DNA from: a virus
Virus record (IMG/VR): IMGVR_UViG_3300047326_000025
Span: 1-39,465 of that record
DNA: 39,465 bases
Reading direction: 5' to 3' (one strand)
Program-made: the position numbers and the translations under genes
The notes under the pieces: generated by a model
The model's database searches: none
Seen by the model: the letters and a program-made list of their open reading frames with translations, nothing else
What the model was told of the DNA's origin: nothing
In this document: positions 1-39,465 of the stretch, piece after piece
Position numbering within the stretch: the first letter of the stretch is position 1
Layout of the letters: every line of letters begins with the position of its first letter

Positions 1-33
1 TGGGCGCCTGAGCGCCAACTTAGGGGATACTAG
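1..33 (+). CDS. C-terminal end of the gene that begins at 39151 (if the genome is circular)
   Basis: Frame 1 of the window reads ten codons and then TAG at 31-33. The gene starting at 39151 is still open at 39465, and its frame joins exactly this one if base 39465 is followed by base 1. The product would be 115 residues ending in a basic tail (WAPERQLRGY). The join is an inference; ten stop-free codons are weak proof by themselves. Confidence 0.5.
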   Translation, partial: WAPERQLRGY

Positions 34-51
34 ATATAGTATACCTTTACC

Positions 52-81
52 TTGACATATACTAGATCAATGGGGTATAAT
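52..81 (+). promoter_or_regulatory. Strong sigma70-type promoter for the gene at 90
   Basis: TTGACA (52-57) and TATAAT (76-81) are both perfect consensus boxes with an 18-bp spacer. The -35 box is preceded by TTTACC, close to the TTTCCC found upstream of other promoters in this genome. The expected start of transcription is about 88-90, at or next to the ATG at 90, so the transcript may be leaderless. AGTATACC (37-44) just upstream resembles operator halves seen elsewhere. Confidence 0.85.
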
Positions 82-89
82 ATATACTT

Positions 90-455
90 ATGAAAGTAGC
101 ACTAGCGCTTGTCTCCACCGTTATCTTCGGTATCGCCGGCTTAGCGGCCGGCTCCATGTACCAATCCCGCAAGGACGGCGCAACTAGCGCCGCGTTCGCC
201 AAGAGCACTATCGCCGTTATCGGCGTCACGGCTTGCGGCCAGTGGCTTGGTGGCATGACGGTATCCGGTAGCGGGGCGCTCTCGAGCGACCAACACATGA
301 ACCCAGGGGACGCCGTAGCTATGTCGAAGGCGTTGCCCGAGGCTAACGCTGGAGTGGTTACGATCCCGTGTCCGTCGCAGGGCGGACCGGTGCCGCGGTC
401 GGACAGTACGCGCCTGGACGGCGTGGTACGCCTGGGCGGCGTGGTACGCCTGTGA
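90..455 (+). CDS. Small protein with an N-terminal membrane segment, unknown function
   Basis: The product has 121 residues. It begins with Met-Lys and a hydrophobic, glycine- and alanine-rich stretch (residues about 3-22) that could be a signal anchor or transmembrane helix. A second hydrophobic stretch lies near residues 41-60. The C-terminus carries two near-copies of a GVVRL peptide, encoded by a short duplicated hairpin-like DNA unit at 418-452. There is no ribosome binding site, and the consensus -10 box ends 8 nt before the ATG, so it may be read from a leaderless mRNA. I do not recognise a family. Confidence 0.6.
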   Translation: MKVALALVSTVIFGIAGLAAGSMYQSRKDGATSAAFAKSTIAVIGVTACGQWLGGMTVSGSGALSSDQHMNPGDAVAMSKALPEANAGVVTIPCPSQGGPVPRSDSTRLDGVVRLGGVVRL

Positions 456-540
456 CTACAGGCCCAATAGACCCACATATGTAGACCCCGGTAGCGCCTC
501 TGCTTGCATGCGCCCGGGGTAATTTATGGCGCAGGTAATG

Positions 541-594
541 GCGAAGTTCGTCTAAAGGTAAGACCCGGTTATTGTGCGCGGCTTGAGTCATTCG
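541..594 (+). pseudogene. tRNA-like 5' half, probably a broken tRNA
   Basis: The stretch has a possible acceptor 5' strand (GCGAAGT) and a clean D-arm (GTCT, loop AAAGGTA, AGAC), followed by a poor anticodon-like arm. No matching acceptor 3' strand (ACTTCGC) or T-arm follows before the tRNA-His gene. It looks like a decayed or truncated tRNA directly upstream of an intact one, but the call rests on the D-arm alone. Confidence 0.3.
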
Positions 595-596
595 GA

Positions 597-672
597 GTGG
601 CTGTACCCAAGTAGTTAAGGGAGGACGCTGTGACCGTCCGACGCATGGGTGCAAATCCCATCAGCCACCCCA
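597..672 (+). tRNA. tRNA-His (anticodon GTG)
   Basis: The cloverleaf is complete. The acceptor stem is GTGGCTG (597-603) with CAGCCAC (662-668), a perfect 7 bp. The short D-stem is CCC/GGG. The anticodon stem is GGACG/CGTCC around loop CTGTGAC, giving GTG. The variable loop has 5 nt, the T-stem is ATGGG/CCCAT, and the 3' end is C73 plus an encoded CCA (670-672). The acceptor matches bacterial tRNA-His. Histidyl-tRNA synthetase normally needs G at position -1 paired with C73, but here base -1 is A (596), which is unusual. Confidence 0.85.
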
Positions 673-676
673 AATG

Positions 677-738
677 GCTCGCTAGCTGAGATGGATGGCT
701 CAGCCCTCCGCGCACAAGGCGCGTTAGACGGAGCGAGC
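677..738 (+). ncRNA. tRNA-like folded element without a T-arm
   Basis: GCTCGCT (677-683) pairs perfectly with AGCGAGC (732-738) as an acceptor-like stem. Next come an AG linker and a D-arm-like hairpin (CTGAG, loop ATGGATGG, CTCAG). The rest holds a CGCGC/GCGCG hairpin, and CTCCG can pair with CGGAG next to the closing stem. There is no T-arm. The bases after the stem are G then CCC, not CCA. It could be a degenerate tRNA or a distinct small RNA. Confidence 0.4.
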
Positions 739-744
739 GCCCCT

Positions 745-913
745 GACTCGCACACACAAGGCGCACAGTGGTGCGCTATGTCCTTGATCTGATTGACATT
801 GCATCACCTTACAATGGTGATACACCAGTCAAAAAGAGGTCCCGGGAGGGGGTCCTACCTTGGCTATTGGCGACCCGGGGGTATAGCTGTGTATACCCAA
901 CCATCCGCGTTTT
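745..913 (+). ncRNA. Hairpin-rich non-coding stretch after the tRNA genes
   Basis: No gene is seen here. Three perfect hairpins can be drawn: GCGCA/TGCGC (about 761-776), ATCACC/GGTGAT with a 7-nt loop (about 804-822), and GGGTATA/TATACCC with loop GCTGTG (879-898). Two CCCGGG palindromes (841-846 and 874-879) can pair with each other. A 10-nt direct repeat CACAAGGCGC occurs at 713-722 and 755-764. The density of hairpins before a terminator suggests a transcribed structured RNA, but no known class is recognised. Confidence 0.35.
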
Positions 914-945
914 CCGTGTAAGTGCCTGAAATTTACGGTTTTTTT
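914..945 (+). terminator. Candidate intrinsic terminator after the tRNA region
   Basis: CCGT pairs with ACGG (imperfect inner stem) across a short loop and is followed directly by a run of seven T. The stem is weak but the T-run is good. It would end the transcript carrying the tRNA, and the next promoter begins inside its T-run. Confidence 0.5.
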
Positions 946-972
946 GTATATAAGTCCATTTAACAATATTAT
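944..972 (+). promoter_or_regulatory. Candidate promoter for the late gene cluster
   Basis: TTGTAT (944-949) and TATTAT (967-972) are spaced by 17 bp in an AT-rich stretch directly before the late genes. The initiation site would be near 980. This is the only promoter-like sequence I see ahead of the gene at 1113 after the terminator at 914-945. Confidence 0.4.
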
Positions 973-1048
973 ATATAGCGAAGTTACCACGGTTTATCCC
1001 GGTCGGATAAACCCCCGTTTACTCAAGAGAGCTGTCTAGAAAGCTCCG

Positions 1049-1078
1049 CCCCGGCCCATAAAGCCGGGGATTCCTTTT
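1049..1078 (+). promoter_or_regulatory. GC-rich hairpin in the leader of the first late gene
   Basis: CCCCGGC (1049-1055) and GCCGGGG (1063-1069) form a perfect 7-bp stem with loop CCATAAA, followed by ATTCCTTTT. It could be a partial terminator or an mRNA-stabilising hairpin. A hairpin with the same CCCCGG start and a TTCCTT tail lies at 9587-9614 before another structural gene. Confidence 0.4.
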
Positions 1079-1112
1079 CCACCACCATTCAAACCGAGAG
1101 AGATCACCCCCC

Positions 1113-1361
1113 ATGGCCGTTGATAAACACCCGTCCCGCGCTCCCGCGAAACCGTACAAGCCGCCCGCCACGTCAACGACGTCTGGCACTGTGAACAAGG
1201 TCGAGGCCTCCGGCCAAGGCTCCGTTCCGTACGGCTTCCGCCACGAGATCCAAGTCAAGAACCCGAACCGCTCCGAGATGGCCGCCCACTTCACATCGAA
1301 GGGTGAGGCGCCGAACGAGGGTACGGCGGCCAAGGCCGCGAAGCCGGGCGGCGAGAAGTAA
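1113..1361 (+). CDS. Small hydrophilic hypothetical protein, first late gene
   Basis: The product has 82 residues, rich in Pro, Ala, Thr, Lys and Gly with no hydrophobic segment, and is probably largely disordered apart from the middle. It begins at an ATG with only a weak GAGAG upstream. It is the first gene after the late leader hairpin and is followed 10 nt later by another small basic protein ahead of the co-chaperonin and terminase genes. No family is recognised. Confidence 0.6.
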   Translation: MAVDKHPSRAPAKPYKPPATSTTSGTVNKVEASGQGSVPYGFRHEIQVKNPNRSEMAAHFTSKGEAPNEGTAAKAAKPGGEK

Positions 1362-1371
1362 CCCCCGCCCC

Positions 1372-1533
1372 ATGCCCCGCGGTATCCCTAACCCGAAAGA
1401 GACCATAGCGGACCTCTTGGGGCGCTTTATGGCGCCCGTGGAGCCGTTATCGAAGGAGGCCGCCACGGCGTTGCGGCCGAAGGTCAGGGCCGCCTACACC
1501 GAGTTTGTGAAGCGTAAAAGGAAGCGAGCTTAA
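1372..1533 (+). CDS. Small basic hypothetical protein
   Basis: The product has 53 residues and ends in a strongly basic KRKRKRA tail. The ATG at 1372 is preferred over in-frame upstream starts inside the previous gene, because an upstream extension would be a meaningless Arg/Pro-rich shadow. The stop TAA overlaps the ATG of the co-chaperonin gene by one base (TAATG), implying coupled translation. The basic tail could bind nucleic acid, but no domain is recognised. Confidence 0.5.
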   Translation: MPRGIPNPKETIADLLGRFMAPVEPLSKEAATALRPKVRAAYTEFVKRKRKRA

Positions 1534-1940
1534 TGCCCCAGATCCAAGAATCCGGCGTTACCCTCGACAGAAAGCGACTTGAATACATCTCCCCCTCGGC
1601 CACGATCAAGCCTCTCGGGGACCGTATCTTTGTCAAGCCGCTCCCCGGTATCACATCGCCCGTCCTTCACGTGGTACATGAAGGCAAGGCCCTCCGGGGA
1701 ACCGTCACGGCGGTTGGTCCTGGTTATCGGCTCAAGAAGTACTACCGAAATTCCCGTGGGGAAGCCGTCAAGGTCGGAGAGACCGGACGAGTTAGACCGA
1801 CTGAAGTCAAAGTTGGCGATGTGGTGGAGCTGGGCGGGAAGGAAATCGGGGGGTACAACTTTCCACGCGTGATTATCGGGACCGAGGAGCACGTTATCTG
1901 CCAAGAACAAGACGTGACCATGATCGTCAGTGAAAGTTAG
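1533..1940 (+). CDS. GroES-like (Cpn10) co-chaperonin
   Basis: The product has 135 residues. After a 23-residue leader it aligns with Cpn10: IKPLGDRIFVKPLP matches the N-terminal strand, GTVTAVGPG the central turn, VKVGDVVELGG the next strands, and a C-terminal EEHVICQEQDVTMIV matches the end of GroES. A loop around residues 40-55 (PVLHVVHEG) sits where the GroEL-binding mobile loop should be. Such proteins cap the host GroEL chamber and help fold large coat proteins; T4 gp31 is the classic phage case. Here it lies directly upstream of the terminase and in the same operon as a P22-type coat protein, a fold known to depend on GroEL/ES. Confidence 0.85.
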   Translation: MPQIQESGVTLDRKRLEYISPSATIKPLGDRIFVKPLPGITSPVLHVVHEGKALRGTVTAVGPGYRLKKYYRNSRGEAVKVGETGRVRPTEVKVGDVVELGGKEIGGYNFPRVIIGTEEHVICQEQDVTMIVSES

Positions 1941-2340
1941 AACGACGAGCCTTCTGCCGAAGGCCCAACCCGAGAAGTTCAAAGCTGCCCAGTGGCAAAA
2001 AGGTGTCTCCGGCAACCCCGCCGGGCGCCCCAAAGGGTCGCGGAACAAGGTTTCGGAGAGCTTCATAACCGCGCTCTCTGAGAGTTTTGACGCCCGCGGC
2101 GTCGAAGCCATCAACAACTTGATAACCAAAGACCCCGGTACGTACATCAAAGTCGTGGCCTCCCTCTTGCCCAAACAGGTCGAGAAGGTCGCCCCCCTCG
2201 AGGAATTGAGTGACGCCCAACTTGCCGCCGGAATCGCTTTCCTCCAATCCCAACTCTCCGTCAACGCTGCCCCCCGCCGACTTGCTCAAGAAGCTAGCGA
2301 GGGAAGCGGAGAGGCGGGCGAAGTTAAAACGGTTAACTGA
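1930..2340 (+). CDS. terS: Terminase small subunit (DUF5681-like)
   Basis: The product has 136 residues. Residues about 22-40 contain WQKGVSGNPAGRPKGSRNK, the signature of the DUF5681 domain often found in small terminase or packaging-associated proteins. The start is GTG at 1930, overlapping the end of the co-chaperonin gene by 11 bases. Its 3' end overlaps the start of the large terminase gene by about 130 bases in another frame. By position and motif it would recognise phage DNA and deliver it to the large subunit. Confidence 0.75.
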   Translation: MKVRTTSLLPKAQPEKFKAAQWQKGVSGNPAGRPKGSRNKVSESFITALSESFDARGVEAINNLITKDPGTYIKVVASLLPKQVEKVAPLEELSDAQLAAGIAFLQSQLSVNAAPRRLAQEASEGSGEAGEVKTVN

Positions 2341-3658
2341 CTACCGTCCGTACATCAAACAGAGGGAGTTCCACGGTAAGTTAAACCGGGAGCGCATGTT
2401 GATGGCGGCAAACCAAGTCGGTAAGACGTGGTGCGCCGGGATGGAAGTAGCTATGCATCTCACGGGACGGTATCCCGCGTGGTGGGCCGGCAAGCGGTGG
2501 GACCGCCCCACGAATTGGTGGGCAGCAGGAGTCACGGGTGAGAGTACTAGAGACAATCCGCAGCGGATCCTTCTTGGTCGTACAGGTGCCCACGGCACCG
2601 GGTCTATTCCAAAGGATTGCCTTGTTGATGTCACTTTGGCGCGCGGTACTCCGGATCTTGTGGACAATATCAAGGTTAAACACGAGTCCGGCGAAATATC
2701 CCATCTCGCTTTCAAGTCATATGAAAAGGGCCGCGAGAAGTGGCAAGGCGAGACGCTCGACGGTATCTGGTTTGACGAAGAGCCCCCGGAAGACATCTAC
2801 ACCGAAGGGTTGACGCGTACCAACGCTACCGCCGGCATCATAATGATGACGTTTACCCCCCTCCTCGGTATGTCGGGGGTGGTCAAGCGGTTTCTACTAG
2901 AGAAACCCCCGGGTACGTCCGTTACCTCGATGACTATCGAGGATGCGGAACACTACTCGAAAGCACAGATAGACATGATTGTTGCGTCCTACCCCGCCCA
3001 CGAGCGGGAGGCGCGCACTAAAGGGATTCCCCAGCTTGGGTCCGGTAAAGTCTTCCCCGTCGCTGAATCCGAACTCCGCGTCGAATCCTTCGCGATCCCT
3101 GCCCACTGGCCCAGGATCAATGGTCTTGACTTCGGATGGGATCACCCATCAGCCGGCGTATCTCTCGCGTGGGACAGGGACAGTGACGTTTTATACGTCA
3201 CCAACGCCCACAGAGCGAGACACCAAACGCCGTTGATGTTTGCCGCGGCGGTTAAGCCGTGGGGGGATTGGGTCCCGTGGGCGTGGCCCCACGACGGTCT
3301 GCAGCACGACAAAGGGTCGGGGGAGCAGCTCTCCGCCCAATACGCCCTCTCGGGGCTCAAGATGCTGCCGTTCCGCTCCACGTTCGAGGATGGGTCCTCT
3401 GGCCTCGAGGCCGGCGTCATGGAGATGTTGGATCGGATGCAGACCGGGCGGTTGAAGGTGTTCAACCACCTATCGGAGTGGTTTGAGGAGTTCAATCTCT
3501 ACCACCGCAAAGACGGTCTTATCGTCAAAGAGAACGATGACCTTCTGTCCGCGACACGGTACGCCGTCATGATGCGCCGGGAGTCGAAGATCAAGGCCGG
3601 TAAGAAGCGGTTCGTGGACAACTATCGCGCCGGTGGCGCTACTTCGTGGATGGGTTAA
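2210..3658 (+). CDS. terL: Terminase large subunit (packaging ATPase and nuclease)
   Basis: The product has 482 residues. The Walker A motif is AANQVGKT (66-73), Walker B is GIWFDEE (184-190) with the catalytic glutamate, and the coupling motif is TFTP (212-215). The RNase H-like nuclease domain opens with LDFGWDH (Asp305) and a late acidic cluster ENDD. It cuts and pumps DNA into the prohead through the portal. The N-terminal 40 residues overlap the small subunit gene and look unstructured, so the true start may lie further in, before YRPYIKQREFH. Confidence 0.9.
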   Translation: MTPNLPPESLSSNPNSPSTLPPADLLKKLAREAERRAKLKRLTDYRPYIKQREFHGKLNRERMLMAANQVGKTWCAGMEVAMHLTGRYPAWWAGKRWDRPTNWWAAGVTGESTRDNPQRILLGRTGAHGTGSIPKDCLVDVTLARGTPDLVDNIKVKHESGEISHLAFKSYEKGREKWQGETLDGIWFDEEPPEDIYTEGLTRTNATAGIIMMTFTPLLGMSGVVKRFLLEKPPGTSVTSMTIEDAEHYSKAQIDMIVASYPAHEREARTKGIPQLGSGKVFPVAESELRVESFAIPAHWPRINGLDFGWDHPSAGVSLAWDRDSDVLYVTNAHRARHQTPLMFAAAVKPWGDWVPWAWPHDGLQHDKGSGEQLSAQYALSGLKMLPFRSTFEDGSSGLEAGVMEMLDRMQTGRLKVFNHLSEWFEEFNLYHRKDGLIVKENDDLLSATRYAVMMRRESKIKAGKKRFVDNYRAGGATSWMG

Positions 3659-3900
3659 TGCTCGAGCTAGGCAAGCACGAATACCAATACGCAGACAAGC
3701 AACACCAAGTTGACGGATCGACGTTGGTAAAGTTGGTTCCTGTTCAAGAACGTTATCTTTACATCCACATGCCGTGGAAGCGAAAGTTTTACAACATCAA
3801 CACCGATAGCTTCGAGCGACGTGCCCCCAAGCTAGGCATATTCTGGCACAAACACCCCACCCACAAGCACGTTAGTTACGCCCGCTGGTCGTGGTGCTAA
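3658..3900 (+). CDS. Small hypothetical protein between terminase and portal
   Basis: The product has 80 residues. The ATG at 3658 overlaps the terminase stop (TAATG), which decides the start over an ATG 12 bases earlier. It is rich in Tyr, His and Lys, with a hydrophilic C-terminus containing HKHPTHKH. No transmembrane segment or known domain is visible. Its place in the packaging operon suggests a virion-assembly or accessory role, which is inference only. Confidence 0.6.
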   Translation: MLELGKHEYQYADKQHQVDGSTLVKLVPVQERYLYIHMPWKRKFYNINTDSFERRAPKLGIFWHKHPTHKHVSYARWSWC

Positions 3901-4098
3901 ATGTCAGACCGCACCCTGCGTCTCAAGAAAGACCTCTCTAAGAAGCAAGTAGACGACTTGCAGTTGAAGCACACGCCCCCCGGCCCCCCGTCCTTCATGG
4001 ACCTCGAGGCTAAAGCGGTCGAAGCGTCCAACAAAGTCAAAGCCGAACACGCGGAAAAGCTCAAAGAGCTGGCCCGCACAGCCGGATTTACGTACTAA
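3901..4098 (+). CDS. Small coiled-coil hypothetical protein before the portal
   Basis: The product has 65 residues and begins immediately after the preceding stop. It is highly charged. The second half (LEAKAVEASNKVKAEHAEKL) is a likely amphipathic helix or coiled coil. The portal gene starts 8 bases after its stop. Small helical proteins at this position are common in podovirus packaging operons, but I cannot assign a function. Confidence 0.6.
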   Translation: MSDRTLRLKKDLSKKQVDDLQLKHTPPGPPSFMDLEAKAVEASNKVKAEHAEKLKELARTAGFTY

Positions 4099-4105
4099 AA
4101 GAAAC

Positions 4106-6235
4106 ATGGATTACCCCGAAATACCGGCTACGAGCGACGACGATATCGTCAGGGAGGCGCGCATGCGCCTCGAGCTCGCGATTGAGTGGGAATCCTCTAA
4201 CCGCACGGATGCGCTGACAGACTTTGAGTTCCGCAATGGCGACCAATGGCCGGTGGACATTAGGCGAGACCGTGAGACGGACGCTCGCCCCTGTATTACT
4301 GTTAACCTCACTGACGCTATGGTGCGTCGGGTGTCTAACGCTTGCCGTGAGAACCGCCCTCGCATCAAGGTGGACCCGGTAGACCAAGCGACCACCGACA
4401 CGGCGAAGGTCTACAACGGCATCATACGCCACGTCGAGAACATCTCCGGGGCGGACTACGCCTACGACACCGGGGTTGATTGCGCCATAACGGGTGGCCT
4501 TGGTTACATCGGTGTTACCACCGATTACATCGACTTTGACTCGATGGACCAAGAGATAAAGATTGAGGCCCACCGTAACCCGTTCCGTATCTACTTCGAC
4601 CCGGCATCGCAGATGCCTGACGGCTCTGACGCCCAGTGGGTGATTGAGTCGGATTTTATGCGCCGGGACGAGTACCGGATGAAATACGGCCAACTCGACC
4701 CGTCCGGGTGGACGTTCTTGGGTGCCGGCGACAACGTCGCCAATTGGTCGAACAAAGAGGAAATCCGCGTCGCCAAGTATTGGCGAATCGAGCACAAGAA
4801 AGACAAGGTCGTCCGTCTGTCGAACAAGCAGACGATGCTCAAGTCGAAGTTTGACAAAGGCGCCTTTGGGCGCGCTGGGGTCGTGGTTGTCGATGAGCGG
4901 GACACTATTGTTCCGACCGTCAAGTGGTATCTCTGCACCGCGACTAAGATCCTTACCTACGGCACGTGGCCGGGGCGTTACATCCCGATTGTCCCGGTCT
5001 ACGGCCGGATGCTCGATGTTAACGGTAAGGTGAAGCTTAAGGGCATGGTCCGCGACCTACGCGACCCCGCCCGTATGTTCAACTACTCCGAGACGGCGAA
5101 GACTGAAGCTTACGCGCTCCAGCCCCGGGCACCGTGGTTGGGCCCCGAGGGATTCATGGATGGCCACGAGGCCGCTTGGCGGGACGCTAACCGCAAGTCT
5201 ATAGTCGGGCTCGAGTACACCCCGACCAAGAACGTTGATGGCACCCCGAACCCGCCCCCGATGCGCCAAAACCCGCCCCCGTTGGGCGCTGGGTTCCAAG
5301 AGTGGAGCGCGTCGAACCAATCGAATTTCATGGCTGTCGCGGGTATGCCACACGACCCGAACATGGACAAGCAAGGCGAGGTTGTCTCGGGCGTAGCCCT
5401 CCGGCAACGCCAAGGTTTGGCCGATATCGCGCACTTTGACTTCTACGACAACCTTACGCGGTCTCTTAGACATCTAGGTAAGATTATCGTAGACCTCATC
5501 CCGCACATCTACGACACGGAGCGCATGCAACGCATTGTGATGCCCGACGGCCGCTCCCAAATGGTCGCTATTAATCAGAAGCAGAAAGACCCGGTTACGG
5601 GTGCAATACTTGCTGTTAAGAATGACCTCACCGTGGGCCGATACGACGTTACGATGGATACGGGGCCTGGTTACAAGACAGCCCGCCAAGAGTCCACAGA
5701 GGCCAAGCTAGAGCTGTTGGCCACGCCGTTGGGCGAGATGACCGGCAAGGTAGCCGGCGACTTGATCGTCCGGGGCATGGATTGGGAGGGTGCGGACGAG
5801 ATTGCAGACCGCTTGCAAGCCGCCATCCCGGGGGCGCAAACCGACCCGAACTCGGATCTGCCGCCTAAGGCGCAGATGATGATTGCCCAACTCCAAGGGC
5901 AGCTCAAGCAAGCCAACCAACAAGCTATGGCGTTTGAGCTCGAGCTCAAGTCGAAGCACCAACTGGAGCACATCAAGCAAGAGGGCGAGACCAAGCGCAC
6001 CCAAATGGAGATTGGTGCGAAGGTCCACGACACGACGCTCAAGACCGCTACGGCTAGGTTTGACACTCACGTCAAGAGCATCACCGCGCGCGACGTTGCC
6101 GAGATCAACACTGCCGGCAAGATCCTAGGCCAACACGTTGGCCACGCCCAGAACAAAGAAATGTCCGCGATAGACCACGCGGAAGCAAAAGACTTACAGG
6201 CCTCAGAGCCTAAACCTACATCGTCCCCCGCCTAA
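4106..6235 (+). CDS. Portal protein (P22-like)
   Basis: The product has 709 residues, close to the length of P22 gp1. The N-terminal segment FEFRNGDQWP, and the overall order of a long alpha/beta body followed by a glutamine- and lysine-rich helical C-terminal region (about 595-690), fit the P22-type portal family. It forms the dodecameric ring through which DNA enters and leaves, and it docks terminase and the tail accessory proteins. The C-terminal coiled-coil stretch would correspond to the portal barrel region. It lies after terminase and before the scaffold, the usual order. Confidence 0.85.
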   Translation: MDYPEIPATSDDDIVREARMRLELAIEWESSNRTDALTDFEFRNGDQWPVDIRRDRETDARPCITVNLTDAMVRRVSNACRENRPRIKVDPVDQATTDTAKVYNGIIRHVENISGADYAYDTGVDCAITGGLGYIGVTTDYIDFDSMDQEIKIEAHRNPFRIYFDPASQMPDGSDAQWVIESDFMRRDEYRMKYGQLDPSGWTFLGAGDNVANWSNKEEIRVAKYWRIEHKKDKVVRLSNKQTMLKSKFDKGAFGRAGVVVVDERDTIVPTVKWYLCTATKILTYGTWPGRYIPIVPVYGRMLDVNGKVKLKGMVRDLRDPARMFNYSETAKTEAYALQPRAPWLGPEGFMDGHEAAWRDANRKSIVGLEYTPTKNVDGTPNPPPMRQNPPPLGAGFQEWSASNQSNFMAVAGMPHDPNMDKQGEVVSGVALRQRQGLADIAHFDFYDNLTRSLRHLGKIIVDLIPHIYDTERMQRIVMPDGRSQMVAINQKQKDPVTGAILAVKNDLTVGRYDVTMDTGPGYKTARQESTEAKLELLATPLGEMTGKVAGDLIVRGMDWEGADEIADRLQAAIPGAQTDPNSDLPPKAQMMIAQLQGQLKQANQQAMAFELELKSKHQLEHIKQEGETKRTQMEIGAKVHDTTLKTATARFDTHVKSITARDVAEINTAGKILGQHVGHAQNKEMSAIDHAEAKDLQASEPKPTSSPA

Positions 6236-6307
6236 CGAGCGGGATTCCGGCGAAAGTTCAGTTACCTCACCTGACCATGTGGGGGTGCAAAATCGTGGAG
6301 TCCTTCC

Positions 6308-7288
6308 ATGGCGATTAAATCAGTTACTAATGCGAATTTAGCGGAATACGTTGCAGAGCGAGCGGAGATCAAGTCTCCGGATCTACAGACAGCGGAGCAA
6401 ATTACCGAACTCGTCAACAGACGGGCAGAAGGTAATAACCCCGTTGTCGAGGCGAAGGAAACAACGCCAAGCATCTCCGATGCTGTAGACCCGGGCAAGC
6501 AAGAGCCGACCGCAGCTAAGCAAAAGAAGAACAACCCCGTCCAACCCCGGATAGATGAACTCACGCGCGAAAAGCGCGAGCTAGAAGAGTTTGCCGAGTC
6601 CGAGTACGAGATGAGGTTGCGCGCAGAGAGACGCATTGGCGAGCTGGAAACCGAGTTAAAGACGGCTAAGCCGGCTCCGGTAGTTGAAGAGAGAAAAGAA
6701 GCAGTCGAGCCTGACCCGACGAAATATACGGATCAGAAAGAGTTCTTAAAGGATTGGGGTGCGTGGAACCGCGCGCAAGCGTTGAAGGAATTCAACGCGG
6801 AGCAAGGTCGCATTGCAGCCCAGAAAGCCGCCGAAGAACAGAACGCTCGCCTAGCGGCGCAGATCGAACAAGCGAAAGCGGACCTCCCGGACTTCGTAGA
6901 AGTCATTGAGGGCGCGCGCCGCGAGGAAGAGAAAGCCCCGTTCGTGCCCGAACACGTCAAGGCCGCAATCCTTGACTCTGAGGTCGGTGCATATCTTGCT
7001 TACCATCTCCGAAAACACCCGGACGACGAGAAGCGCATTTATGCGCTTACTCCGGCCAAGGCGCTCCTAGAGCTCGGCAAACTGGAACTCAAGTACACGA
7101 AAGACGGCAAAGCTTCGGCCAAGACGTCTACTACACCCCTACTAGAAACATCTAAAGCACCACCCCCCCCGCCTAAATTGAGTGGCAACGCGCAAGGCGT
7201 CGTGTCCTCGGACATGTCCAAGCCGATGTCATTCAAAGACTACAGGTCACAACGACTTGAGCAGATGCGGCAACGGGGGAGGCGCTAA
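6308..7288 (+). CDS. Scaffolding protein
   Basis: The product has 326 residues and is extremely rich in Glu, Lys, Ala and Gln with long predicted helices (residues about 75-215). A polyproline segment (PPPPPKLSG) and a basic C-terminus (SQRLEQMRQRGRR) follow. In P22-type scaffolds a basic C-terminal helix-turn-helix binds the coat protein. Its position between portal and coat supports the call. GGAG lies 7 nt before the ATG. Sequence similarity to a named family is not obvious, so the assignment rests on composition and place. Confidence 0.75.
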   Translation: MAIKSVTNANLAEYVAERAEIKSPDLQTAEQITELVNRRAEGNNPVVEAKETTPSISDAVDPGKQEPTAAKQKKNNPVQPRIDELTREKRELEEFAESEYEMRLRAERRIGELETELKTAKPAPVVEERKEAVEPDPTKYTDQKEFLKDWGAWNRAQALKEFNAEQGRIAAQKAAEEQNARLAAQIEQAKADLPDFVEVIEGARREEEKAPFVPEHVKAAILDSEVGAYLAYHLRKHPDDEKRIYALTPAKALLELGKLELKYTKDGKASAKTSTTPLLETSKAPPPPPKLSGNAQGVVSSDMSKPMSFKDYRSQRLEQMRQRGRR

Positions 7289-7291
7289 AGA

Positions 7292-7801
7292 GTGACTATT
7301 AATAGCCCTGGGTTGTTTTTATCAACTGCAAGCAAAACGCTATCTAAACGGTTTGCTGCTAAGTGTGGAAAGCCAGATGCGAACGATTGCATTCCTTGGC
7401 TTGGGACTAAAACGCGCGGCGGTTACGGCGCTATAAGAGCAAGTAACTCTGCCTATACAACCGCGCATCGCGTGGCTTGGGCACTAGAACGGGGAGACCT
7501 GTCTCCCGAAATCCTGGTGTGCCATAGCTGCGACAACCCCTCCTGTGTAAACGCCGATCATTTATTTATCGGAAGCCCGAAGCAGAACACTGCTGACATG
7601 GTTACCAAGCGCCGACACAGTTGGCGCAACGGAACACCGTGGCAGAAGTTGAATTCTACTGACGGTGAAAGAATTAAAGATCTACGCAAAACAGGGAAAA
7701 CTCAGCAGGAAATCGCCGATTACTTTGGCGTTAGTCGGCCGCTGGTATCAATGATTCTCTCAGGAAAAATACAACATTCAACGCCCTTAACTGGGCAATA
7801 A
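7292..7801 (+). CDS. HNH endonuclease with C-terminal helix-turn-helix, inserted before the coat gene
   Basis: The product has 169 residues from a GTG start 3 bases after the scaffold stop. Residues about 55-105 have the HNH layout: AHRVAWAL, then CHSCDNPSCVNADHLFIG (zinc cysteines and catalytic His), then QNTADM. The last 45 residues read as a helix-turn-helix (TQQEIADYFGVSRPLVSMIL) for DNA binding. This architecture is typical of free-standing phage homing endonucleases. It separates scaffold and coat genes, normally adjacent, and the coat gene downstream appears to have lost its ATG, as if the insertion disturbed the junction. Confidence 0.85.
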   Translation: MTINSPGLFLSTASKTLSKRFAAKCGKPDANDCIPWLGTKTRGGYGAIRASNSAYTTAHRVAWALERGDLSPEILVCHSCDNPSCVNADHLFIGSPKQNTADMVTKRRHSWRNGTPWQKLNSTDGERIKDLRKTGKTQQEIADYFGVSRPLVSMILSGKIQHSTPLTGQ

Positions 7802-7823
7802 CGAGACTTCAATCGCCAACAAT

Positions 7824-9119
7824 TTGCTCACTATCTCCCAAATCACAAACGAGGGTTTGATGGTTTTGGAGAACGATCTGTGCCTCTCGGGTCACGTGAA
7901 CCGTCAATACGCCGATCAATTCGCCCTCTCGGGCGCGAAGATTGGTTACACGGTTAACGTCCGCAAACCGCCCCGTTATATCGGCACGACCGGCCCCGCG
8001 CTGAACGTCGAAGATACCAACGAGACGTATATCCCCGTCACCTTGACGACTCAGTTCCACGTTGACGTGCAGTTCACGACTGCCGACTTGGCGACCTCAG
8101 TCGATTTGTTCAAAGAGCGCATCATCAGCCCGGCCGTGGCCACGGTTGCCAACAAGATTGACCGCGACGGCGCGGTGTATGCGTACCAGAACATTCCGAA
8201 CGCGGTTGGTACTCCCGGCTCGCCGCCGGCCTCGTTCTTGAACTTCACCCTCGCGGGTGCGGTGCTTGACGCGGAAGCGGCTCCCCGCGATGGCTATCGC
8301 GTGGTCATCCTTGATCCGTTCAGCATGGCTTATGCGCAAGACTCCGTTAAGGGTCTTTTCAACCCGCAGTCTGTCATTTCTGAGCAGATTGAAAAAGGCA
8401 TGGTCGCTAAGAACTTTGCCGGCTTCGACTGGTACATGGATCAGAACGTGGTCTCGTACACCGTTGGCGCGCAGGGCGGTACTCCGACCTTGGCGAACAA
8501 CACTTCCAGCGCGTGGCTTTCCACGGGTTGGGCGGCAACGGGCACGATGCAGACGACTGGTTGGACCGCGAGTGCAAACCCGCGTTTGACTGTCGGCGAC
8601 ATCATCACCGTTACCGGTGTGTTTGCTGCTAACCCGCAGTCACGTGGTGCTTACGGCTCGAGCCGCCAGCGTCAGTTTGTTGTGATTCCGCCTGCTACGA
8701 CCTTGACCAACGGCACGTACAACAGCGCAACGGGCGTCTACAGCTCGACCGCTGGCGGCTTGCTTGACTTCTCGGTCAAGAACGTCGGTTGCTATGGTGG
8801 CCAGTTCCAGAACATCACCGCGCAGCCTGCGTCTAACGCGGCTATTCAGGTGTGGGGCTCCGCTGCTGGTGCGTCGGCCGGCATCGTCTCGCCGCAGAAC
8901 ATTGCGATGCATCGCGACGCGCTTGCGCTAGCGTTTGCTGACCTTGATCTGCCGGGTGGTGTCGATATGGCTGCTCGTGCGGTTGACGAAGAGGCGGGGA
9001 TTAACTTCCGCGTTGTCCGTCAATACACGATCAACAACGACGCATTGCCGACACGTTTTGACGTCCTCTACGGTTGGGCCTCGCTCTACCCTGAGCTCGC
9101 CGTCAAGATCGCATCGTAA
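7824..9119 (+). CDS. Major capsid (coat) protein, P22 coat-like
   Basis: From TTG at 7824 the product has 431 residues, near the length of P22 gp5 (430). LTISQITNEGLMVLEN, QYADQFALSGAKIGYTVNVR and the later NIAMHRDALALAFADLDLPG are typical of the P22-type coat family. Relatives commonly begin Met-Ala-Asn followed by LL. Here the codons upstream in frame read Ile-Ala-Asn-Asn (ATC at 7812-7814), so the expected ATG seems to be ATC, and only TTG or a non-standard ATC or CTG start is available before the in-frame stop at 7788. It builds the HK97-fold shell and probably needs the chaperonin. Confidence 0.88.
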   Translation: MLTISQITNEGLMVLENDLCLSGHVNRQYADQFALSGAKIGYTVNVRKPPRYIGTTGPALNVEDTNETYIPVTLTTQFHVDVQFTTADLATSVDLFKERIISPAVATVANKIDRDGAVYAYQNIPNAVGTPGSPPASFLNFTLAGAVLDAEAAPRDGYRVVILDPFSMAYAQDSVKGLFNPQSVISEQIEKGMVAKNFAGFDWYMDQNVVSYTVGAQGGTPTLANNTSSAWLSTGWAATGTMQTTGWTASANPRLTVGDIITVTGVFAANPQSRGAYGSSRQRQFVVIPPATTLTNGTYNSATGVYSSTAGGLLDFSVKNVGCYGGQFQNITAQPASNAAIQVWGSAAGASAGIVSPQNIAMHRDALALAFADLDLPGGVDMAARAVDEEAGINFRVVRQYTINNDALPTRFDVLYGWASLYPELAVKIAS

Positions 9120-9143
9120 TCACTACTATAAGGATACTATAAA

Positions 9144-9578
9144 ATGGCTTTTACTAATGCCGGTCCTTCTAGCGAAGTGACCATCAATACGGTCCCGGTG
9201 CGTAGCCCCCTCGCTACGATTCAGACCATTGCTATCAGCGTTACCCCGACTGCGTTGACTGCTTCGACCACGACCACGGAGAACTTTGGCGCCAACGGCA
9301 CCATCGTTCCTACCACTGGTGCAACCGGCATCCTGCCGGGCGACGTGATCCTTGCGGTCAACTTCTCGGGCGCGCAGACGGCGGGCGTCGGAATCGGCGG
9401 TGCTTACGTCGATCCGGTGGTTTTGGACAAGTTCTACGTGATTTTCACCAACTCGACTGCGGGCACGCCGACTCCGGCTGCTGGCTACTACTTGGTGACG
9501 GTTGCGCGGTTCATTCAGAGCGCGTCGGTTACTCCGGCTACGTTCTCGTCCTTGCCGTCGTCTATTACCAGCAACTAA
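9144..9578 (+). CDS. Putative head decoration or minor capsid protein
   Basis: The product has 144 residues, rich in Thr, Ala, Gly and Val in beta-strand patterns and without charged helices. The middle (ILPGDVILAVNFSGAQTAGVGIGGAYVDP) resembles small beta-rich proteins found just after the coat gene in many podo- and siphophages. A GGATACT stretch precedes the ATG by about 9 nt. The assignment comes from position and composition; I cannot name a family. Confidence 0.55.
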   Translation: MAFTNAGPSSEVTINTVPVRSPLATIQTIAISVTPTALTASTTTTENFGANGTIVPTTGATGILPGDVILAVNFSGAQTAGVGIGGAYVDPVVLDKFYVIFTNSTAGTPTPAAGYYLVTVARFIQSASVTPATFSSLPSSITSN

Positions 9579-9586
9579 CCAGGTTT

Positions 9587-9614
9587 CCCCGGTCCGCAAG
9601 GGCCGGGGTTCCTT
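9587..9614 (+). promoter_or_regulatory. Strong hairpin between two structural genes
   Basis: CCCCGGTCC (9587-9595) pairs with GGGCCGGGG (9600-9608) around a GCAA tetraloop (9 bp, one T.G), followed by TTCCTT. It could attenuate transcription after the highly expressed coat region or block 3' exonucleases. The ribosome binding site AAGGAG for the next gene lies directly after it. Confidence 0.5.
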
Positions 9615-9630
9615 CAAGGAGTAAATAAAC

Positions 9631-9972
9631 ATGCCTGGTAAATTCCTACAAGCGGCCGGCAATGAGTTGCTGGACACGGTTATTTACGTGCCAGCTCTCT
9701 CGTACCCGACTATTCCCGCTGGTGGCATCGTTAGCACTACCCAAACAATCGTCGGCCTACAGCCGCTTGATTGCATCTCGTGGACTGTGCTGGGACTGCC
9801 CGCCCACTTGGCGTTGGAGAATATCTACGTCTCTGCTTTAAACACGATCACATCCACGTGGAGCAGCGACGGTTCCGGCATTTCGTCCGGCACTGTCCAA
9901 GCTTTGCTTGAAGTGGTCCGTGTTGACGGCGCCAACCTTGGCGTCTCGGTCATTCCGCAGACAATTTCGTAA
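9631..9972 (+). CDS. Small beta-rich structural protein, putative
   Basis: The product has 113 residues. AAGGAG lies 8 nt before the ATG. Hydrophobic and Ser/Thr-rich strands with few charges suggest a small beta protein, and LDCISWTVLGLPAHLALENIY and ALLEVVRVDGA are its clearest segments. It lies between the decoration-like gene and the tail accessory gene, so a head or head-tail role is likely. No family is recognised. Confidence 0.55.
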   Translation: MPGKFLQAAGNELLDTVIYVPALSYPTIPAGGIVSTTQTIVGLQPLDCISWTVLGLPAHLALENIYVSALNTITSTWSSDGSGISSGTVQALLEVVRVDGANLGVSVIPQTIS

Positions 9973-9978
9973 TACTAG

Positions 9979-11178
9979 ATGTCTACAATATCGAGTAGTG
10001 CGCAAGACCTCATCACCGGGGCTTTGCGTAATCTGAATGTCCTTGCGGCGGGGGAAACCCCGTCCGCGGGTGACAGTGCGGATGCCTTGCAGGTGCTCAA
10101 TGACTTGTTGGAGAGCTGGTCAATCGAGCACTTGACGGTCTATTCGGTGGTTGAAAACATCCTTTCTCTTACCCCCGGCCAGTACCAATACACCATCGGT
10201 AACCCGGTCGGGGGTACTTTTACGGGTACGGTTACGGGCGGTAGCCCTGCTATCACCTCAGTCAACCCGCTCCCCTCCGGCGTACTGCAAGCCTCGGCTA
10301 CAGCCTCGGCCGGGTCTACCTTGACTGACTTGGGCGGCGCAATCCCTTCGGGAACTACCGCCTTATACGTCAGCATCCCAATTACTTTCACAGGTGCCCC
10401 AACAGGCACCGCGGCGACGTTAGCATCAGTTAACGGCGGCGCTGCCGCGTGGCCGTATGTCACCGGCTCCAACATAGTTACATTCTCGGACGGCGAGCAA
10501 CGCTCGGTTACGTTCACGAACGCTTCCGCGTCGGTCACTTGGACCGGCGCCCTAACGGGCTCGCCTACTGCCTTAGCGAGCATGCCGAACATGATAATCA
10601 TGTCGGCCAACGCTTCCGCTACTCCGGCCACCAACCCGGACACGATTACGTACACGACCCCGGGCAACTTCGCGGTTCCGCGTCCGTTACGTATCACCAA
10701 CTCATTTACTCGCATCACGACGAGTGGAACGACCGGCCTTGATTATCCTATCGATTTCGAGGGTGGACGAGACAAATACACAGCTATTGGTCTTAAGGGG
10801 CTACAAGGTCCGTGGCCCATCGTCGGGTGGTATAACCCGACTTATCCATATGGCAACGTTTATTTCTACCCCAACCCATCCGGAGCCGGTGCGCTCCACT
10901 TGTTCACGGATACGATCTTTACTGACTTCACTACCCTGAACCAAAGCATCAACTTGCCGCAGGGCTACGCCCGCGCGCTCAAGAAGAATCTAGCGGTAGA
11001 GCTCGCCCCGGAATACAACAAGCCGGTATCGGCAATCCTGCAACGTCAAGCTGACGAGTCGTTGAAGGTCATCAAGTCCCTCAACTCCACGCCGACCGTC
11101 CAAGCTTTCTACGATACCGACATAGTCCGCGGCCGGCGCAATGACGCGGGGTGGATCCTCAGTGGCGGCTTCATTTAA
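9979..11178 (+). CDS. Tail accessory / head completion protein (P22 gp4-like) with inserted domain
   Basis: The product has 399 residues. The N-terminus (ALRNLNVLAAGETPSAGDSA, then LNDLLESWSIEHL) and the C-terminal third are those of the P22 gp4-type adaptor, which binds under the portal ring and starts tail assembly. P22 gp4 has 166 residues. Here a Thr/Ala/Ser-rich insert of roughly 170 residues (about 75-240) reads like a beta-sandwich domain, so the protein is much longer than the prototype. It ends where the gp10-like gene begins (TAAATG). Confidence 0.75.
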   Translation: MSTISSSAQDLITGALRNLNVLAAGETPSAGDSADALQVLNDLLESWSIEHLTVYSVVENILSLTPGQYQYTIGNPVGGTFTGTVTGGSPAITSVNPLPSGVLQASATASAGSTLTDLGGAIPSGTTALYVSIPITFTGAPTGTAATLASVNGGAAAWPYVTGSNIVTFSDGEQRSVTFTNASASVTWTGALTGSPTALASMPNMIIMSANASATPATNPDTITYTTPGNFAVPRPLRITNSFTRITTSGTTGLDYPIDFEGGRDKYTAIGLKGLQGPWPIVGWYNPTYPYGNVYFYPNPSGAGALHLFTDTIFTDFTTLNQSINLPQGYARALKKNLAVELAPEYNKPVSAILQRQADESLKVIKSLNSTPTVQAFYDTDIVRGRRNDAGWILSGGFI

Positions 11179-12951
11179 ATGGCTAGCAAGGGTTACGACC
11201 CGGGCTTCGTCGGGCCGTCATACCAAGCGGCCATGGTTCTCCAAGATGCGGAAAACTGCATCAATTGGTATCCCGAGATCGCCGAAGTAGACGGCGCTAA
11301 AGAGGTAGTTGCGCTCTTAGGCGCGCCCGGTCTCAATGCGATCATATCGACCACGACCGGCCAAATACGCGGCATGTGGCCGCTCCCTGGCGGTGCCACC
11401 GCGCTCGTAGTAGCGGGGGCCAACGTCTACCTAGTGACCGTTACCACGCAGGCAACGGCTACACAAATAGCGCAGTTCGCGACTACGTTAGTCGGAACTA
11501 TGCAAACCAACTCCGGCCCAGTGTGCATCCGCGACAACGGCGTCATATTCAACGGCGAGGGCGGCTACGCCATCATAGTAGATGGTACAGTCACGGCGTA
11601 CTACTACAACATGCTAGGGCCTAGCACGGTGCAGTTCACGGGCGGAGTAGCACTGTCGAGCGGTACGCTGTCTCTGCCCGGCACCCTCCCTAGCGGGCTG
11701 GTGCTCTCTACTACGGCCACGCTGTCGGATACTTCCGGATTCATACAGGCCGGCACTTACATAAGCTCCATTAACTACGCCCTTCCAGCGTTAGCCATAT
11801 CAAAGACGGCGACGGGCTCCAACGCGTCAGAAACCATCACGCTATCTATACCGCAGTTTGGTACTCTCACAGATCCCGGGTTCTTGGGCGCAAGCCGGAT
11901 AGCCTTTATTGAGGGGTGGTTGATATTCAATCAACCCGCTACGCGAACGTTCTTCACGACAGGGCCCACCCCGTACACCATTAACTTCCCCGGTACGTCG
12001 TTTGCCCTAAAGGACTCGAGCACGGACAACCTCATTACGTTGTTTGAGAATGATCGCGAGCTGTGGCTAATTGGTGAGAGAACCTCGGAAGTCTGGTACA
12101 ACGCCGGCAACTCTACAGGCGTTAGCTTCTCAAGGGTGCCGGCCGTGGGGCCGCAGATTGGGTGCTCCGCCCAACACTCGATATCGCGCATGGGGCCGAG
12201 CTTGGTGTGGTTAGCCCAGAACGAGCAAGGCCAGAACGTAGTCGTTCAAACCAACCAATATGCGTTTGACCGCATCTCTAACCACGCGATAGAGACCGCC
12301 ATAGCGTCTTACCCGTTGGTATCCGATGCAATCGGCTACGTCTACGAAGAGGGTGGACATGTCTTCTACGTCCTGACGTTCCCGACCGCTGATGTTACGT
12401 GGGTCTACGACATGACGGCGTCGGAAGGTTACGGCAAACCGACGTGGCACCAACGCGCCTCGTACAACTCGGCAACCGGGCAGTTTCACCGCCACCGCGG
12501 TAACTGCTTTATGAACTTCCAGAACTTACGCTTGGTCGGGGATTACCAGACCGGGCAGATACACCAAATGTCGCGGGCTTACTACACGGACAACGGGTCC
12601 GTACTCAAGTCCCAGCGCAGGGCTAAACCAATCTGGGACAAGTCGAACCGCGAACGCATCTTCCACGCATCCCTGCAAGTCGAGTTTACCCCTGGCGTAG
12701 GGGTGCAGTCAGGCCAAGGATCTACGCCGGAGGCGATGCTAAGGTGGTCGGATGACGGCGGATTCACGTGGTCAAACGAGCATTGGCAGTCTATCGGTGC
12801 AGCCGGGTATACCAAGAATCGCGCTAAGTGGAACCGCCTTGGGGCTTCCCGGGATCGTATATACGAACTCAATTTCACGGACCCTGTACCGCGCGATGTA
12901 ATCGGCGCGACGTTGTTTGCCGAGAATCAAGAAGAGGCGGCTAATGGCTAA
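11179..12951 (+). CDS. Tail accessory / DNA stabilisation protein (P22 gp10-like)
   Basis: The product has 590 residues; P22 gp10 has 472. The N-terminus (GPSYQAAMVLQDAENCINWY) and repeated beta-rich segments such as DNLITLFENDRELWLIGERT match the packaged-DNA stabilisation family that forms the hexameric tail hub below gp4. A Ser/Thr/Leu-rich segment around residues 150-215 looks like an inserted domain. It starts immediately after the gp4-like stop and overlaps the next gene by 8 bases. Confidence 0.85.
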   Translation: MASKGYDPGFVGPSYQAAMVLQDAENCINWYPEIAEVDGAKEVVALLGAPGLNAIISTTTGQIRGMWPLPGGATALVVAGANVYLVTVTTQATATQIAQFATTLVGTMQTNSGPVCIRDNGVIFNGEGGYAIIVDGTVTAYYYNMLGPSTVQFTGGVALSSGTLSLPGTLPSGLVLSTTATLSDTSGFIQAGTYISSINYALPALAISKTATGSNASETITLSIPQFGTLTDPGFLGASRIAFIEGWLIFNQPATRTFFTTGPTPYTINFPGTSFALKDSSTDNLITLFENDRELWLIGERTSEVWYNAGNSTGVSFSRVPAVGPQIGCSAQHSISRMGPSLVWLAQNEQGQNVVVQTNQYAFDRISNHAIETAIASYPLVSDAIGYVYEEGGHVFYVLTFPTADVTWVYDMTASEGYGKPTWHQRASYNSATGQFHRHRGNCFMNFQNLRLVGDYQTGQIHQMSRAYYTDNGSVLKSQRRAKPIWDKSNRERIFHASLQVEFTPGVGVQSGQGSTPEAMLRWSDDGGFTWSNEHWQSIGAAGYTKNRAKWNRLGASRDRIYELNFTDPVPRDVIGATLFAENQEEAANG

Positions 12952-13192
12952 CCAACCTCGTATCCCGACATTCAACCAACCGATAGCGGACGATAAAGGG
13001 GCAACGTCCCGGCCGTGGTACTTCTTTTTCCAGGCAGTGTATCAATTCATAGCGGGCGCCAACGTAACCACTGGCACGCACACTGCTACATTCTCTGCAA
13101 CCAATAAGCCAGGTACAGCAACTACTGCACCTACCGCTTGGCTTCCTATAGTAATCGGCAACACCACATACTACATACCTCTTTGGCAATAA
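12944..13192 (+). CDS. Small tail-region protein, unknown
   Basis: The product has 82 residues. The ATG at 12944 lies inside the end of the gp10-like gene. N-terminal MANQPRIPTFNQPI is followed by an aromatic WYFFFQAVYQF segment and ends in WLPIVIGNTTYYIPLWQ. Small proteins ending in a similar W-x-P-V-x-I-x-G-x-x-Y-Y-I-P motif occur in tail clusters of many podophages. Its exact role is unknown. Confidence 0.65.
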   Translation: MANQPRIPTFNQPIADDKGATSRPWYFFFQAVYQFIAGANVTTGTHTATFSATNKPGTATTAPTAWLPIVIGNTTYYIPLWQ

Positions 13193-13201
13193 ACCTACCC
13201 C

Positions 13202-13573
13202 ATGTATAACTCAACTCCCTTTGTGTTCGTAACAGCGGCTAACACCACCCCGGTGGAAGTCGGTAGCGGCTCCAGCAACAAGTTTGCCGGGGCGTCTATC
13301 AACAACAACTCCACCACGTTGGGGCTGTTCATCCGCCTTTGGTGGGACGGGCAGACGGGCTTGGCCCCGGTCCCCGGCACTACCGTGCCGTCTATCACGC
13401 TCTCCTGCCCGGGAGCCGCTGCGGCCCCGGCCGTAGGCACTAGCAACGTAGATATCTCCAACCCGGTTGTCGGCGTAGGCAAGTTGTGGGTGTGGGCTAC
13501 CGCGGGTTCCGCGGCCGTCTCGGACACGACAGCCCCGGCCGCGGGCAACGTAACCACGATCTACTTGCAGTAA
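13202..13573 (+). CDS. Small beta-rich virion-associated protein, putative
   Basis: The product has 123 residues, rich in Thr, Ala, Val, Pro and Asn, without signal peptide or helices. It reads as a compact beta protein (NNNSTTLGLFIRLWWDGQTG in the middle). It starts 9 bases after the previous stop, in the tail gene cluster. No family is recognised, and a virion or tail attachment role is inferred from position. Confidence 0.6.
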   Translation: MYNSTPFVFVTAANTTPVEVGSGSSNKFAGASINNNSTTLGLFIRLWWDGQTGLAPVPGTTVPSITLSCPGAAAAPAVGTSNVDISNPVVGVGKLWVWATAGSAAVSDTTAPAAGNVTTIYLQ

Positions 13574-13586
13574 AGGCCGCGCCCTT

Positions 13587-13769
13587 TTGGACGTCCAAGC
13601 TGAGATTTTGGCGGAGCTCAAGAAACTCAATAAGAACATGGAGCACATCTTGTGTGTTCAAAAACTCCAAGCGGAACGGTGGAAAGCTAAAAATGCAGCT
13701 ACAAGTACCTACTTGGGACAATCTGCCAGCCCTCACGTGGAAGAACAAAGTAGCGCTGTTAGCGCATGA
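13587..13769 (+). CDS. Possible small coiled-coil protein (TTG start)
   Basis: From TTG at 13587 the product has 60 residues and opens with a good amphipathic helix (VQAEILAELKKLNKNMEHIL). No clear ribosome binding site is seen, and the last 77 bases overlap the next gene in another frame. Similar short helical proteins do occur at this place in podophages, but translation is uncertain. Confidence 0.35.
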   Translation: MDVQAEILAELKKLNKNMEHILCVQKLQAERWKAKNAATSTYLGQSASPHVEEQSSAVSA

Positions 13770-14160
13770 GTTCCAGAAGCTAGAGCAGACATCGTGCCCG
13801 GTGGAGCACATCTTCGAGGATGGTAAATACATCCGTGAGATGCGTATCCCAAAGGACACGTTGTTCATCGGCAGAGAGCACATTCACGGTCACGCCGTGC
13901 AATTGGTAGACGGTGAAGCCGTGTTGATCACCCCGGACGGCAAACACTATTTCAAGGGGTTTAGTGAGATCCACACCAACCCCGGCGCACACGCCGTGGC
14001 CTACATTTTGACGGACGTAGTGTGCCGAACGGTCCACCCGAACCCAGACAATTCACGCGACGTAGAGGCCCTCGAGGCCGCCGCATTTGAGCCGGCTGAA
14101 AAACTCTTCGCACTAGGTAGACAAGTGAAAGAACTAATTACGTTTGAGAGTGCCGCCTAA
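13693..14160 (+). CDS. Cupin-like phage protein of unknown role
   Basis: The product has 155 residues. The ATG at 13693 is chosen because GGAAAG precedes it by 6 nt and because upstream in-frame sequence belongs to other genes. The central segment (FIGREHIHGHAVQLVDGEAV, then a later HTNPG) has the histidine spacing and beta-strand pattern of a cupin-type barrel. Its stop overlaps the next start (TAATG). Proteins of this kind sit between tail hub and ejection genes in several podophages, with no proven function. Confidence 0.6.
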   Translation: MQLQVPTWDNLPALTWKNKVALLAHEFQKLEQTSCPVEHIFEDGKYIREMRIPKDTLFIGREHIHGHAVQLVDGEAVLITPDGKHYFKGFSEIHTNPGAHAVAYILTDVVCRTVHPNPDNSRDVEALEAAAFEPAEKLFALGRQVKELITFESAA

Positions 14161-14918
14161 TGACCGGCGTAGCAACAGCCATCGGCGCGGCTGCGGTAAT
14201 CGGCGCGGGCGCCACGGCCTACAGCGCCAGCAAGGCCGCCGGGTCGGCCAAGAATGCGCAGAACATCGCGCAGAATGAGAACCAGTACATACAACAGCAG
14301 GAGCAACCGTATGTGCAGTCGGGTGACCAAGCAGAGAGCCAACTCAACTATCTGTTGGGCAACGGCCCGAAGACTGGCGTAACCAGCTCCGCTGGCGGCT
14401 ACGGCTCCTTGAACGCCCCGTTCACCATCCAAGACTTCCACAACCTATCCCCCGCGTATCAGTTCCAGTTGCAGCAAGGGCGGCAAGGTGTGCTCAACGG
14501 CGCAGCCTCCGGCCAAGGCGCCTTGTCAGGTGCAGCCCTTACGGGCTTGACGGACTACAATCAATCCGAAGCTAACACCGCGTTTAACAACGCGTTTAAC
14601 CAGTACCAGACTCAGCAGCAAAACGTGTATCAACGTTTGGCGGGCGTCGCTACTATCGGCCAGAACGCCGCAGGCCAACAGGCGACCTCCGGTGCGAACC
14701 TCGCGGGGACGGCGGCGCAAGCTTCAGTTGCCCAAGGCAACATAGCTGCCAACGAAGGGACGAGCATAGCCGGGATTGTCGGCAACGCCGGCACGACAGG
14801 GGCTCTGTATTCGGCCTACGGCGGAGGCGGCACCGGCGACCCCAACTACTACAACGCAGCCGCAGGCGGGCCCGGGGCATTGTACGGCGGTGCAGGCAAC
14901 GTCATAGGGCAGCAGTAA
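14160..14918 (+). CDS. DNA ejection / internal virion protein (small)
   Basis: The product has 252 residues. An alanine- and glycine-rich N-terminus (AAAVIGAGATAYSASKAAGSAK) could insert in a membrane. It is followed by glutamine- and asparagine-rich helices and a Gly/Tyr-rich tail. This composition and position, first of three consecutive genes of similar style after the tail hub, fit the E-protein set (gp7, gp20, gp16 in P22) that leaves the head and forms a conduit for DNA across the envelope. Sequence homology to a named protein is not certain. Confidence 0.65.
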   Translation: MTGVATAIGAAAVIGAGATAYSASKAAGSAKNAQNIAQNENQYIQQQEQPYVQSGDQAESQLNYLLGNGPKTGVTSSAGGYGSLNAPFTIQDFHNLSPAYQFQLQQGRQGVLNGAASGQGALSGAALTGLTDYNQSEANTAFNNAFNQYQTQQQNVYQRLAGVATIGQNAAGQQATSGANLAGTAAQASVAQGNIAANEGTSIAGIVGNAGTTGALYSAYGGGGTGDPNYYNAAAGGPGALYGGAGNVIGQQ

Positions 14919-14946
14919 TAACCGGGTGTACCGGAGGATTTGAATA

Positions 14947-16395
14947 ATGGCCGACATATCCGCCCCCCCGCTTCAGTCCGTGCAGCTTAACAACCCCATT
15001 GACACGATCAATGGGTTGCTTGGCTTGCAACGCCAGAAGCAAGCCCTACAGACTGGTCAATATACGCAGCAGAGTGCAGCCGCAAATGCGTCAAACGACA
15101 CGTTGGCCAACCAGCAGAGACAGAACGTACAAGCGTACCTGTCCGATCCGAACAACGCGGACGTAGATGACGACACGCGCGGAAAGCACCTGCTAGCCAT
15201 TGGCGGGGATTACGGCCAATCCGTCAACAACCACATTCTCGAGGGTAAGCGCCTTCAGACTAACCTGCGCTCCGAAGTAATGGACTTGAACAGCAAGCAG
15301 CGCGGGCTCGCAGTCTCGGCGCTTCTGCCGTACAGTGACGCGGCTAACACGGCGCCTAATGCGCAGATAGGCGCGGATATAGATAAGCTGCCGGACCAAG
15401 ACCCGGCATTAGCCGGGGCCGCCACGTGGGTGCGCAAGTCGCTGCCGATGCTCCCGGACCCGGGGGCCATCACCCCGAACCCGGGCGAGACTCCGCAGCA
15501 GACTGCCACCCGCGTGGCGCAAGCCGCGCAGGCACGGGCCAAGATCATTCAAGGCGAGTTAGCCACATACACCGGCAAGAGCGGAGTTACGCCGGGGGTC
15601 AGGACACAGGGCACGACGGCAACTCCGGTTGCCACAAGCGATGTGACTGGGTCGCAGACGCCTACGGGACCGGCATACGACGTCAAGCAGATCGGCGATG
15701 CTGGCACAGGACAGAAAGCCGTTATAAGCGAGCACGGTGGCGTCACCCCCATTGCCGGCGCGGCCAACACCACGACGGCCCAGCAAATTGGCGCCAAGGG
15801 CTCGGCTGCTGGCGTAACGGATCGAGTGCAGCAAGCGCAGGCCGCAGCCAACAACACAGTCGGCGCGCAGGACGCTCTTAGTAGGGCCAAGGCCATCCTT
15901 GAGTCCCCACAGTCACCGAACACTGGCGCTAACTTTGAAAGCGTCAAGAGCCTCAAGAATCTCATGTCCGGCCTAGGCATAGACACGCAGGGCGCAGATG
16001 ACATGAACACATTGACCAAGAACCTGGCGCGGTTTGAGGCCCAAAGGGCCACACAGAGCGGCCTAGGCGGCACCGATGCCGCGCGGGAGCTTGCGCATAA
16101 CGGAAGCCCGTCCACGTCGCTGGACAACAAGGCGCTGCTTGGCGTAGTTCGCCAGTCGCTGGCCACCGAGAAGGCTAACGCGATGTATGCAGCCATCCAA
16201 GCCAAGACAAGCGACCCGGCAGTGTTGGCAAAGAATGAGGCCGACTTCCGCAACATCCCGCATCTTATTGAAGCGCTCGAGTACGGCATGATGCGCAACC
16301 CACAAGAGGCGTCGGAATACCTCAAGAGCCACAACATAGATCCCAAAGACATGGCGGCCTCGCGGGCCGCGATTAAAGAATTTGGTAGCCGATAA
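14947..16395 (+). CDS. DNA ejection / internal virion protein (medium)
   Basis: The product has 482 residues. GGAGG lies 8 nt before the ATG. It is mostly alanine, glutamine and asparagine with long helices; residues about 1-60 (LQRQKQALQTGQYTQQSAA) and 290-482 look helical, with a low-complexity Thr/Gly linker between. Second gene of the ejection set; its stop overlaps the start of the third (TAATG). Role inferred from order and composition. Confidence 0.65.
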   Translation: MADISAPPLQSVQLNNPIDTINGLLGLQRQKQALQTGQYTQQSAAANASNDTLANQQRQNVQAYLSDPNNADVDDDTRGKHLLAIGGDYGQSVNNHILEGKRLQTNLRSEVMDLNSKQRGLAVSALLPYSDAANTAPNAQIGADIDKLPDQDPALAGAATWVRKSLPMLPDPGAITPNPGETPQQTATRVAQAAQARAKIIQGELATYTGKSGVTPGVRTQGTTATPVATSDVTGSQTPTGPAYDVKQIGDAGTGQKAVISEHGGVTPIAGAANTTTAQQIGAKGSAAGVTDRVQQAQAAANNTVGAQDALSRAKAILESPQSPNTGANFESVKSLKNLMSGLGIDTQGADDMNTLTKNLARFEAQRATQSGLGGTDAARELAHNGSPSTSLDNKALLGVVRQSLATEKANAMYAAIQAKTSDPAVLAKNEADFRNIPHLIEALEYGMMRNPQEASEYLKSHNIDPKDMAASRAAIKEFGSR

Positions 16396-18017
16396 TGGCT
16401 GACTTCGACCCAGACGCCTATCTGGCAGAGCAGACGGCGGCACAGCAGCCAGCATTCGATCCGGACGCGCACCTTAACAACTTAGTGTCCGCCCAGCAGG
16501 CCGCACCAGCGGCCAAGGTCTATGACCCGACCGAAGGCATGTCAACCACAGACAAGGTCCTCGCGGGCGCCGGAAAGGCTTTCGTAGACACTGGGACGGG
16601 GATAAAACAGTTGGTGGCGCAGCTCGGCCACAAGCTTGGTCTTGTCAGCGATGGCGATTTGGCAAAGACGCAAGCTGAGGTAGACGAAACCAAGAAGCGT
16701 GACGCGCCTCTCATGGCTACTACTGCCGGTACGCTTGGCAACATGGGCGGCCAAGCCGCCATGTTAGCTGTAGCCCCAGAGGGCGCCGCCGGCGCGGTAG
16801 CGGGTAGTGCCTTACTGGCTGGGGCGCAGCCTACTGCAACTGGTGAAAGCCGCGCAGGAAACACCATAAGCGGTGCAATAGGCGGGGGACTAGGCTACGG
16901 CGCAGGAGCGCTAGCCGGCAAGGTAATACAGCCGGTTAAAAGCGCGTTGACTGAGACTATGGCGCAGCACATAGACGCGCTGCGTAATGCTGGCGTGCCC
17001 CTAGACCTGGCGCAAAGTACAGGATCGAAAGCAGCGCAAACGCTTAAGAACGTTGTCGCGGATAACCCGCTTGTCGGCCACTCTGCGTTGCCGCAGGAAC
17101 AAGCCGAGGCCTTTAACAAGGCTGTGCTGTCTGAGATCGGAGAAAATTCGCGCAAAGCCGACCCAAGTACGTTGGCCGCGGCTAGAGCGCGCATAGGAGG
17201 CGTGTTTGACGACGTAGCCGAACGCAACCCCATAAAGTTTGACGATCAACTACAGAACGATCTGACGCAGGTTCACGCCGGAGCCACCGGCGAGCTCTCG
17301 GACGCACAGATGGGGCCTATCAACAAGCAGATAGACAACATCTTGGACAAAGCCGCCTCTAACGGCGGCGAGATAGACGGGAAGGCTTATCAAAATATTA
17401 AGGGATCGTTGGACCGACTGTCTGGCGGTACTGACCAAGCCTTAGGCCACTGGGCCAGGCAACTTCGCATTGTGTTGGATAATGGGTTGCAGCGCTCCGC
17501 AAGCCCAGACGACCTGCAAGCGCTAACGACAGCCAGGCAGCAATACCGCGCCCTGAAACAAATTGAGGGCGCAGTCAACGACAACAACGACGTGTCTCCA
17601 GCCATGCTGGCGAATAGAATCGACACCAAGGCCAACGCCTCACAAACCGTGTACGGAAAGGGCGACCAACGCCTGTACAACCTGGCGGTTGCCGGCAAGA
17701 ACGTGTTAAGCAACACCAAGACTGCCAGCTCTGGTACCGCGCAGCGTCTGGCCGGCATGGCCGCCATAGGCGGCGGTGCAGACGCGCTGCTAGATAGAGA
17801 CGAGCAGGGTCACATCAAGGTGGGCAACGTGGCAAAGTACGCCGCGCTAGGCGTGGCAGCCCCCGCCATAGCGCGGGCTGCAGTAGAAAACCCGAAGGCC
17901 GTGAACTTCCTTACCGGCTTGGCCAACAGCAAGGCGGCCACCGTTGGCACTAACGTACTTAAGCGGGCCGGACAGGCAGCAGGCACTAAGTACGGCGAGG
18001 ACCAACTCGCGAAGTGA
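16395..18017 (+). CDS. DNA ejection / internal virion protein (large)
   Basis: The product has 540 residues. Short acidic repeats at the N-terminus (FDPDAYL, FDPDAHL) are followed by glycine- and alanine-rich hydrophobic segments around residues 105-175 that could cross a membrane. A helical C-terminal half ends in a basic, Ala-rich tail. It is the last gene of the virion operon before the oppositely oriented membrane-protein cassette, whose distal gene overlaps its last 32 bases on the other strand. Confidence 0.65.
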   Translation: MADFDPDAYLAEQTAAQQPAFDPDAHLNNLVSAQQAAPAAKVYDPTEGMSTTDKVLAGAGKAFVDTGTGIKQLVAQLGHKLGLVSDGDLAKTQAEVDETKKRDAPLMATTAGTLGNMGGQAAMLAVAPEGAAGAVAGSALLAGAQPTATGESRAGNTISGAIGGGLGYGAGALAGKVIQPVKSALTETMAQHIDALRNAGVPLDLAQSTGSKAAQTLKNVVADNPLVGHSALPQEQAEAFNKAVLSEIGENSRKADPSTLAAARARIGGVFDDVAERNPIKFDDQLQNDLTQVHAGATGELSDAQMGPINKQIDNILDKAASNGGEIDGKAYQNIKGSLDRLSGGTDQALGHWARQLRIVLDNGLQRSASPDDLQALTTARQQYRALKQIEGAVNDNNDVSPAMLANRIDTKANASQTVYGKGDQRLYNLAVAGKNVLSNTKTASSGTAQRLAGMAAIGGGADALLDRDEQGHIKVGNVAKYAALGVAAPAIARAAVENPKAVNFLTGLANSKAATVGTNVLKRAGQAAGTKYGEDQLAK

Positions 18018-18114
18018 GTAGAGCGAACCCTAGGAAAATAAATCCTAGGGAAACGCTCCACGAGTCACCGAGCGCGAAGCAGAGCAGAGCGGCTAGCCAC
18101 GTTAAATATCGCAT
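17986..18114 (-). CDS. Short membrane protein of a leftward two-gene cassette
   Basis: The product has 42 residues. A textbook ribosome binding site (AAGGAGG, 4 nt spacing) precedes the ATG at 18114. The peptide is two hydrophobic stretches (YLTWLAALLCFAL and VSLGFIFLGFALL) with a basic C-terminus, so it is a small membrane protein. It follows the 123-residue membrane protein gene after 14 bases and is therefore co-transcribed with it. It runs against the surrounding late genes, a moron-like arrangement. An almost perfect DNA palindrome (18021-18058) lies within it. Confidence 0.65.
   Translation of the reverse strand: MRYLTWLAALLCFALGDSWSVSLGFIFLGFALLTSRVGPRRT
18021..18058. repeat. Long imperfect palindrome inside the short membrane gene
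   Basis: GAGCG, AA, CCCTAGGA, a 7-base loop, TCCTAGGG, AAA, CGCTC. The 8-bp inner arms and 5-bp outer arms pair perfectly. It lies just past the end of the late ejection gene, so on the plus strand it could form a hairpin terminating or stabilising the late transcript, though no T-run follows. On the minus strand it encodes a repeated Leu-Gly-Phe peptide. Confidence 0.55.
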
Positions 18115-18128
18115 ATAGCCTCCTTTGT

Positions 18129-18500
18129 TTAAAAGCTGAACCGTAAGCCTATCCGAAGATTGTTGGCGACGCACCCCGCCTCCATACCAATCGTGACGTA
18201 CTCCCACCCCCGGATAATCGGGGCCGGTACATCCCCCGCAACCAGCTCTTTAGTTATCAAAGCGTGCAGCAGGGTTGTCCCGGCGAAGTAGGCGACGACC
18301 TTCGCATCTGACGGGTGCGGCCCTAGGATCGCGTTCTCTTCTTGCAGATGCGGGTGGTGCTTGATGTCCAACGTCGTAAGCATGTCCGCGGCCGCCAGGC
18401 CGATATAACCGTATTCCAGCTTGGCGAAGTCTTCCCCCGCCACTGCGGGGGTTGCTGCCGCCAGCATCCCACCAAGCACCGCCGCAACTGTCTTTAGCAC
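18129..18500 (-). CDS. Exported membrane protein of the leftward cassette, putative exclusion factor
   Basis: The product has 123 residues from a GTG start with GGGAG 6 nt upstream. Residues 1-21 form a classic signal peptide (MLKTVAAVLGGMLAAATPAVA, cleavage after AxA). The mature part has hydrophobic stretches (YGYIGLAAADMLTTL and VVAYFAGTTLLHALI) and two cysteine-free, His-rich loops. It has its own orientation within the late region, so it is likely expressed separately, perhaps in lysogens. Superinfection exclusion or host modification is a reasonable guess, not shown by sequence. Confidence 0.65.
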   Translation of the reverse strand: MLKTVAAVLGGMLAAATPAVAGEDFAKLEYGYIGLAAADMLTTLDIKHHPHLQEENAILGPHPSDAKVVAYFAGTTLLHALITKELVAGDVPAPIIRGWEYVTIGMEAGCVANNLRIGLRFSF

Positions 18501-18575
18501 CGTCGTCTCCCGCTTACTTAGTACGCATCAACTATACGTCTAATAGATAAATAAAGCACGCACTAGATCACATAA

Positions 18576-19526
18576 ATGACGACTACTACCCTAAGCCCGA
18601 CCCCCGTTCAAAAGTTCTTTGACAATAACGGGAATGCTTTGGCTAACGGCCAGCTTTATACGTACGCCGGCGGCACCTCGACGCCGATTGCTACCTACAC
18701 CGATAACACGGGCAGCACGTCCAACACGAATCCTATAATCCTGAACAGCAGAGGGGAGTGCAACCTGTGGTTGACGCCGAACGTCAGCTATAAATTCGTC
18801 CTCCAAGACTCGTTGGGCAATACGATTTGGACCGTAGACCAAGTTGTTAATAACGCCCTTATCTCGCTCTTTGGCGGAACAGACACCGGCACCGCTGGCG
18901 CTTACGTCCTAAACTTCACAAGCAATTTTACGAGTCTCAGTAACGGTATCATAATTTATTTTATTGCCGCGAACACCAACAACGGCAACTCAACAATCAA
19001 CGTCAACGGGCTGGGCGTAGTTAATATTCAAACCGTCAACGGTATGACGTTGAGCGCCGGAATGATCGTCGGTGGAGCTCTTAACGGTATCATTTATTTC
19101 AACGGCAACTGGCTGTTGATCGAGTCGCCGTTCATGTTGCCGCAGCCGGGAAGCTTTAACCTGACGGTGGCAGGGTTCTCCGCACCTTCGCCCGTACCTT
19201 GCGAATACACAGTTATTGGCGATACGTGCATGATCCGCGTGCAACCGTTCGCTTACACAAGCAACGCAACCACGTTCACGGGCACGGTGAACTTAGCGGC
19301 GATCCAACCTGCATCGAAGCAGTACGTCATGATTCCTGCGGCCCAAGACGCCGGCGCGAGCGTTTACGCGCAAGTCGCGACTGTGGCCCCCGGGTCCGGT
19401 ACGACTGTCAACTTCACTTTCTACAAGAACGGCAGCTCTTCGGGGTGGACCGCCTCCGGCGCTAAGGGCTTAAGCGACTCCTCGGGAAACTTCTACATAA
19501 CATTTACTTACAAGCTGTCGTCATAA
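18576..19526 (+). CDS. Tail fibre/spike protein 1 with shared N-terminal anchor domain
   Basis: The product has 316 residues. Residues about 6-90 form a domain (FFDNNGNALANGQLYTYAGG, later NLWLTPNVSYKF, then NTIWTVDQV) repeated at the start of the next protein. It probably attaches both to the virion. The rest is beta-rich and Asn/Thr-rich, ending in a compact C-terminal domain (QDAGASVYAQVATVAPGSGT) typical of fibre tips. No pectate-lyase or esterase motif is visible. There is no ribosome binding site before the ATG, and the upstream 75 bases hold a GTCTAATA operator-like motif. Confidence 0.75.
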   Translation: MTTTTLSPTPVQKFFDNNGNALANGQLYTYAGGTSTPIATYTDNTGSTSNTNPIILNSRGECNLWLTPNVSYKFVLQDSLGNTIWTVDQVVNNALISLFGGTDTGTAGAYVLNFTSNFTSLSNGIIIYFIAANTNNGNSTINVNGLGVVNIQTVNGMTLSAGMIVGGALNGIIYFNGNWLLIESPFMLPQPGSFNLTVAGFSAPSPVPCEYTVIGDTCMIRVQPFAYTSNATTFTGTVNLAAIQPASKQYVMIPAAQDAGASVYAQVATVAPGSGTTVNFTFYKNGSSSGWTASGAKGLSDSSGNFYITFTYKLSS

Positions 19527-21581
19527 ATGACCAACAACGTAACCCAGCTTGCTCCGTTCCCCGTATTCCGCGCGTGGGACAACAACGGCAACCCGCTAGC
19601 CTCTGGCCAGCTCTACACCTACGCTGCCGGTACCTCGACGCCGTTGGCTACGTATACGGATAATACCGCCGGCACGCCGAATACCAACCCGGTTATCTTG
19701 AATGCGCGGGGCGAAGCTAACGTTTGGCTTACGCCAGGACAATACTATAAATTCGTCCTCCAAGACTCCCTCGGCAATACGATATGGACGGTAGACCAGA
19801 TCTCGGCCCCGCTCCTAACAGTCGCGTCCCTGGGCGCGCTCTTGTACCCGCAGACAACTATAGAGATAGCGGCCGGCATTACACCGACCAACCTCCAATA
19901 CGCGCCGGGAGACTTGCGCAGGTACGGCGCCAAGATAGACGGATCCACAGACGACACAGCGGCCATCAACGGCGCTATCAAGGTAGCGATTGCCGGATTA
20001 GGCTTCATCTACCACCCCGGCGGCACGTGTGTACACGCCTCCCAAATACTGTTCGCCACGTCAGGCACTGGCTTGAACATACTCGGGAACCACTACAACG
20101 CGTCCATCTTCAACTACTCAGGGTCCGCCGCTACCTCCGCTTGGCGGATCACCAACAACACGACGACCCCAGGTAGCCCAACACCGAATAGCTCCGGGTA
20201 CGGCTTGGTGTCGTTTGAGAAGGTAAAGATAACCACGTCCGTGGGCTCATCCACGGCAGCCGGCATCGAGATAAACGCGTGCGGCTTTTCCTTCTACAAC
20301 ATCATATCAACGCACGTATCCGGTACTTTCAAGTACGGGATCATTCTTGACGGCACGGAAGTCGTTAACATTGAAAAGTGCATTCTAGAGAACTCGGGGC
20401 CGTCCAACGCTGCCAACCTGTGGATAGTTAACGGTGCAGACCGGACAGCTGGCCAAGCGGTCGGATTTACAAACAGCATTTTTGTACACGGTAACCAGTT
20501 CAACATTTCCGGCAGCGGATCGAACAGCATCGCCGATGACGGCGGATCGGATCACTACTTCAGGGACAACAACCTGAACGGCGCGGCCGTTCCCATTCGC
20601 ATCTGCGGCGCCAGCGCATTTGAGATCACCGGCAACGAGATGGAGAACGGTCTAGGCGGCTCCGGTACCGGAGAGGCAAATATAGACTTTCTGATACTCA
20701 CGCTCGGCTCCGGCGCTGTAGGGCCTTGCTCCGCGGGCGTAGTCAGCGGCAACTACTTCGGCGCAGACATGGCTGGAAGCAGTAGCTCCCTCCGCTTTGG
20801 CGGAGGCGGAGCAAAGCACTACGGCATTAAAGTACACGGCAACTACTTCCGCGAGAACTCGGGCGCCTCGGCCGACATCTACGTGACCAACTTGGGCAGC
20901 TCCGAGGTGGGCCCGAACTACCACGCCGCGCAGAACTCCTCGGTCACCCCCTACACCGGCACCCACAACGATTCAGACGGCAACCACTTGTGGCCGCCGC
21001 AGAACGGATACTTAGGTACGTGGGCGTCTAACCACGTGTGGGGAGACAGTAGATACCTAAATCAGTTCGTGGGCGGAGTATCCGCAGACTCGCCCAACGG
21101 GCTGTGCATAGACGAGCAGCAGCACCAGAATTTCACCATCGTGATCTCGAACGCCTCGGGGACGCTCCAGGTCGCGATTGAGGAGTCGGGCACCTCGGGC
21201 GCGACCGCCGCCTACGCCAACAAGCTCACGGGCAACACCACGACGCCCGCGGCCCTGCCGACGGTGTCGTCGACGGTGGGATTCGGCGGTGTCGCGGCGG
21301 GCATGTATTCGGGCTCGCTCTCGGTGCTGGTCTTGAACGTGACCAACGCTCAGATTGCCGGCAAGGGCAACATGTTTGCCTTCATCGAGCAGTACACCGG
21401 CAACGTCGCGGCCTACACGGTGTATTGCGGCCTCGCGAGTCGCAACGTGAACGGCACCTCGGAACAGCGCCCCGAGATCCGGCTGGTCAACGCGCTCACC
21501 GGCGCCGCCGTCAACTTTGCGACGGCGCTCCCGGCGAACGGGCAGGTGCTCAATATAAAGTTCGTCGGGTACCTCGCGTAA
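19527..21581 (+). CDS. Tailspike with pectate-lyase-like beta-helix
   Basis: The product has 684 residues. Residues about 8-90 repeat the N-terminal anchor of the preceding protein. Residues about 130-460 begin with LRRYGAKIDGSTDDTAAING, the signature of the pectate-lyase-3 / right-handed beta-helix fold used by spikes that bind or cut surface polysaccharide, followed by many short Asn/Gly turns. The last 170 residues are encoded in noticeably GC-richer DNA with different codon preferences, suggesting a swapped receptor-binding tip. It begins directly after the preceding stop (TAAATG). Confidence 0.85.
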   Translation: MTNNVTQLAPFPVFRAWDNNGNPLASGQLYTYAAGTSTPLATYTDNTAGTPNTNPVILNARGEANVWLTPGQYYKFVLQDSLGNTIWTVDQISAPLLTVASLGALLYPQTTIEIAAGITPTNLQYAPGDLRRYGAKIDGSTDDTAAINGAIKVAIAGLGFIYHPGGTCVHASQILFATSGTGLNILGNHYNASIFNYSGSAATSAWRITNNTTTPGSPTPNSSGYGLVSFEKVKITTSVGSSTAAGIEINACGFSFYNIISTHVSGTFKYGIILDGTEVVNIEKCILENSGPSNAANLWIVNGADRTAGQAVGFTNSIFVHGNQFNISGSGSNSIADDGGSDHYFRDNNLNGAAVPIRICGASAFEITGNEMENGLGGSGTGEANIDFLILTLGSGAVGPCSAGVVSGNYFGADMAGSSSSLRFGGGGAKHYGIKVHGNYFRENSGASADIYVTNLGSSEVGPNYHAAQNSSVTPYTGTHNDSDGNHLWPPQNGYLGTWASNHVWGDSRYLNQFVGGVSADSPNGLCIDEQQHQNFTIVISNASGTLQVAIEESGTSGATAAYANKLTGNTTTPAALPTVSSTVGFGGVAAGMYSGSLSVLVLNVTNAQIAGKGNMFAFIEQYTGNVAAYTVYCGLASRNVNGTSEQRPEIRLVNALTGAAVNFATALPANGQVLNIKFVGYLA

Positions 21582-21799
21582 TGGCCACCGGGGTAACAAA
21601 AGACATTGGGAGGCTCGAGGCGCGCATGGATTCCACGGAGCGCCGGCTCGAGCAGATCGAGAAGAAGATAGACGTTCTGGTTGATGTGGTAGCCCAGTCT
21701 AAGGGCTCCCTCAAGACGCTAATAGCCGTAAGCAGCTTCGTCGCCGCCGCGACTGCAGGAATCACTACCTTTGTTTCCTGGCTAATTGGGCGGCATTGA
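21581..21799 (+). CDS. Small coiled-coil and membrane protein, holin-like (XhlA-type)
   Basis: The product has 72 residues. The ATG overlaps the spike stop (TAATG). Residues 8-40 form a coiled coil (IGRLEARMDSTERRLEQIEK) and residues 44-68 one transmembrane helix, the layout of XhlA-type lysis accessory proteins. The lysozyme gene follows with an overlap. It could be the holin or a pinholin partner; other membrane proteins in the cassette are alternatives. Confidence 0.65.
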   Translation: MATGVTKDIGRLEARMDSTERRLEQIEKKIDVLVDVVAQSKGSLKTLIAVSSFVAAATAGITTFVSWLIGRH

Positions 21800-22248
21800 C
21801 AGTGCCGGTATCGCCGGAGTTGTTGGCGAACGTCAAGCAAGCCGAAGGCTTGCGCACGGTAGCGTACCGGGATACCAACGGTTTTTGGACTATAGGCTAC
21901 GGCCACAAGTTGGCCGCTAATCGCGATTGGTCCGGATATGCGATCAACACCGACTACGCATCCGCTTTACTAACGGTAGATCTTAATCAAGCGGCGATGG
22001 CTGCCCTTTCCTTACCGGAGTGGCCAAAGCTGGATACCCCCGCTCGGCAGGACGCCATAGTAGAAATACTGTTCAACATGGGCGCCGGGACTTGGCTTAA
22101 GTTCTTGAACACCCGGGCCGCTATCGAGGCCCAGAACTGGCCATCCGCGTGCAACAACTTGCTTAACTCCCTTTGGGCTAGACAGGTGCACGAGACTCGA
22201 GCCAACCGCATAGCCAACCAGCTACTAGACGGATACTATGTTACTTAA
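21796..22248 (+). CDS. Endolysin, GH24 lysozyme (T4 lysozyme-like)
   Basis: The product has about 150 residues. The catalytic triad has T4 lysozyme spacing: Glu17, Asp26 (+9) and Thr32 (+6), in QAEGLRTVAYRDTNGFWT followed by IGYGH. Typical later GH24 segments (ILFNMGAG and WARQVHETRANRI) are present. It cleaves peptidoglycan after the holin opens the inner membrane. The start is TTG at 21796 or GTG at 21802, overlapping the preceding gene. There is no signal peptide, so it needs a holin. Confidence 0.92.
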   Translation: MTVPVSPELLANVKQAEGLRTVAYRDTNGFWTIGYGHKLAANRDWSGYAINTDYASALLTVDLNQAAMAALSLPEWPKLDTPARQDAIVEILFNMGAGTWLKFLNTRAAIEAQNWPSACNNLLNSLWARQVHETRANRIANQLLDGYYVT

Positions 22249-22501
22249 CCCCCAATGTTGGCACGCCTACAAGACCCGCATCACGGGATGGGTGTCCGCT
22301 GGGCTCGGGGTGCTGGCCTACATCGACCACGAGACGATAAACAGCATTGGGAGCCTCCTGGGGCCGGTGTGGGGTCCTAGGGCTGTCAGACTAGCCCTTA
22401 TAGCCGCGGGCCTTACCACGGCCTTTATAGGCCACCAGAACGCCCGTATGTTCCCTCCGCCTGTTTATCCCGTCGGCCAAGAACCGTGGAGGGGGGGTTA
22501 A
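22238..22501 (+). CDS. Small membrane protein of the lysis cassette, candidate holin
   Basis: The product has 87 residues with two hydrophobic segments (about 16-30, GWVSAGLGVLAYI, and 47-64, AVRLALIAAGLTTAFIG) and a polar proline-rich C-terminus. It overlaps the lysozyme gene by 11 bases and is followed directly by the spanin gene. Two-segment small membrane proteins here are usually holins or antiholins; which of the three candidates forms the hole cannot be decided. Confidence 0.65.
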   Translation: MLLNPQCWHAYKTRITGWVSAGLGVLAYIDHETINSIGSLLGPVWGPRAVRLALIAAGLTTAFIGHQNARMFPPPVYPVGQEPWRGG

Positions 22502-23017
22502 ATGCTTACCGTGCCTGCCGTCTATGCCCGTATAGCCGCCTACGGCGTCTTAGTTCTAGCCCTCTTCTTTGGGGGAGTATACCTTGAGCATCGTCTAGCA
22601 GCCGCTCGGTATACGAAGCTAGAACTAGGCTACGCGGAAGCGGAGGCCAAAGCACAAGCTATGGCTACTCAAGAGACCGCCAAATTACAAGCTAAAGCTA
22701 CTCAAGCTCAAAACGACTATGAGAATGAACACAATGCGCTACTTGCTTACGTTGCTGCTAACCCTGTCGAGCCTGTACGGCTGTGCATCGCTTCCTCCCG
22801 TCGTCCAACCGTGCCCGGTGCAACCGGGGCCGTCCCCGGAGCTCAAAGCGGCGTTGCCGCCCCCGGAGATGTTCTCGCGGTGTCTCCGGGAGATAGTGGC
22901 GTACGGGACGAGCAAGGCCCCGATGTCTCAGAGTTGCTTGGACTTCTTGCACTCCGGGCGGATGAAACAGCCGCAATAGCTCGCGAATCACAATCACTAG
23001 AGGAACCGAAGAAATGA
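22502..23017 (+). CDS. Rz: Inner-membrane spanin (Rz-like)
   Basis: The product has 171 residues. An N-terminal transmembrane anchor (about 12-28, YGVLVLALFFGGVYL) is followed by an alanine/glutamine-rich periplasmic coiled coil (residues about 30-85). The second half is Pro/Gly/Val-rich because the same DNA encodes the outer spanin in another frame. With the outer-membrane partner it bridges the periplasm and fuses membranes in the last step of lysis in Gram-negative hosts. Confidence 0.8.
   Translation: MLTVPAVYARIAAYGVLVLALFFGGVYLEHRLAAARYTKLELGYAEAEAKAQAMATQETAKLQAKATQAQNDYENEHNALLAYVAANPVEPVRLCIASSRRPTVPGATGAVPGAQSGVAAPGDVLAVSPGDSGVRDEQGPDVSELLGLLALRADETAAIARESQSLEEPKK
22734..22979 (+). 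CDS. Rz1: Outer-membrane spanin lipoprotein (Rz1-like), embedded in Rz
   Basis: The product has about 81 residues, entirely inside the Rz gene in another frame. A short signal peptide (MRYLLTLLLTLSS) ends in lipobox LYGC, so the mature protein would be a lipoprotein with an acylated cysteine. The mature part is proline-rich (LPPVVQPCPVQPGPSPELK), as in lambda Rz1. An in-frame ATG 15 bases upstream is possible, but 22734 gives the better signal peptide. Confidence 0.8.
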   Translation: MRYLLTLLLTLSSLYGCASLPPVVQPCPVQPGPSPELKAALPPPEMFSRCLREIVAYGTSKAPMSQSCLDFLHSGRMKQPQ

Positions 23018-23217
23018 CAGACGAAGTAAAGACCGCCGTGGCGGATGTTAAGAGCGACGTAGCGGCCGTGGCCGCGGAGCCGGCTAAAGTGGAAGCGGCG
23101 GTAGTCGCGACTGAAGCTAAGACCGTGGCGTGGGTCGAGAAGCACCCAAACGTAACCGCAGTGATTGCGGTCGTTGTCGGAGTCGCGTTGGTATACGCGA
23201 TATTCCACATGCTTTGA
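23014..23217 (+). CDS. Small tail-anchored membrane protein at the end of the lysis cassette
   Basis: The product has 67 residues: an Ala/Val/Lys/Glu-rich soluble helix (VKTAVADVKSDVAAVAAEPA) followed by one transmembrane helix (about 47-65, VTAVIAVVVGVALVYAIF). Its ATG overlaps the Rz stop (ATGA). It is the last gene before the late terminator. It may be a lysis accessory or holin-type protein; the function is unknown. Confidence 0.65.
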   Translation: MTDEVKTAVADVKSDVAAVAAEPAKVEAAVVATEAKTVAWVEKHPNVTAVIAVVVGVALVYAIFHML

Positions 23218-23221
23218 AATG

Positions 23222-23242
23222 AAAAACGCCCCGAGTGGGGCG
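23222..23242 (-). terminator. Intrinsic terminator of the leftward operon
   Basis: Read on the minus strand, CGCCCC, loop ACTC, GGGGCG is followed by TTTTT. The 6-bp GC stem plus T-run is a good intrinsic terminator lying after the last leftward gene (stop at 23260). Confidence 0.8.
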
Positions 23243-23259
23243 CTAAAGAAAGGAATCTA

Positions 23260-23448
23260 CTAGCCGCCCTCGGGCGGCTTTTCTTTGGGCGTATCATTTG
23301 CAATGACTACGCTCCGGCTGTTCTTCGTCAGCCGGTCGAATATCGGACGGCGGAGGATTACGAAGTCGGAGCCGGATATGTTGATGCAGAAGACGCCGTC
23401 GCCCGGCAGCGCTGAGAGCTTCTCGGCCAGATCGTGGGAGATGTTCAC
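23260..23448 (-). CDS. Small hypothetical protein, last gene of the leftward operon
   Basis: The product has 62 residues. A predicted alpha/beta core (MNISHDLAEKLSALPGDGVF, then INISGSDFVILRRPIFDRL) is followed by a charged proline-rich tail whose codons double as the late terminator hairpin. Its start overlaps the preceding stop by 4 bases. No family is recognised. Confidence 0.6.
   Translation of the reverse strand: MNISHDLAEKLSALPGDGVFCINISGSDFVILRRPIFDRLTKNSRSVVIANDTPKEKPPEGG
23262..23286 (+). terminator. Intrinsic terminator of the late operon
   Basis: AGCCGCC pairs with GGCGGCT around a 4-base CTCG loop, followed by TTTCTTT on the plus strand. It ends late transcription. The sequence also encodes the C-terminus of the leftward gene at 23260. 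Confidence 0.8.
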
Positions 23449-23744
23449 TTGAATCCCTCCGGCAAGGAGCGTACAGCCCGGGCGATTATCTGAGATGTGG
23501 TCTCGGTCAGGACTTCATTATATGCTATGTCTCCCCTATCCAGCTCGATGTACACGGCATGTAGCAGCTCATGGACAAACGTAGTGAACTTGCAGTCATC
23601 AGATAGCCGCGAGGCTATGTAGATGCGCTTCACGTTAGGTTCGCACAGTCCGTCATTCTTGGCCGGATCGAAGTAGCGATCCTTCCGTTTAGCAAAGCGG
23701 ACGGTGTAGGTAGCGAGCTGTACCGGAATTTTAAAGCTGCGCAT
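23445..23744 (-). CDS. Small zincin-like metalloprotease-type protein
   Basis: The product has 99 residues. FVHELLHAVYIE (about residues 56-67) holds an HExxH zinc-binding motif, and a later Glu in LTETTSQIIARAV could be the third ligand, as in SprT or ImmA-type small zincins. Before it lie predicted strands with VKRIYIASRLSDD. Such proteins in phages may act as proteases on regulators or may be inactive zinc binders. It overlaps neighbours on both sides within the operon. Moderately sure of the fold, unsure of the substrate. Confidence 0.65.
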   Translation of the reverse strand: MRSFKIPVQLATYTVRFAKRKDRYFDPAKNDGLCEPNVKRIYIASRLSDDCKFTTFVHELLHAVYIELDRGDIAYNEVLTETTSQIIARAVRSLPEGFK

Positions 23745-23922
23745 TGTTACCCCAACACCCTAAAAAGAACCTATCGCCGGCAGGCGTTTCTACGTACTGG
23801 TGATACTGTCCTTGGCACTGGCTCGAGGGATTACGGCCTTGGCCGTGGTTAACGGCCCAGTCCGGTCTGTGGGGCAATGTGGTGGTGCATCCGGTGACGA
23901 GTAGGAGTATTGTGAGCCTCAC
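23731..23922 (-). CDS. Small lipoprotein
   Basis: From GTG at 23922 the product has 63 residues: a short signal peptide (MRLTILLLVTG) ending in Cys12, a lipobox LVTGC, then a hydrophilic mature domain with two further cysteines. The GTG shares bases with the stop of the metallophosphoesterase gene (GTGA), which decides the start over an ATG 15 bases upstream. An early-region lipoprotein could modify the envelope or exclude other phages; no family is recognised. Confidence 0.55.
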   Translation of the reverse strand: MRLTILLLVTGCTTTLPHRPDWAVNHGQGRNPSSQCQGQYHQYVETPAGDRFFLGCWGNNAQL

Positions 23923-24629
23923 AGCTTGCCCGTCCATCGCTTGCTAGCGTCTATCTGCATGGGTACAAACTCAGGTACGCCTTTGTTGACGATGCCTGTA
24001 CCTAGCGTAGGCTTGAGGCGCGAGTCACGAGCGTAGGCAAACGCTAACGCGTCGATGTCGATCAAGCAGCCGCAGTTCATGCCAAATAGCATCTCCCTAC
24101 GGTTGGCTTGGTAGGTGATGCCGCCCCCGGAATGGTGGTGTCCGAATACGGTAGACTGCCAGTTGGCTTGGATAGCCTGACGGGCCGCATTCATGCCTCC
24201 AAATCTATGGCCGTGTTCGTAGACCACGCCGTCAATCTCTACGTCTTCCACCATGCTCCACCCCTTCGGGTACTGCATGATCTCTTCGTACTTGCGGATG
24301 TAAGTGGACGGTATGCCGGCCTCGAGTAGGCGCTTGATGTAGCGACCGTTGTGATTTGACTGTACCTCGACTGCCTTGGGGAACAGCTTGTACAGCTCCT
24401 TCATGAACGCGAGCCCTTGTGCGAACTCGTCAGCCGGCCCCGGCAGATCGGGGTTAGCGCCCCATTTCCCCAGTGTATGCATGTCCAACGAGTCGCCAAT
24501 GCAGACGATCTTCGTCGGCTTGTACTTGTCCTTGACGGCCGAGAGGAACGCGAGCGTATCTTTGTGCTGGTACGGCGCCTGCATGTCGGAGATTGCCAGG
24601 ACGACTTCCTTTCCGGTCTGTAACTTCAT
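23919..24629 (-). CDS. Calcineurin-like metallophosphoesterase
   Basis: The product has 236 residues. Metal-binding blocks are in order: AISDMQAP (usual D-x-H with Gln replacing His), CIGDSLDMH (GDxxD), QSNHNGR (GNH-like), YEHGHRFGG and VFGHHHSGG (GHxH). It is probably a phosphomonoesterase or phosphodiesterase acting on nucleotides or nucleic acid ends; the family is common in phage early regions. The Gln in the first block and Ser before the NH block are deviations that may shift metal preference. Its ATG overlaps the preceding stop. Confidence 0.85.
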   Translation of the reverse strand: MKLQTGKEVVLAISDMQAPYQHKDTLAFLSAVKDKYKPTKIVCIGDSLDMHTLGKWGANPDLPGPADEFAQGLAFMKELYKLFPKAVEVQSNHNGRYIKRLLEAGIPSTYIRKYEEIMQYPKGWSMVEDVEIDGVVYEHGHRFGGMNAARQAIQANWQSTVFGHHHSGGGITYQANRREMLFGMNCGCLIDIDALAFAYARDSRLKPTLGTGIVNKGVPEFVPMQIDASKRWTGKL

Positions 24630-25117
24630 GCTGCCGCCTTGGTAATTGGGTTAATGCCGTGATCTCGCCAGAGACACGTTTTACTCATATGCACGGACAT
24701 ACTTAGCCACTGCACGTTACCGGGTACGTACCCCCGTAACGTATCTATGCGGTCGATTGATGGGGACAACTTCCTAGGCCTACCGGCTCCCTGCCACGCG
24801 TCCCAAAGAGACAGGAAGGACTTGTCAGCGAGAGACCACGCTACAAAATCCGCCTTGGGCATCAGGGCAAAGCCCTTATAGATCCTGGCGCGATTAGTTC
24901 TACCCAGAACGCGCGAGCGCATGGACTTGTATTTAATCCCTAGGTACAACCTAGGATCAGAGTATTTTTTTGCCTCGTGCGCCTTCCATTTATCTTTGTT
25001 TGCCATGTAGTAAGCACGGTCTTTTGCGCGATATCGCTCGACGTGCTTTTGTCTCCAAGCAGATTGGTATGCGCGCACCCACTCTGGGTTTCCCCAATCA
25101 CCTTTATTATTCGCCAT
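24626..25117 (-). CDS. HNH-type endonuclease
   Basis: The product has 163 residues. A basic N-terminal helix (KHVERYRAKDRAYYMANKDK) is followed by a nuclease core whose C-terminal half carries SPSIDRIDTLRGYVPGNVQW, the pattern of a known phage HNH family in which Asp and Asn are near the metal site. It lies between unrelated small genes in the early operon, consistent with a free-standing homing-type endonuclease, and its ATG overlaps the stop of the 52-residue gene upstream. Confidence 0.75.
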   Translation of the reverse strand: MANNKGDWGNPEWVRAYQSAWRQKHVERYRAKDRAYYMANKDKWKAHEAKKYSDPRLYLGIKYKSMRSRVLGRTNRARIYKGFALMPKADFVAWSLADKSFLSLWDAWQGAGRPRKLSPSIDRIDTLRGYVPGNVQWLSMSVHMSKTCLWRDHGINPITKAAA

Positions 25118-25265
25118 GAATATCTCTGGATAACAGTTCTATGCAGTCATTAATCTCGCGCAAGTAGTAGTTGTCTGGGTGCAGAGACGCGAGTTCAGCC
25201 TTGATGCTTGTTAGCGCGTCTACAAGGTATTCGAGCTCGAGCTCTGATAGATTTATAGTAGGCAT
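25107..25265 (-). CDS. Very small helical hypothetical protein
   Basis: The product has 52 residues, acidic and leucine-rich (LSELELEYLVDALTSIKAEL), probably a helical hairpin. It starts directly after the stop of the 30-residue membrane peptide gene and its end overlaps the HNH gene start. This packing with both neighbours supports it as a real gene. No family is recognised. Confidence 0.55.
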   Translation of the reverse strand: MPTINLSELELEYLVDALTSIKAELASLHPDNYYLREINDCIELLSRDIHGE

Positions 25266-25358
25266 CTACTTGTCTTCTTTGATGTCAAAAGCGAACAGGA
25301 CGAGTACGGCGCATATCAAACCCGCGGCTAGTAGAAGCAGTGTCAAGGTGTCCTCCAT
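25266..25358 (-). CDS. 30-residue single-pass membrane peptide
   Basis: MEDTLTLLLLAAGLICAVLV is followed by a short FAFDIKEDK tail, so it is an acidic N-terminus, one transmembrane helix and a charged tail. The ATG at 25358 overlaps the preceding gene's end, and the stop abuts the next ATG. The tight junctions favour translation despite the small size. Confidence 0.5.
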   Translation of the reverse strand: MEDTLTLLLLAAGLICAVLVLFAFDIKEDK

Positions 25359-25582
25359 TAGACCGAGTTCCAAAGCTTGAGCCGGTTAAAGAACCGGCGG
25401 AGAAGGTACCCGCGGGCTAGGGAGATGCCGGTGTAGATGATCCCAATTACTACGTTCTTGCCGACCGTAAGGCCGGTGAAGCCGAAGAGGGGGAGCACAA
25501 GCAGATTCGCCGCGAAGTTCACCCAGAAGCCAGCCGCGGTATTAGTTACCGCTTCGACGGCAGAGCCTTTAGCGCTCTGCAC
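25358..25582 (-). CDS. Small membrane protein (DUF7220-like)
   Basis: The product has 74 residues: polar N-terminus (MQSAKGSAVEAVTNTAAGFW), two hydrophobic segments (VNFAANLLVLPLFGF and NVVIGIIYTGISLARGYLL) and a basic C-terminus. I recall such proteins as a widespread family in phage early regions with this very N-terminal pattern; the function is unknown. It overlaps the hydrolase gene upstream by 14 bases. Confidence 0.7.
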   Translation of the reverse strand: MQSAKGSAVEAVTNTAAGFWVNFAANLLVLPLFGFTGLTVGKNVVIGIIYTGISLARGYLLRRFFNRLKLWNSV

Positions 25583-26057
25583 TGGCTTTCTCGAGCTCTA
25601 GCTGAAGCATCGCCAAGGCGCGCCAAGCGACTTTGGCTGAGTGCCGGTGTCCGTCGCTGTCGAAGGTGCCGGCCTCGAAGAGATGCCGCAGCAGGGTATC
25701 CTCTTGGTCCATGCTCTTATTTCGATCCCAGTGCAAGGGCTTGCCGGGGCTGTGTTGGGCGTTTCCGGCGTACGACACCGCGGCCACGGCCGCCAGCGCG
25801 TCGGGGAAGTACTTCACCAACCCGGTGTAAAGCGGAATCTTCTTGCGCTCCGCTGCACCACTCGGCAGGCACCGTCTTGCCGACGTGGAAGGGGAAGTCG
25901 TTTCGACTTGCCCACCCGGAGTACCGTTCTTTATGTTTTCCTGTCGTCCAGTTATCAGATGAGAACAAAAGCCGCAGGTCTCTCCCAGGATTAGACTTCC
26001 GCACCGCAAGCAACTTTGTTCTGTCGCGCGCGGTGAATCTCCCTTTCGATTCGACAT
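25569..26057 (-). CDS. DUF5664-like dATP/dGTP diphosphohydrolase-type protein, overlapping endonuclease I
   Basis: The C-terminal 90 residues (ERKKIPLYTGLVKYFPDALA, GNAQHSPGKPLHWDR, HLFEAGTFDSDGHRHSAKVAW) are a clear DUF5664 domain, linked to dNTP diphosphohydrolase activity in some phages. The start is odd: no ATG, GTG or TTG lies just before the domain. The nearest in-frame ATG, at 26057, has GGGAG 6 nt upstream but adds about 70 residues read out of frame through the endonuclease gene, including a CxxC-x8-CxxC motif. A CTG start or frameshifting from endonuclease I are alternatives. Confidence 0.7.
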   Translation of the reverse strand: MSNRKGDSPRATEQSCLRCGSLILGETCGFCSHLITGRQENIKNGTPGGQVETTSPSTSARRCLPSGAAERKKIPLYTGLVKYFPDALAAVAAVSYAGNAQHSPGKPLHWDRNKSMDQEDTLLRHLFEAGTFDSDGHRHSAKVAWRALAMLQLELEKASAER

Positions 26058-26298
26058 AGACTTCTCCCACCTTGAAATCTGGCGTATAGACCGCGCGCTT
26101 CCCAACGGACTTTGATTTGCAGTCCAAGCACGTTCCGTTACGCACTGGTAACACATACAAAAATCGGTCCCGCTCGTATGTGAAGGGTATAGATCGTCCA
26201 TTTAAGTCCTCCGCTATAGACTGCTCAAGACCGGACCGGAACCCCGCGGCAACTGCCGCTTTACGCCGCGCGGTGTGCTTAGGCCGCGTGGGTTTCAC
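25717..26298 (-). CDS. Endonuclease I (T7 gp3-like Holliday junction resolvase)
   Basis: The product has 193 residues. FRSGLEQSIAEDL, YTPDFKVGEVYVESKGRF (catalytic Asp, Glu and Lys) and the terminal VPAEW match T7 endonuclease I, which resolves branched DNA and helps degrade host DNA. T7 gp3 has 149 residues. Here the 45 residues after VPAEW are Arg/Gly-rich and coincide with the DUF5664 domain in another frame, so the natural end of the domain is probably near 25855 and the tail is read-through. The start is GTG at 26298 inside the end of the exonuclease gene. Confidence 0.85.
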   Translation of the reverse strand: MKPTRPKHTARRKAAVAAGFRSGLEQSIAEDLNGRSIPFTYERDRFLYVLPVRNGTCLDCKSKSVGKRAVYTPDFKVGEVYVESKGRFTARDRTKLLAVRKSNPGRDLRLLFSSDNWTTGKHKERYSGWASRNDFPFHVGKTVPAEWCSGAQEDSALHRVGEVLPRRAGGRGRGVVRRKRPTQPRQALALGSK

Positions 26299-27130
26299 GC
26301 GACGTGTTGCTCTGCGGCGGGCACCAGAGCTCTCCTTTGGGCATACCCACTTTCACCAGCCTGGCACACTCGAGTGCATACTCAGGCCCCTTGATCGGGC
26401 CGAATTCAGCCGTATAGAGATTCAGCGCTACTTGCCAACACTCAGCAGGGTTGCGGCATCCCAGTAGAGCTTTCCTAGCACGGACAGCACCGACACCAGG
26501 CAAGCCAGGTATATTGTCAGTGCTATCGCCACTAAGGACTTGCGCGTAAAAATTGAGCGAGGCTTCTTTAGCACTGATGGCAACCTCCTCCTTGGTTACG
26601 AAGTTGTAGAACCTGCCTGGTATGGACATCAGGTCTTTGTCAATGCTTACCACTACACTGCCAGGCTTCTCGGTTGCAGCTCTGGCAATCATGTCGTCCG
26701 CCTCTTCGCCGGCAGAGACAATGGCGCCACGGGACTTCAGGTATTCACGGATCGCTCGCATGTGTGTGGGCTGGGGCGATCCACTACGATTACCCTTATA
26801 GGACGCTCGAGTAGCAACACCGTGGCGGAAGTTGCCCACGCCAGATAGATACACAACACTAGTCGGGTTTTCAGCGGCATAATGATCCTCGATGTCCTTG
26901 AGCATTACGGAGACAAGCATCAACGCCTTGTCTTCCGGCTCCGCCTCGCGACGGGACCAGATCCTTGCATCGTCGTGCTTCGCAGCAGCATCTTTAGCAG
27001 CCTTAGCATCATCGAAGGTCTCGTCCGAGACGTTTGGATCGCTTTCGTAAGTAACTAGGTACTTCGTCTTATCCGTCGCAAATCCGGCGCGGTAGCAAAG
27101 GACGTCTCCGTCAATAAGGAGCTGCGTCAT
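26279..27130 (-). CDS. 5'-3' exonuclease (FEN/Pol I N-domain type)
   Basis: The product has 283 residues. LLIDGDVLCYRAGF (metal Asp), ASYKGNR, EEADDMIARAA, VVSIDKDLMSIPGRFYN and SGDSTDNIPGLPGVGAVRAR (helix-hairpin-helix) are in the order of flap/5' nucleases such as T7 gp6 and the Pol I N-domain. It removes RNA primers and flaps, complementing the phage polymerase, which lacks this domain. The ATG overlaps the preceding stop (TAATG). Confidence 0.92.
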   Translation of the reverse strand: MTQLLIDGDVLCYRAGFATDKTKYLVTYESDPNVSDETFDDAKAAKDAAAKHDDARIWSRREAEPEDKALMLVSVMLKDIEDHYAAENPTSVVYLSGVGNFRHGVATRASYKGNRSGSPQPTHMRAIREYLKSRGAIVSAGEEADDMIARAATEKPGSVVVSIDKDLMSIPGRFYNFVTKEEVAISAKEASLNFYAQVLSGDSTDNIPGLPGVGAVRARKALLGCRNPAECWQVALNLYTAEFGPIKGPEYALECARLVKVGMPKGELWCPPQSNTSRETHAA

Positions 27131-27393
27131 TACTGCATCATCCCGCCGGGGCCGCCGTTTCCCCCCGCGGCCCCCCGAAGGGCTGCCACCAAGGCATCTA
27201 CCGGATCCGTAACGCCGTGCGCCAAGTCGTGGGCGTATTGGTCGCAGACAGCCTTAGCCTTCGCTAAGGAGCCGATGTACGCCTCGATGACTCCGGTGTC
27301 GTTATTCTTGATGCCGTAGCACTGGTACGAAAACTCCGTCGGCGCGGTAGTGATGACAATCTCGTAAGGGGAGTTATTGTAGATCGTGATCAC
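27130..27393 (-). CDS. Small hypothetical protein between SSB-like and exonuclease genes
   Basis: From GTG at 27393 the product has 87 residues. GGAGG lies 7 nt upstream and the GTG shares bases with the preceding stop (GTGA), which decides the start. A beta N-terminus (MITIYNNSPYEIVITTAP) and a helix (LAKAKAVCDQYAHDLAHG) are followed by a Gly-rich tail ending in GPGGMMQ. No family is recognised; position suggests a replication accessory. Confidence 0.6.
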   Translation of the reverse strand: MITIYNNSPYEIVITTAPTEFSYQCYGIKNNDTGVIEAYIGSLAKAKAVCDQYAHDLAHGVTDPVDALVAALRGAAGGNGGPGGMMQ

Positions 27394-27998
27394 GACCACA
27401 CCTCCGGGTTATCAAGCTCCTTCTCATCATCCGACCCAGGCTCACGCTCCGCGGCAGGCTGAGCGGCAGGGGCCGCCTTAGCCGGCACCGTAGCCGCATA
27501 CGACGCGGTGTGGATGCGGAGCGCTTCCTCATCGAGGAAGCTGCGGAGAATCTCGAGCTTCGCCGTAGCCTTCGCCTTGTCGAAGGAGGGGAGCGCACCT
27601 TGCGCGAGGACTACCGGCAGAAACTCAACAGCCACCTTGTAAGCGCCTTGAAGCGAGATTCGGGGGTCTTTGGCGGCGTCTAGCGCCGCTTTGTCTGTCC
27701 AGTACGAGTCACGGTTAGACGTAGCCCCCACGTACGCAGCCTTTCCAGGGCTTGCGACAGCGGAAGTGGCCCCAGTATTTCCAACAGTTGCCGCGACCTT
27801 CTTAAACGTGGCGAGCTTGAGGGACGGCCACGTGCGGCCGTCTTTGCCGGTCTTTTGGAAGTCTTCGAAGGAGACCGTTTCTCCTTCGCTGGCCCGCGGG
27901 GGGCCCTGCGCGTCTGCGCCATACCACACTCCATTGATCTTGTAAGCTGTGAAGCCGTAATCGTTAGTCTTCGTCGTTTGAATAGTTCCTGTGATCAT
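27390..27998 (-). CDS. Probable single-stranded DNA-binding protein
   Basis: The product has 202 residues. The N-terminal 60 residues read as an OB-fold (GTIQTTKTNDYGFTAYKING, then WYGADAQGPP and GETVSFEDFQKT). A helical middle and Ala/Pro linker follow, ending in acidic DDEKELDNPEVW, like the acidic tails that let SSBs recruit partners. It is adjacent to exonuclease, endonuclease and polymerase genes. Family membership is inferred from layout rather than a precise motif. Confidence 0.6.
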   Translation of the reverse strand: MITGTIQTTKTNDYGFTAYKINGVWYGADAQGPPRASEGETVSFEDFQKTGKDGRTWPSLKLATFKKVAATVGNTGATSAVASPGKAAYVGATSNRDSYWTDKAALDAAKDPRISLQGAYKVAVEFLPVVLAQGALPSFDKAKATAKLEILRSFLDEEALRIHTASYAATVPAKAAPAAQPAAEREPGSDDEKELDNPEVWS

Positions 27999-28831
27999 GC
28001 TGCAACGTCCTCAGTAAGGAATAAGAACTCAGTTCCAGGTGCCCTCATCTCGATTAGAATCTGCACTACGTCTTCGCCAAACTCAGCCAATATAGAGTCG
28101 CGCTTGACGTCGGCGGCGTCGGCGGCGTAGGCGGCGTCGGCGGCGGCGGCGGAGGCGGAGGCGGCGGCGTAGGCGGAGGCGGAGGCGGCGTAGGCGGCGG
28201 CGGCGGCGGCGTCGGCGTAGGCGGCGGAGGCGGCGGCGTAGGCGGAGACGGAGGCGGCGGCGGCGTAGGCGGCGGCGGCGTCGGCGGCGGCGGCGTCGGC
28301 GGCGGCGTAGGCGGAGACGGAGGCGGCGGCGTAGGCGTAGGCGGCGGCGGCGGCGGCGGCGGCGGAGGCGGCGTCGGCGGCTTCTTTAGCCTTCGTCGCG
28401 TTCTCAATGGACGGATCTAAAGAGCAGAGAGTCGCGGCTTCAGTTAGAGCGGCCTTGTGCGTGCCCTTGGCTTTCTTTGCTGCTGCATTCAAGGCTAGCG
28501 GGACGTACTTCTGGATAACCAAAACAGATACCTTGGATGCAAACACCTTGTCATCCAACGTACCGGCGCTGCCAAGTTGCGCCACGGCCAATCGTCGTAA
28601 GCCCTTGGCACGTGCTGCATTGGAAGACCACCGCAAGTCATTCAACCGGATCTTAAGTTGCCGTAAAGCAGGAGATACGCAAGTTGGTTCATCCGAGTGC
28701 GGCAAGCCCATGGCGTAACAAACCGCCGCCTCGACACACATCTTTCCTGGTTCAGGAACACCTATTCCCGACACCAATCCAGCGTCTACGACGCTAAGAA
28801 CTTTCTTGGCTAATTCAACATTAATTTCCAT
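27995..28831 (-). CDS. Phage protein with long alanine/tyrosine-rich repeat
   Basis: The product has 278 residues. Residues 1-145 look like a normal globular helical domain (PGKMCVEAAVCYAMGLPHSD, later DDKVFASKVSVLVIQKYVPL). Residues about 147-243 are almost only Ala, Tyr, Ser and Asp in repeats such as AYAAASVSAYAAADAA, predicted to form one long helix. A short end domain follows (DSILAEFGEDVVQILIEMRA). The gene has its own promoter and palindrome just upstream (28862-28891). The N-terminal domain recurs in phage proteins with similar tails as far as I recall; the role is unknown. Confidence 0.7.
   Translation of the reverse strand: MEINVELAKKVLSVVDAGLVSGIGVPEPGKMCVEAAVCYAMGLPHSDEPTCVSPALRQLKIRLNDLRWSSNAARAKGLRRLAVAQLGSAGTLDDKVFASKVSVLVIQKYVPLALNAAAKKAKGTHKAALTEAATLCSLDPSIENATKAKEAADAASAAAAAAAAYAYAAASVSAYAAADAAAADAAAAYAAAASVSAYAAASAAYADAAAAAAYAASASAYAAASASAAAADAAYAADAADVKRDSILAEFGEDVVQILIEMRAPGTEFLFLTEDVAA
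28105..28385. repeat. GC-rich low-complexity DNA (GGCGGC/GTAGGC units)
   Basis: About 280 bases consist of three-base-multiple units such as GCGGCGTAGGCGGAGACGGA, which itself recurs near 28234 and 28302. They encode the Ala/Tyr/Ser repeat. Because all units are multiples of three and lack stops, several frames stay open here, producing false proline-rich reading frames. Confidence 0.85.
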
Positions 28832-28861
28832 GTTAACTGCCTATCCTTTAAACTTGTAACC

Positions 28862-28891
28862 ATTATAAAGTAGACGTATAGTATACGTCAA
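28862..28891 (-). promoter_or_regulatory. Promoter with perfect palindromic operator, leftward
   Basis: On the minus strand TTGACG (28886-28891) and TATAAT (28862-28867) are 18 bp apart, preceded by TTTTCCC. Between the boxes, overlapping the -35, lies the 17-bp perfect palindrome GACGTATA-G-TATACGTC (28873-28889). The position suggests repression by a dimeric regulator. It drives the alanine-rich protein gene and the genes beyond. Confidence 0.75.
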
Positions 28892-29322
28892 GGGAAAACA
28901 GAATTTGTTTGCAAATACTTTGCGGCGCGCATGATTCCTTCGTATGTGTCTCCAAGTGCACCGATACCGACGTTGCAAGTCACACACAACCAACCGCGGA
29001 ACACGTTAGTTTCATGGCAGTGGTCTAGCGCCAAAGAGCGGCTAGCGTTCGGCGGACGATGGCAGCAATCGCAGACGTCTGGCATGGGCCTTAGAGGGGT
29101 GGGAAGTCCCTTGGCCTTCCATCCTGATTCTCTGGATGCTACGCGTATAGACAACCTGTTTCGCGCACGAGATCCCGCGGCCTGTGCGTGCTTGCGTGCC
29201 TTGAAGTGTGGCTCCGTGGCGTAACGCTCGCGCCTGCGTATATTGCTGCACTCATGACAGGTTCTGCCTAGAACCTTTCTCACGTGGCCGCGCTTACATG
29301 TCAAAGAACGCTTGCGCTTCAT
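28888..29322 (-). CDS. HNH endonuclease of the endonuclease VII type
   Basis: The product has 144 residues. Start ATG at 29322 follows AGGAGGA with good spacing; that site lies in the Glu-rich 3' end of the polymerase gene. Zinc cysteines CKRG and CHEC are followed by CDCCHRPP and LALDHCHETNVFRGWLCVTC plus NVGIGALGD, the recombination endonuclease VII signature. Such genes are typical free-standing homing-type nucleases next to polymerase genes. Not essential by inference. Confidence 0.85.
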   Translation of the reverse strand: MKRKRSLTCKRGHVRKVLGRTCHECSNIRRRERYATEPHFKARKHAQAAGSRARNRLSIRVASRESGWKAKGLPTPLRPMPDVCDCCHRPPNASRSLALDHCHETNVFRGWLCVTCNVGIGALGDTYEGIMRAAKYLQTNSVFP

Positions 29323-31138
29323 GTTTCTCCTCCTCACCCTCGGACCAATGCTTCCCGGCTTTCAGCCCCACGGCCAACGGCACAGTCAACTTGATTCCGT
29401 ACAACTTCTCTAACATTTCGTATATCCACACAGTAAAAACGTCCACCACTATCGAGTTGTATTCAGATAGACGATTACTAGACACTTCGCTCACGATGCT
29501 ATCATGAATCGTATTCCGTACCACGCAAGCGTCACCAAGAGCGCCACTACGATGCCAAATCGCGGCCAAGCAAAGCGGGATGATGTCGCCGGTAGCGAGC
29601 TGCTGTATCGGGTAGTTATATATCTTGGTGGTGCCGGTAACGTATCCAGACTGCGTGATTTTGGCATCTGGGAAATAGAAGCGGTATCCGGTTTCTGTGG
29701 TGATAAATTTATCGCGTGCAGCGCTGAACGCCCAGCTAGATTGAGTTGCAGATACGCCAGAGTATCGCTCAACGAAGTACTTAATATATCGACGCTCCCT
29801 AGGCGTTCCGGATTTTCCTCCGAATAGCGGCCTAAACGTTCTAGCTTTCCCATCTTGGCGTGAACCGCCGTGATAGTCGGCGGATACCTGGTGGACGTCC
29901 AGCCTGCTAAGAATGTCTGCAAGTCCTTGGCGGTCCCGTCCCAGGTGCACAGAAATTCGGAACTCGAGCTGCCCGCCATCGCTTTCGCTAATGACGCTGC
30001 CCTCTGACCCAGCAAGAAATAGCCGCTTGAAGGCTCTCTCGATGTTTTGCCCTTGGAGTCCGCCGCGCCGCCCTGTACTGGATAGACGATCCGTATCGGT
30101 GTTGGCTTGGTTGAAGGTGAAATACATTCGCGGGTCATTCGGGTGCTCCTTGCATATAGCCATCATCTTGGTCAAGTTCTGCAGCGGCGTCTTGAGCTTC
30201 ACCAGCTCCTTAGCCACCTTCAAAAACTCTTTCTGCTCCTCCGTCTGCGCCTCGAGCTTCGCTAACGTGTGCTTATCGGTTTTGGGACTGCCGGCGCCGG
30301 TCTTTTCGACGTTACCCCGATGGTCGGTAAGCTCCGAGAATCTAAGGGTTCCATATATAAATTCCGCAAGTTGTTTCGGAGACTTCGGATTGATCCCGCC
30401 GGTAAGTCTGTAAAACTCCTTCTCCAAGGATGCGTACTTTTCCGCGTATTCTGCATAAGTCTCCGCGACCCGTTCAGGGTCTAGTGTCATTCCGTTGAAT
30501 TCAATGTCCGCGAGCGCTGGTGTAACAAGGTTCCGGCAGTAAAAGACCGGTAACAGGTCCAGCGCTGCCAATTCTTTGCGCTGTTCCAAGAATATACTTT
30601 CTGATAGCGCAACATCTTGCGCGCAGTATTCCAGTAGACTTGCATGTGGTATTTGTGAAGGACAGACCCCAGCTTTGATACAAGAGCTGACGAACGATGC
30701 TTTCGCACCCAGGCCACGCCGCTCGGCTGTGGCGGCGAGCGATAGTTCCACCTTACGATTACCGGCAAGTACCTTCTCCCCTATCATCGTGCAAGCTGGC
30801 AACACTCGTCGTAGGTCAAGCCCACATCGCTTGAGCCATCCGAGCTCAAATTTAGTGTTGTGGGCCACGAGATAATCAGCTTGGTAAATGTGCTCAATAA
30901 GAGACTGCTGGTTGAATTCATCTCCCCACTGATAATGATCCCGCCCACTTCCGCGAGATGGATGATTTTTGCCGAGACGCCAACAGGCAAGCAAGAGATG
31001 ATTTGCTGCAAGAGCTGATCCGTGTTCTGTATTGGTAGTCTCAACGTCAAGGACCACGTAGTTATCTCGGAGGTAGACGGCAGGGTCCGGGTTTCGGATG
31101 AACTCGGGGAGTTGTTCATACACCGGCCCACCCCGCAT
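29294..31138 (-). CDS. DNA polymerase, family A, with 3'-5' exonuclease
   Basis: The product has 614 residues. The exonuclease domain is complete: DVETT (Asp31, Glu33), HNTKFELGW and YCAQD. The polymerase domain has TDTDRLSSTG, motif A DGGQLEFR (Asp387), motif B with Arg427, Lys431, Phe435 and Phe439 (KARTFRPLFG), and motif C HDS (545-547). Phe439 replaces the usual Tyr and Ser the usual Glu of HDE; both occur in phage enzymes. It has no 5' nuclease domain, supplied by the separate gene at 26279. The start may be ATG 31138 or GTG 31123. Confidence 0.92.
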   Translation of the reverse strand: MRGGPVYEQLPEFIRNPDPAVYLRDNYVVLDVETTNTEHGSALAANHLLLACWRLGKNHPSRGSGRDHYQWGDEFNQQSLIEHIYQADYLVAHNTKFELGWLKRCGLDLRRVLPACTMIGEKVLAGNRKVELSLAATAERRGLGAKASFVSSCIKAGVCPSQIPHASLLEYCAQDVALSESIFLEQRKELAALDLLPVFYCRNLVTPALADIEFNGMTLDPERVAETYAEYAEKYASLEKEFYRLTGGINPKSPKQLAEFIYGTLRFSELTDHRGNVEKTGAGSPKTDKHTLAKLEAQTEEQKEFLKVAKELVKLKTPLQNLTKMMAICKEHPNDPRMYFTFNQANTDTDRLSSTGRRGGLQGQNIERAFKRLFLAGSEGSVISESDGGQLEFRISVHLGRDRQGLADILSRLDVHQVSADYHGGSRQDGKARTFRPLFGGKSGTPRERRYIKYFVERYSGVSATQSSWAFSAARDKFITTETGYRFYFPDAKITQSGYVTGTTKIYNYPIQQLATGDIIPLCLAAIWHRSGALGDACVVRNTIHDSIVSEVSSNRLSEYNSIVVDVFTVWIYEMLEKLYGIKLTVPLAVGLKAGKHWSEGEEEKHEAQAFFDM

Positions 31139-31355
31139 AAAGCTTGTCCAACCCCGCGTCCGGCTCTGCTACCAGCGGCGGCCAGAACCACCGCACCCCC
31201 AGCTCGCAGTGGCTCGCAAAGCGGGTATCACCGCCGGGGGATATGATCAGAAGCGACACCCACGTGTCGTCGTGAACTCGTGTAATTATGGCCGCGGATG
31301 GCTCGTCCGACGGTTGGTGCTTGTAGTGGACGATTCGTCCAACGGTAGGCCTCAT
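31116..31355 (-). CDS. Small conserved-looking hypothetical protein between helicase and polymerase
   Basis: The product has 79 residues. The ATG at 31355 overlaps the helicase stop (TAATG), and its end overlaps the polymerase start. MRPTVGRIVHYKHQ, PSAAIITRVHDD and a Trp-rich end (GVRWFWPP) resemble a short beta-barrel protein that recurs in phages with this N-terminal RPTVGRIVHY pattern. The function is unknown. Confidence 0.65.
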   Translation of the reverse strand: MRPTVGRIVHYKHQPSDEPSAAIITRVHDDTWVSLLIISPGGDTRFASHCELGVRWFWPPLVAEPDAGLDKLYAGWAGV

Positions 31356-32572
31356 TATTCGACCACTCCTGTCTGAAAATTGCACGCGACGGTAAAGCGG
31401 TCGTGTAAACCACTGAGTTTGTTCTTCGGGAGACTCACGCCGAGAAGGCCGTTAGCCTTCATGGGTTCGTCGCACCCTAAGCCGATCATCAGATCGGCAG
31501 AAGCAGGGAGGCCGGTCTTGGAACTGTCTACATCTCCCATCTCTAGGTATACCTTTCCATCGGCCGAGTTTCCGGCTTGCGTGATGGACACGACGAGTAC
31601 GTTGTACTCTTTGGCTATCGAGCGGGCTTCAATGCCCGCGGCCTCGAGCTCCGCCGTCCTAGACTCGGATGACAAGCGCATGTTGCGTATCTGGTCCAAG
31701 ATCACGACGGAAAAGGAACCGGATTCCAAGGAGCGGCGGACGTCTCCGAAGCTTGTGGCTTCGGCGAGATGCACTCGCCCAATATTCGCTCGAGCCAGCG
31801 CCGCGGACACGTCTGCCCGGTTATCTCTAACAAAAGCCTTTCCAACTTTGAGTAATCGACCGTATATCCTGTCCCGGTAATCTGCGGCGGGCTCTTCGTT
31901 TCCGACGTAAAGGACGTTGAGTCCTTGGTGGAGAAATCCGGCGGTGAGATTGATAGAGAAGAGGGTCTTCCCAGTCTCAGGGCGAGCGAAGACAAGGACG
32001 TGATGGCCTCTAAGAGCGCCTCCCTCAAGTCTGTCGTTGAGGACCCTTGGCCACAGTTTGATGAACTCATTATCGTTGCCTTCCTCTTGTAAGCCTTCCA
32101 AGTACTCCGGGGACAATACGTCTAGTAGACTGCTGGGCTCTTTGGTCTCTACGCGGCTCTCGCCGCTTTCTTCCCGCTCTTTCCAGAGCCGTTGCTTTTC
32201 TTCTTCCGGGGCGCCGTTCGCGAGGGCGAGCGAGAGCTTTGCATCCACGCTTGCGCGATGAACTTCTCGGATGCTTCGCTCGACATTGGCGACGGAAACG
32301 TCTTGAGGAAGACCGTGCAAATATTCTCTAATAGGGCCGGCATGCTTGTCATTGGTGAGCCGTCCAAGCAACCTTGCCTCGACATGATCTCGGCTACACT
32401 CGCCGATGTCCGGATCAACGTTTCGATATTCCGCGACAGCTCCGTAGACAGTACGGCCAAGCGGGCTGAAATCTCCTGGTTCTCCGATGCGCTCGAATAG
32501 GTCATATGCATCCTTCGACTGTAGTACCGCCGCTAATATCTCTTTCTCGAGCCGTGAAGTCGTATTCTCCAT
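31355..32572 (-). CDS. Replicative DNA helicase (DnaB/RecA-type)
   Basis: The product has 405 residues. An N-terminal helical domain resembles the DnaB primase-interacting domain. The RecA-like core has Walker A ARPETGKT (196-203, first Gly replaced by Ala), a VLYVGNEEP block, Walker B VVILDQ (289-294), and SITQAGNSADG. It would unwind DNA ahead of the phage polymerase. It lies just after the primase gene and overlaps its end by 71 bases. The substituted first Walker A residue is noted but common among DnaB relatives. Confidence 0.85.
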   Translation of the reverse strand: MENTTSRLEKEILAAVLQSKDAYDLFERIGEPGDFSPLGRTVYGAVAEYRNVDPDIGECSRDHVEARLLGRLTNDKHAGPIREYLHGLPQDVSVANVERSIREVHRASVDAKLSLALANGAPEEEKQRLWKEREESGESRVETKEPSSLLDVLSPEYLEGLQEEGNDNEFIKLWPRVLNDRLEGGALRGHHVLVFARPETGKTLFSINLTAGFLHQGLNVLYVGNEEPAADYRDRIYGRLLKVGKAFVRDNRADVSAALARANIGRVHLAEATSFGDVRRSLESGSFSVVILDQIRNMRLSSESRTAELEAAGIEARSIAKEYNVLVVSITQAGNSADGKVYLEMGDVDSSKTGLPASADLMIGLGCDEPMKANGLLGVSLPKNKLSGLHDRFTVACNFQTGVVE

Positions 32573-33284
32573 CTATCCCCCGCTTGATCCGCTCCACCGT
32601 CTCGTACTTCAAATCCCGCAACAAAGACCAGGCGTACAGCCCCAGCGGGAATTGCTCGCGATACTTGCTCAGATACAATAACGTGCGCGTGTACGCATCC
32701 CGGTCAAGTGCAACGAACGTTGGGCAGTTCCACGCCGTGGCTACTTGCGTGATCTCGTTAACACTGTCTTGTGTTAAATTAGTCCCAAGCAACGCAACGC
32801 CAGTTGCGCCGGCCTCGCGTACCTTCTCAGCCGAGAACCAGTCCTCTACCAGCACAATTGCCGGCGGGTAGAACTTCATCGTCCAATGGATGAACGGTTG
32901 GTCCGGCTTCTCGTTGTACGTAAGCGACTTGGGAGTCGCGCCGGACAAGCTGTACGCGATGTGCCCCCGGCGTTGGTGCGCCGGGCCGTCAATCCCTAAG
33001 ATGAACCTGTCGTCAATCTCGTTGTATCCCTCGACCGTCCCAGGGGGGAGCCCGAAGCGGTCGTAGATCGCCGCATCTTGCTCCGCAGTCGGTTGCTTAT
33101 ACGGCCGCGTGTAGTACCGCGGCGTACGCTCGCGCTTGATGTCGGCCGCTACCATGAGGCCGCCAAGCGGCCCCACGTGGCCGCAAGAGGCGCGGTAGCA
33201 CCGGCCCATAGGGTCGCCGTGCGACCCGAACCACGTGTACCACGATTCCCCGTGGCCGCACTTCGGGCATTCGTTGACGGTCAA
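32502..33284 (-). CDS. DNA primase (zinc-binding and TOPRIM domains)
   Basis: The product has 260 residues from TTG at 33284. That start is supported by GGAGG 4 nt upstream and by sharing TTGA with the previous stop. The N-terminal zinc ribbon has Cys6, Cys9, Cys29 and Cys34. The TOPRIM part has Glu147 (VLVEDWFSAEKV) and the DxD pair Asp194 and Asp196 (ALDRDAY). It makes RNA primers and would work with the helicase next to it, the two activities that T7 gp4 fuses into one protein. Confidence 0.85.
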   Translation of the reverse strand: MTVNECPKCGHGESWYTWFGSHGDPMGRCYRASCGHVGPLGGLMVAADIKRERTPRYYTRPYKQPTAEQDAAIYDRFGLPPGTVEGYNEIDDRFILGIDGPAHQRRGHIAYSLSGATPKSLTYNEKPDQPFIHWTMKFYPPAIVLVEDWFSAEKVREAGATGVALLGTNLTQDSVNEITQVATAWNCPTFVALDRDAYTRTLLYLSKYREQFPLGLYAWSLLRDLKYETVERIKRGIDGEYDFTARERDISGGTTVEGCI

Positions 33285-33448
33285 GCGGCCTCCGGGGCAT
33301 CGCCCCAACGGTCTGATATATCAACGTTGAAATCGAGTTCCATATCGGACGGCAAGTCGTCATAATCGCCGCCCTCGGCGATGTCGTCCGGGTGAGCGGG
33401 GGGAGCGTATGGGCGTCTATCACTGTGCGGAAAGTGTGCAACACTCAT
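33281..33448 (-). CDS. Small acidic hypothetical protein before primase
   Basis: The product has 55 residues, proline-rich at first (DRRPYAPPAHPDD) then very acidic (GGDYDDLPSDMELDFNVDIS), predicted mostly disordered. ATG at 33448 with AGAGG about 10 nt upstream. Its last codons contain the primase ribosome binding site, and its TGA overlaps the primase TTG. No family is recognised. Confidence 0.55.
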   Translation of the reverse strand: MSVAHFPHSDRRPYAPPAHPDDIAEGGDYDDLPSDMELDFNVDISDRWGDAPEAA

Positions 33449-33660
33449 GTGTGAATTACCTCTTTATACCTTGTCGAATATGTATTCATCTACTTTACGA
33501 TAATGCAAAAAAGCCTATGATTTAGCCGAAAAGTGACCAGGGCGCGCTTAGCACAGTGGCAGTGCACCACCTTGACATGGTAGCGCAAACACTAGAAAAC
33601 AAGGCATTTCCTGACTGTGTGTGCATATATTGTGCTCGAGTAAAGCGGACGTATAGAACA
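33449..33660. other. Intergenic stretch around the tRNA-Val fragment
   Basis: This 212-bp gap is the longest within the leftward gene set. Apart from the tRNA fragment it is AT-rich and contains GGACGTATAGAAC (33648-33660), a half-site like the operators elsewhere. I see no further gene. Confidence 0.4.
33541..33590 (+). other. attP: tRNA-Val(GAC) 5' half, candidate attP core
   Basis: The acceptor 5' strand GCGCGCT is followed by TA, a perfect D-arm (GCAC, loop AGTGGCA, GTGC) and an anticodon arm CCACC, loop TTGACAT, GGTAG, giving anticodon GAC. The CACCACCTTGACATGG stretch is typical of bacterial tRNA-Val. After that there is no T-arm or 3' end; AGCGC follows at once. It is on the strand opposite to neighbouring genes and about 0.9 kb from the integrase, as expected for an attachment site derived from a host tRNA. 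Confidence 0.55.
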
Positions 33661-33933
33661 CTAACTGCCGAGTGCGCGCTTCGCGAGCGACTTACAGAGG
33701 AATGGATCGCGCGCGATCTCATGTGATGGGACAGTGGCAATCTCTGCCAGAGCATTGCCTAGGCGCAAGTTCTCGTCGCCGTACTCGTTAAGTCGATCTC
33801 CCCACGTCTTTGCCATGCCTACGAGCCATTCATTCTTTTGCTCAAGCTCATCTGCGCGCCGCGCCCACTCCGTCAACCGGGAGCCGTATGCGTCATCATC
33901 TATGCTGTCGGCTATTTCTTCGGAGAGCTTCAT
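33661..33933 (-). CDS. Small helical hypothetical protein
   Basis: The product has 90 residues, acidic and helical with a coiled-coil look (LTEWARRADELEQKNEWLVG). Its ATG overlaps the SLOG gene stop by 4 bases. It is the last gene before the tRNA-fragment gap. No family is recognised. Confidence 0.6.
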   Translation of the reverse strand: MKLSEEIADSIDDDAYGSRLTEWARRADELEQKNEWLVGMAKTWGDRLNEYGDENLRLGNALAEIATVPSHEIARDPFLCKSLAKRALGS

Positions 33934-34298
33934 GACTGCTCAATTCCCTTTTGAGGCACCGATATCACGCGCACCTTCGCTGCCCTGGCTCTCCGCACCA
34001 TGTCGGCTGTCCCCGTGCCTCCAGGAAAAGCAATTACCAGATGGGGCTTACCCTCATCGAGCATTATCTGGTTGCGAATCGGACCGGCCGCGCGACCGTG
34101 CTTATTCCAGTCGGCGCGCACCCCTAATTGCGGTACATGGCAATCGTGCGCCCACGCAGCAGCCAAGCTGTCAGCACCGCGCGCAGCACCGTGAATAAGC
34201 AGCTCAATGTCGTACTGACGCAGGGTGTCGGCCATTAAAGCCGCGTCCGCGAAATCGCGTCCTCCACAAACTAGCACTCTCATTCTTCGTCCGGTCAT
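33930..34298 (-). CDS. SLOG-family (YspA-like) Rossmann protein
   Basis: The product has 122 residues. MRVLVCGGRDFAD, LLIHGAARGADSLAAAWA and ADWNKHGRAAGPIRNQIM, then VIAFPGGTGTADMVRRAR, match the YspA/cpYpsA branch of SLOG proteins, which bind nucleotides or nucleotide-derived ligands. The ATG at 34298 overlaps the preceding TGA (TGATG); other ATGs at 34313 and 34283 are possible. The family is common in phages, where a role in sensing or modifying nucleotides is suspected but unproven. Confidence 0.75.
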   Translation of the reverse strand: MTGRRMRVLVCGGRDFADAALMADTLRQYDIELLIHGAARGADSLAAAWAHDCHVPQLGVRADWNKHGRAAGPIRNQIMLDEGKPHLVIAFPGGTGTADMVRRARAAKVRVISVPQKGIEQS

Positions 34299-34411
34299 CA
34301 GGCTGATCCGCAACGGCCGGCGCCCGCGTCCGCGCCTCTTCGATGCGCTCTTTCGCGCAGCCGCTCAAGCTCTCGTACAAGACCGCCTAGCGGCATGTGG
34401 GGGATGTCCAT
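34298..34411 (-). CDS. Possible 37-residue basic protein
   Basis: MDIPHMPLGGLVRELERLRE, then Arg/Gly/Ala-rich. GGGAG lies about 10 nt upstream of ATG 34411, and the stop overlaps the SLOG start (TGATG). It sits just downstream of a promoter. Could be a true leader gene or chance. Confidence 0.4.
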   Translation of the reverse strand: MDIPHMPLGGLVRELERLRERAHRRGADAGAGRCGSA

Positions 34412-34458
34412 TTTCGCTTCGCTCCCGTCGCTCCTTTACGAAGCGACTACTCGTTTAC

Positions 34459-34488
34459 ATCCTACAGTAGTCGTATACTTAACTTCAA
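34459..34488 (-). promoter_or_regulatory. Leftward promoter after the integrase gene
   Basis: On the minus strand TTGAAG (34483-34488) and TAGGAT (34459-34464) are 18 bp apart, preceded by TTTTCCC. The spacer contains AGTATACGACTAC, resembling the spacer of the promoter at 28862. It would drive the SLOG and nearby genes independently of the integrase. Confidence 0.6.
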
Positions 34489-34501
34489 GGGAAAACGAAA
34501 T

Positions 34502-35455
34502 TTATTTCGTCTCCACTAGGTTGATATGATCCGCGTACTTCTCGAGATGCTCCGTCGATAGATGCGCGTAGTTCTCGAGCATCCGGGTGGAGGCCCATCC
34601 GCCCATCTGGGCAAGCACCCTGTCAGGTGTCCCCGCTTGCGTGTGCAAGCTAGCCCACGTGTGCCGCAAGTCGTGCCACCGGATATCAGGGAATCCCGCA
34701 GCATCTCGCGCTTTCTCCCACCAATGCCGCACGCGAATGTCTTGCGAGAACACGTATGCAGAATTCGATGTTTCGCGGCGCTTTTTGAGTACAGTTTGTG
34801 CTTTCGCGGACAAAGGCACGGTATATGTGCGCCCAGTCTTAGTCTCGATGGCCGGCACAATAGCAACGTTGCCGCGGATCCACGACCACTTGAGCCCTTT
34901 GACATTAGATGCACGCATTCCGGTTTGCACTGCAATAATTGCCATGTCCGCCACATCGGGCGGAAGATGCGGGAGTATTGTGTTTAACTGCTCGAGCGTG
35001 AGCCATTTTGGCTCCCGTTTGGGGAGCTTGTAGGCTTCGACCAGGGGGGCTTTGGCCCCTAGCGCCTTTCTGAGCACAGCCCGCACAGTATTCAGGTGTC
35101 TATTCGCCGTAGAGGCGCTACAACTGGCCTTCACCGTCTTGGCGTACTGAGAGACTACCTCCGCCGTGATCTCGTCCACGGCCTCTATATCGCGTCTCGC
35201 AAGGAGATCGCCAAACCGGGCGAGAATCATCTTATCTTGGGCGCGTGACGCCGTGCCTTCCTTGGCCTCCAACCACTCCGTGACTACATCGTCCCACTGC
35301 TTACGCGCGTCCCCGAGCTCGTCACGGCGCCAGCGCGCCGTTAGCGCTTTCCTGGCGAACTCTTCTGCCAGCTTGCGGTTAACCGTCTTTGTAGACTGGC
35401 GGGTTTTAGTGCAATACCAGTACGGAGACCCGGGACGTTTGTAAAGCAAACTCAC
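34502..35455 (-). CDS. int: Integrase, tyrosine recombinase
   Basis: The product has about 317 residues. An N-terminal arm- and core-binding region (residues 1-150) precedes the catalytic domain with Arg in TGMRASNVKGL, HDLRHTWA (His-x-x-Arg) and the nucleophile Tyr in MLENYAHLS, all in the usual order. It catalyses site-specific integration and excision between attP and the host site. GTG at 35455 shares bases with the TGA of the excisionase-like gene (GTGA); GTG at 35461 is also possible. The tRNA-Val fragment nearby is the likely attP. Confidence 0.92.
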   Translation of the reverse strand: MSLLYKRPGSPYWYCTKTRQSTKTVNRKLAEEFARKALTARWRRDELGDARKQWDDVVTEWLEAKEGTASRAQDKMILARFGDLLARRDIEAVDEITAEVVSQYAKTVKASCSASTANRHLNTVRAVLRKALGAKAPLVEAYKLPKREPKWLTLEQLNTILPHLPPDVADMAIIAVQTGMRASNVKGLKWSWIRGNVAIVPAIETKTGRTYTVPLSAKAQTVLKKRRETSNSAYVFSQDIRVRHWWEKARDAAGFPDIRWHDLRHTWASLHTQAGTPDRVLAQMGGWASTRMLENYAHLSTEHLEKYADHINLVETK

Positions 35456-35637
35456 TTGCACTTTCTCCCTCGTTGTACGAACGCAACAACGTCACTTGCT
35501 TTAAAGCGGCGGTGCCCGCCTGGCGTTGTAGTCGAAGGCAAGTATCCCTTCGCCGCCCACATCCGCACAGTAACTGGCTTCACCAACAACCGTCTAGCGA
35601 CTTGCCCCGGAGTCAAATACTCCTCGTCGGTGCTCAC
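35452..35637 (-). CDS. Excisionase-like helix-turn-helix protein (MerR-type)
   Basis: The product has 61 residues. YLTPGQVARRLLVKPVTVRM, WAAKGYLPST, and TPGGHRRFKASDVVAFVQR form a winged helix-turn-helix of the excisionase/MerR DNA-binding family. GTG at 35637 overlaps the preceding TGA. Adjacent to and overlapping the integrase gene, it probably biases recombination toward excision and may regulate the region. Confidence 0.8.
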   Translation of the reverse strand: MSTDEEYLTPGQVARRLLVKPVTVRMWAAKGYLPSTTTPGGHRRFKASDVVAFVQRGRKCK

Positions 35638-35795
35638 GCACGCACCAACCGCAAAAACTCCATCACTTCGTGATGCAAATCAAGGCGTTTGCCGTCGTCA
35701 ATCTCGTACTGCCGGCATATGCGCTCGAATGCTTCAGCTAATGTTATCCCAACAGCTTCTTTGGTCTCTATGACGGATCTCACCATCTCCGGCAT
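35634..35795 (-). CDS. Very small hypothetical protein before the excisionase
   Basis: The product has 53 residues, predicted helical (GITLAEAFERICRQYEIDDG, then LHHEVMEFLRLVRA). Its TGA overlaps the next GTG. It follows the 75-residue gene by 14 bases. Operon packing supports expression; no family is recognised. Confidence 0.5.
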   Translation of the reverse strand: MPEMVRSVIETKEAVGITLAEAFERICRQYEIDDGKRLDLHHEVMEFLRLVRA

Positions 35796-35809
35796 AGTGT
35801 AGGGAGACC

Positions 35810-36037
35810 TCACGCCCCCTTCGGGGCGGTTTCTTTAAGCATCTTGTCTATCTGCTTGACTAGGGCCTTATGGCCGTGGGCCTCGAGGATAACTCGACAG
35901 TCACCTACCAGATCACGCCACAATTGCTGATATCCCTCAAGATACTCAATTCTAGCAATAGAGAACCGCAGCGCACCAATATTCTCCATGAGAGAGTCTT
36001 GGCGCTTACGCAGCTCCTCCCCTGAGATCATGTTCAT
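35810..36037 (-). CDS. Small helical hypothetical protein
   Basis: From ATG 36037, which overlaps the upstream TGA (TGATG), the product has 75 residues. It is helical throughout (EELRKRQDSLMENIGALRFS, then LVGDCRVILEAHGHKALVKQ). A farther ATG at 36142 has AAGGAG 8 nt upstream and would add 35 polar residues overlapping the previous gene. No family is recognised. Confidence 0.55.
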   Translation of the reverse strand: MNMISGEELRKRQDSLMENIGALRFSIARIEYLEGYQQLWRDLVGDCRVILEAHGHKALVKQIDKMLKETAPKGA

Positions 36038-36384
36038 CACTTCGGCTGCATTGTCCGAGACTTGACCAGGTTTTTGTTGTTTTCCTCCTTGTACGTCTTG
36101 CCGTACATTCGAGCGGTCGGCACTCTTTCCATTAATTGCCATTCGCCATACTCCTTCTTGTCGTCCGAATAACGTGTATAGGCGTAGAACGCTCGACACG
36201 CAAGCACCTCGCTCGCACATCTGCGAAAGAACTCGCACGGCGTTCCGTCGCCGCGATCTACGCACGGGGGTTTGGGTTGACTCGCCACCGCGCAAGCGAG
36301 GCGTGCTCCCCTTGTGTTCCGTTGGATTAGGTCGGCAACGTCTAGTTCAAGCCCTTCAAACTTAATGTCTTCTTCCCTTGACAT
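36037..36384 (-). CDS. Small cysteine-rich hypothetical protein
   Basis: The product has 115 residues. ATG at 36384 (MSREEDIKFEGLELDVADLI) is 2 bases after the previous stop and is preferred to in-frame upstream codons. Residues about 45-66 contain four cysteines (CVDRGDGTPCEFFRRC, later LACRAF) that could bind zinc. The C-terminus is polar. No family is recognised. Confidence 0.55.
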   Translation of the reverse strand: MSREEDIKFEGLELDVADLIQRNTRGARLACAVASQPKPPCVDRGDGTPCEFFRRCASEVLACRAFYAYTRYSDDKKEYGEWQLMERVPTARMYGKTYKEENNKNLVKSRTMQPK

Positions 36385-36386
36385 GA

Positions 36387-36599
36387 TTACGCTACTTCTA
36401 CGTTGTCGTCTAATAGGCGGGTGTGTCTTGACTGTTCCAGTCGCGCGGTGTGCTCGAGGCAACGCTGTCCCGTAGGCGTAACGGTCTCAACGCTAACATC
36501 GCGTCCGAACTCCAAGCAAAGCCACTCGGCGCGGGCTATCGCTTGTGCGCGTTGGTCAAAACCGTACCGTCTACCGTTTACGTAAAATCCGGGGCGCAT
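36387..36599 (-). CDS. Small hypothetical protein
   Basis: The product has 70 residues. ATG at 36599 lies 2 bases after the stop of the repeat protein; upstream in-frame codons are only the repeat read in another frame. MRPGFYVNGRRYGFDQRAQA and VETVTPTGQRCLEHTARLEQ look like a compact alpha/beta protein. No family is recognised. Confidence 0.55.
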   Translation of the reverse strand: MRPGFYVNGRRYGFDQRAQAIARAEWLCLEFGRDVSVETVTPTGQRCLEHTARLEQSRHTRLLDDNVEVA

Positions 36600-36601
36600 G
36601 A

Positions 36602-37303
36602 TTAGAGCGCTCCTAGACTTTTGAACTTGTCTACTACGGCGGTAAGTAGGCGCTCCCGCGCAGCGGACCATGCCGCAGACTCTGCCGCGGACCTTGCCGC
36701 GGACCCTGCCGCGGACCATGCCGCGGACCATGCCGCAGACTCTGCCGCGGACCTTGCCGCGGACCTTGCCGCGGACCATGCCGCAGACCCTGCCGCGGAC
36801 CTTGCCGCGGACCTTGCCGCGGACCTTGCCGCGGACCATGCCGCAGACTCTGCCGCGGACCATGCCGCAGACTCTGCCGCGGCCCTGAGATCGGCACGCC
36901 CCGTATTCAGGTAGTCAAGAACGACCGGCGGAACTGGCGTTCCCCAGAGATGGACAGCAGATAAGGCAGACGTTCCCCAGAGATGGACAGCAGATAAGGC
37001 AGATTGTCTGGCGTGCTCGTAGAGCAGGTCAGTCGCGTCAAAGCGAGCGACTATCTTTCGCTTCTGCGCGACTACCTTGTCATCCCCGTACTCGATTTGG
37101 CCGCCCATCTCGACCAGGCAAAGCGTGGCTCCTGGCGCGTATTGGAGCGCGTCAAACGGGTGCAAGGATGCGTGCAGCCCGTAGTTGCGCATTGATATTT
37201 CTTTCCGAGAGATCCACCGGCCGTTGGCCGGAATTGGTTTCCCGTCGCGGAGCGTTTCGCCGACGAAGTGATAAGCCAAGACTGGCTTCTTTTTTGTGCT
37301 CAC
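36602..37303 (-). CDS. DUF7666-like protein with Ser-Ala-Ala-x repeat tail
   Basis: The product has 233 residues from GTG 37303, which shares bases with the preceding TGA (GTGA). The N-terminal domain (VLAYHFVGETLRDGKPIPAN, GLHASLHPFDALQYAPGATL, then an acidic-basic strand region) matches what I recall as DUF7666 in phages. Next comes an 11-residue unit repeated twice (ALSAVHLWGTS), and about 18 copies of Ser-Ala-Ala plus Trp, Arg, Glu or Gly, probably one long helix. It ends with LLTAVVDKFKSLGAL. The role is unknown. Confidence 0.75.
   Translation of the reverse strand: MSTKKKPVLAYHFVGETLRDGKPIPANGRWISRKEISMRNYGLHASLHPFDALQYAPGATLCLVEMGGQIEYGDDKVVAQKRKIVARFDATDLLYEHARQSALSAVHLWGTSALSAVHLWGTPVPPVVLDYLNTGRADLRAAAESAAWSAAESAAWSAARSAARSAARSAAGSAAWSAARSAARSAAESAAWSAAWSAAGSAARSAAESAAWSAARERLLTAVVDKFKSLGAL
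36664..36885. repeat. Tandem 12-bp repeat (CCGCGG-containing)
   Basis: About 18 tandem copies of a 12-base unit close to TGCCGCGGACCA, with variants at the last bases, encode the Ser-Ala-Ala-x repeat of the DUF7666-like protein on the minus strand. Each unit contains the palindrome CCGCGG or CCGCAG. Copy number could change by slippage in steps of four residues. Confidence 0.9.
36938..37003. repeat. Perfect 33-bp tandem duplication
   Basis: The 33 bases at 36938-36970 are repeated exactly at 36971-37003, duplicating 11 residues in the DUF7666-like protein. Exact identity, including third positions, points to a recent duplication. Confidence 0.9.
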
Positions 37304-37443
37304 GAGTACACCTGTACGAGCATGTAGACGGCTACTAGACCCCACACCAAAGCGAGTACGACGGTTATGCCTTGCGCAATGGCGTATTCATCTCGAGCGG
37401 GACACCACATCTGACGGTGGCGGAAACGTCTATTCGGGTTCAT
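37300..37443 (-). CDS. 47-residue single-pass membrane protein
   Basis: A basic, His/Trp-rich N-terminus (MNPNRRFRHRQMWCPARDEY) is followed by one transmembrane helix (GITVVLALVWGLVAVYMLV). AGGAG lies 6 nt before ATG 37443, and the gene overlaps both neighbours (ATGA, GTGA). Junctions and ribosome binding site make it a convincing small gene. The function is unknown. Confidence 0.6.
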   Translation of the reverse strand: MNPNRRFRHRQMWCPARDEYAIAQGITVVLALVWGLVAVYMLVQVYS

Positions 37444-37610
37444 GCGGCTCTCCTGGTGGTTGCAAGTTGGCTTTGGGTCTCCGACGCTTGGCGCTCATAC
37501 GTCCACTGCTGGATCATCGGCCACAGCTCCGGAGGAGCTTCCACGATGTTGTATTCAGCTACTTCGTAGCTCTTTACGTCGTGGCGGGGGTAGATCGTGT
37601 ATGTGTTCAT
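37440..37610 (-). CDS. Small hypothetical protein
   Basis: The product has 56 residues (MNTYTIYPRHDVKSYEVAEY, then NIVEAPPELWPMIQQWTYER). The ATG at 37610 overlaps the preceding stop (TAATG). Early, tightly coupled gene of a series of tiny host-takeover-type candidates. No family is recognised. Confidence 0.6.
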   Translation of the reverse strand: MNTYTIYPRHDVKSYEVAEYNIVEAPPELWPMIQQWTYERQASETQSQLATTRRAA

Positions 37611-37819
37611 TACGGTTTCACTCTCCAATATCCTTCGTTGCACTCAGGGCAGGGTTGGTCGTCTGCATCGCATAGCGCGGCCGCGGCCCCGTATCCGTTG
37701 TCATCGCCGCCGTACTGAATCGTGACGAGGCCAGAGCCGTTGCAGATACTGCAGTCCATCTCGTGTGCACACTTCGAACATACGCAGATGATGTTCTCCC
37801 CGCCGACGTTGCGTGTCAT
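37610..37819 (-). CDS. Small zinc-finger-like protein
   Basis: The product has 69 residues with seven or more cysteines in CxxC-like pairs (CVCSKC, CSICNGSG, CPECNEG), the pattern of a DnaJ-type zinc ribbon or rubredoxin-like knuckle. It probably binds one or two zinc ions. Early-operon position suggests regulation or host interaction, not shown. Confidence 0.65.
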   Translation of the reverse strand: MTRNVGGENIICVCSKCAHEMDCSICNGSGLVTIQYGGDDNGYGAAAALCDADDQPCPECNEGYWRVKP

Positions 37820-37832
37820 GTCTGTTTGCTCC

Positions 37833-38030
37833 TTACTGTGCGGTGATCTTGCTGTAATCGTGGTTAAGCCAAGCTTTGCCGTGCTGCACCTCCAGGTGCC
37901 CGTCGCGCACGCGGACTTGGGGAAGGTGTTTGGCTTTAATCATGGTTGCCTTGGTGTAGGTAGACAGATACACGGCGCGACCGGCAGAGATCTGCTCTTT
38001 GATCCACTCGAGTTTCTTGCTGGCTTCCAT
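37833..38030 (-). CDS. First gene of the leftward operon, small hypothetical protein
   Basis: The product has 65 residues. MEASKKLEWIKEQISAGRAV, then a beta part with TYTKATMIKAKHLPQVRVRD and HGKAWLNHDYSK. GGAG lies 7 nt before the ATG. As the first gene behind the early control region it would be made first after infection; the basic beta-rich look could suit nucleic-acid binding. No family is recognised. Confidence 0.65.
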   Translation of the reverse strand: MEASKKLEWIKEQISAGRAVYLSTYTKATMIKAKHLPQVRVRDGHLEVQHGKAWLNHDYSKITAQ

Positions 38031-38418
38031 CTCCCGTCTCCGTTTCCTTTACCGTGCCGCCATTACACCATACGAAACGGTAGACGTCTAGTAAACATTT
38101 GAATAGTGAGATATGCGTCAAACTATTGACACGTGGATAAAAATAGTTATTATTGTCTAATACACCACTTGCTTTTCGCCTAACAGACGCTCAAACGGTC
38201 AATTATCGCCTACTAGAGAAGCACCAAAGACGTGCAAACGTAGGATTTTGCTTACAATTTGTACCCGCTATGTACGCTACCGCACGGTAGACAGTCTAGT
38301 TGAGTGTCTAATATAGTTCTCGTTAGCGGGCTAATCGGCCCGCGGATCTAGCGAAATAACTAGATTCGTAACCTGAGCCTAGGCCGAGCGGAGAGAGTCG
38401 GCCGGAAGACGCAAACAT
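38031..38418. promoter_or_regulatory. Divergent control region with repeated operator-like palindromes
   Basis: No gene lies in these 388 bases between the leftward operon and the rightward regulator gene. ACGGTAGAC-GTCTAGT occurs at 38077-38092 and, with one extra A in the centre, at 38284-38300. TGTCTAATA occurs at 38154-38162 and 38305-38313. A rightward TTGACA (38126-38131) and a leftward TTGACG (38116-38121) lie back to back, though neither has a convincing -10 at normal spacing. The arrangement suggests a regulatory switch region. Confidence 0.6.
38326..38403 (+). promoter_or_regulatory. Three-hairpin leader before the OrfA-like gene
   Basis: Three perfect 6-bp hairpins follow one another: GCGGGC/GCCCGC (38326-38343), ATCTAG/CTAGAT (38346-38365) and GGCCGA/TCGGCC (38382-38403). 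They end 15 bases before the ATG at 38419, close to the ribosome binding site, so translation control by RNA structure is possible. Confidence 0.45.
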
Positions 38419-38745
38419 ATGGAGATTATAGATATCATGCCTACTAAGGGTAAGACGAAGAAGCCGCAACACGTCATAGACAAGTACGTGAAGCGATACA
38501 TGGCCGGAGAGCAGGCCACATCTCTCGCAAAGGAGGCGGGAGTCAGCAAACCAGGGTTTTACTTGTGGATCCAAAAGCACAAACAACAGATCCTCAAGCA
38601 AGCTAAGACGGCCGGCATGACGCCGGCGGATGCGGCAACCGCGGATAAGCGAGAGCTCTTGATCGAGCTCGAGCAGTTGAGGCTTGAGAACCGAAAGCTG
38701 CGAGAGAAGGTCGTAGCCATGATGATTAAGAGCGGGGAGATATGA
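38419..38745 (+). CDS. IS3/IS911 OrfA-like helix-turn-helix and leucine-zipper protein
   Basis: The product has 108 residues. After a basic leader (MPTKGKTKKPQHVIDKYVKR), AGEQATSLAKEAGVSKPGFYLW is a helix-turn-helix. The C-terminal LIELEQLRLENRKLREKVVA is a short leucine zipper, exactly the layout of transposase OrfA of IS3-type elements. No OrfB, inverted repeats or target duplication are visible, so it appears to be a stand-alone regulator, perhaps the one that binds the nearby palindromes. The start may instead be the ATG at 38437. Confidence 0.7.
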   Translation: MEIIDIMPTKGKTKKPQHVIDKYVKRYMAGEQATSLAKEAGVSKPGFYLWIQKHKQQILKQAKTAGMTPADAATADKRELLIELEQLRLENRKLREKVVAMMIKSGEI

Positions 38746-38880
38746 GACTAGTAGATGAACATTAACAAATCTTAACGAACAGAGAAAAGCTAACGGCTAC
38801 AAGGATGTAGCCTATATGGCTATTAGACTATTTTACTATTTCCCTTGAAATCGGGAGAATCGCATGATAGGGTATTAGAT
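38746..38880 (+). other. Intergenic stretch upstream of the structured RNA
   Basis: This AT-rich stretch contains one perfect hairpin, GGCTAC/GTAGCC (38795-38812), shortly after the OrfA-like gene, without a T-run, and TATTAGAC (38821-38828), the reverse of the GTCTAATA motif. The promoter of the structured RNA lies at its end. No gene is seen. Confidence 0.4.
38845..38873 (+). promoter_or_regulatory. Promoter for the structured RNA
   Basis: TTGAAA (38845-38850) and TAGGGT (38868-38873) with a 17-bp spacer, preceded by TTTCCC. The start of transcription would fall near 38880, about ten bases before the closing stem of the folded RNA. Confidence 0.6.
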
Positions 38881-39065
38881 ATAAAGATACGTAAGATGCA
38901 GTTTCAGAGTCAGAGACAGCCTTTGGGGGCTGTCGAAGAGTCAGAGTGAGGCGCAGTAGTTAACTCCGCCTCTCAGCCCGGCGGAACCAAAGGAGCCGGG
39001 CAGTAAGACGACGAATACTGACGCTGCCCCTTGGTCTAGAGCTGACTCTGACACTGCATCTTACG
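38881..39065 (+). ncRNA. Candidate structured RNA with long closing stem and complementary loops
   Basis: The ends 38890-38913 and 39042-39065 pair over 24 positions with a single mismatch. Inside lie hairpins GACAGCC/GGCTGTC (38915-38934), GAGGCG/CGCCTC (38948-38972) and GCCCGGC/GCCGGGC (38976-39001). CCTTTGG in the first hairpin's apical part (38920-38926) is perfectly complementary to CCAAAGG in the third hairpin's loop (38987-38993), allowing a kissing interaction within or between molecules. A second AGAGTCAG copy (38937-38944) could replace the first in pairing with CTGACTCT. No protein gene fits here, and no known RNA class is recognised. Confidence 0.7.
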
Positions 39066-39085
39066 GGAAATATTATTTATTTCCC
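39065..39085 (+). other. Hairpin directly after the structured RNA
   Basis: GGGAAATA (39065-39072) and TATTTCCC (39078-39085) form a perfect 8-bp hairpin with a 5-base loop. It shares its first base with the closing stem and its last bases with the upstream element of the next promoter. It might terminate the RNA, but no T-run follows. Confidence 0.45.
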
Positions 39086-39115
39086 TTGATTGCATAGTAT
39101 ACGTATATGTATACT
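39086..39115 (+). promoter_or_regulatory. Promoter with inverted repeat, for the gene at 39151
   Basis: TTGATT (39086-39091) and TATACT (39110-39115) with an 18-bp spacer, preceded by TTTCCC. The spacer and -10 contain AGTATAC-GTATAT-GTATACT, an inverted repeat with 7-bp arms covering 39096-39115, a likely operator. AGAGG for the gene lies downstream. Confidence 0.65.
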
Positions 39116-39150
39116 GATACTTGAGATACATAGAGGTAAAGTATAACTAT

Positions 39151-39465
39151 ATGTCAAGTATTGATGATGAGCGTAAGCGAATCTATAAAGGTGTTTACTT
39201 GGATCTGGTAGAGGACCTTCGGTCCGATAATGCAATAGCTCGAGCAGCCGATAAGGCTGCGGTTAGCGTAGATGCAGAGACTATTGCTCTCTACCGTAAG
39301 TACAACATGATGGACAAGCTCCCGCGCCGGCTACAAGGTGCGCCGGCCGATGCTTGGGGTTCGTATAACGGTAGCGGTCACCGTAAGGCCGAGCGCCCTG
39401 TCTCGAGCGAGAAGAGCGAGCGAGATCGCCAGCTAGTTATGGAATGGAGCAAGCGACTAGCTCCG
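39151..39465 (+). CDS. Helical protein running off the window edge (continues at base 1 if circular)
   Basis: From ATG at 39151, 105 codons are open to the end of the window. MSSIDDERKRIYKGVYLDLV, then a helix-turn-helix-like part (NAIARAADKAAVSVDAETIA) and a basic, Ser/Arg-rich C-terminal third. AGAGG lies about 14 bases upstream, and a -10-like TATAAC is closer. A DNA-binding role is plausible because it sits behind an operator-bearing promoter next to the OrfA-like gene. No family is recognised; the end would be the TAG at 31-33. Confidence 0.6.
   Translation, partial: MSSIDDERKRIYKGVYLDLVEDLRSDNAIARAADKAAVSVDAETIALYRKYNMMDKLPRRLQGAPADAWGSYNGSGHRKAERPVSSEKSERDRQLVMEWSKRLAP

Follow-up and report, generated by a model that had tools for sequence, protein, structure and literature searches.

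The intergenic region at positions 33449..33660 of the stretch of DNA analysed here, which lies between two minus-strand genes, is probably the attachment site (attP) of a temperate phage of the P22-capsid type. As judged from its letters and from related genomes, this candidate site would target a bacterial tRNA-Val(GAC) gene, with a crossover in the anticodon loop and with both the promoter and the tRNA 5′ half supplied by the phage. The whole stretch, hereafter the window, is a 39,465-base IMG/VR virus record that carries P22-coat-type capsid genes, a minus-strand replication operon and one tyrosine integrase. Confidence in the attP reading is limited because no exact attB was found, the acting integrase is ambiguous, two phages with related genes (G002 and L215) lack the half, and arm-type integrase repeats were not detected in the window or in G004.

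The tRNA half is canonical. On the plus strand, positions 33542..33578 run from the acceptor strand to the anticodon loop of a tRNA-Val(GAC), and each part can be read directly: GCGCGCT as acceptor positions 1-7 (33542-33548), TA as positions 8-9 (U8-A9; 33549-33550), a D stem with four of four pairs between GCAC (33551-33554) and GTGC (33562-33565), a D loop AGTGGCA in which the conserved bases A14, G15, G18G19 and A21 are all present, A26 (33566), the 5′ anticodon strand CCACC (33567-33571), and the anticodon loop TTGACAT (33572..33578) with the anticodon GAC at 33574-33576. The 3′ anticodon strand that follows, GGTAG (33579-33583), completes four of the five anticodon-stem pairs. tRNA likeness is over by 33583, and the T arm and 3′ half are missing downstream. 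When bacterial tRNA-Val(GAC) genes are compared by BLAST, the alignment stops at 33581-33583, just beyond the loop, the top match covering 38 nt at 89% identity. An earlier note on this DNA had described a tRNA-Val(GAC) 5′ half ending at the anticodon arm, and direct reading, a structural scan and the BLAST end point all bear this out; its start moves from 33541 to 33542 if GCGCGCT is taken as the acceptor strand. Another register, GGGCGC with a 2-nt insertion, was dropped in favour of GCGCGCT, which gives a canonical half with zero insertion. The sequence of the half, for comparison with host genes, is GCGCGCTTAGCACAGTGGCAGTGCACCACCTTGACAT.

ARAGORN calls no tRNA at the half and finds a single tRNA in the window, a tRNA-His at 597-672, and an Rfam scan of 33000-34300 did not find a tRNA, returning only one RNase MRP match, which is meaningless. 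The missing 3′ half was sought throughout the window by letter search and by a scan for T arm, acceptor and CCA, a pattern that shuffled sequence never produced with CCA; none with CCA was found. Near the tRNA-His gene, a second tRNA-like stretch lies just upstream at 538-596 (TTCGTCTAAAGGTAAGACCCGG...) and folds no better than shuffles. At 793-828 there is a hairpin, TCACC-TTACAAT-GGTGA, that resembles an anticodon arm and is flanked by TTGAC/GTCAA; the region around it (760-870) has a fold somewhat more stable than those of shuffles (z -1.8).

Halves as intact as that of the window occur far above chance. The structural scan, which required T8-R9, a D arm and an anticodon arm, covered the window and related phage loci (1,519,673 bases of phage DNA, with many overlapping pieces) and gave nine matches, five of them distinct: the window half, the half of a sister phage, the half of a third phage (G004) and two tRNAs of G007 that are complete, T arm included. 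Matches without a T arm are thus the three halves only, two of them independent. First-order Markov shuffles passed through the same structural filter gave one match in 4,213,164 bases. A broad T-armless pattern searched in IMG/VR gave no match.

The half is embedded between the replication operon and the integrase region. On one side, a 55-aa acidic ORF (33281..33448, minus strand) flanks the site, followed by a primase-like gene (32502..33308, minus strand), with which the large genes of the adjacent replication operon begin and which is syntenic in G004. The acidic ORF resembles its G004 neighbour weakly (E=0.02), and treating these two small acidic ORFs as homologues was rejected as too strong. 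Ahead of the half, a sigma-70-like promoter sequence (TTTACG-16 nt-TATGAT, 33494..33521, plus strand) points into it, a weak signal with one such sequence found against 0.4 expected. Beyond the loop, 33579..33629 (plus strand) would form the P′ side, a remnant of the 3′ anticodon stem followed by non-tRNA DNA. The integrase, a P22-Int-like protein of 319 aa (34502..35461, minus strand), is the sole PF00589 match in the record, and a small HTH_17/MerR-type protein (35452..35637, minus strand) is, by its position, a candidate excisionase. The earlier note had placed the half beside the integrase; the two do share a region, but the integrase stop at 34502 lies 0.9 kb from the half with two ORFs between, against 0.37 kb in the sister. 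Part of this interval, 33661-34419, is an exchangeable cassette (a 90-aa ORF and a SLOG/YspA-type protein) in whose place the sister has 210 nt. Just past the integrase 3′ end, at 34420-34501, there is an inverted repeat, CGACTAC...GTAGTCG, kept in the sister and possibly serving as a terminator or as another att core. Arm-type integrase repeats were sought near the core: counts did not exceed those in shuffles in the window and in G004, and the sister has one marginal 9-mer (16/200 shuffles). A megablast of 30000-39465 against the phage collection gave no match.

A second, independent 5′ half occupies the same syntenic site in another phage. G004 (IMGVR_UViG_3300020034_000047), whose major capsid protein (MCP) is 87% identical to that of the window, has a tRNA-Thr(CGT) 5′ half running from 2142 to about 2100 of locus L092 (minus strand), also without a T arm. 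This half stands directly upstream of a homologous primase-helicase-polymerase operon (37%, 57% and 50% identical, respectively) and has the same direction relative to the integrase side as the window half. Its identity to bacterial tRNA-Thr genes stops at the anticodon stem. The 35-nt core from D arm to anticodon stem (TAGC...ATGCG) is found exactly in 8 of 180 genomes sampled from the class of G037, and with at most one mismatch in 13 of the 180; the five matching genomic loci run in ARAGORN are all tRNA-Thr(CGT). The two phages resemble each other in a 5′ half at one place and in one orientation, with related MCP, helicase and polymerase, and differ in the tRNA (Thr(CGT), not Val) and in the 275-aa tyrosine integrase that in G004 stands between the half and the rest, its 3′ end (stop codon) about 46-50 bp from the half. 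This integrase subfamily is missing from the window. Used as bait, it recovered four further viral contigs (L201-L204), none with a half, and its bacterial relatives are distant (7/398 genomes, 32-36% identity). The promoter consensus used for the window has no match in G004. In all, the G004 genome encodes two distinct tyrosine integrases, separated by about 5 kb (L084 and L092).

The sister phage (contig 3300047334_000061), the only match recovered from IMG/VR with the primase as bait, places a sharp edge at the anticodon loop. Outside the variable parts it is about 99% identical to the window, and the two sequences agree for 243 consecutive nt ending at 33578, the last base of the loop. Past the loop, 16 differences fall within 51 nt (33579-33629, gap positions counted), i.e., 31%, in this single genome pair; 27 identical bases follow before the cassettes diverge. 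Identity up to the loop and divergence after it are what one would predict were function required of the 5′ half and its promoter alone, and the edge fits either such a left-side-only tRNA constraint or a recombination at the loop that exchanged the arms. In the 3′ anticodon strand, the window, the sister and G004 have one mismatch each, different every time. Elsewhere, internal repeats at 28106-28381, within the ORF 27995-28831, differ in length from those of the sister.

These observations lead to a model in which the integrase would exchange strands within the 7-bp loop TTGACAT, by analogy with tRNA-targeting tyrosine integrases, the inverted repeat of the anticodon stem around the loop serving as the core sites. 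The phage 5′ half and the upstream promoter would sit on the integrase-distal side, the reverse of the usual layout. Upon integration, the phage promoter and 5′ half would be joined to the host 3′ half, so that tRNA-Val would be rebuilt at the integrase-distal end of the prophage, and the host promoter and host 5′ half would be displaced to the integrase side. Such a loop crossover would explain why tRNA features stay canonical as far as the loop and no further, why the 3′ anticodon-strand mismatches differ among the three phages (this strand being unused after integration) and why a promoter-like sequence precedes the half.

In favour of the attP reading, the integrase itself belongs to a tRNA-using group. 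Relatives at E<=1e-35 were found in 27 of 369 bacterial genomes from the class of G037 (32-40% identity), and among the 30 nearest bacterial loci listed, 28 have a tRNA beside the integrase gene, 62-170 bp from the matched region. In 28 of these 28 loci the tRNA is intact, on the opposite strand and with its 3′ side toward the integrase, which is the standard 3′-half layout; the orientation of tRNA to integrase is thus kept across the group, but the window and G004 carry the other half. The nearest relatives also argue against the attP reading by their opposite layout and by distance (60-170 bp against 0.9 kb), as does the fact that the integrase adjoining the half in G004 is of the other subfamily. 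The scan for 3′ halves found them in the capsid relatives G014 and G023 and in Burkholderia phage Mana, each adjoining the integrase 3′ end; those of G014 and G023 start in the anticodon arm, cut at the same loop as the window 5′ half. This standard feature of an attP, an integrase-proximal tRNA 3′ half extending to CCA, is missing from the window. Among P22-Int-like phages, Mana (Int 35% identical) illustrates the difference well: both have an attP-like tRNA piece, which in Mana is a 3′ half with CCA on the integrase side, near the integrase 3′ end, and in the window a 5′ half on the far side. With the helicase as bait, 11 loci were recovered, and halves were present in just the two phages already known to carry them; neither G002 nor L215, with their related Int and replication genes, has one.

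The search for a host gave related tRNA genes and no exact partner. The loop and an 18-nt stretch, GCACCACCTTGACATGGT, match real tRNA-Val genes, and tRNA-Val matches to the half occur in 125 of 185 genomes at E<=0.001 and in 55 of 211 at E<=1e-6. An exact 30-mer of the half has no match in the 84,980-genome GTDB collection and matches only the sister in IMG/VR; a stricter half pattern gave none in the 398 genomes of the phylum. Capsid relatives in GTDB genomes are limited to a Proteobacteria MAG (L101, 69%) and a Microbispora MAG (L102, 57%), and the given Val pattern is missing from both. No lysogen of the window phage was found in the collections searched. The bacterial tRNA-Val with an exact shared stretch that the earlier note had proposed to search for was not recovered in these collections. 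Its larger proposal, an attP for integration on the anticodon side with 5′ half and promoter from the phage, fares better: the second half in G004, the 3′ halves of G014 and G023 cut at the loop and the sister divergence support it well, and the lack of an exact 30-mer in GTDB or of a lysogen, together with the 3′-half layout of the nearest integrases, stands on the other side.

The strongest rival, improbable in our view, is that the site is a relic: a former attP whose cognate integrase, e.g., one of the G004 275-aa type, was lost, the present integrase at 34502 acting instead at a site close to its 3′ end that has escaped recognition. It is indeed a different integrase that adjoins the half in G004, and the window has no such integrase; the DNA between the half and the integrase gene is a replaceable cassette, and the attB sites of the integrase relatives lie 62-170 bp from the integrase 3′ end. 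Against this rival, the window has no tRNA 3′ half with CCA, and 34314-34505 matches bacterial genomes weakly (8/171, best E 6e-5 at 34338-34375). The half is also canonical throughout, and the sister has it unchanged, although the two strains are too close for strong evidence of conservation.

Two further explanations are very unlikely. The earlier note had raised the alternative of a functional T-armless tRNA-like RNA, a decoy or regulatory RNA closed by GCGCU/AGCGC pairing. The sequence does offer a 5-bp closing stem (GCGCT at 33544-33548 and AGCGC at 33582-33586), and the sister retains the stem with a U-G pair, but folding of the window pieces and of the sister piece is no better than shuffles (z 0.29-0.90), no terminator was found, the sister divergence begins within the proposed RNA, and the G004 half has no equivalent acceptor complement past its anticodon stem, so that this alternative is not supported. 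A resemblance arisen by chance, or a tRNA fragment captured by accident and without a role, would agree with a half that matches none of the sampled tRNAs exactly; this explanation is hard to reconcile with a frequency far above that in shuffles and with a half from another tRNA at the equivalent syntenic position, both halves being cut at the anticodon arm. Least probable of all is tRNA-dependent lysogeny as described for mycobacteriophage Fionnbharth (PMC10865867), with a short core, a tRNA that is not rebuilt and a whole phage tRNA of the same isotype: a short anticodon-loop core and one full phage tRNA would be compatible with it, but that tRNA is a tRNA-His, not a tRNA-Val, and the whole structured 5′ half is kept, which this mechanism does not need.

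Integration through a tRNA 5′ half, as preferred here, has precedents. As reported for the Islander database, 3760 of 3919 mapped islands have a 3′ tDNA fragment and 159 a 5′ fragment (PMC4383910), in agreement with the view of the earlier note that the 5′ layout is the less common one. In the latter islands, according to the same report, the 5′ part of the tRNA gene comes from the element and the crossover is often centred on the anticodon (PMC4383910). They share with the window the element-supplied 5′ part; they are mapped, integrated islands, whereas the window holds only the phage-side half of an environmental phage. For pTN3-like archaeal integrases, a review of archaeal recombinases describes the attB as the 5′ half of a tRNA gene, the rebuilt tRNA being driven by the integrase promoter, and states that use of the 5′ half is seldom met in bacteria (PMC8371274). 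Here too the 5′ half is shared, as would be an element promoter for the rebuilt tRNA; the family differs in being archaeal and in driving its tRNA from the integrase promoter. With these precedents the kind is known and uncommon, and the window and G004 phages make up a new case. Literature searches by topic, rather than by phage name, found no paper on the window phage or its relatives.

In most elements that enter tRNA genes, the rebuilt tRNA is transcribed from the host promoter. tRNA-Val(GAC) is probably essential, as GUC decoding implies, and if the attP reading is true, the phage would take over the promoter of such a host tRNA. A wider proposal, which we hold tentatively and consider doubtful, is that the family keeps one slot, upstream of its replication operon, as a dedicated 5′-restoring attP that can be retargeted (Val, Thr) and may be served by different integrase subfamilies, the capsid relatives having the opposite polarity. 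The essential host tRNA of a lysogen would then depend on a phage promoter placed back to back with that of the replication genes, and tRNA supply might be tied to the lysis-lysogeny switch. The family offers a natural comparison between capsid-related genomes whose tRNA half, 5′ in some and 3′ in others, is cut at the same anticodon loop. This comparison makes it testable what sets the polarity of integration into tRNA genes and whether host tRNA supply is under prophage control.

Follow-up and report, generated by a model that had tools for sequence, protein, structure and literature searches.

The window, meaning the whole stretch of DNA that was analysed, is a viral record of 39,465 bases in which P22-like terminase, portal, and capsid genes all run rightward, accompanied by a leftward replication block (DNA polymerase A, a DnaB-like helicase, and an exonuclease) and an integrase gene. 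Its TerL is assigned to Terminase_6N/6C, with relatives that include the P22-like phage IME10, and its portal to P22_portal. The closest phage by terminase is L005 (IMGVR_UViG_3300020034_000047), with a TerL identity of 84%. Synteny with L005 crosses the window ends. In L005, the counterparts of the helix-turn-helix gene (38.4 kb), of genes at 1.5 kb, and of the terminase (2.2 kb) are collinear, which implies a circular or permuted record.

Between the helix-turn-helix gene and a small gene cut by the window end lies a 176-nt element, in a locus that forms a row of small genes, each separately promoted (Table 1). With the ends joined, the element is 2.6 kb 5' of the terminase gene; the integrase gene is 3.4 kb from it. 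The element holds no open frame of at least 50 aa, only an ATG frame of 17 codons at 38896; this was not accepted as a gene, since inspection by eye found no Shine-Dalgarno sequence to serve as its ribosome site.

Several other features of the window were recorded. A tRNA-His gene (anticodon GTG; 597–672) separates the small-gene region from the terminase genes, ~1 kb downstream of the element if the ends join. Tandem repeats of ~15 nt (GCCGCGGACCTT/ATGCC...) occupy 36650–36890 inside the minus-strand gene 36602–37345, which encodes a DUF7666 protein, and the window's most stable 180-nt stretch relative to GC content lies at 9981–10160 (−83 kcal/mol), at the start of gene 9979–11178.

Table 1. 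Predicted features at and around the element, in window coordinates
Feature	Position	Strand	Description
Upstream gene	38419–38745	+	108 aa, helix-turn-helix protein; weak HTH_Tnp_1 / terminase small subunit-like; syntenic relative in L005
Predicted element promoter	38839–38873	+	Box TTTCCCTTGA; −35 TTGAAA (38845–38850); 17-nt spacer; extended −10 TG-A-TAGGGT (38868–38873)
5' arm of closing helix	38890–38913	+	Inverted-repeat search and fold
Hairpin 1, GACAGCCUUUGGGGGCUGUC	38915–38934	+	8 bp; exposed UUUGG(G); z −4.7 alone
Enclosing helix GUCAG / CUGAC	38940–38944 / 39018–39022	+	5 bp, around hairpins 2 and 3
Hairpin 2	38948–38972	+	6+3 bp with internal loop; z −3.6 alone
Hairpin 3	38976–39001	+	Stem GCCCGGC/GCCGGGC, 7 bp; z −3.5 alone
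CCCCUUGG	39027–39034	+	Second possible partner of the hairpin 3 loop (pseudoknot), from duplex energy
3' arm of closing helix	39042–39065	+	Inverted-repeat search and fold
Hairpin GGGAAAUA-UUAUU-UAUUUCCC, then UUGAUU	39065–39085	+	After the helix, from the fold; weak, non-canonical terminator candidate
Next promoter, same box TATTTCCCTTGA	39078–39115	+	−35 TTGATT; −10 TATACT; palindrome GTATACGTATATGTATAC in and around spacer
Downstream small gene	39151–39465	+	Cut by window end; no family

Fold and loop complementarity

The ends of the element, CGTAAGATGCAGTTTCAGAGTCAG and CTGACTCTGACACTGCATCTTACG, close into a helix with a single U.C mismatch. They are the sole inverted repeat of the window that combines arms of ≥16 with a spacer of 40–260 nt, for which our own arithmetic gives a chance expectation of ~3e-6 per window. 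The preliminary description of this DNA had reported pairing at 23 of 24 positions with three hairpins between the arms; the inverted-repeat search and the fold recover the former, and the fold contains the latter as hairpins 1–3. The minimum free energy is −89.5 kcal/mol, well below that of shuffled sequences, a mark of structured ncRNAs (z −8.15 for 38881–39075 and −6.71 for 38888–39067, with 0 of 200 shuffles as stable in each case). The fold is real and striking, is absent from Rfam, and is known from a single sequence.

The stability signal is owed largely to the closing helix, since the interior alone (38914–39041) gives a z of only −2.1 (16 of 500 shuffles), although hairpins 1–3 are individually strong. 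Folding is equally good for the minus strand (−89.7 kcal/mol) and for single-stranded DNA (z −8.0), and stability by itself therefore distinguishes neither RNA from DNA nor the two strands from each other.

Kissing between CCTTTGG in hairpin 1 and CCAAAGG in hairpin 3 had also been proposed. The two heptamers are indeed exact complements, the former at 38920–38926 and the latter within the 12-nt loop GGAACCAAAGGA of hairpin 3 (38983–38994; unpaired probability 0.84–1.0). CCTTTGG, however, does not form a loop: hairpin 1 pairs both of its C residues (unpaired probability 0.04 and 0.02) and frees its GG only in part, which leaves UUUGG/CCAAA, 5 nt, as the exposed complement. An exposed 5-nt match among three loops has a chance of ~5%, and the 7-nt version one of 0.2% if stem 1 partly opens. 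CCCCUUGG would form the stronger duplex with the hairpin 3 loop (−8.2 kcal/mol, vs −5.0 for the exposed bases of hairpin 1), and a direct repeat, AGAGTCAGAG, at 38906–38915 and 38937–38946, the second copy of which includes the GUCAG of the enclosing helix, gives the 3' arm a possible second partner inside the element. With these two competitors, a shape switch is as conceivable as a kissing complex. The loops are a weak argument for a packaging RNA. AAAGGAG in loop 3 was also considered as a Shine-Dalgarno sequence and rejected, no start codon lying at a suitable distance downstream.

Promoters, transcript ends, and the search for relatives

A sigma-70-like site precedes the element, ending ~16 nt 5' of the closing helix, so that transcription would be expected to start near 38880, ~10 nt before the helix. 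This site ranks fourth in a crude weight scan for sigma-70-like sites on both strands of the whole window, scoring 11.4 compared to 7.8 for the best minus-strand site in its vicinity. Four exact copies of the 10-mer TTTCCCTTGA are present in the window, against 0.02 expected, at 38839 (+), 39080 (+), 34494 (−), and 28897 (−). All four boxes carry a −10-like hexamer 17–18 nt after the −35 hexamer, and both minus-strand copies precede leftward genes. Judged by sequence, these sites look like a promoter class of the phage, of which the element owns one member.

Three of the four promoters have GTATAC in or beside the spacer, and the one lacking it is the element's own. With 12 copies in the window vs ~6 expected, GTATAC is not strongly enriched overall, and escape of the element from a repressor of the other promoters of this class is therefore a lead only.

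Downstream, the same box recurs in the promoter that precedes the next gene, and a further strong promoter lies at window position 52. The hairpin at 39065–39085 is followed by no U-run and does not appear in the terminator scan of the window; a transcript could stop there or read through.

Known families and homologues were sought at several levels. A cmscan of the window against Rfam, at the gathering threshold and at E ≤ 10, gave chance-level matches only, and a DNA search of phage and plasmid records returned nothing convincing. Scanning viral contigs with gapped hairpin patterns and the two neighbour genes yielded no homologue. A scan based on an alignment of the helix-turn-helix protein returned the L005 contig only, and the arm pattern gave 18 single, chance-like matches, none of which fitted the covariance model. 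That model (R1), built from the single sequence, reached at best 18.6 bits elsewhere among 146 terminase-related loci, a chance-like score, and had no match in 21 viral records and 28 bacterial genomes. As a one-sequence model is weak against diverged relatives, this null is absence of evidence. One of the loci, L004, is the same phage as the window, and its sequence stops short of the element. With no homologue found in these searches, covariation support is absent.

Folding scans of loci other than the window covered part of the planned windows. At other loci, the inverted repeats of L031, L075, L080, L098, L087, and L039 and the stable stretches of L009, L010, and L018 were rejected as relatives, being AT-rich or host-type palindromes, parts of long open frames, or of unrelated architecture. 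Very stable palindromic elements do occur upstream of terminase in rhizobial prophage relatives (7290–7560 and 5730–5930 in L080, 9311–9480 in L098); they share CTACAGCGCC...GACGCGCGGCGC motifs and are probably host-type dispersed repeats.

The syntenic place in L005 was the most informative comparison. Downstream of the helix-turn-helix gene there (4644–4973) come non-coding DNA, a promoter-like site near 5428 (TTGCGG, 17 nt, TATACT, by eye), a fold at 5551–5757, and a small gene. The L005 fold is closed by 9 bp and contains several hairpins (−74.4 kcal/mol, z −4.4, 0 of 200 shuffles); among the 329 of 940 planned windows that were scanned, it has the most negative z in the 4.5 kb upstream of TerL. 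With filters off, the two best local matches of R1 in L005 are hairpins resembling hairpin 1, at 7 bits. The small gene after the fold bears a faint likeness (a GSY motif) to the gene that follows our element, and BLASTP between the two gave no alignment. By sequence, the L005 fold is different from the window element and not recognisably homologous to it; it is a suggestive parallel in position. A separate conserved non-coding stretch, GTGTATACCCAACCATCCGCGTT / GTGTACCCCACAATCCGCGTT, is found at 845–911 of the window and at ~5226–5299 of L005, on different sides of the small genes and followed in both phages by an AT-rich, promoter-like region.

Interpretation and comparison with known systems

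We consider it about an even bet (probability ~0.5) that the element is an orphan phage-encoded structured non-coding RNA with a short transcript of ~180–205 nt. This reading starts from two observations, namely the fold itself and an upstream site that matches the promoter class in sequence. Host sigma-70 RNA polymerase would start at ~38880 from the phage promoter, and the ends of the transcript would close into the 23-bp helix. Transcription may then stop inefficiently at the 39065–39085 hairpin, or the closing helix may be trimmed as an RNase III-like substrate. The compact three-hairpin body would display the 12-nt loop of hairpin 3, through which the RNA would most likely act in trans, by base-pairing or protein binding, in phage regulation or against the host.

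The non-coding RNA reading is favoured because the fold lies far beyond shuffles, a promoter-like site is well placed before it, and the box of that site is repeated; no competing minus-strand promoter lies nearby. It gains further from L005, which has a promoter-like site and an end-closed multibranched fold at the same place. Nor does the element have to serve as leader of the downstream gene, for which a separate promoter lies in between. Against the reading stand the failure of the searches to find a homologue or a canonical intrinsic terminator, the non-homology of the L005 element, the equal folding of both strands and of DNA, and an interior that alone is only mildly beyond shuffles. 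The preliminary description had seen an undescribed-looking structured RNA with its own promoter and no open frame. That much is upheld by the fold energy, the repeated box of the predicted promoter, the empty Rfam search, and the frame analysis above, whereas the phi29-like, kissing-loop, or packaging function attached to it is not.

The main rival, which we hold to be possible though on the unlikely side, is a cis-acting structured 5' leader of a rightward operon. Transcription from 38880 would read through past 39085 into the gene at 39151 and beyond, and the structure would either act on RNA polymerase, in the manner of HK022 put antitermination, or be cleaved within its closing helix by RNase III, which would define the mRNA end. 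A near-perfect 23-bp helix is a suitable substrate for RNase III. The lack of a U-run terminator after the fold agrees with such read-through, as does the position of the element just 3' of a promoter and ahead of rightward genes, in an order that by L005 synteny runs into the structural genes. A precedent exists in HK022 put, a promoter-proximal phage RNA acting in cis (PMC9378689); yet put is ~70 nt long with two stem-loops, compared to the closed 176-nt multibranch here. The leader reading also has to accommodate the separate same-box promoter between the element and the next gene, the strong one at position 52, and a ribosome-binding region of the next gene that is not paired with the element.

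Next comes a role as DNA, which we judge improbable: the inverted repeat would serve as protein-binding arms, as a replication or recombination site, or as what is left of a small transposable element, the fold being a by-product. The equal strength of the fold as DNA and on either strand agrees with this reading, the arms contain repeated GTCAG/TCAGAG units, and the arms supply much of the z-score. The three additional hairpins, individually strong, are not accounted for, nor is a promoter that points into the element, and the integrase gene is kilobases away. No target-site duplication was seen, and no second copy was found in the window, viral contigs, phages, or plasmids. A miniature transposable element was rejected on the same grounds, its ends reading AAAGATA / GGAAATA without a target-site duplication and other copies not being found.

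More speculative, and very doubtful in our view, is a new class of multimerising or shape-switching phage RNA that would work through CCUUUGG, CCAAAGG, and CCCCUUGG and be swapped for unrelated, similarly closed RNAs in related phages such as L005, the locus then being a fast-evolving RNA slot whose role is conserved.

Judging from L005, phages of this group may house non-homologous structured RNAs between the helix-turn-helix gene and the small gene that follows, on the current basis of one sequence and one loosely similar neighbour. If transcribed, the element would add an unclassified, very stable RNA to a P22-like phage group that has relatives in proteobacterial genomes.

The weakest reading, a packaging or multimerising RNA like that of phi29 with loop-loop contacts between copies, is extremely improbable: size (~170–180 nt), paired ends, and hairpins with some loop complementarity (UUUGG/CCAAA of hairpins 1 and 3) recall it, but RF00044 has no match in the window even at E ≤ 10, the phage carries a headful P22-type terminase and portal instead of a phi29-type packaging ATPase, and the complementarity lies largely inside a stem, with only 5 exposed nucleotides and an intramolecular competitor. 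The earlier caveats that the terminase is of another type than that of phi29 and that the sequence gives no evidence of relation thus hold, and the analogy that they qualified does not. To our knowledge, P22-type headful motors use no RNA.

The remaining comparisons are with RNAs encoded by phages. HK022 put lies behind early promoters and is a cis-acting antiterminator (PMC9378689); the element resembles it as a structured phage RNA directly behind a promoter and differs, compared by architecture, in being a single closed multibranch with a long closing helix. GOLLD and ROOL, which multimerise through kissing loops (PMC12286853), are likewise phage-encoded structured ncRNAs found near tRNA genes, and the tRNA-His gene would provide such a neighbour here; they are, however, several hundred nucleotides long and have Rfam models, which find no match in the window. 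By its architecture in the case of put, and by the Rfam models in that of GOLLD and ROOL, the element belongs to neither family. Compared with the small regulatory RNAs of phages and prophages, it has no canonical terminator or known target and an unusually long closing helix, and it shares with them a predicted promoter of its own, short length, non-coding character, and a place in a region of small, separately promoted genes.
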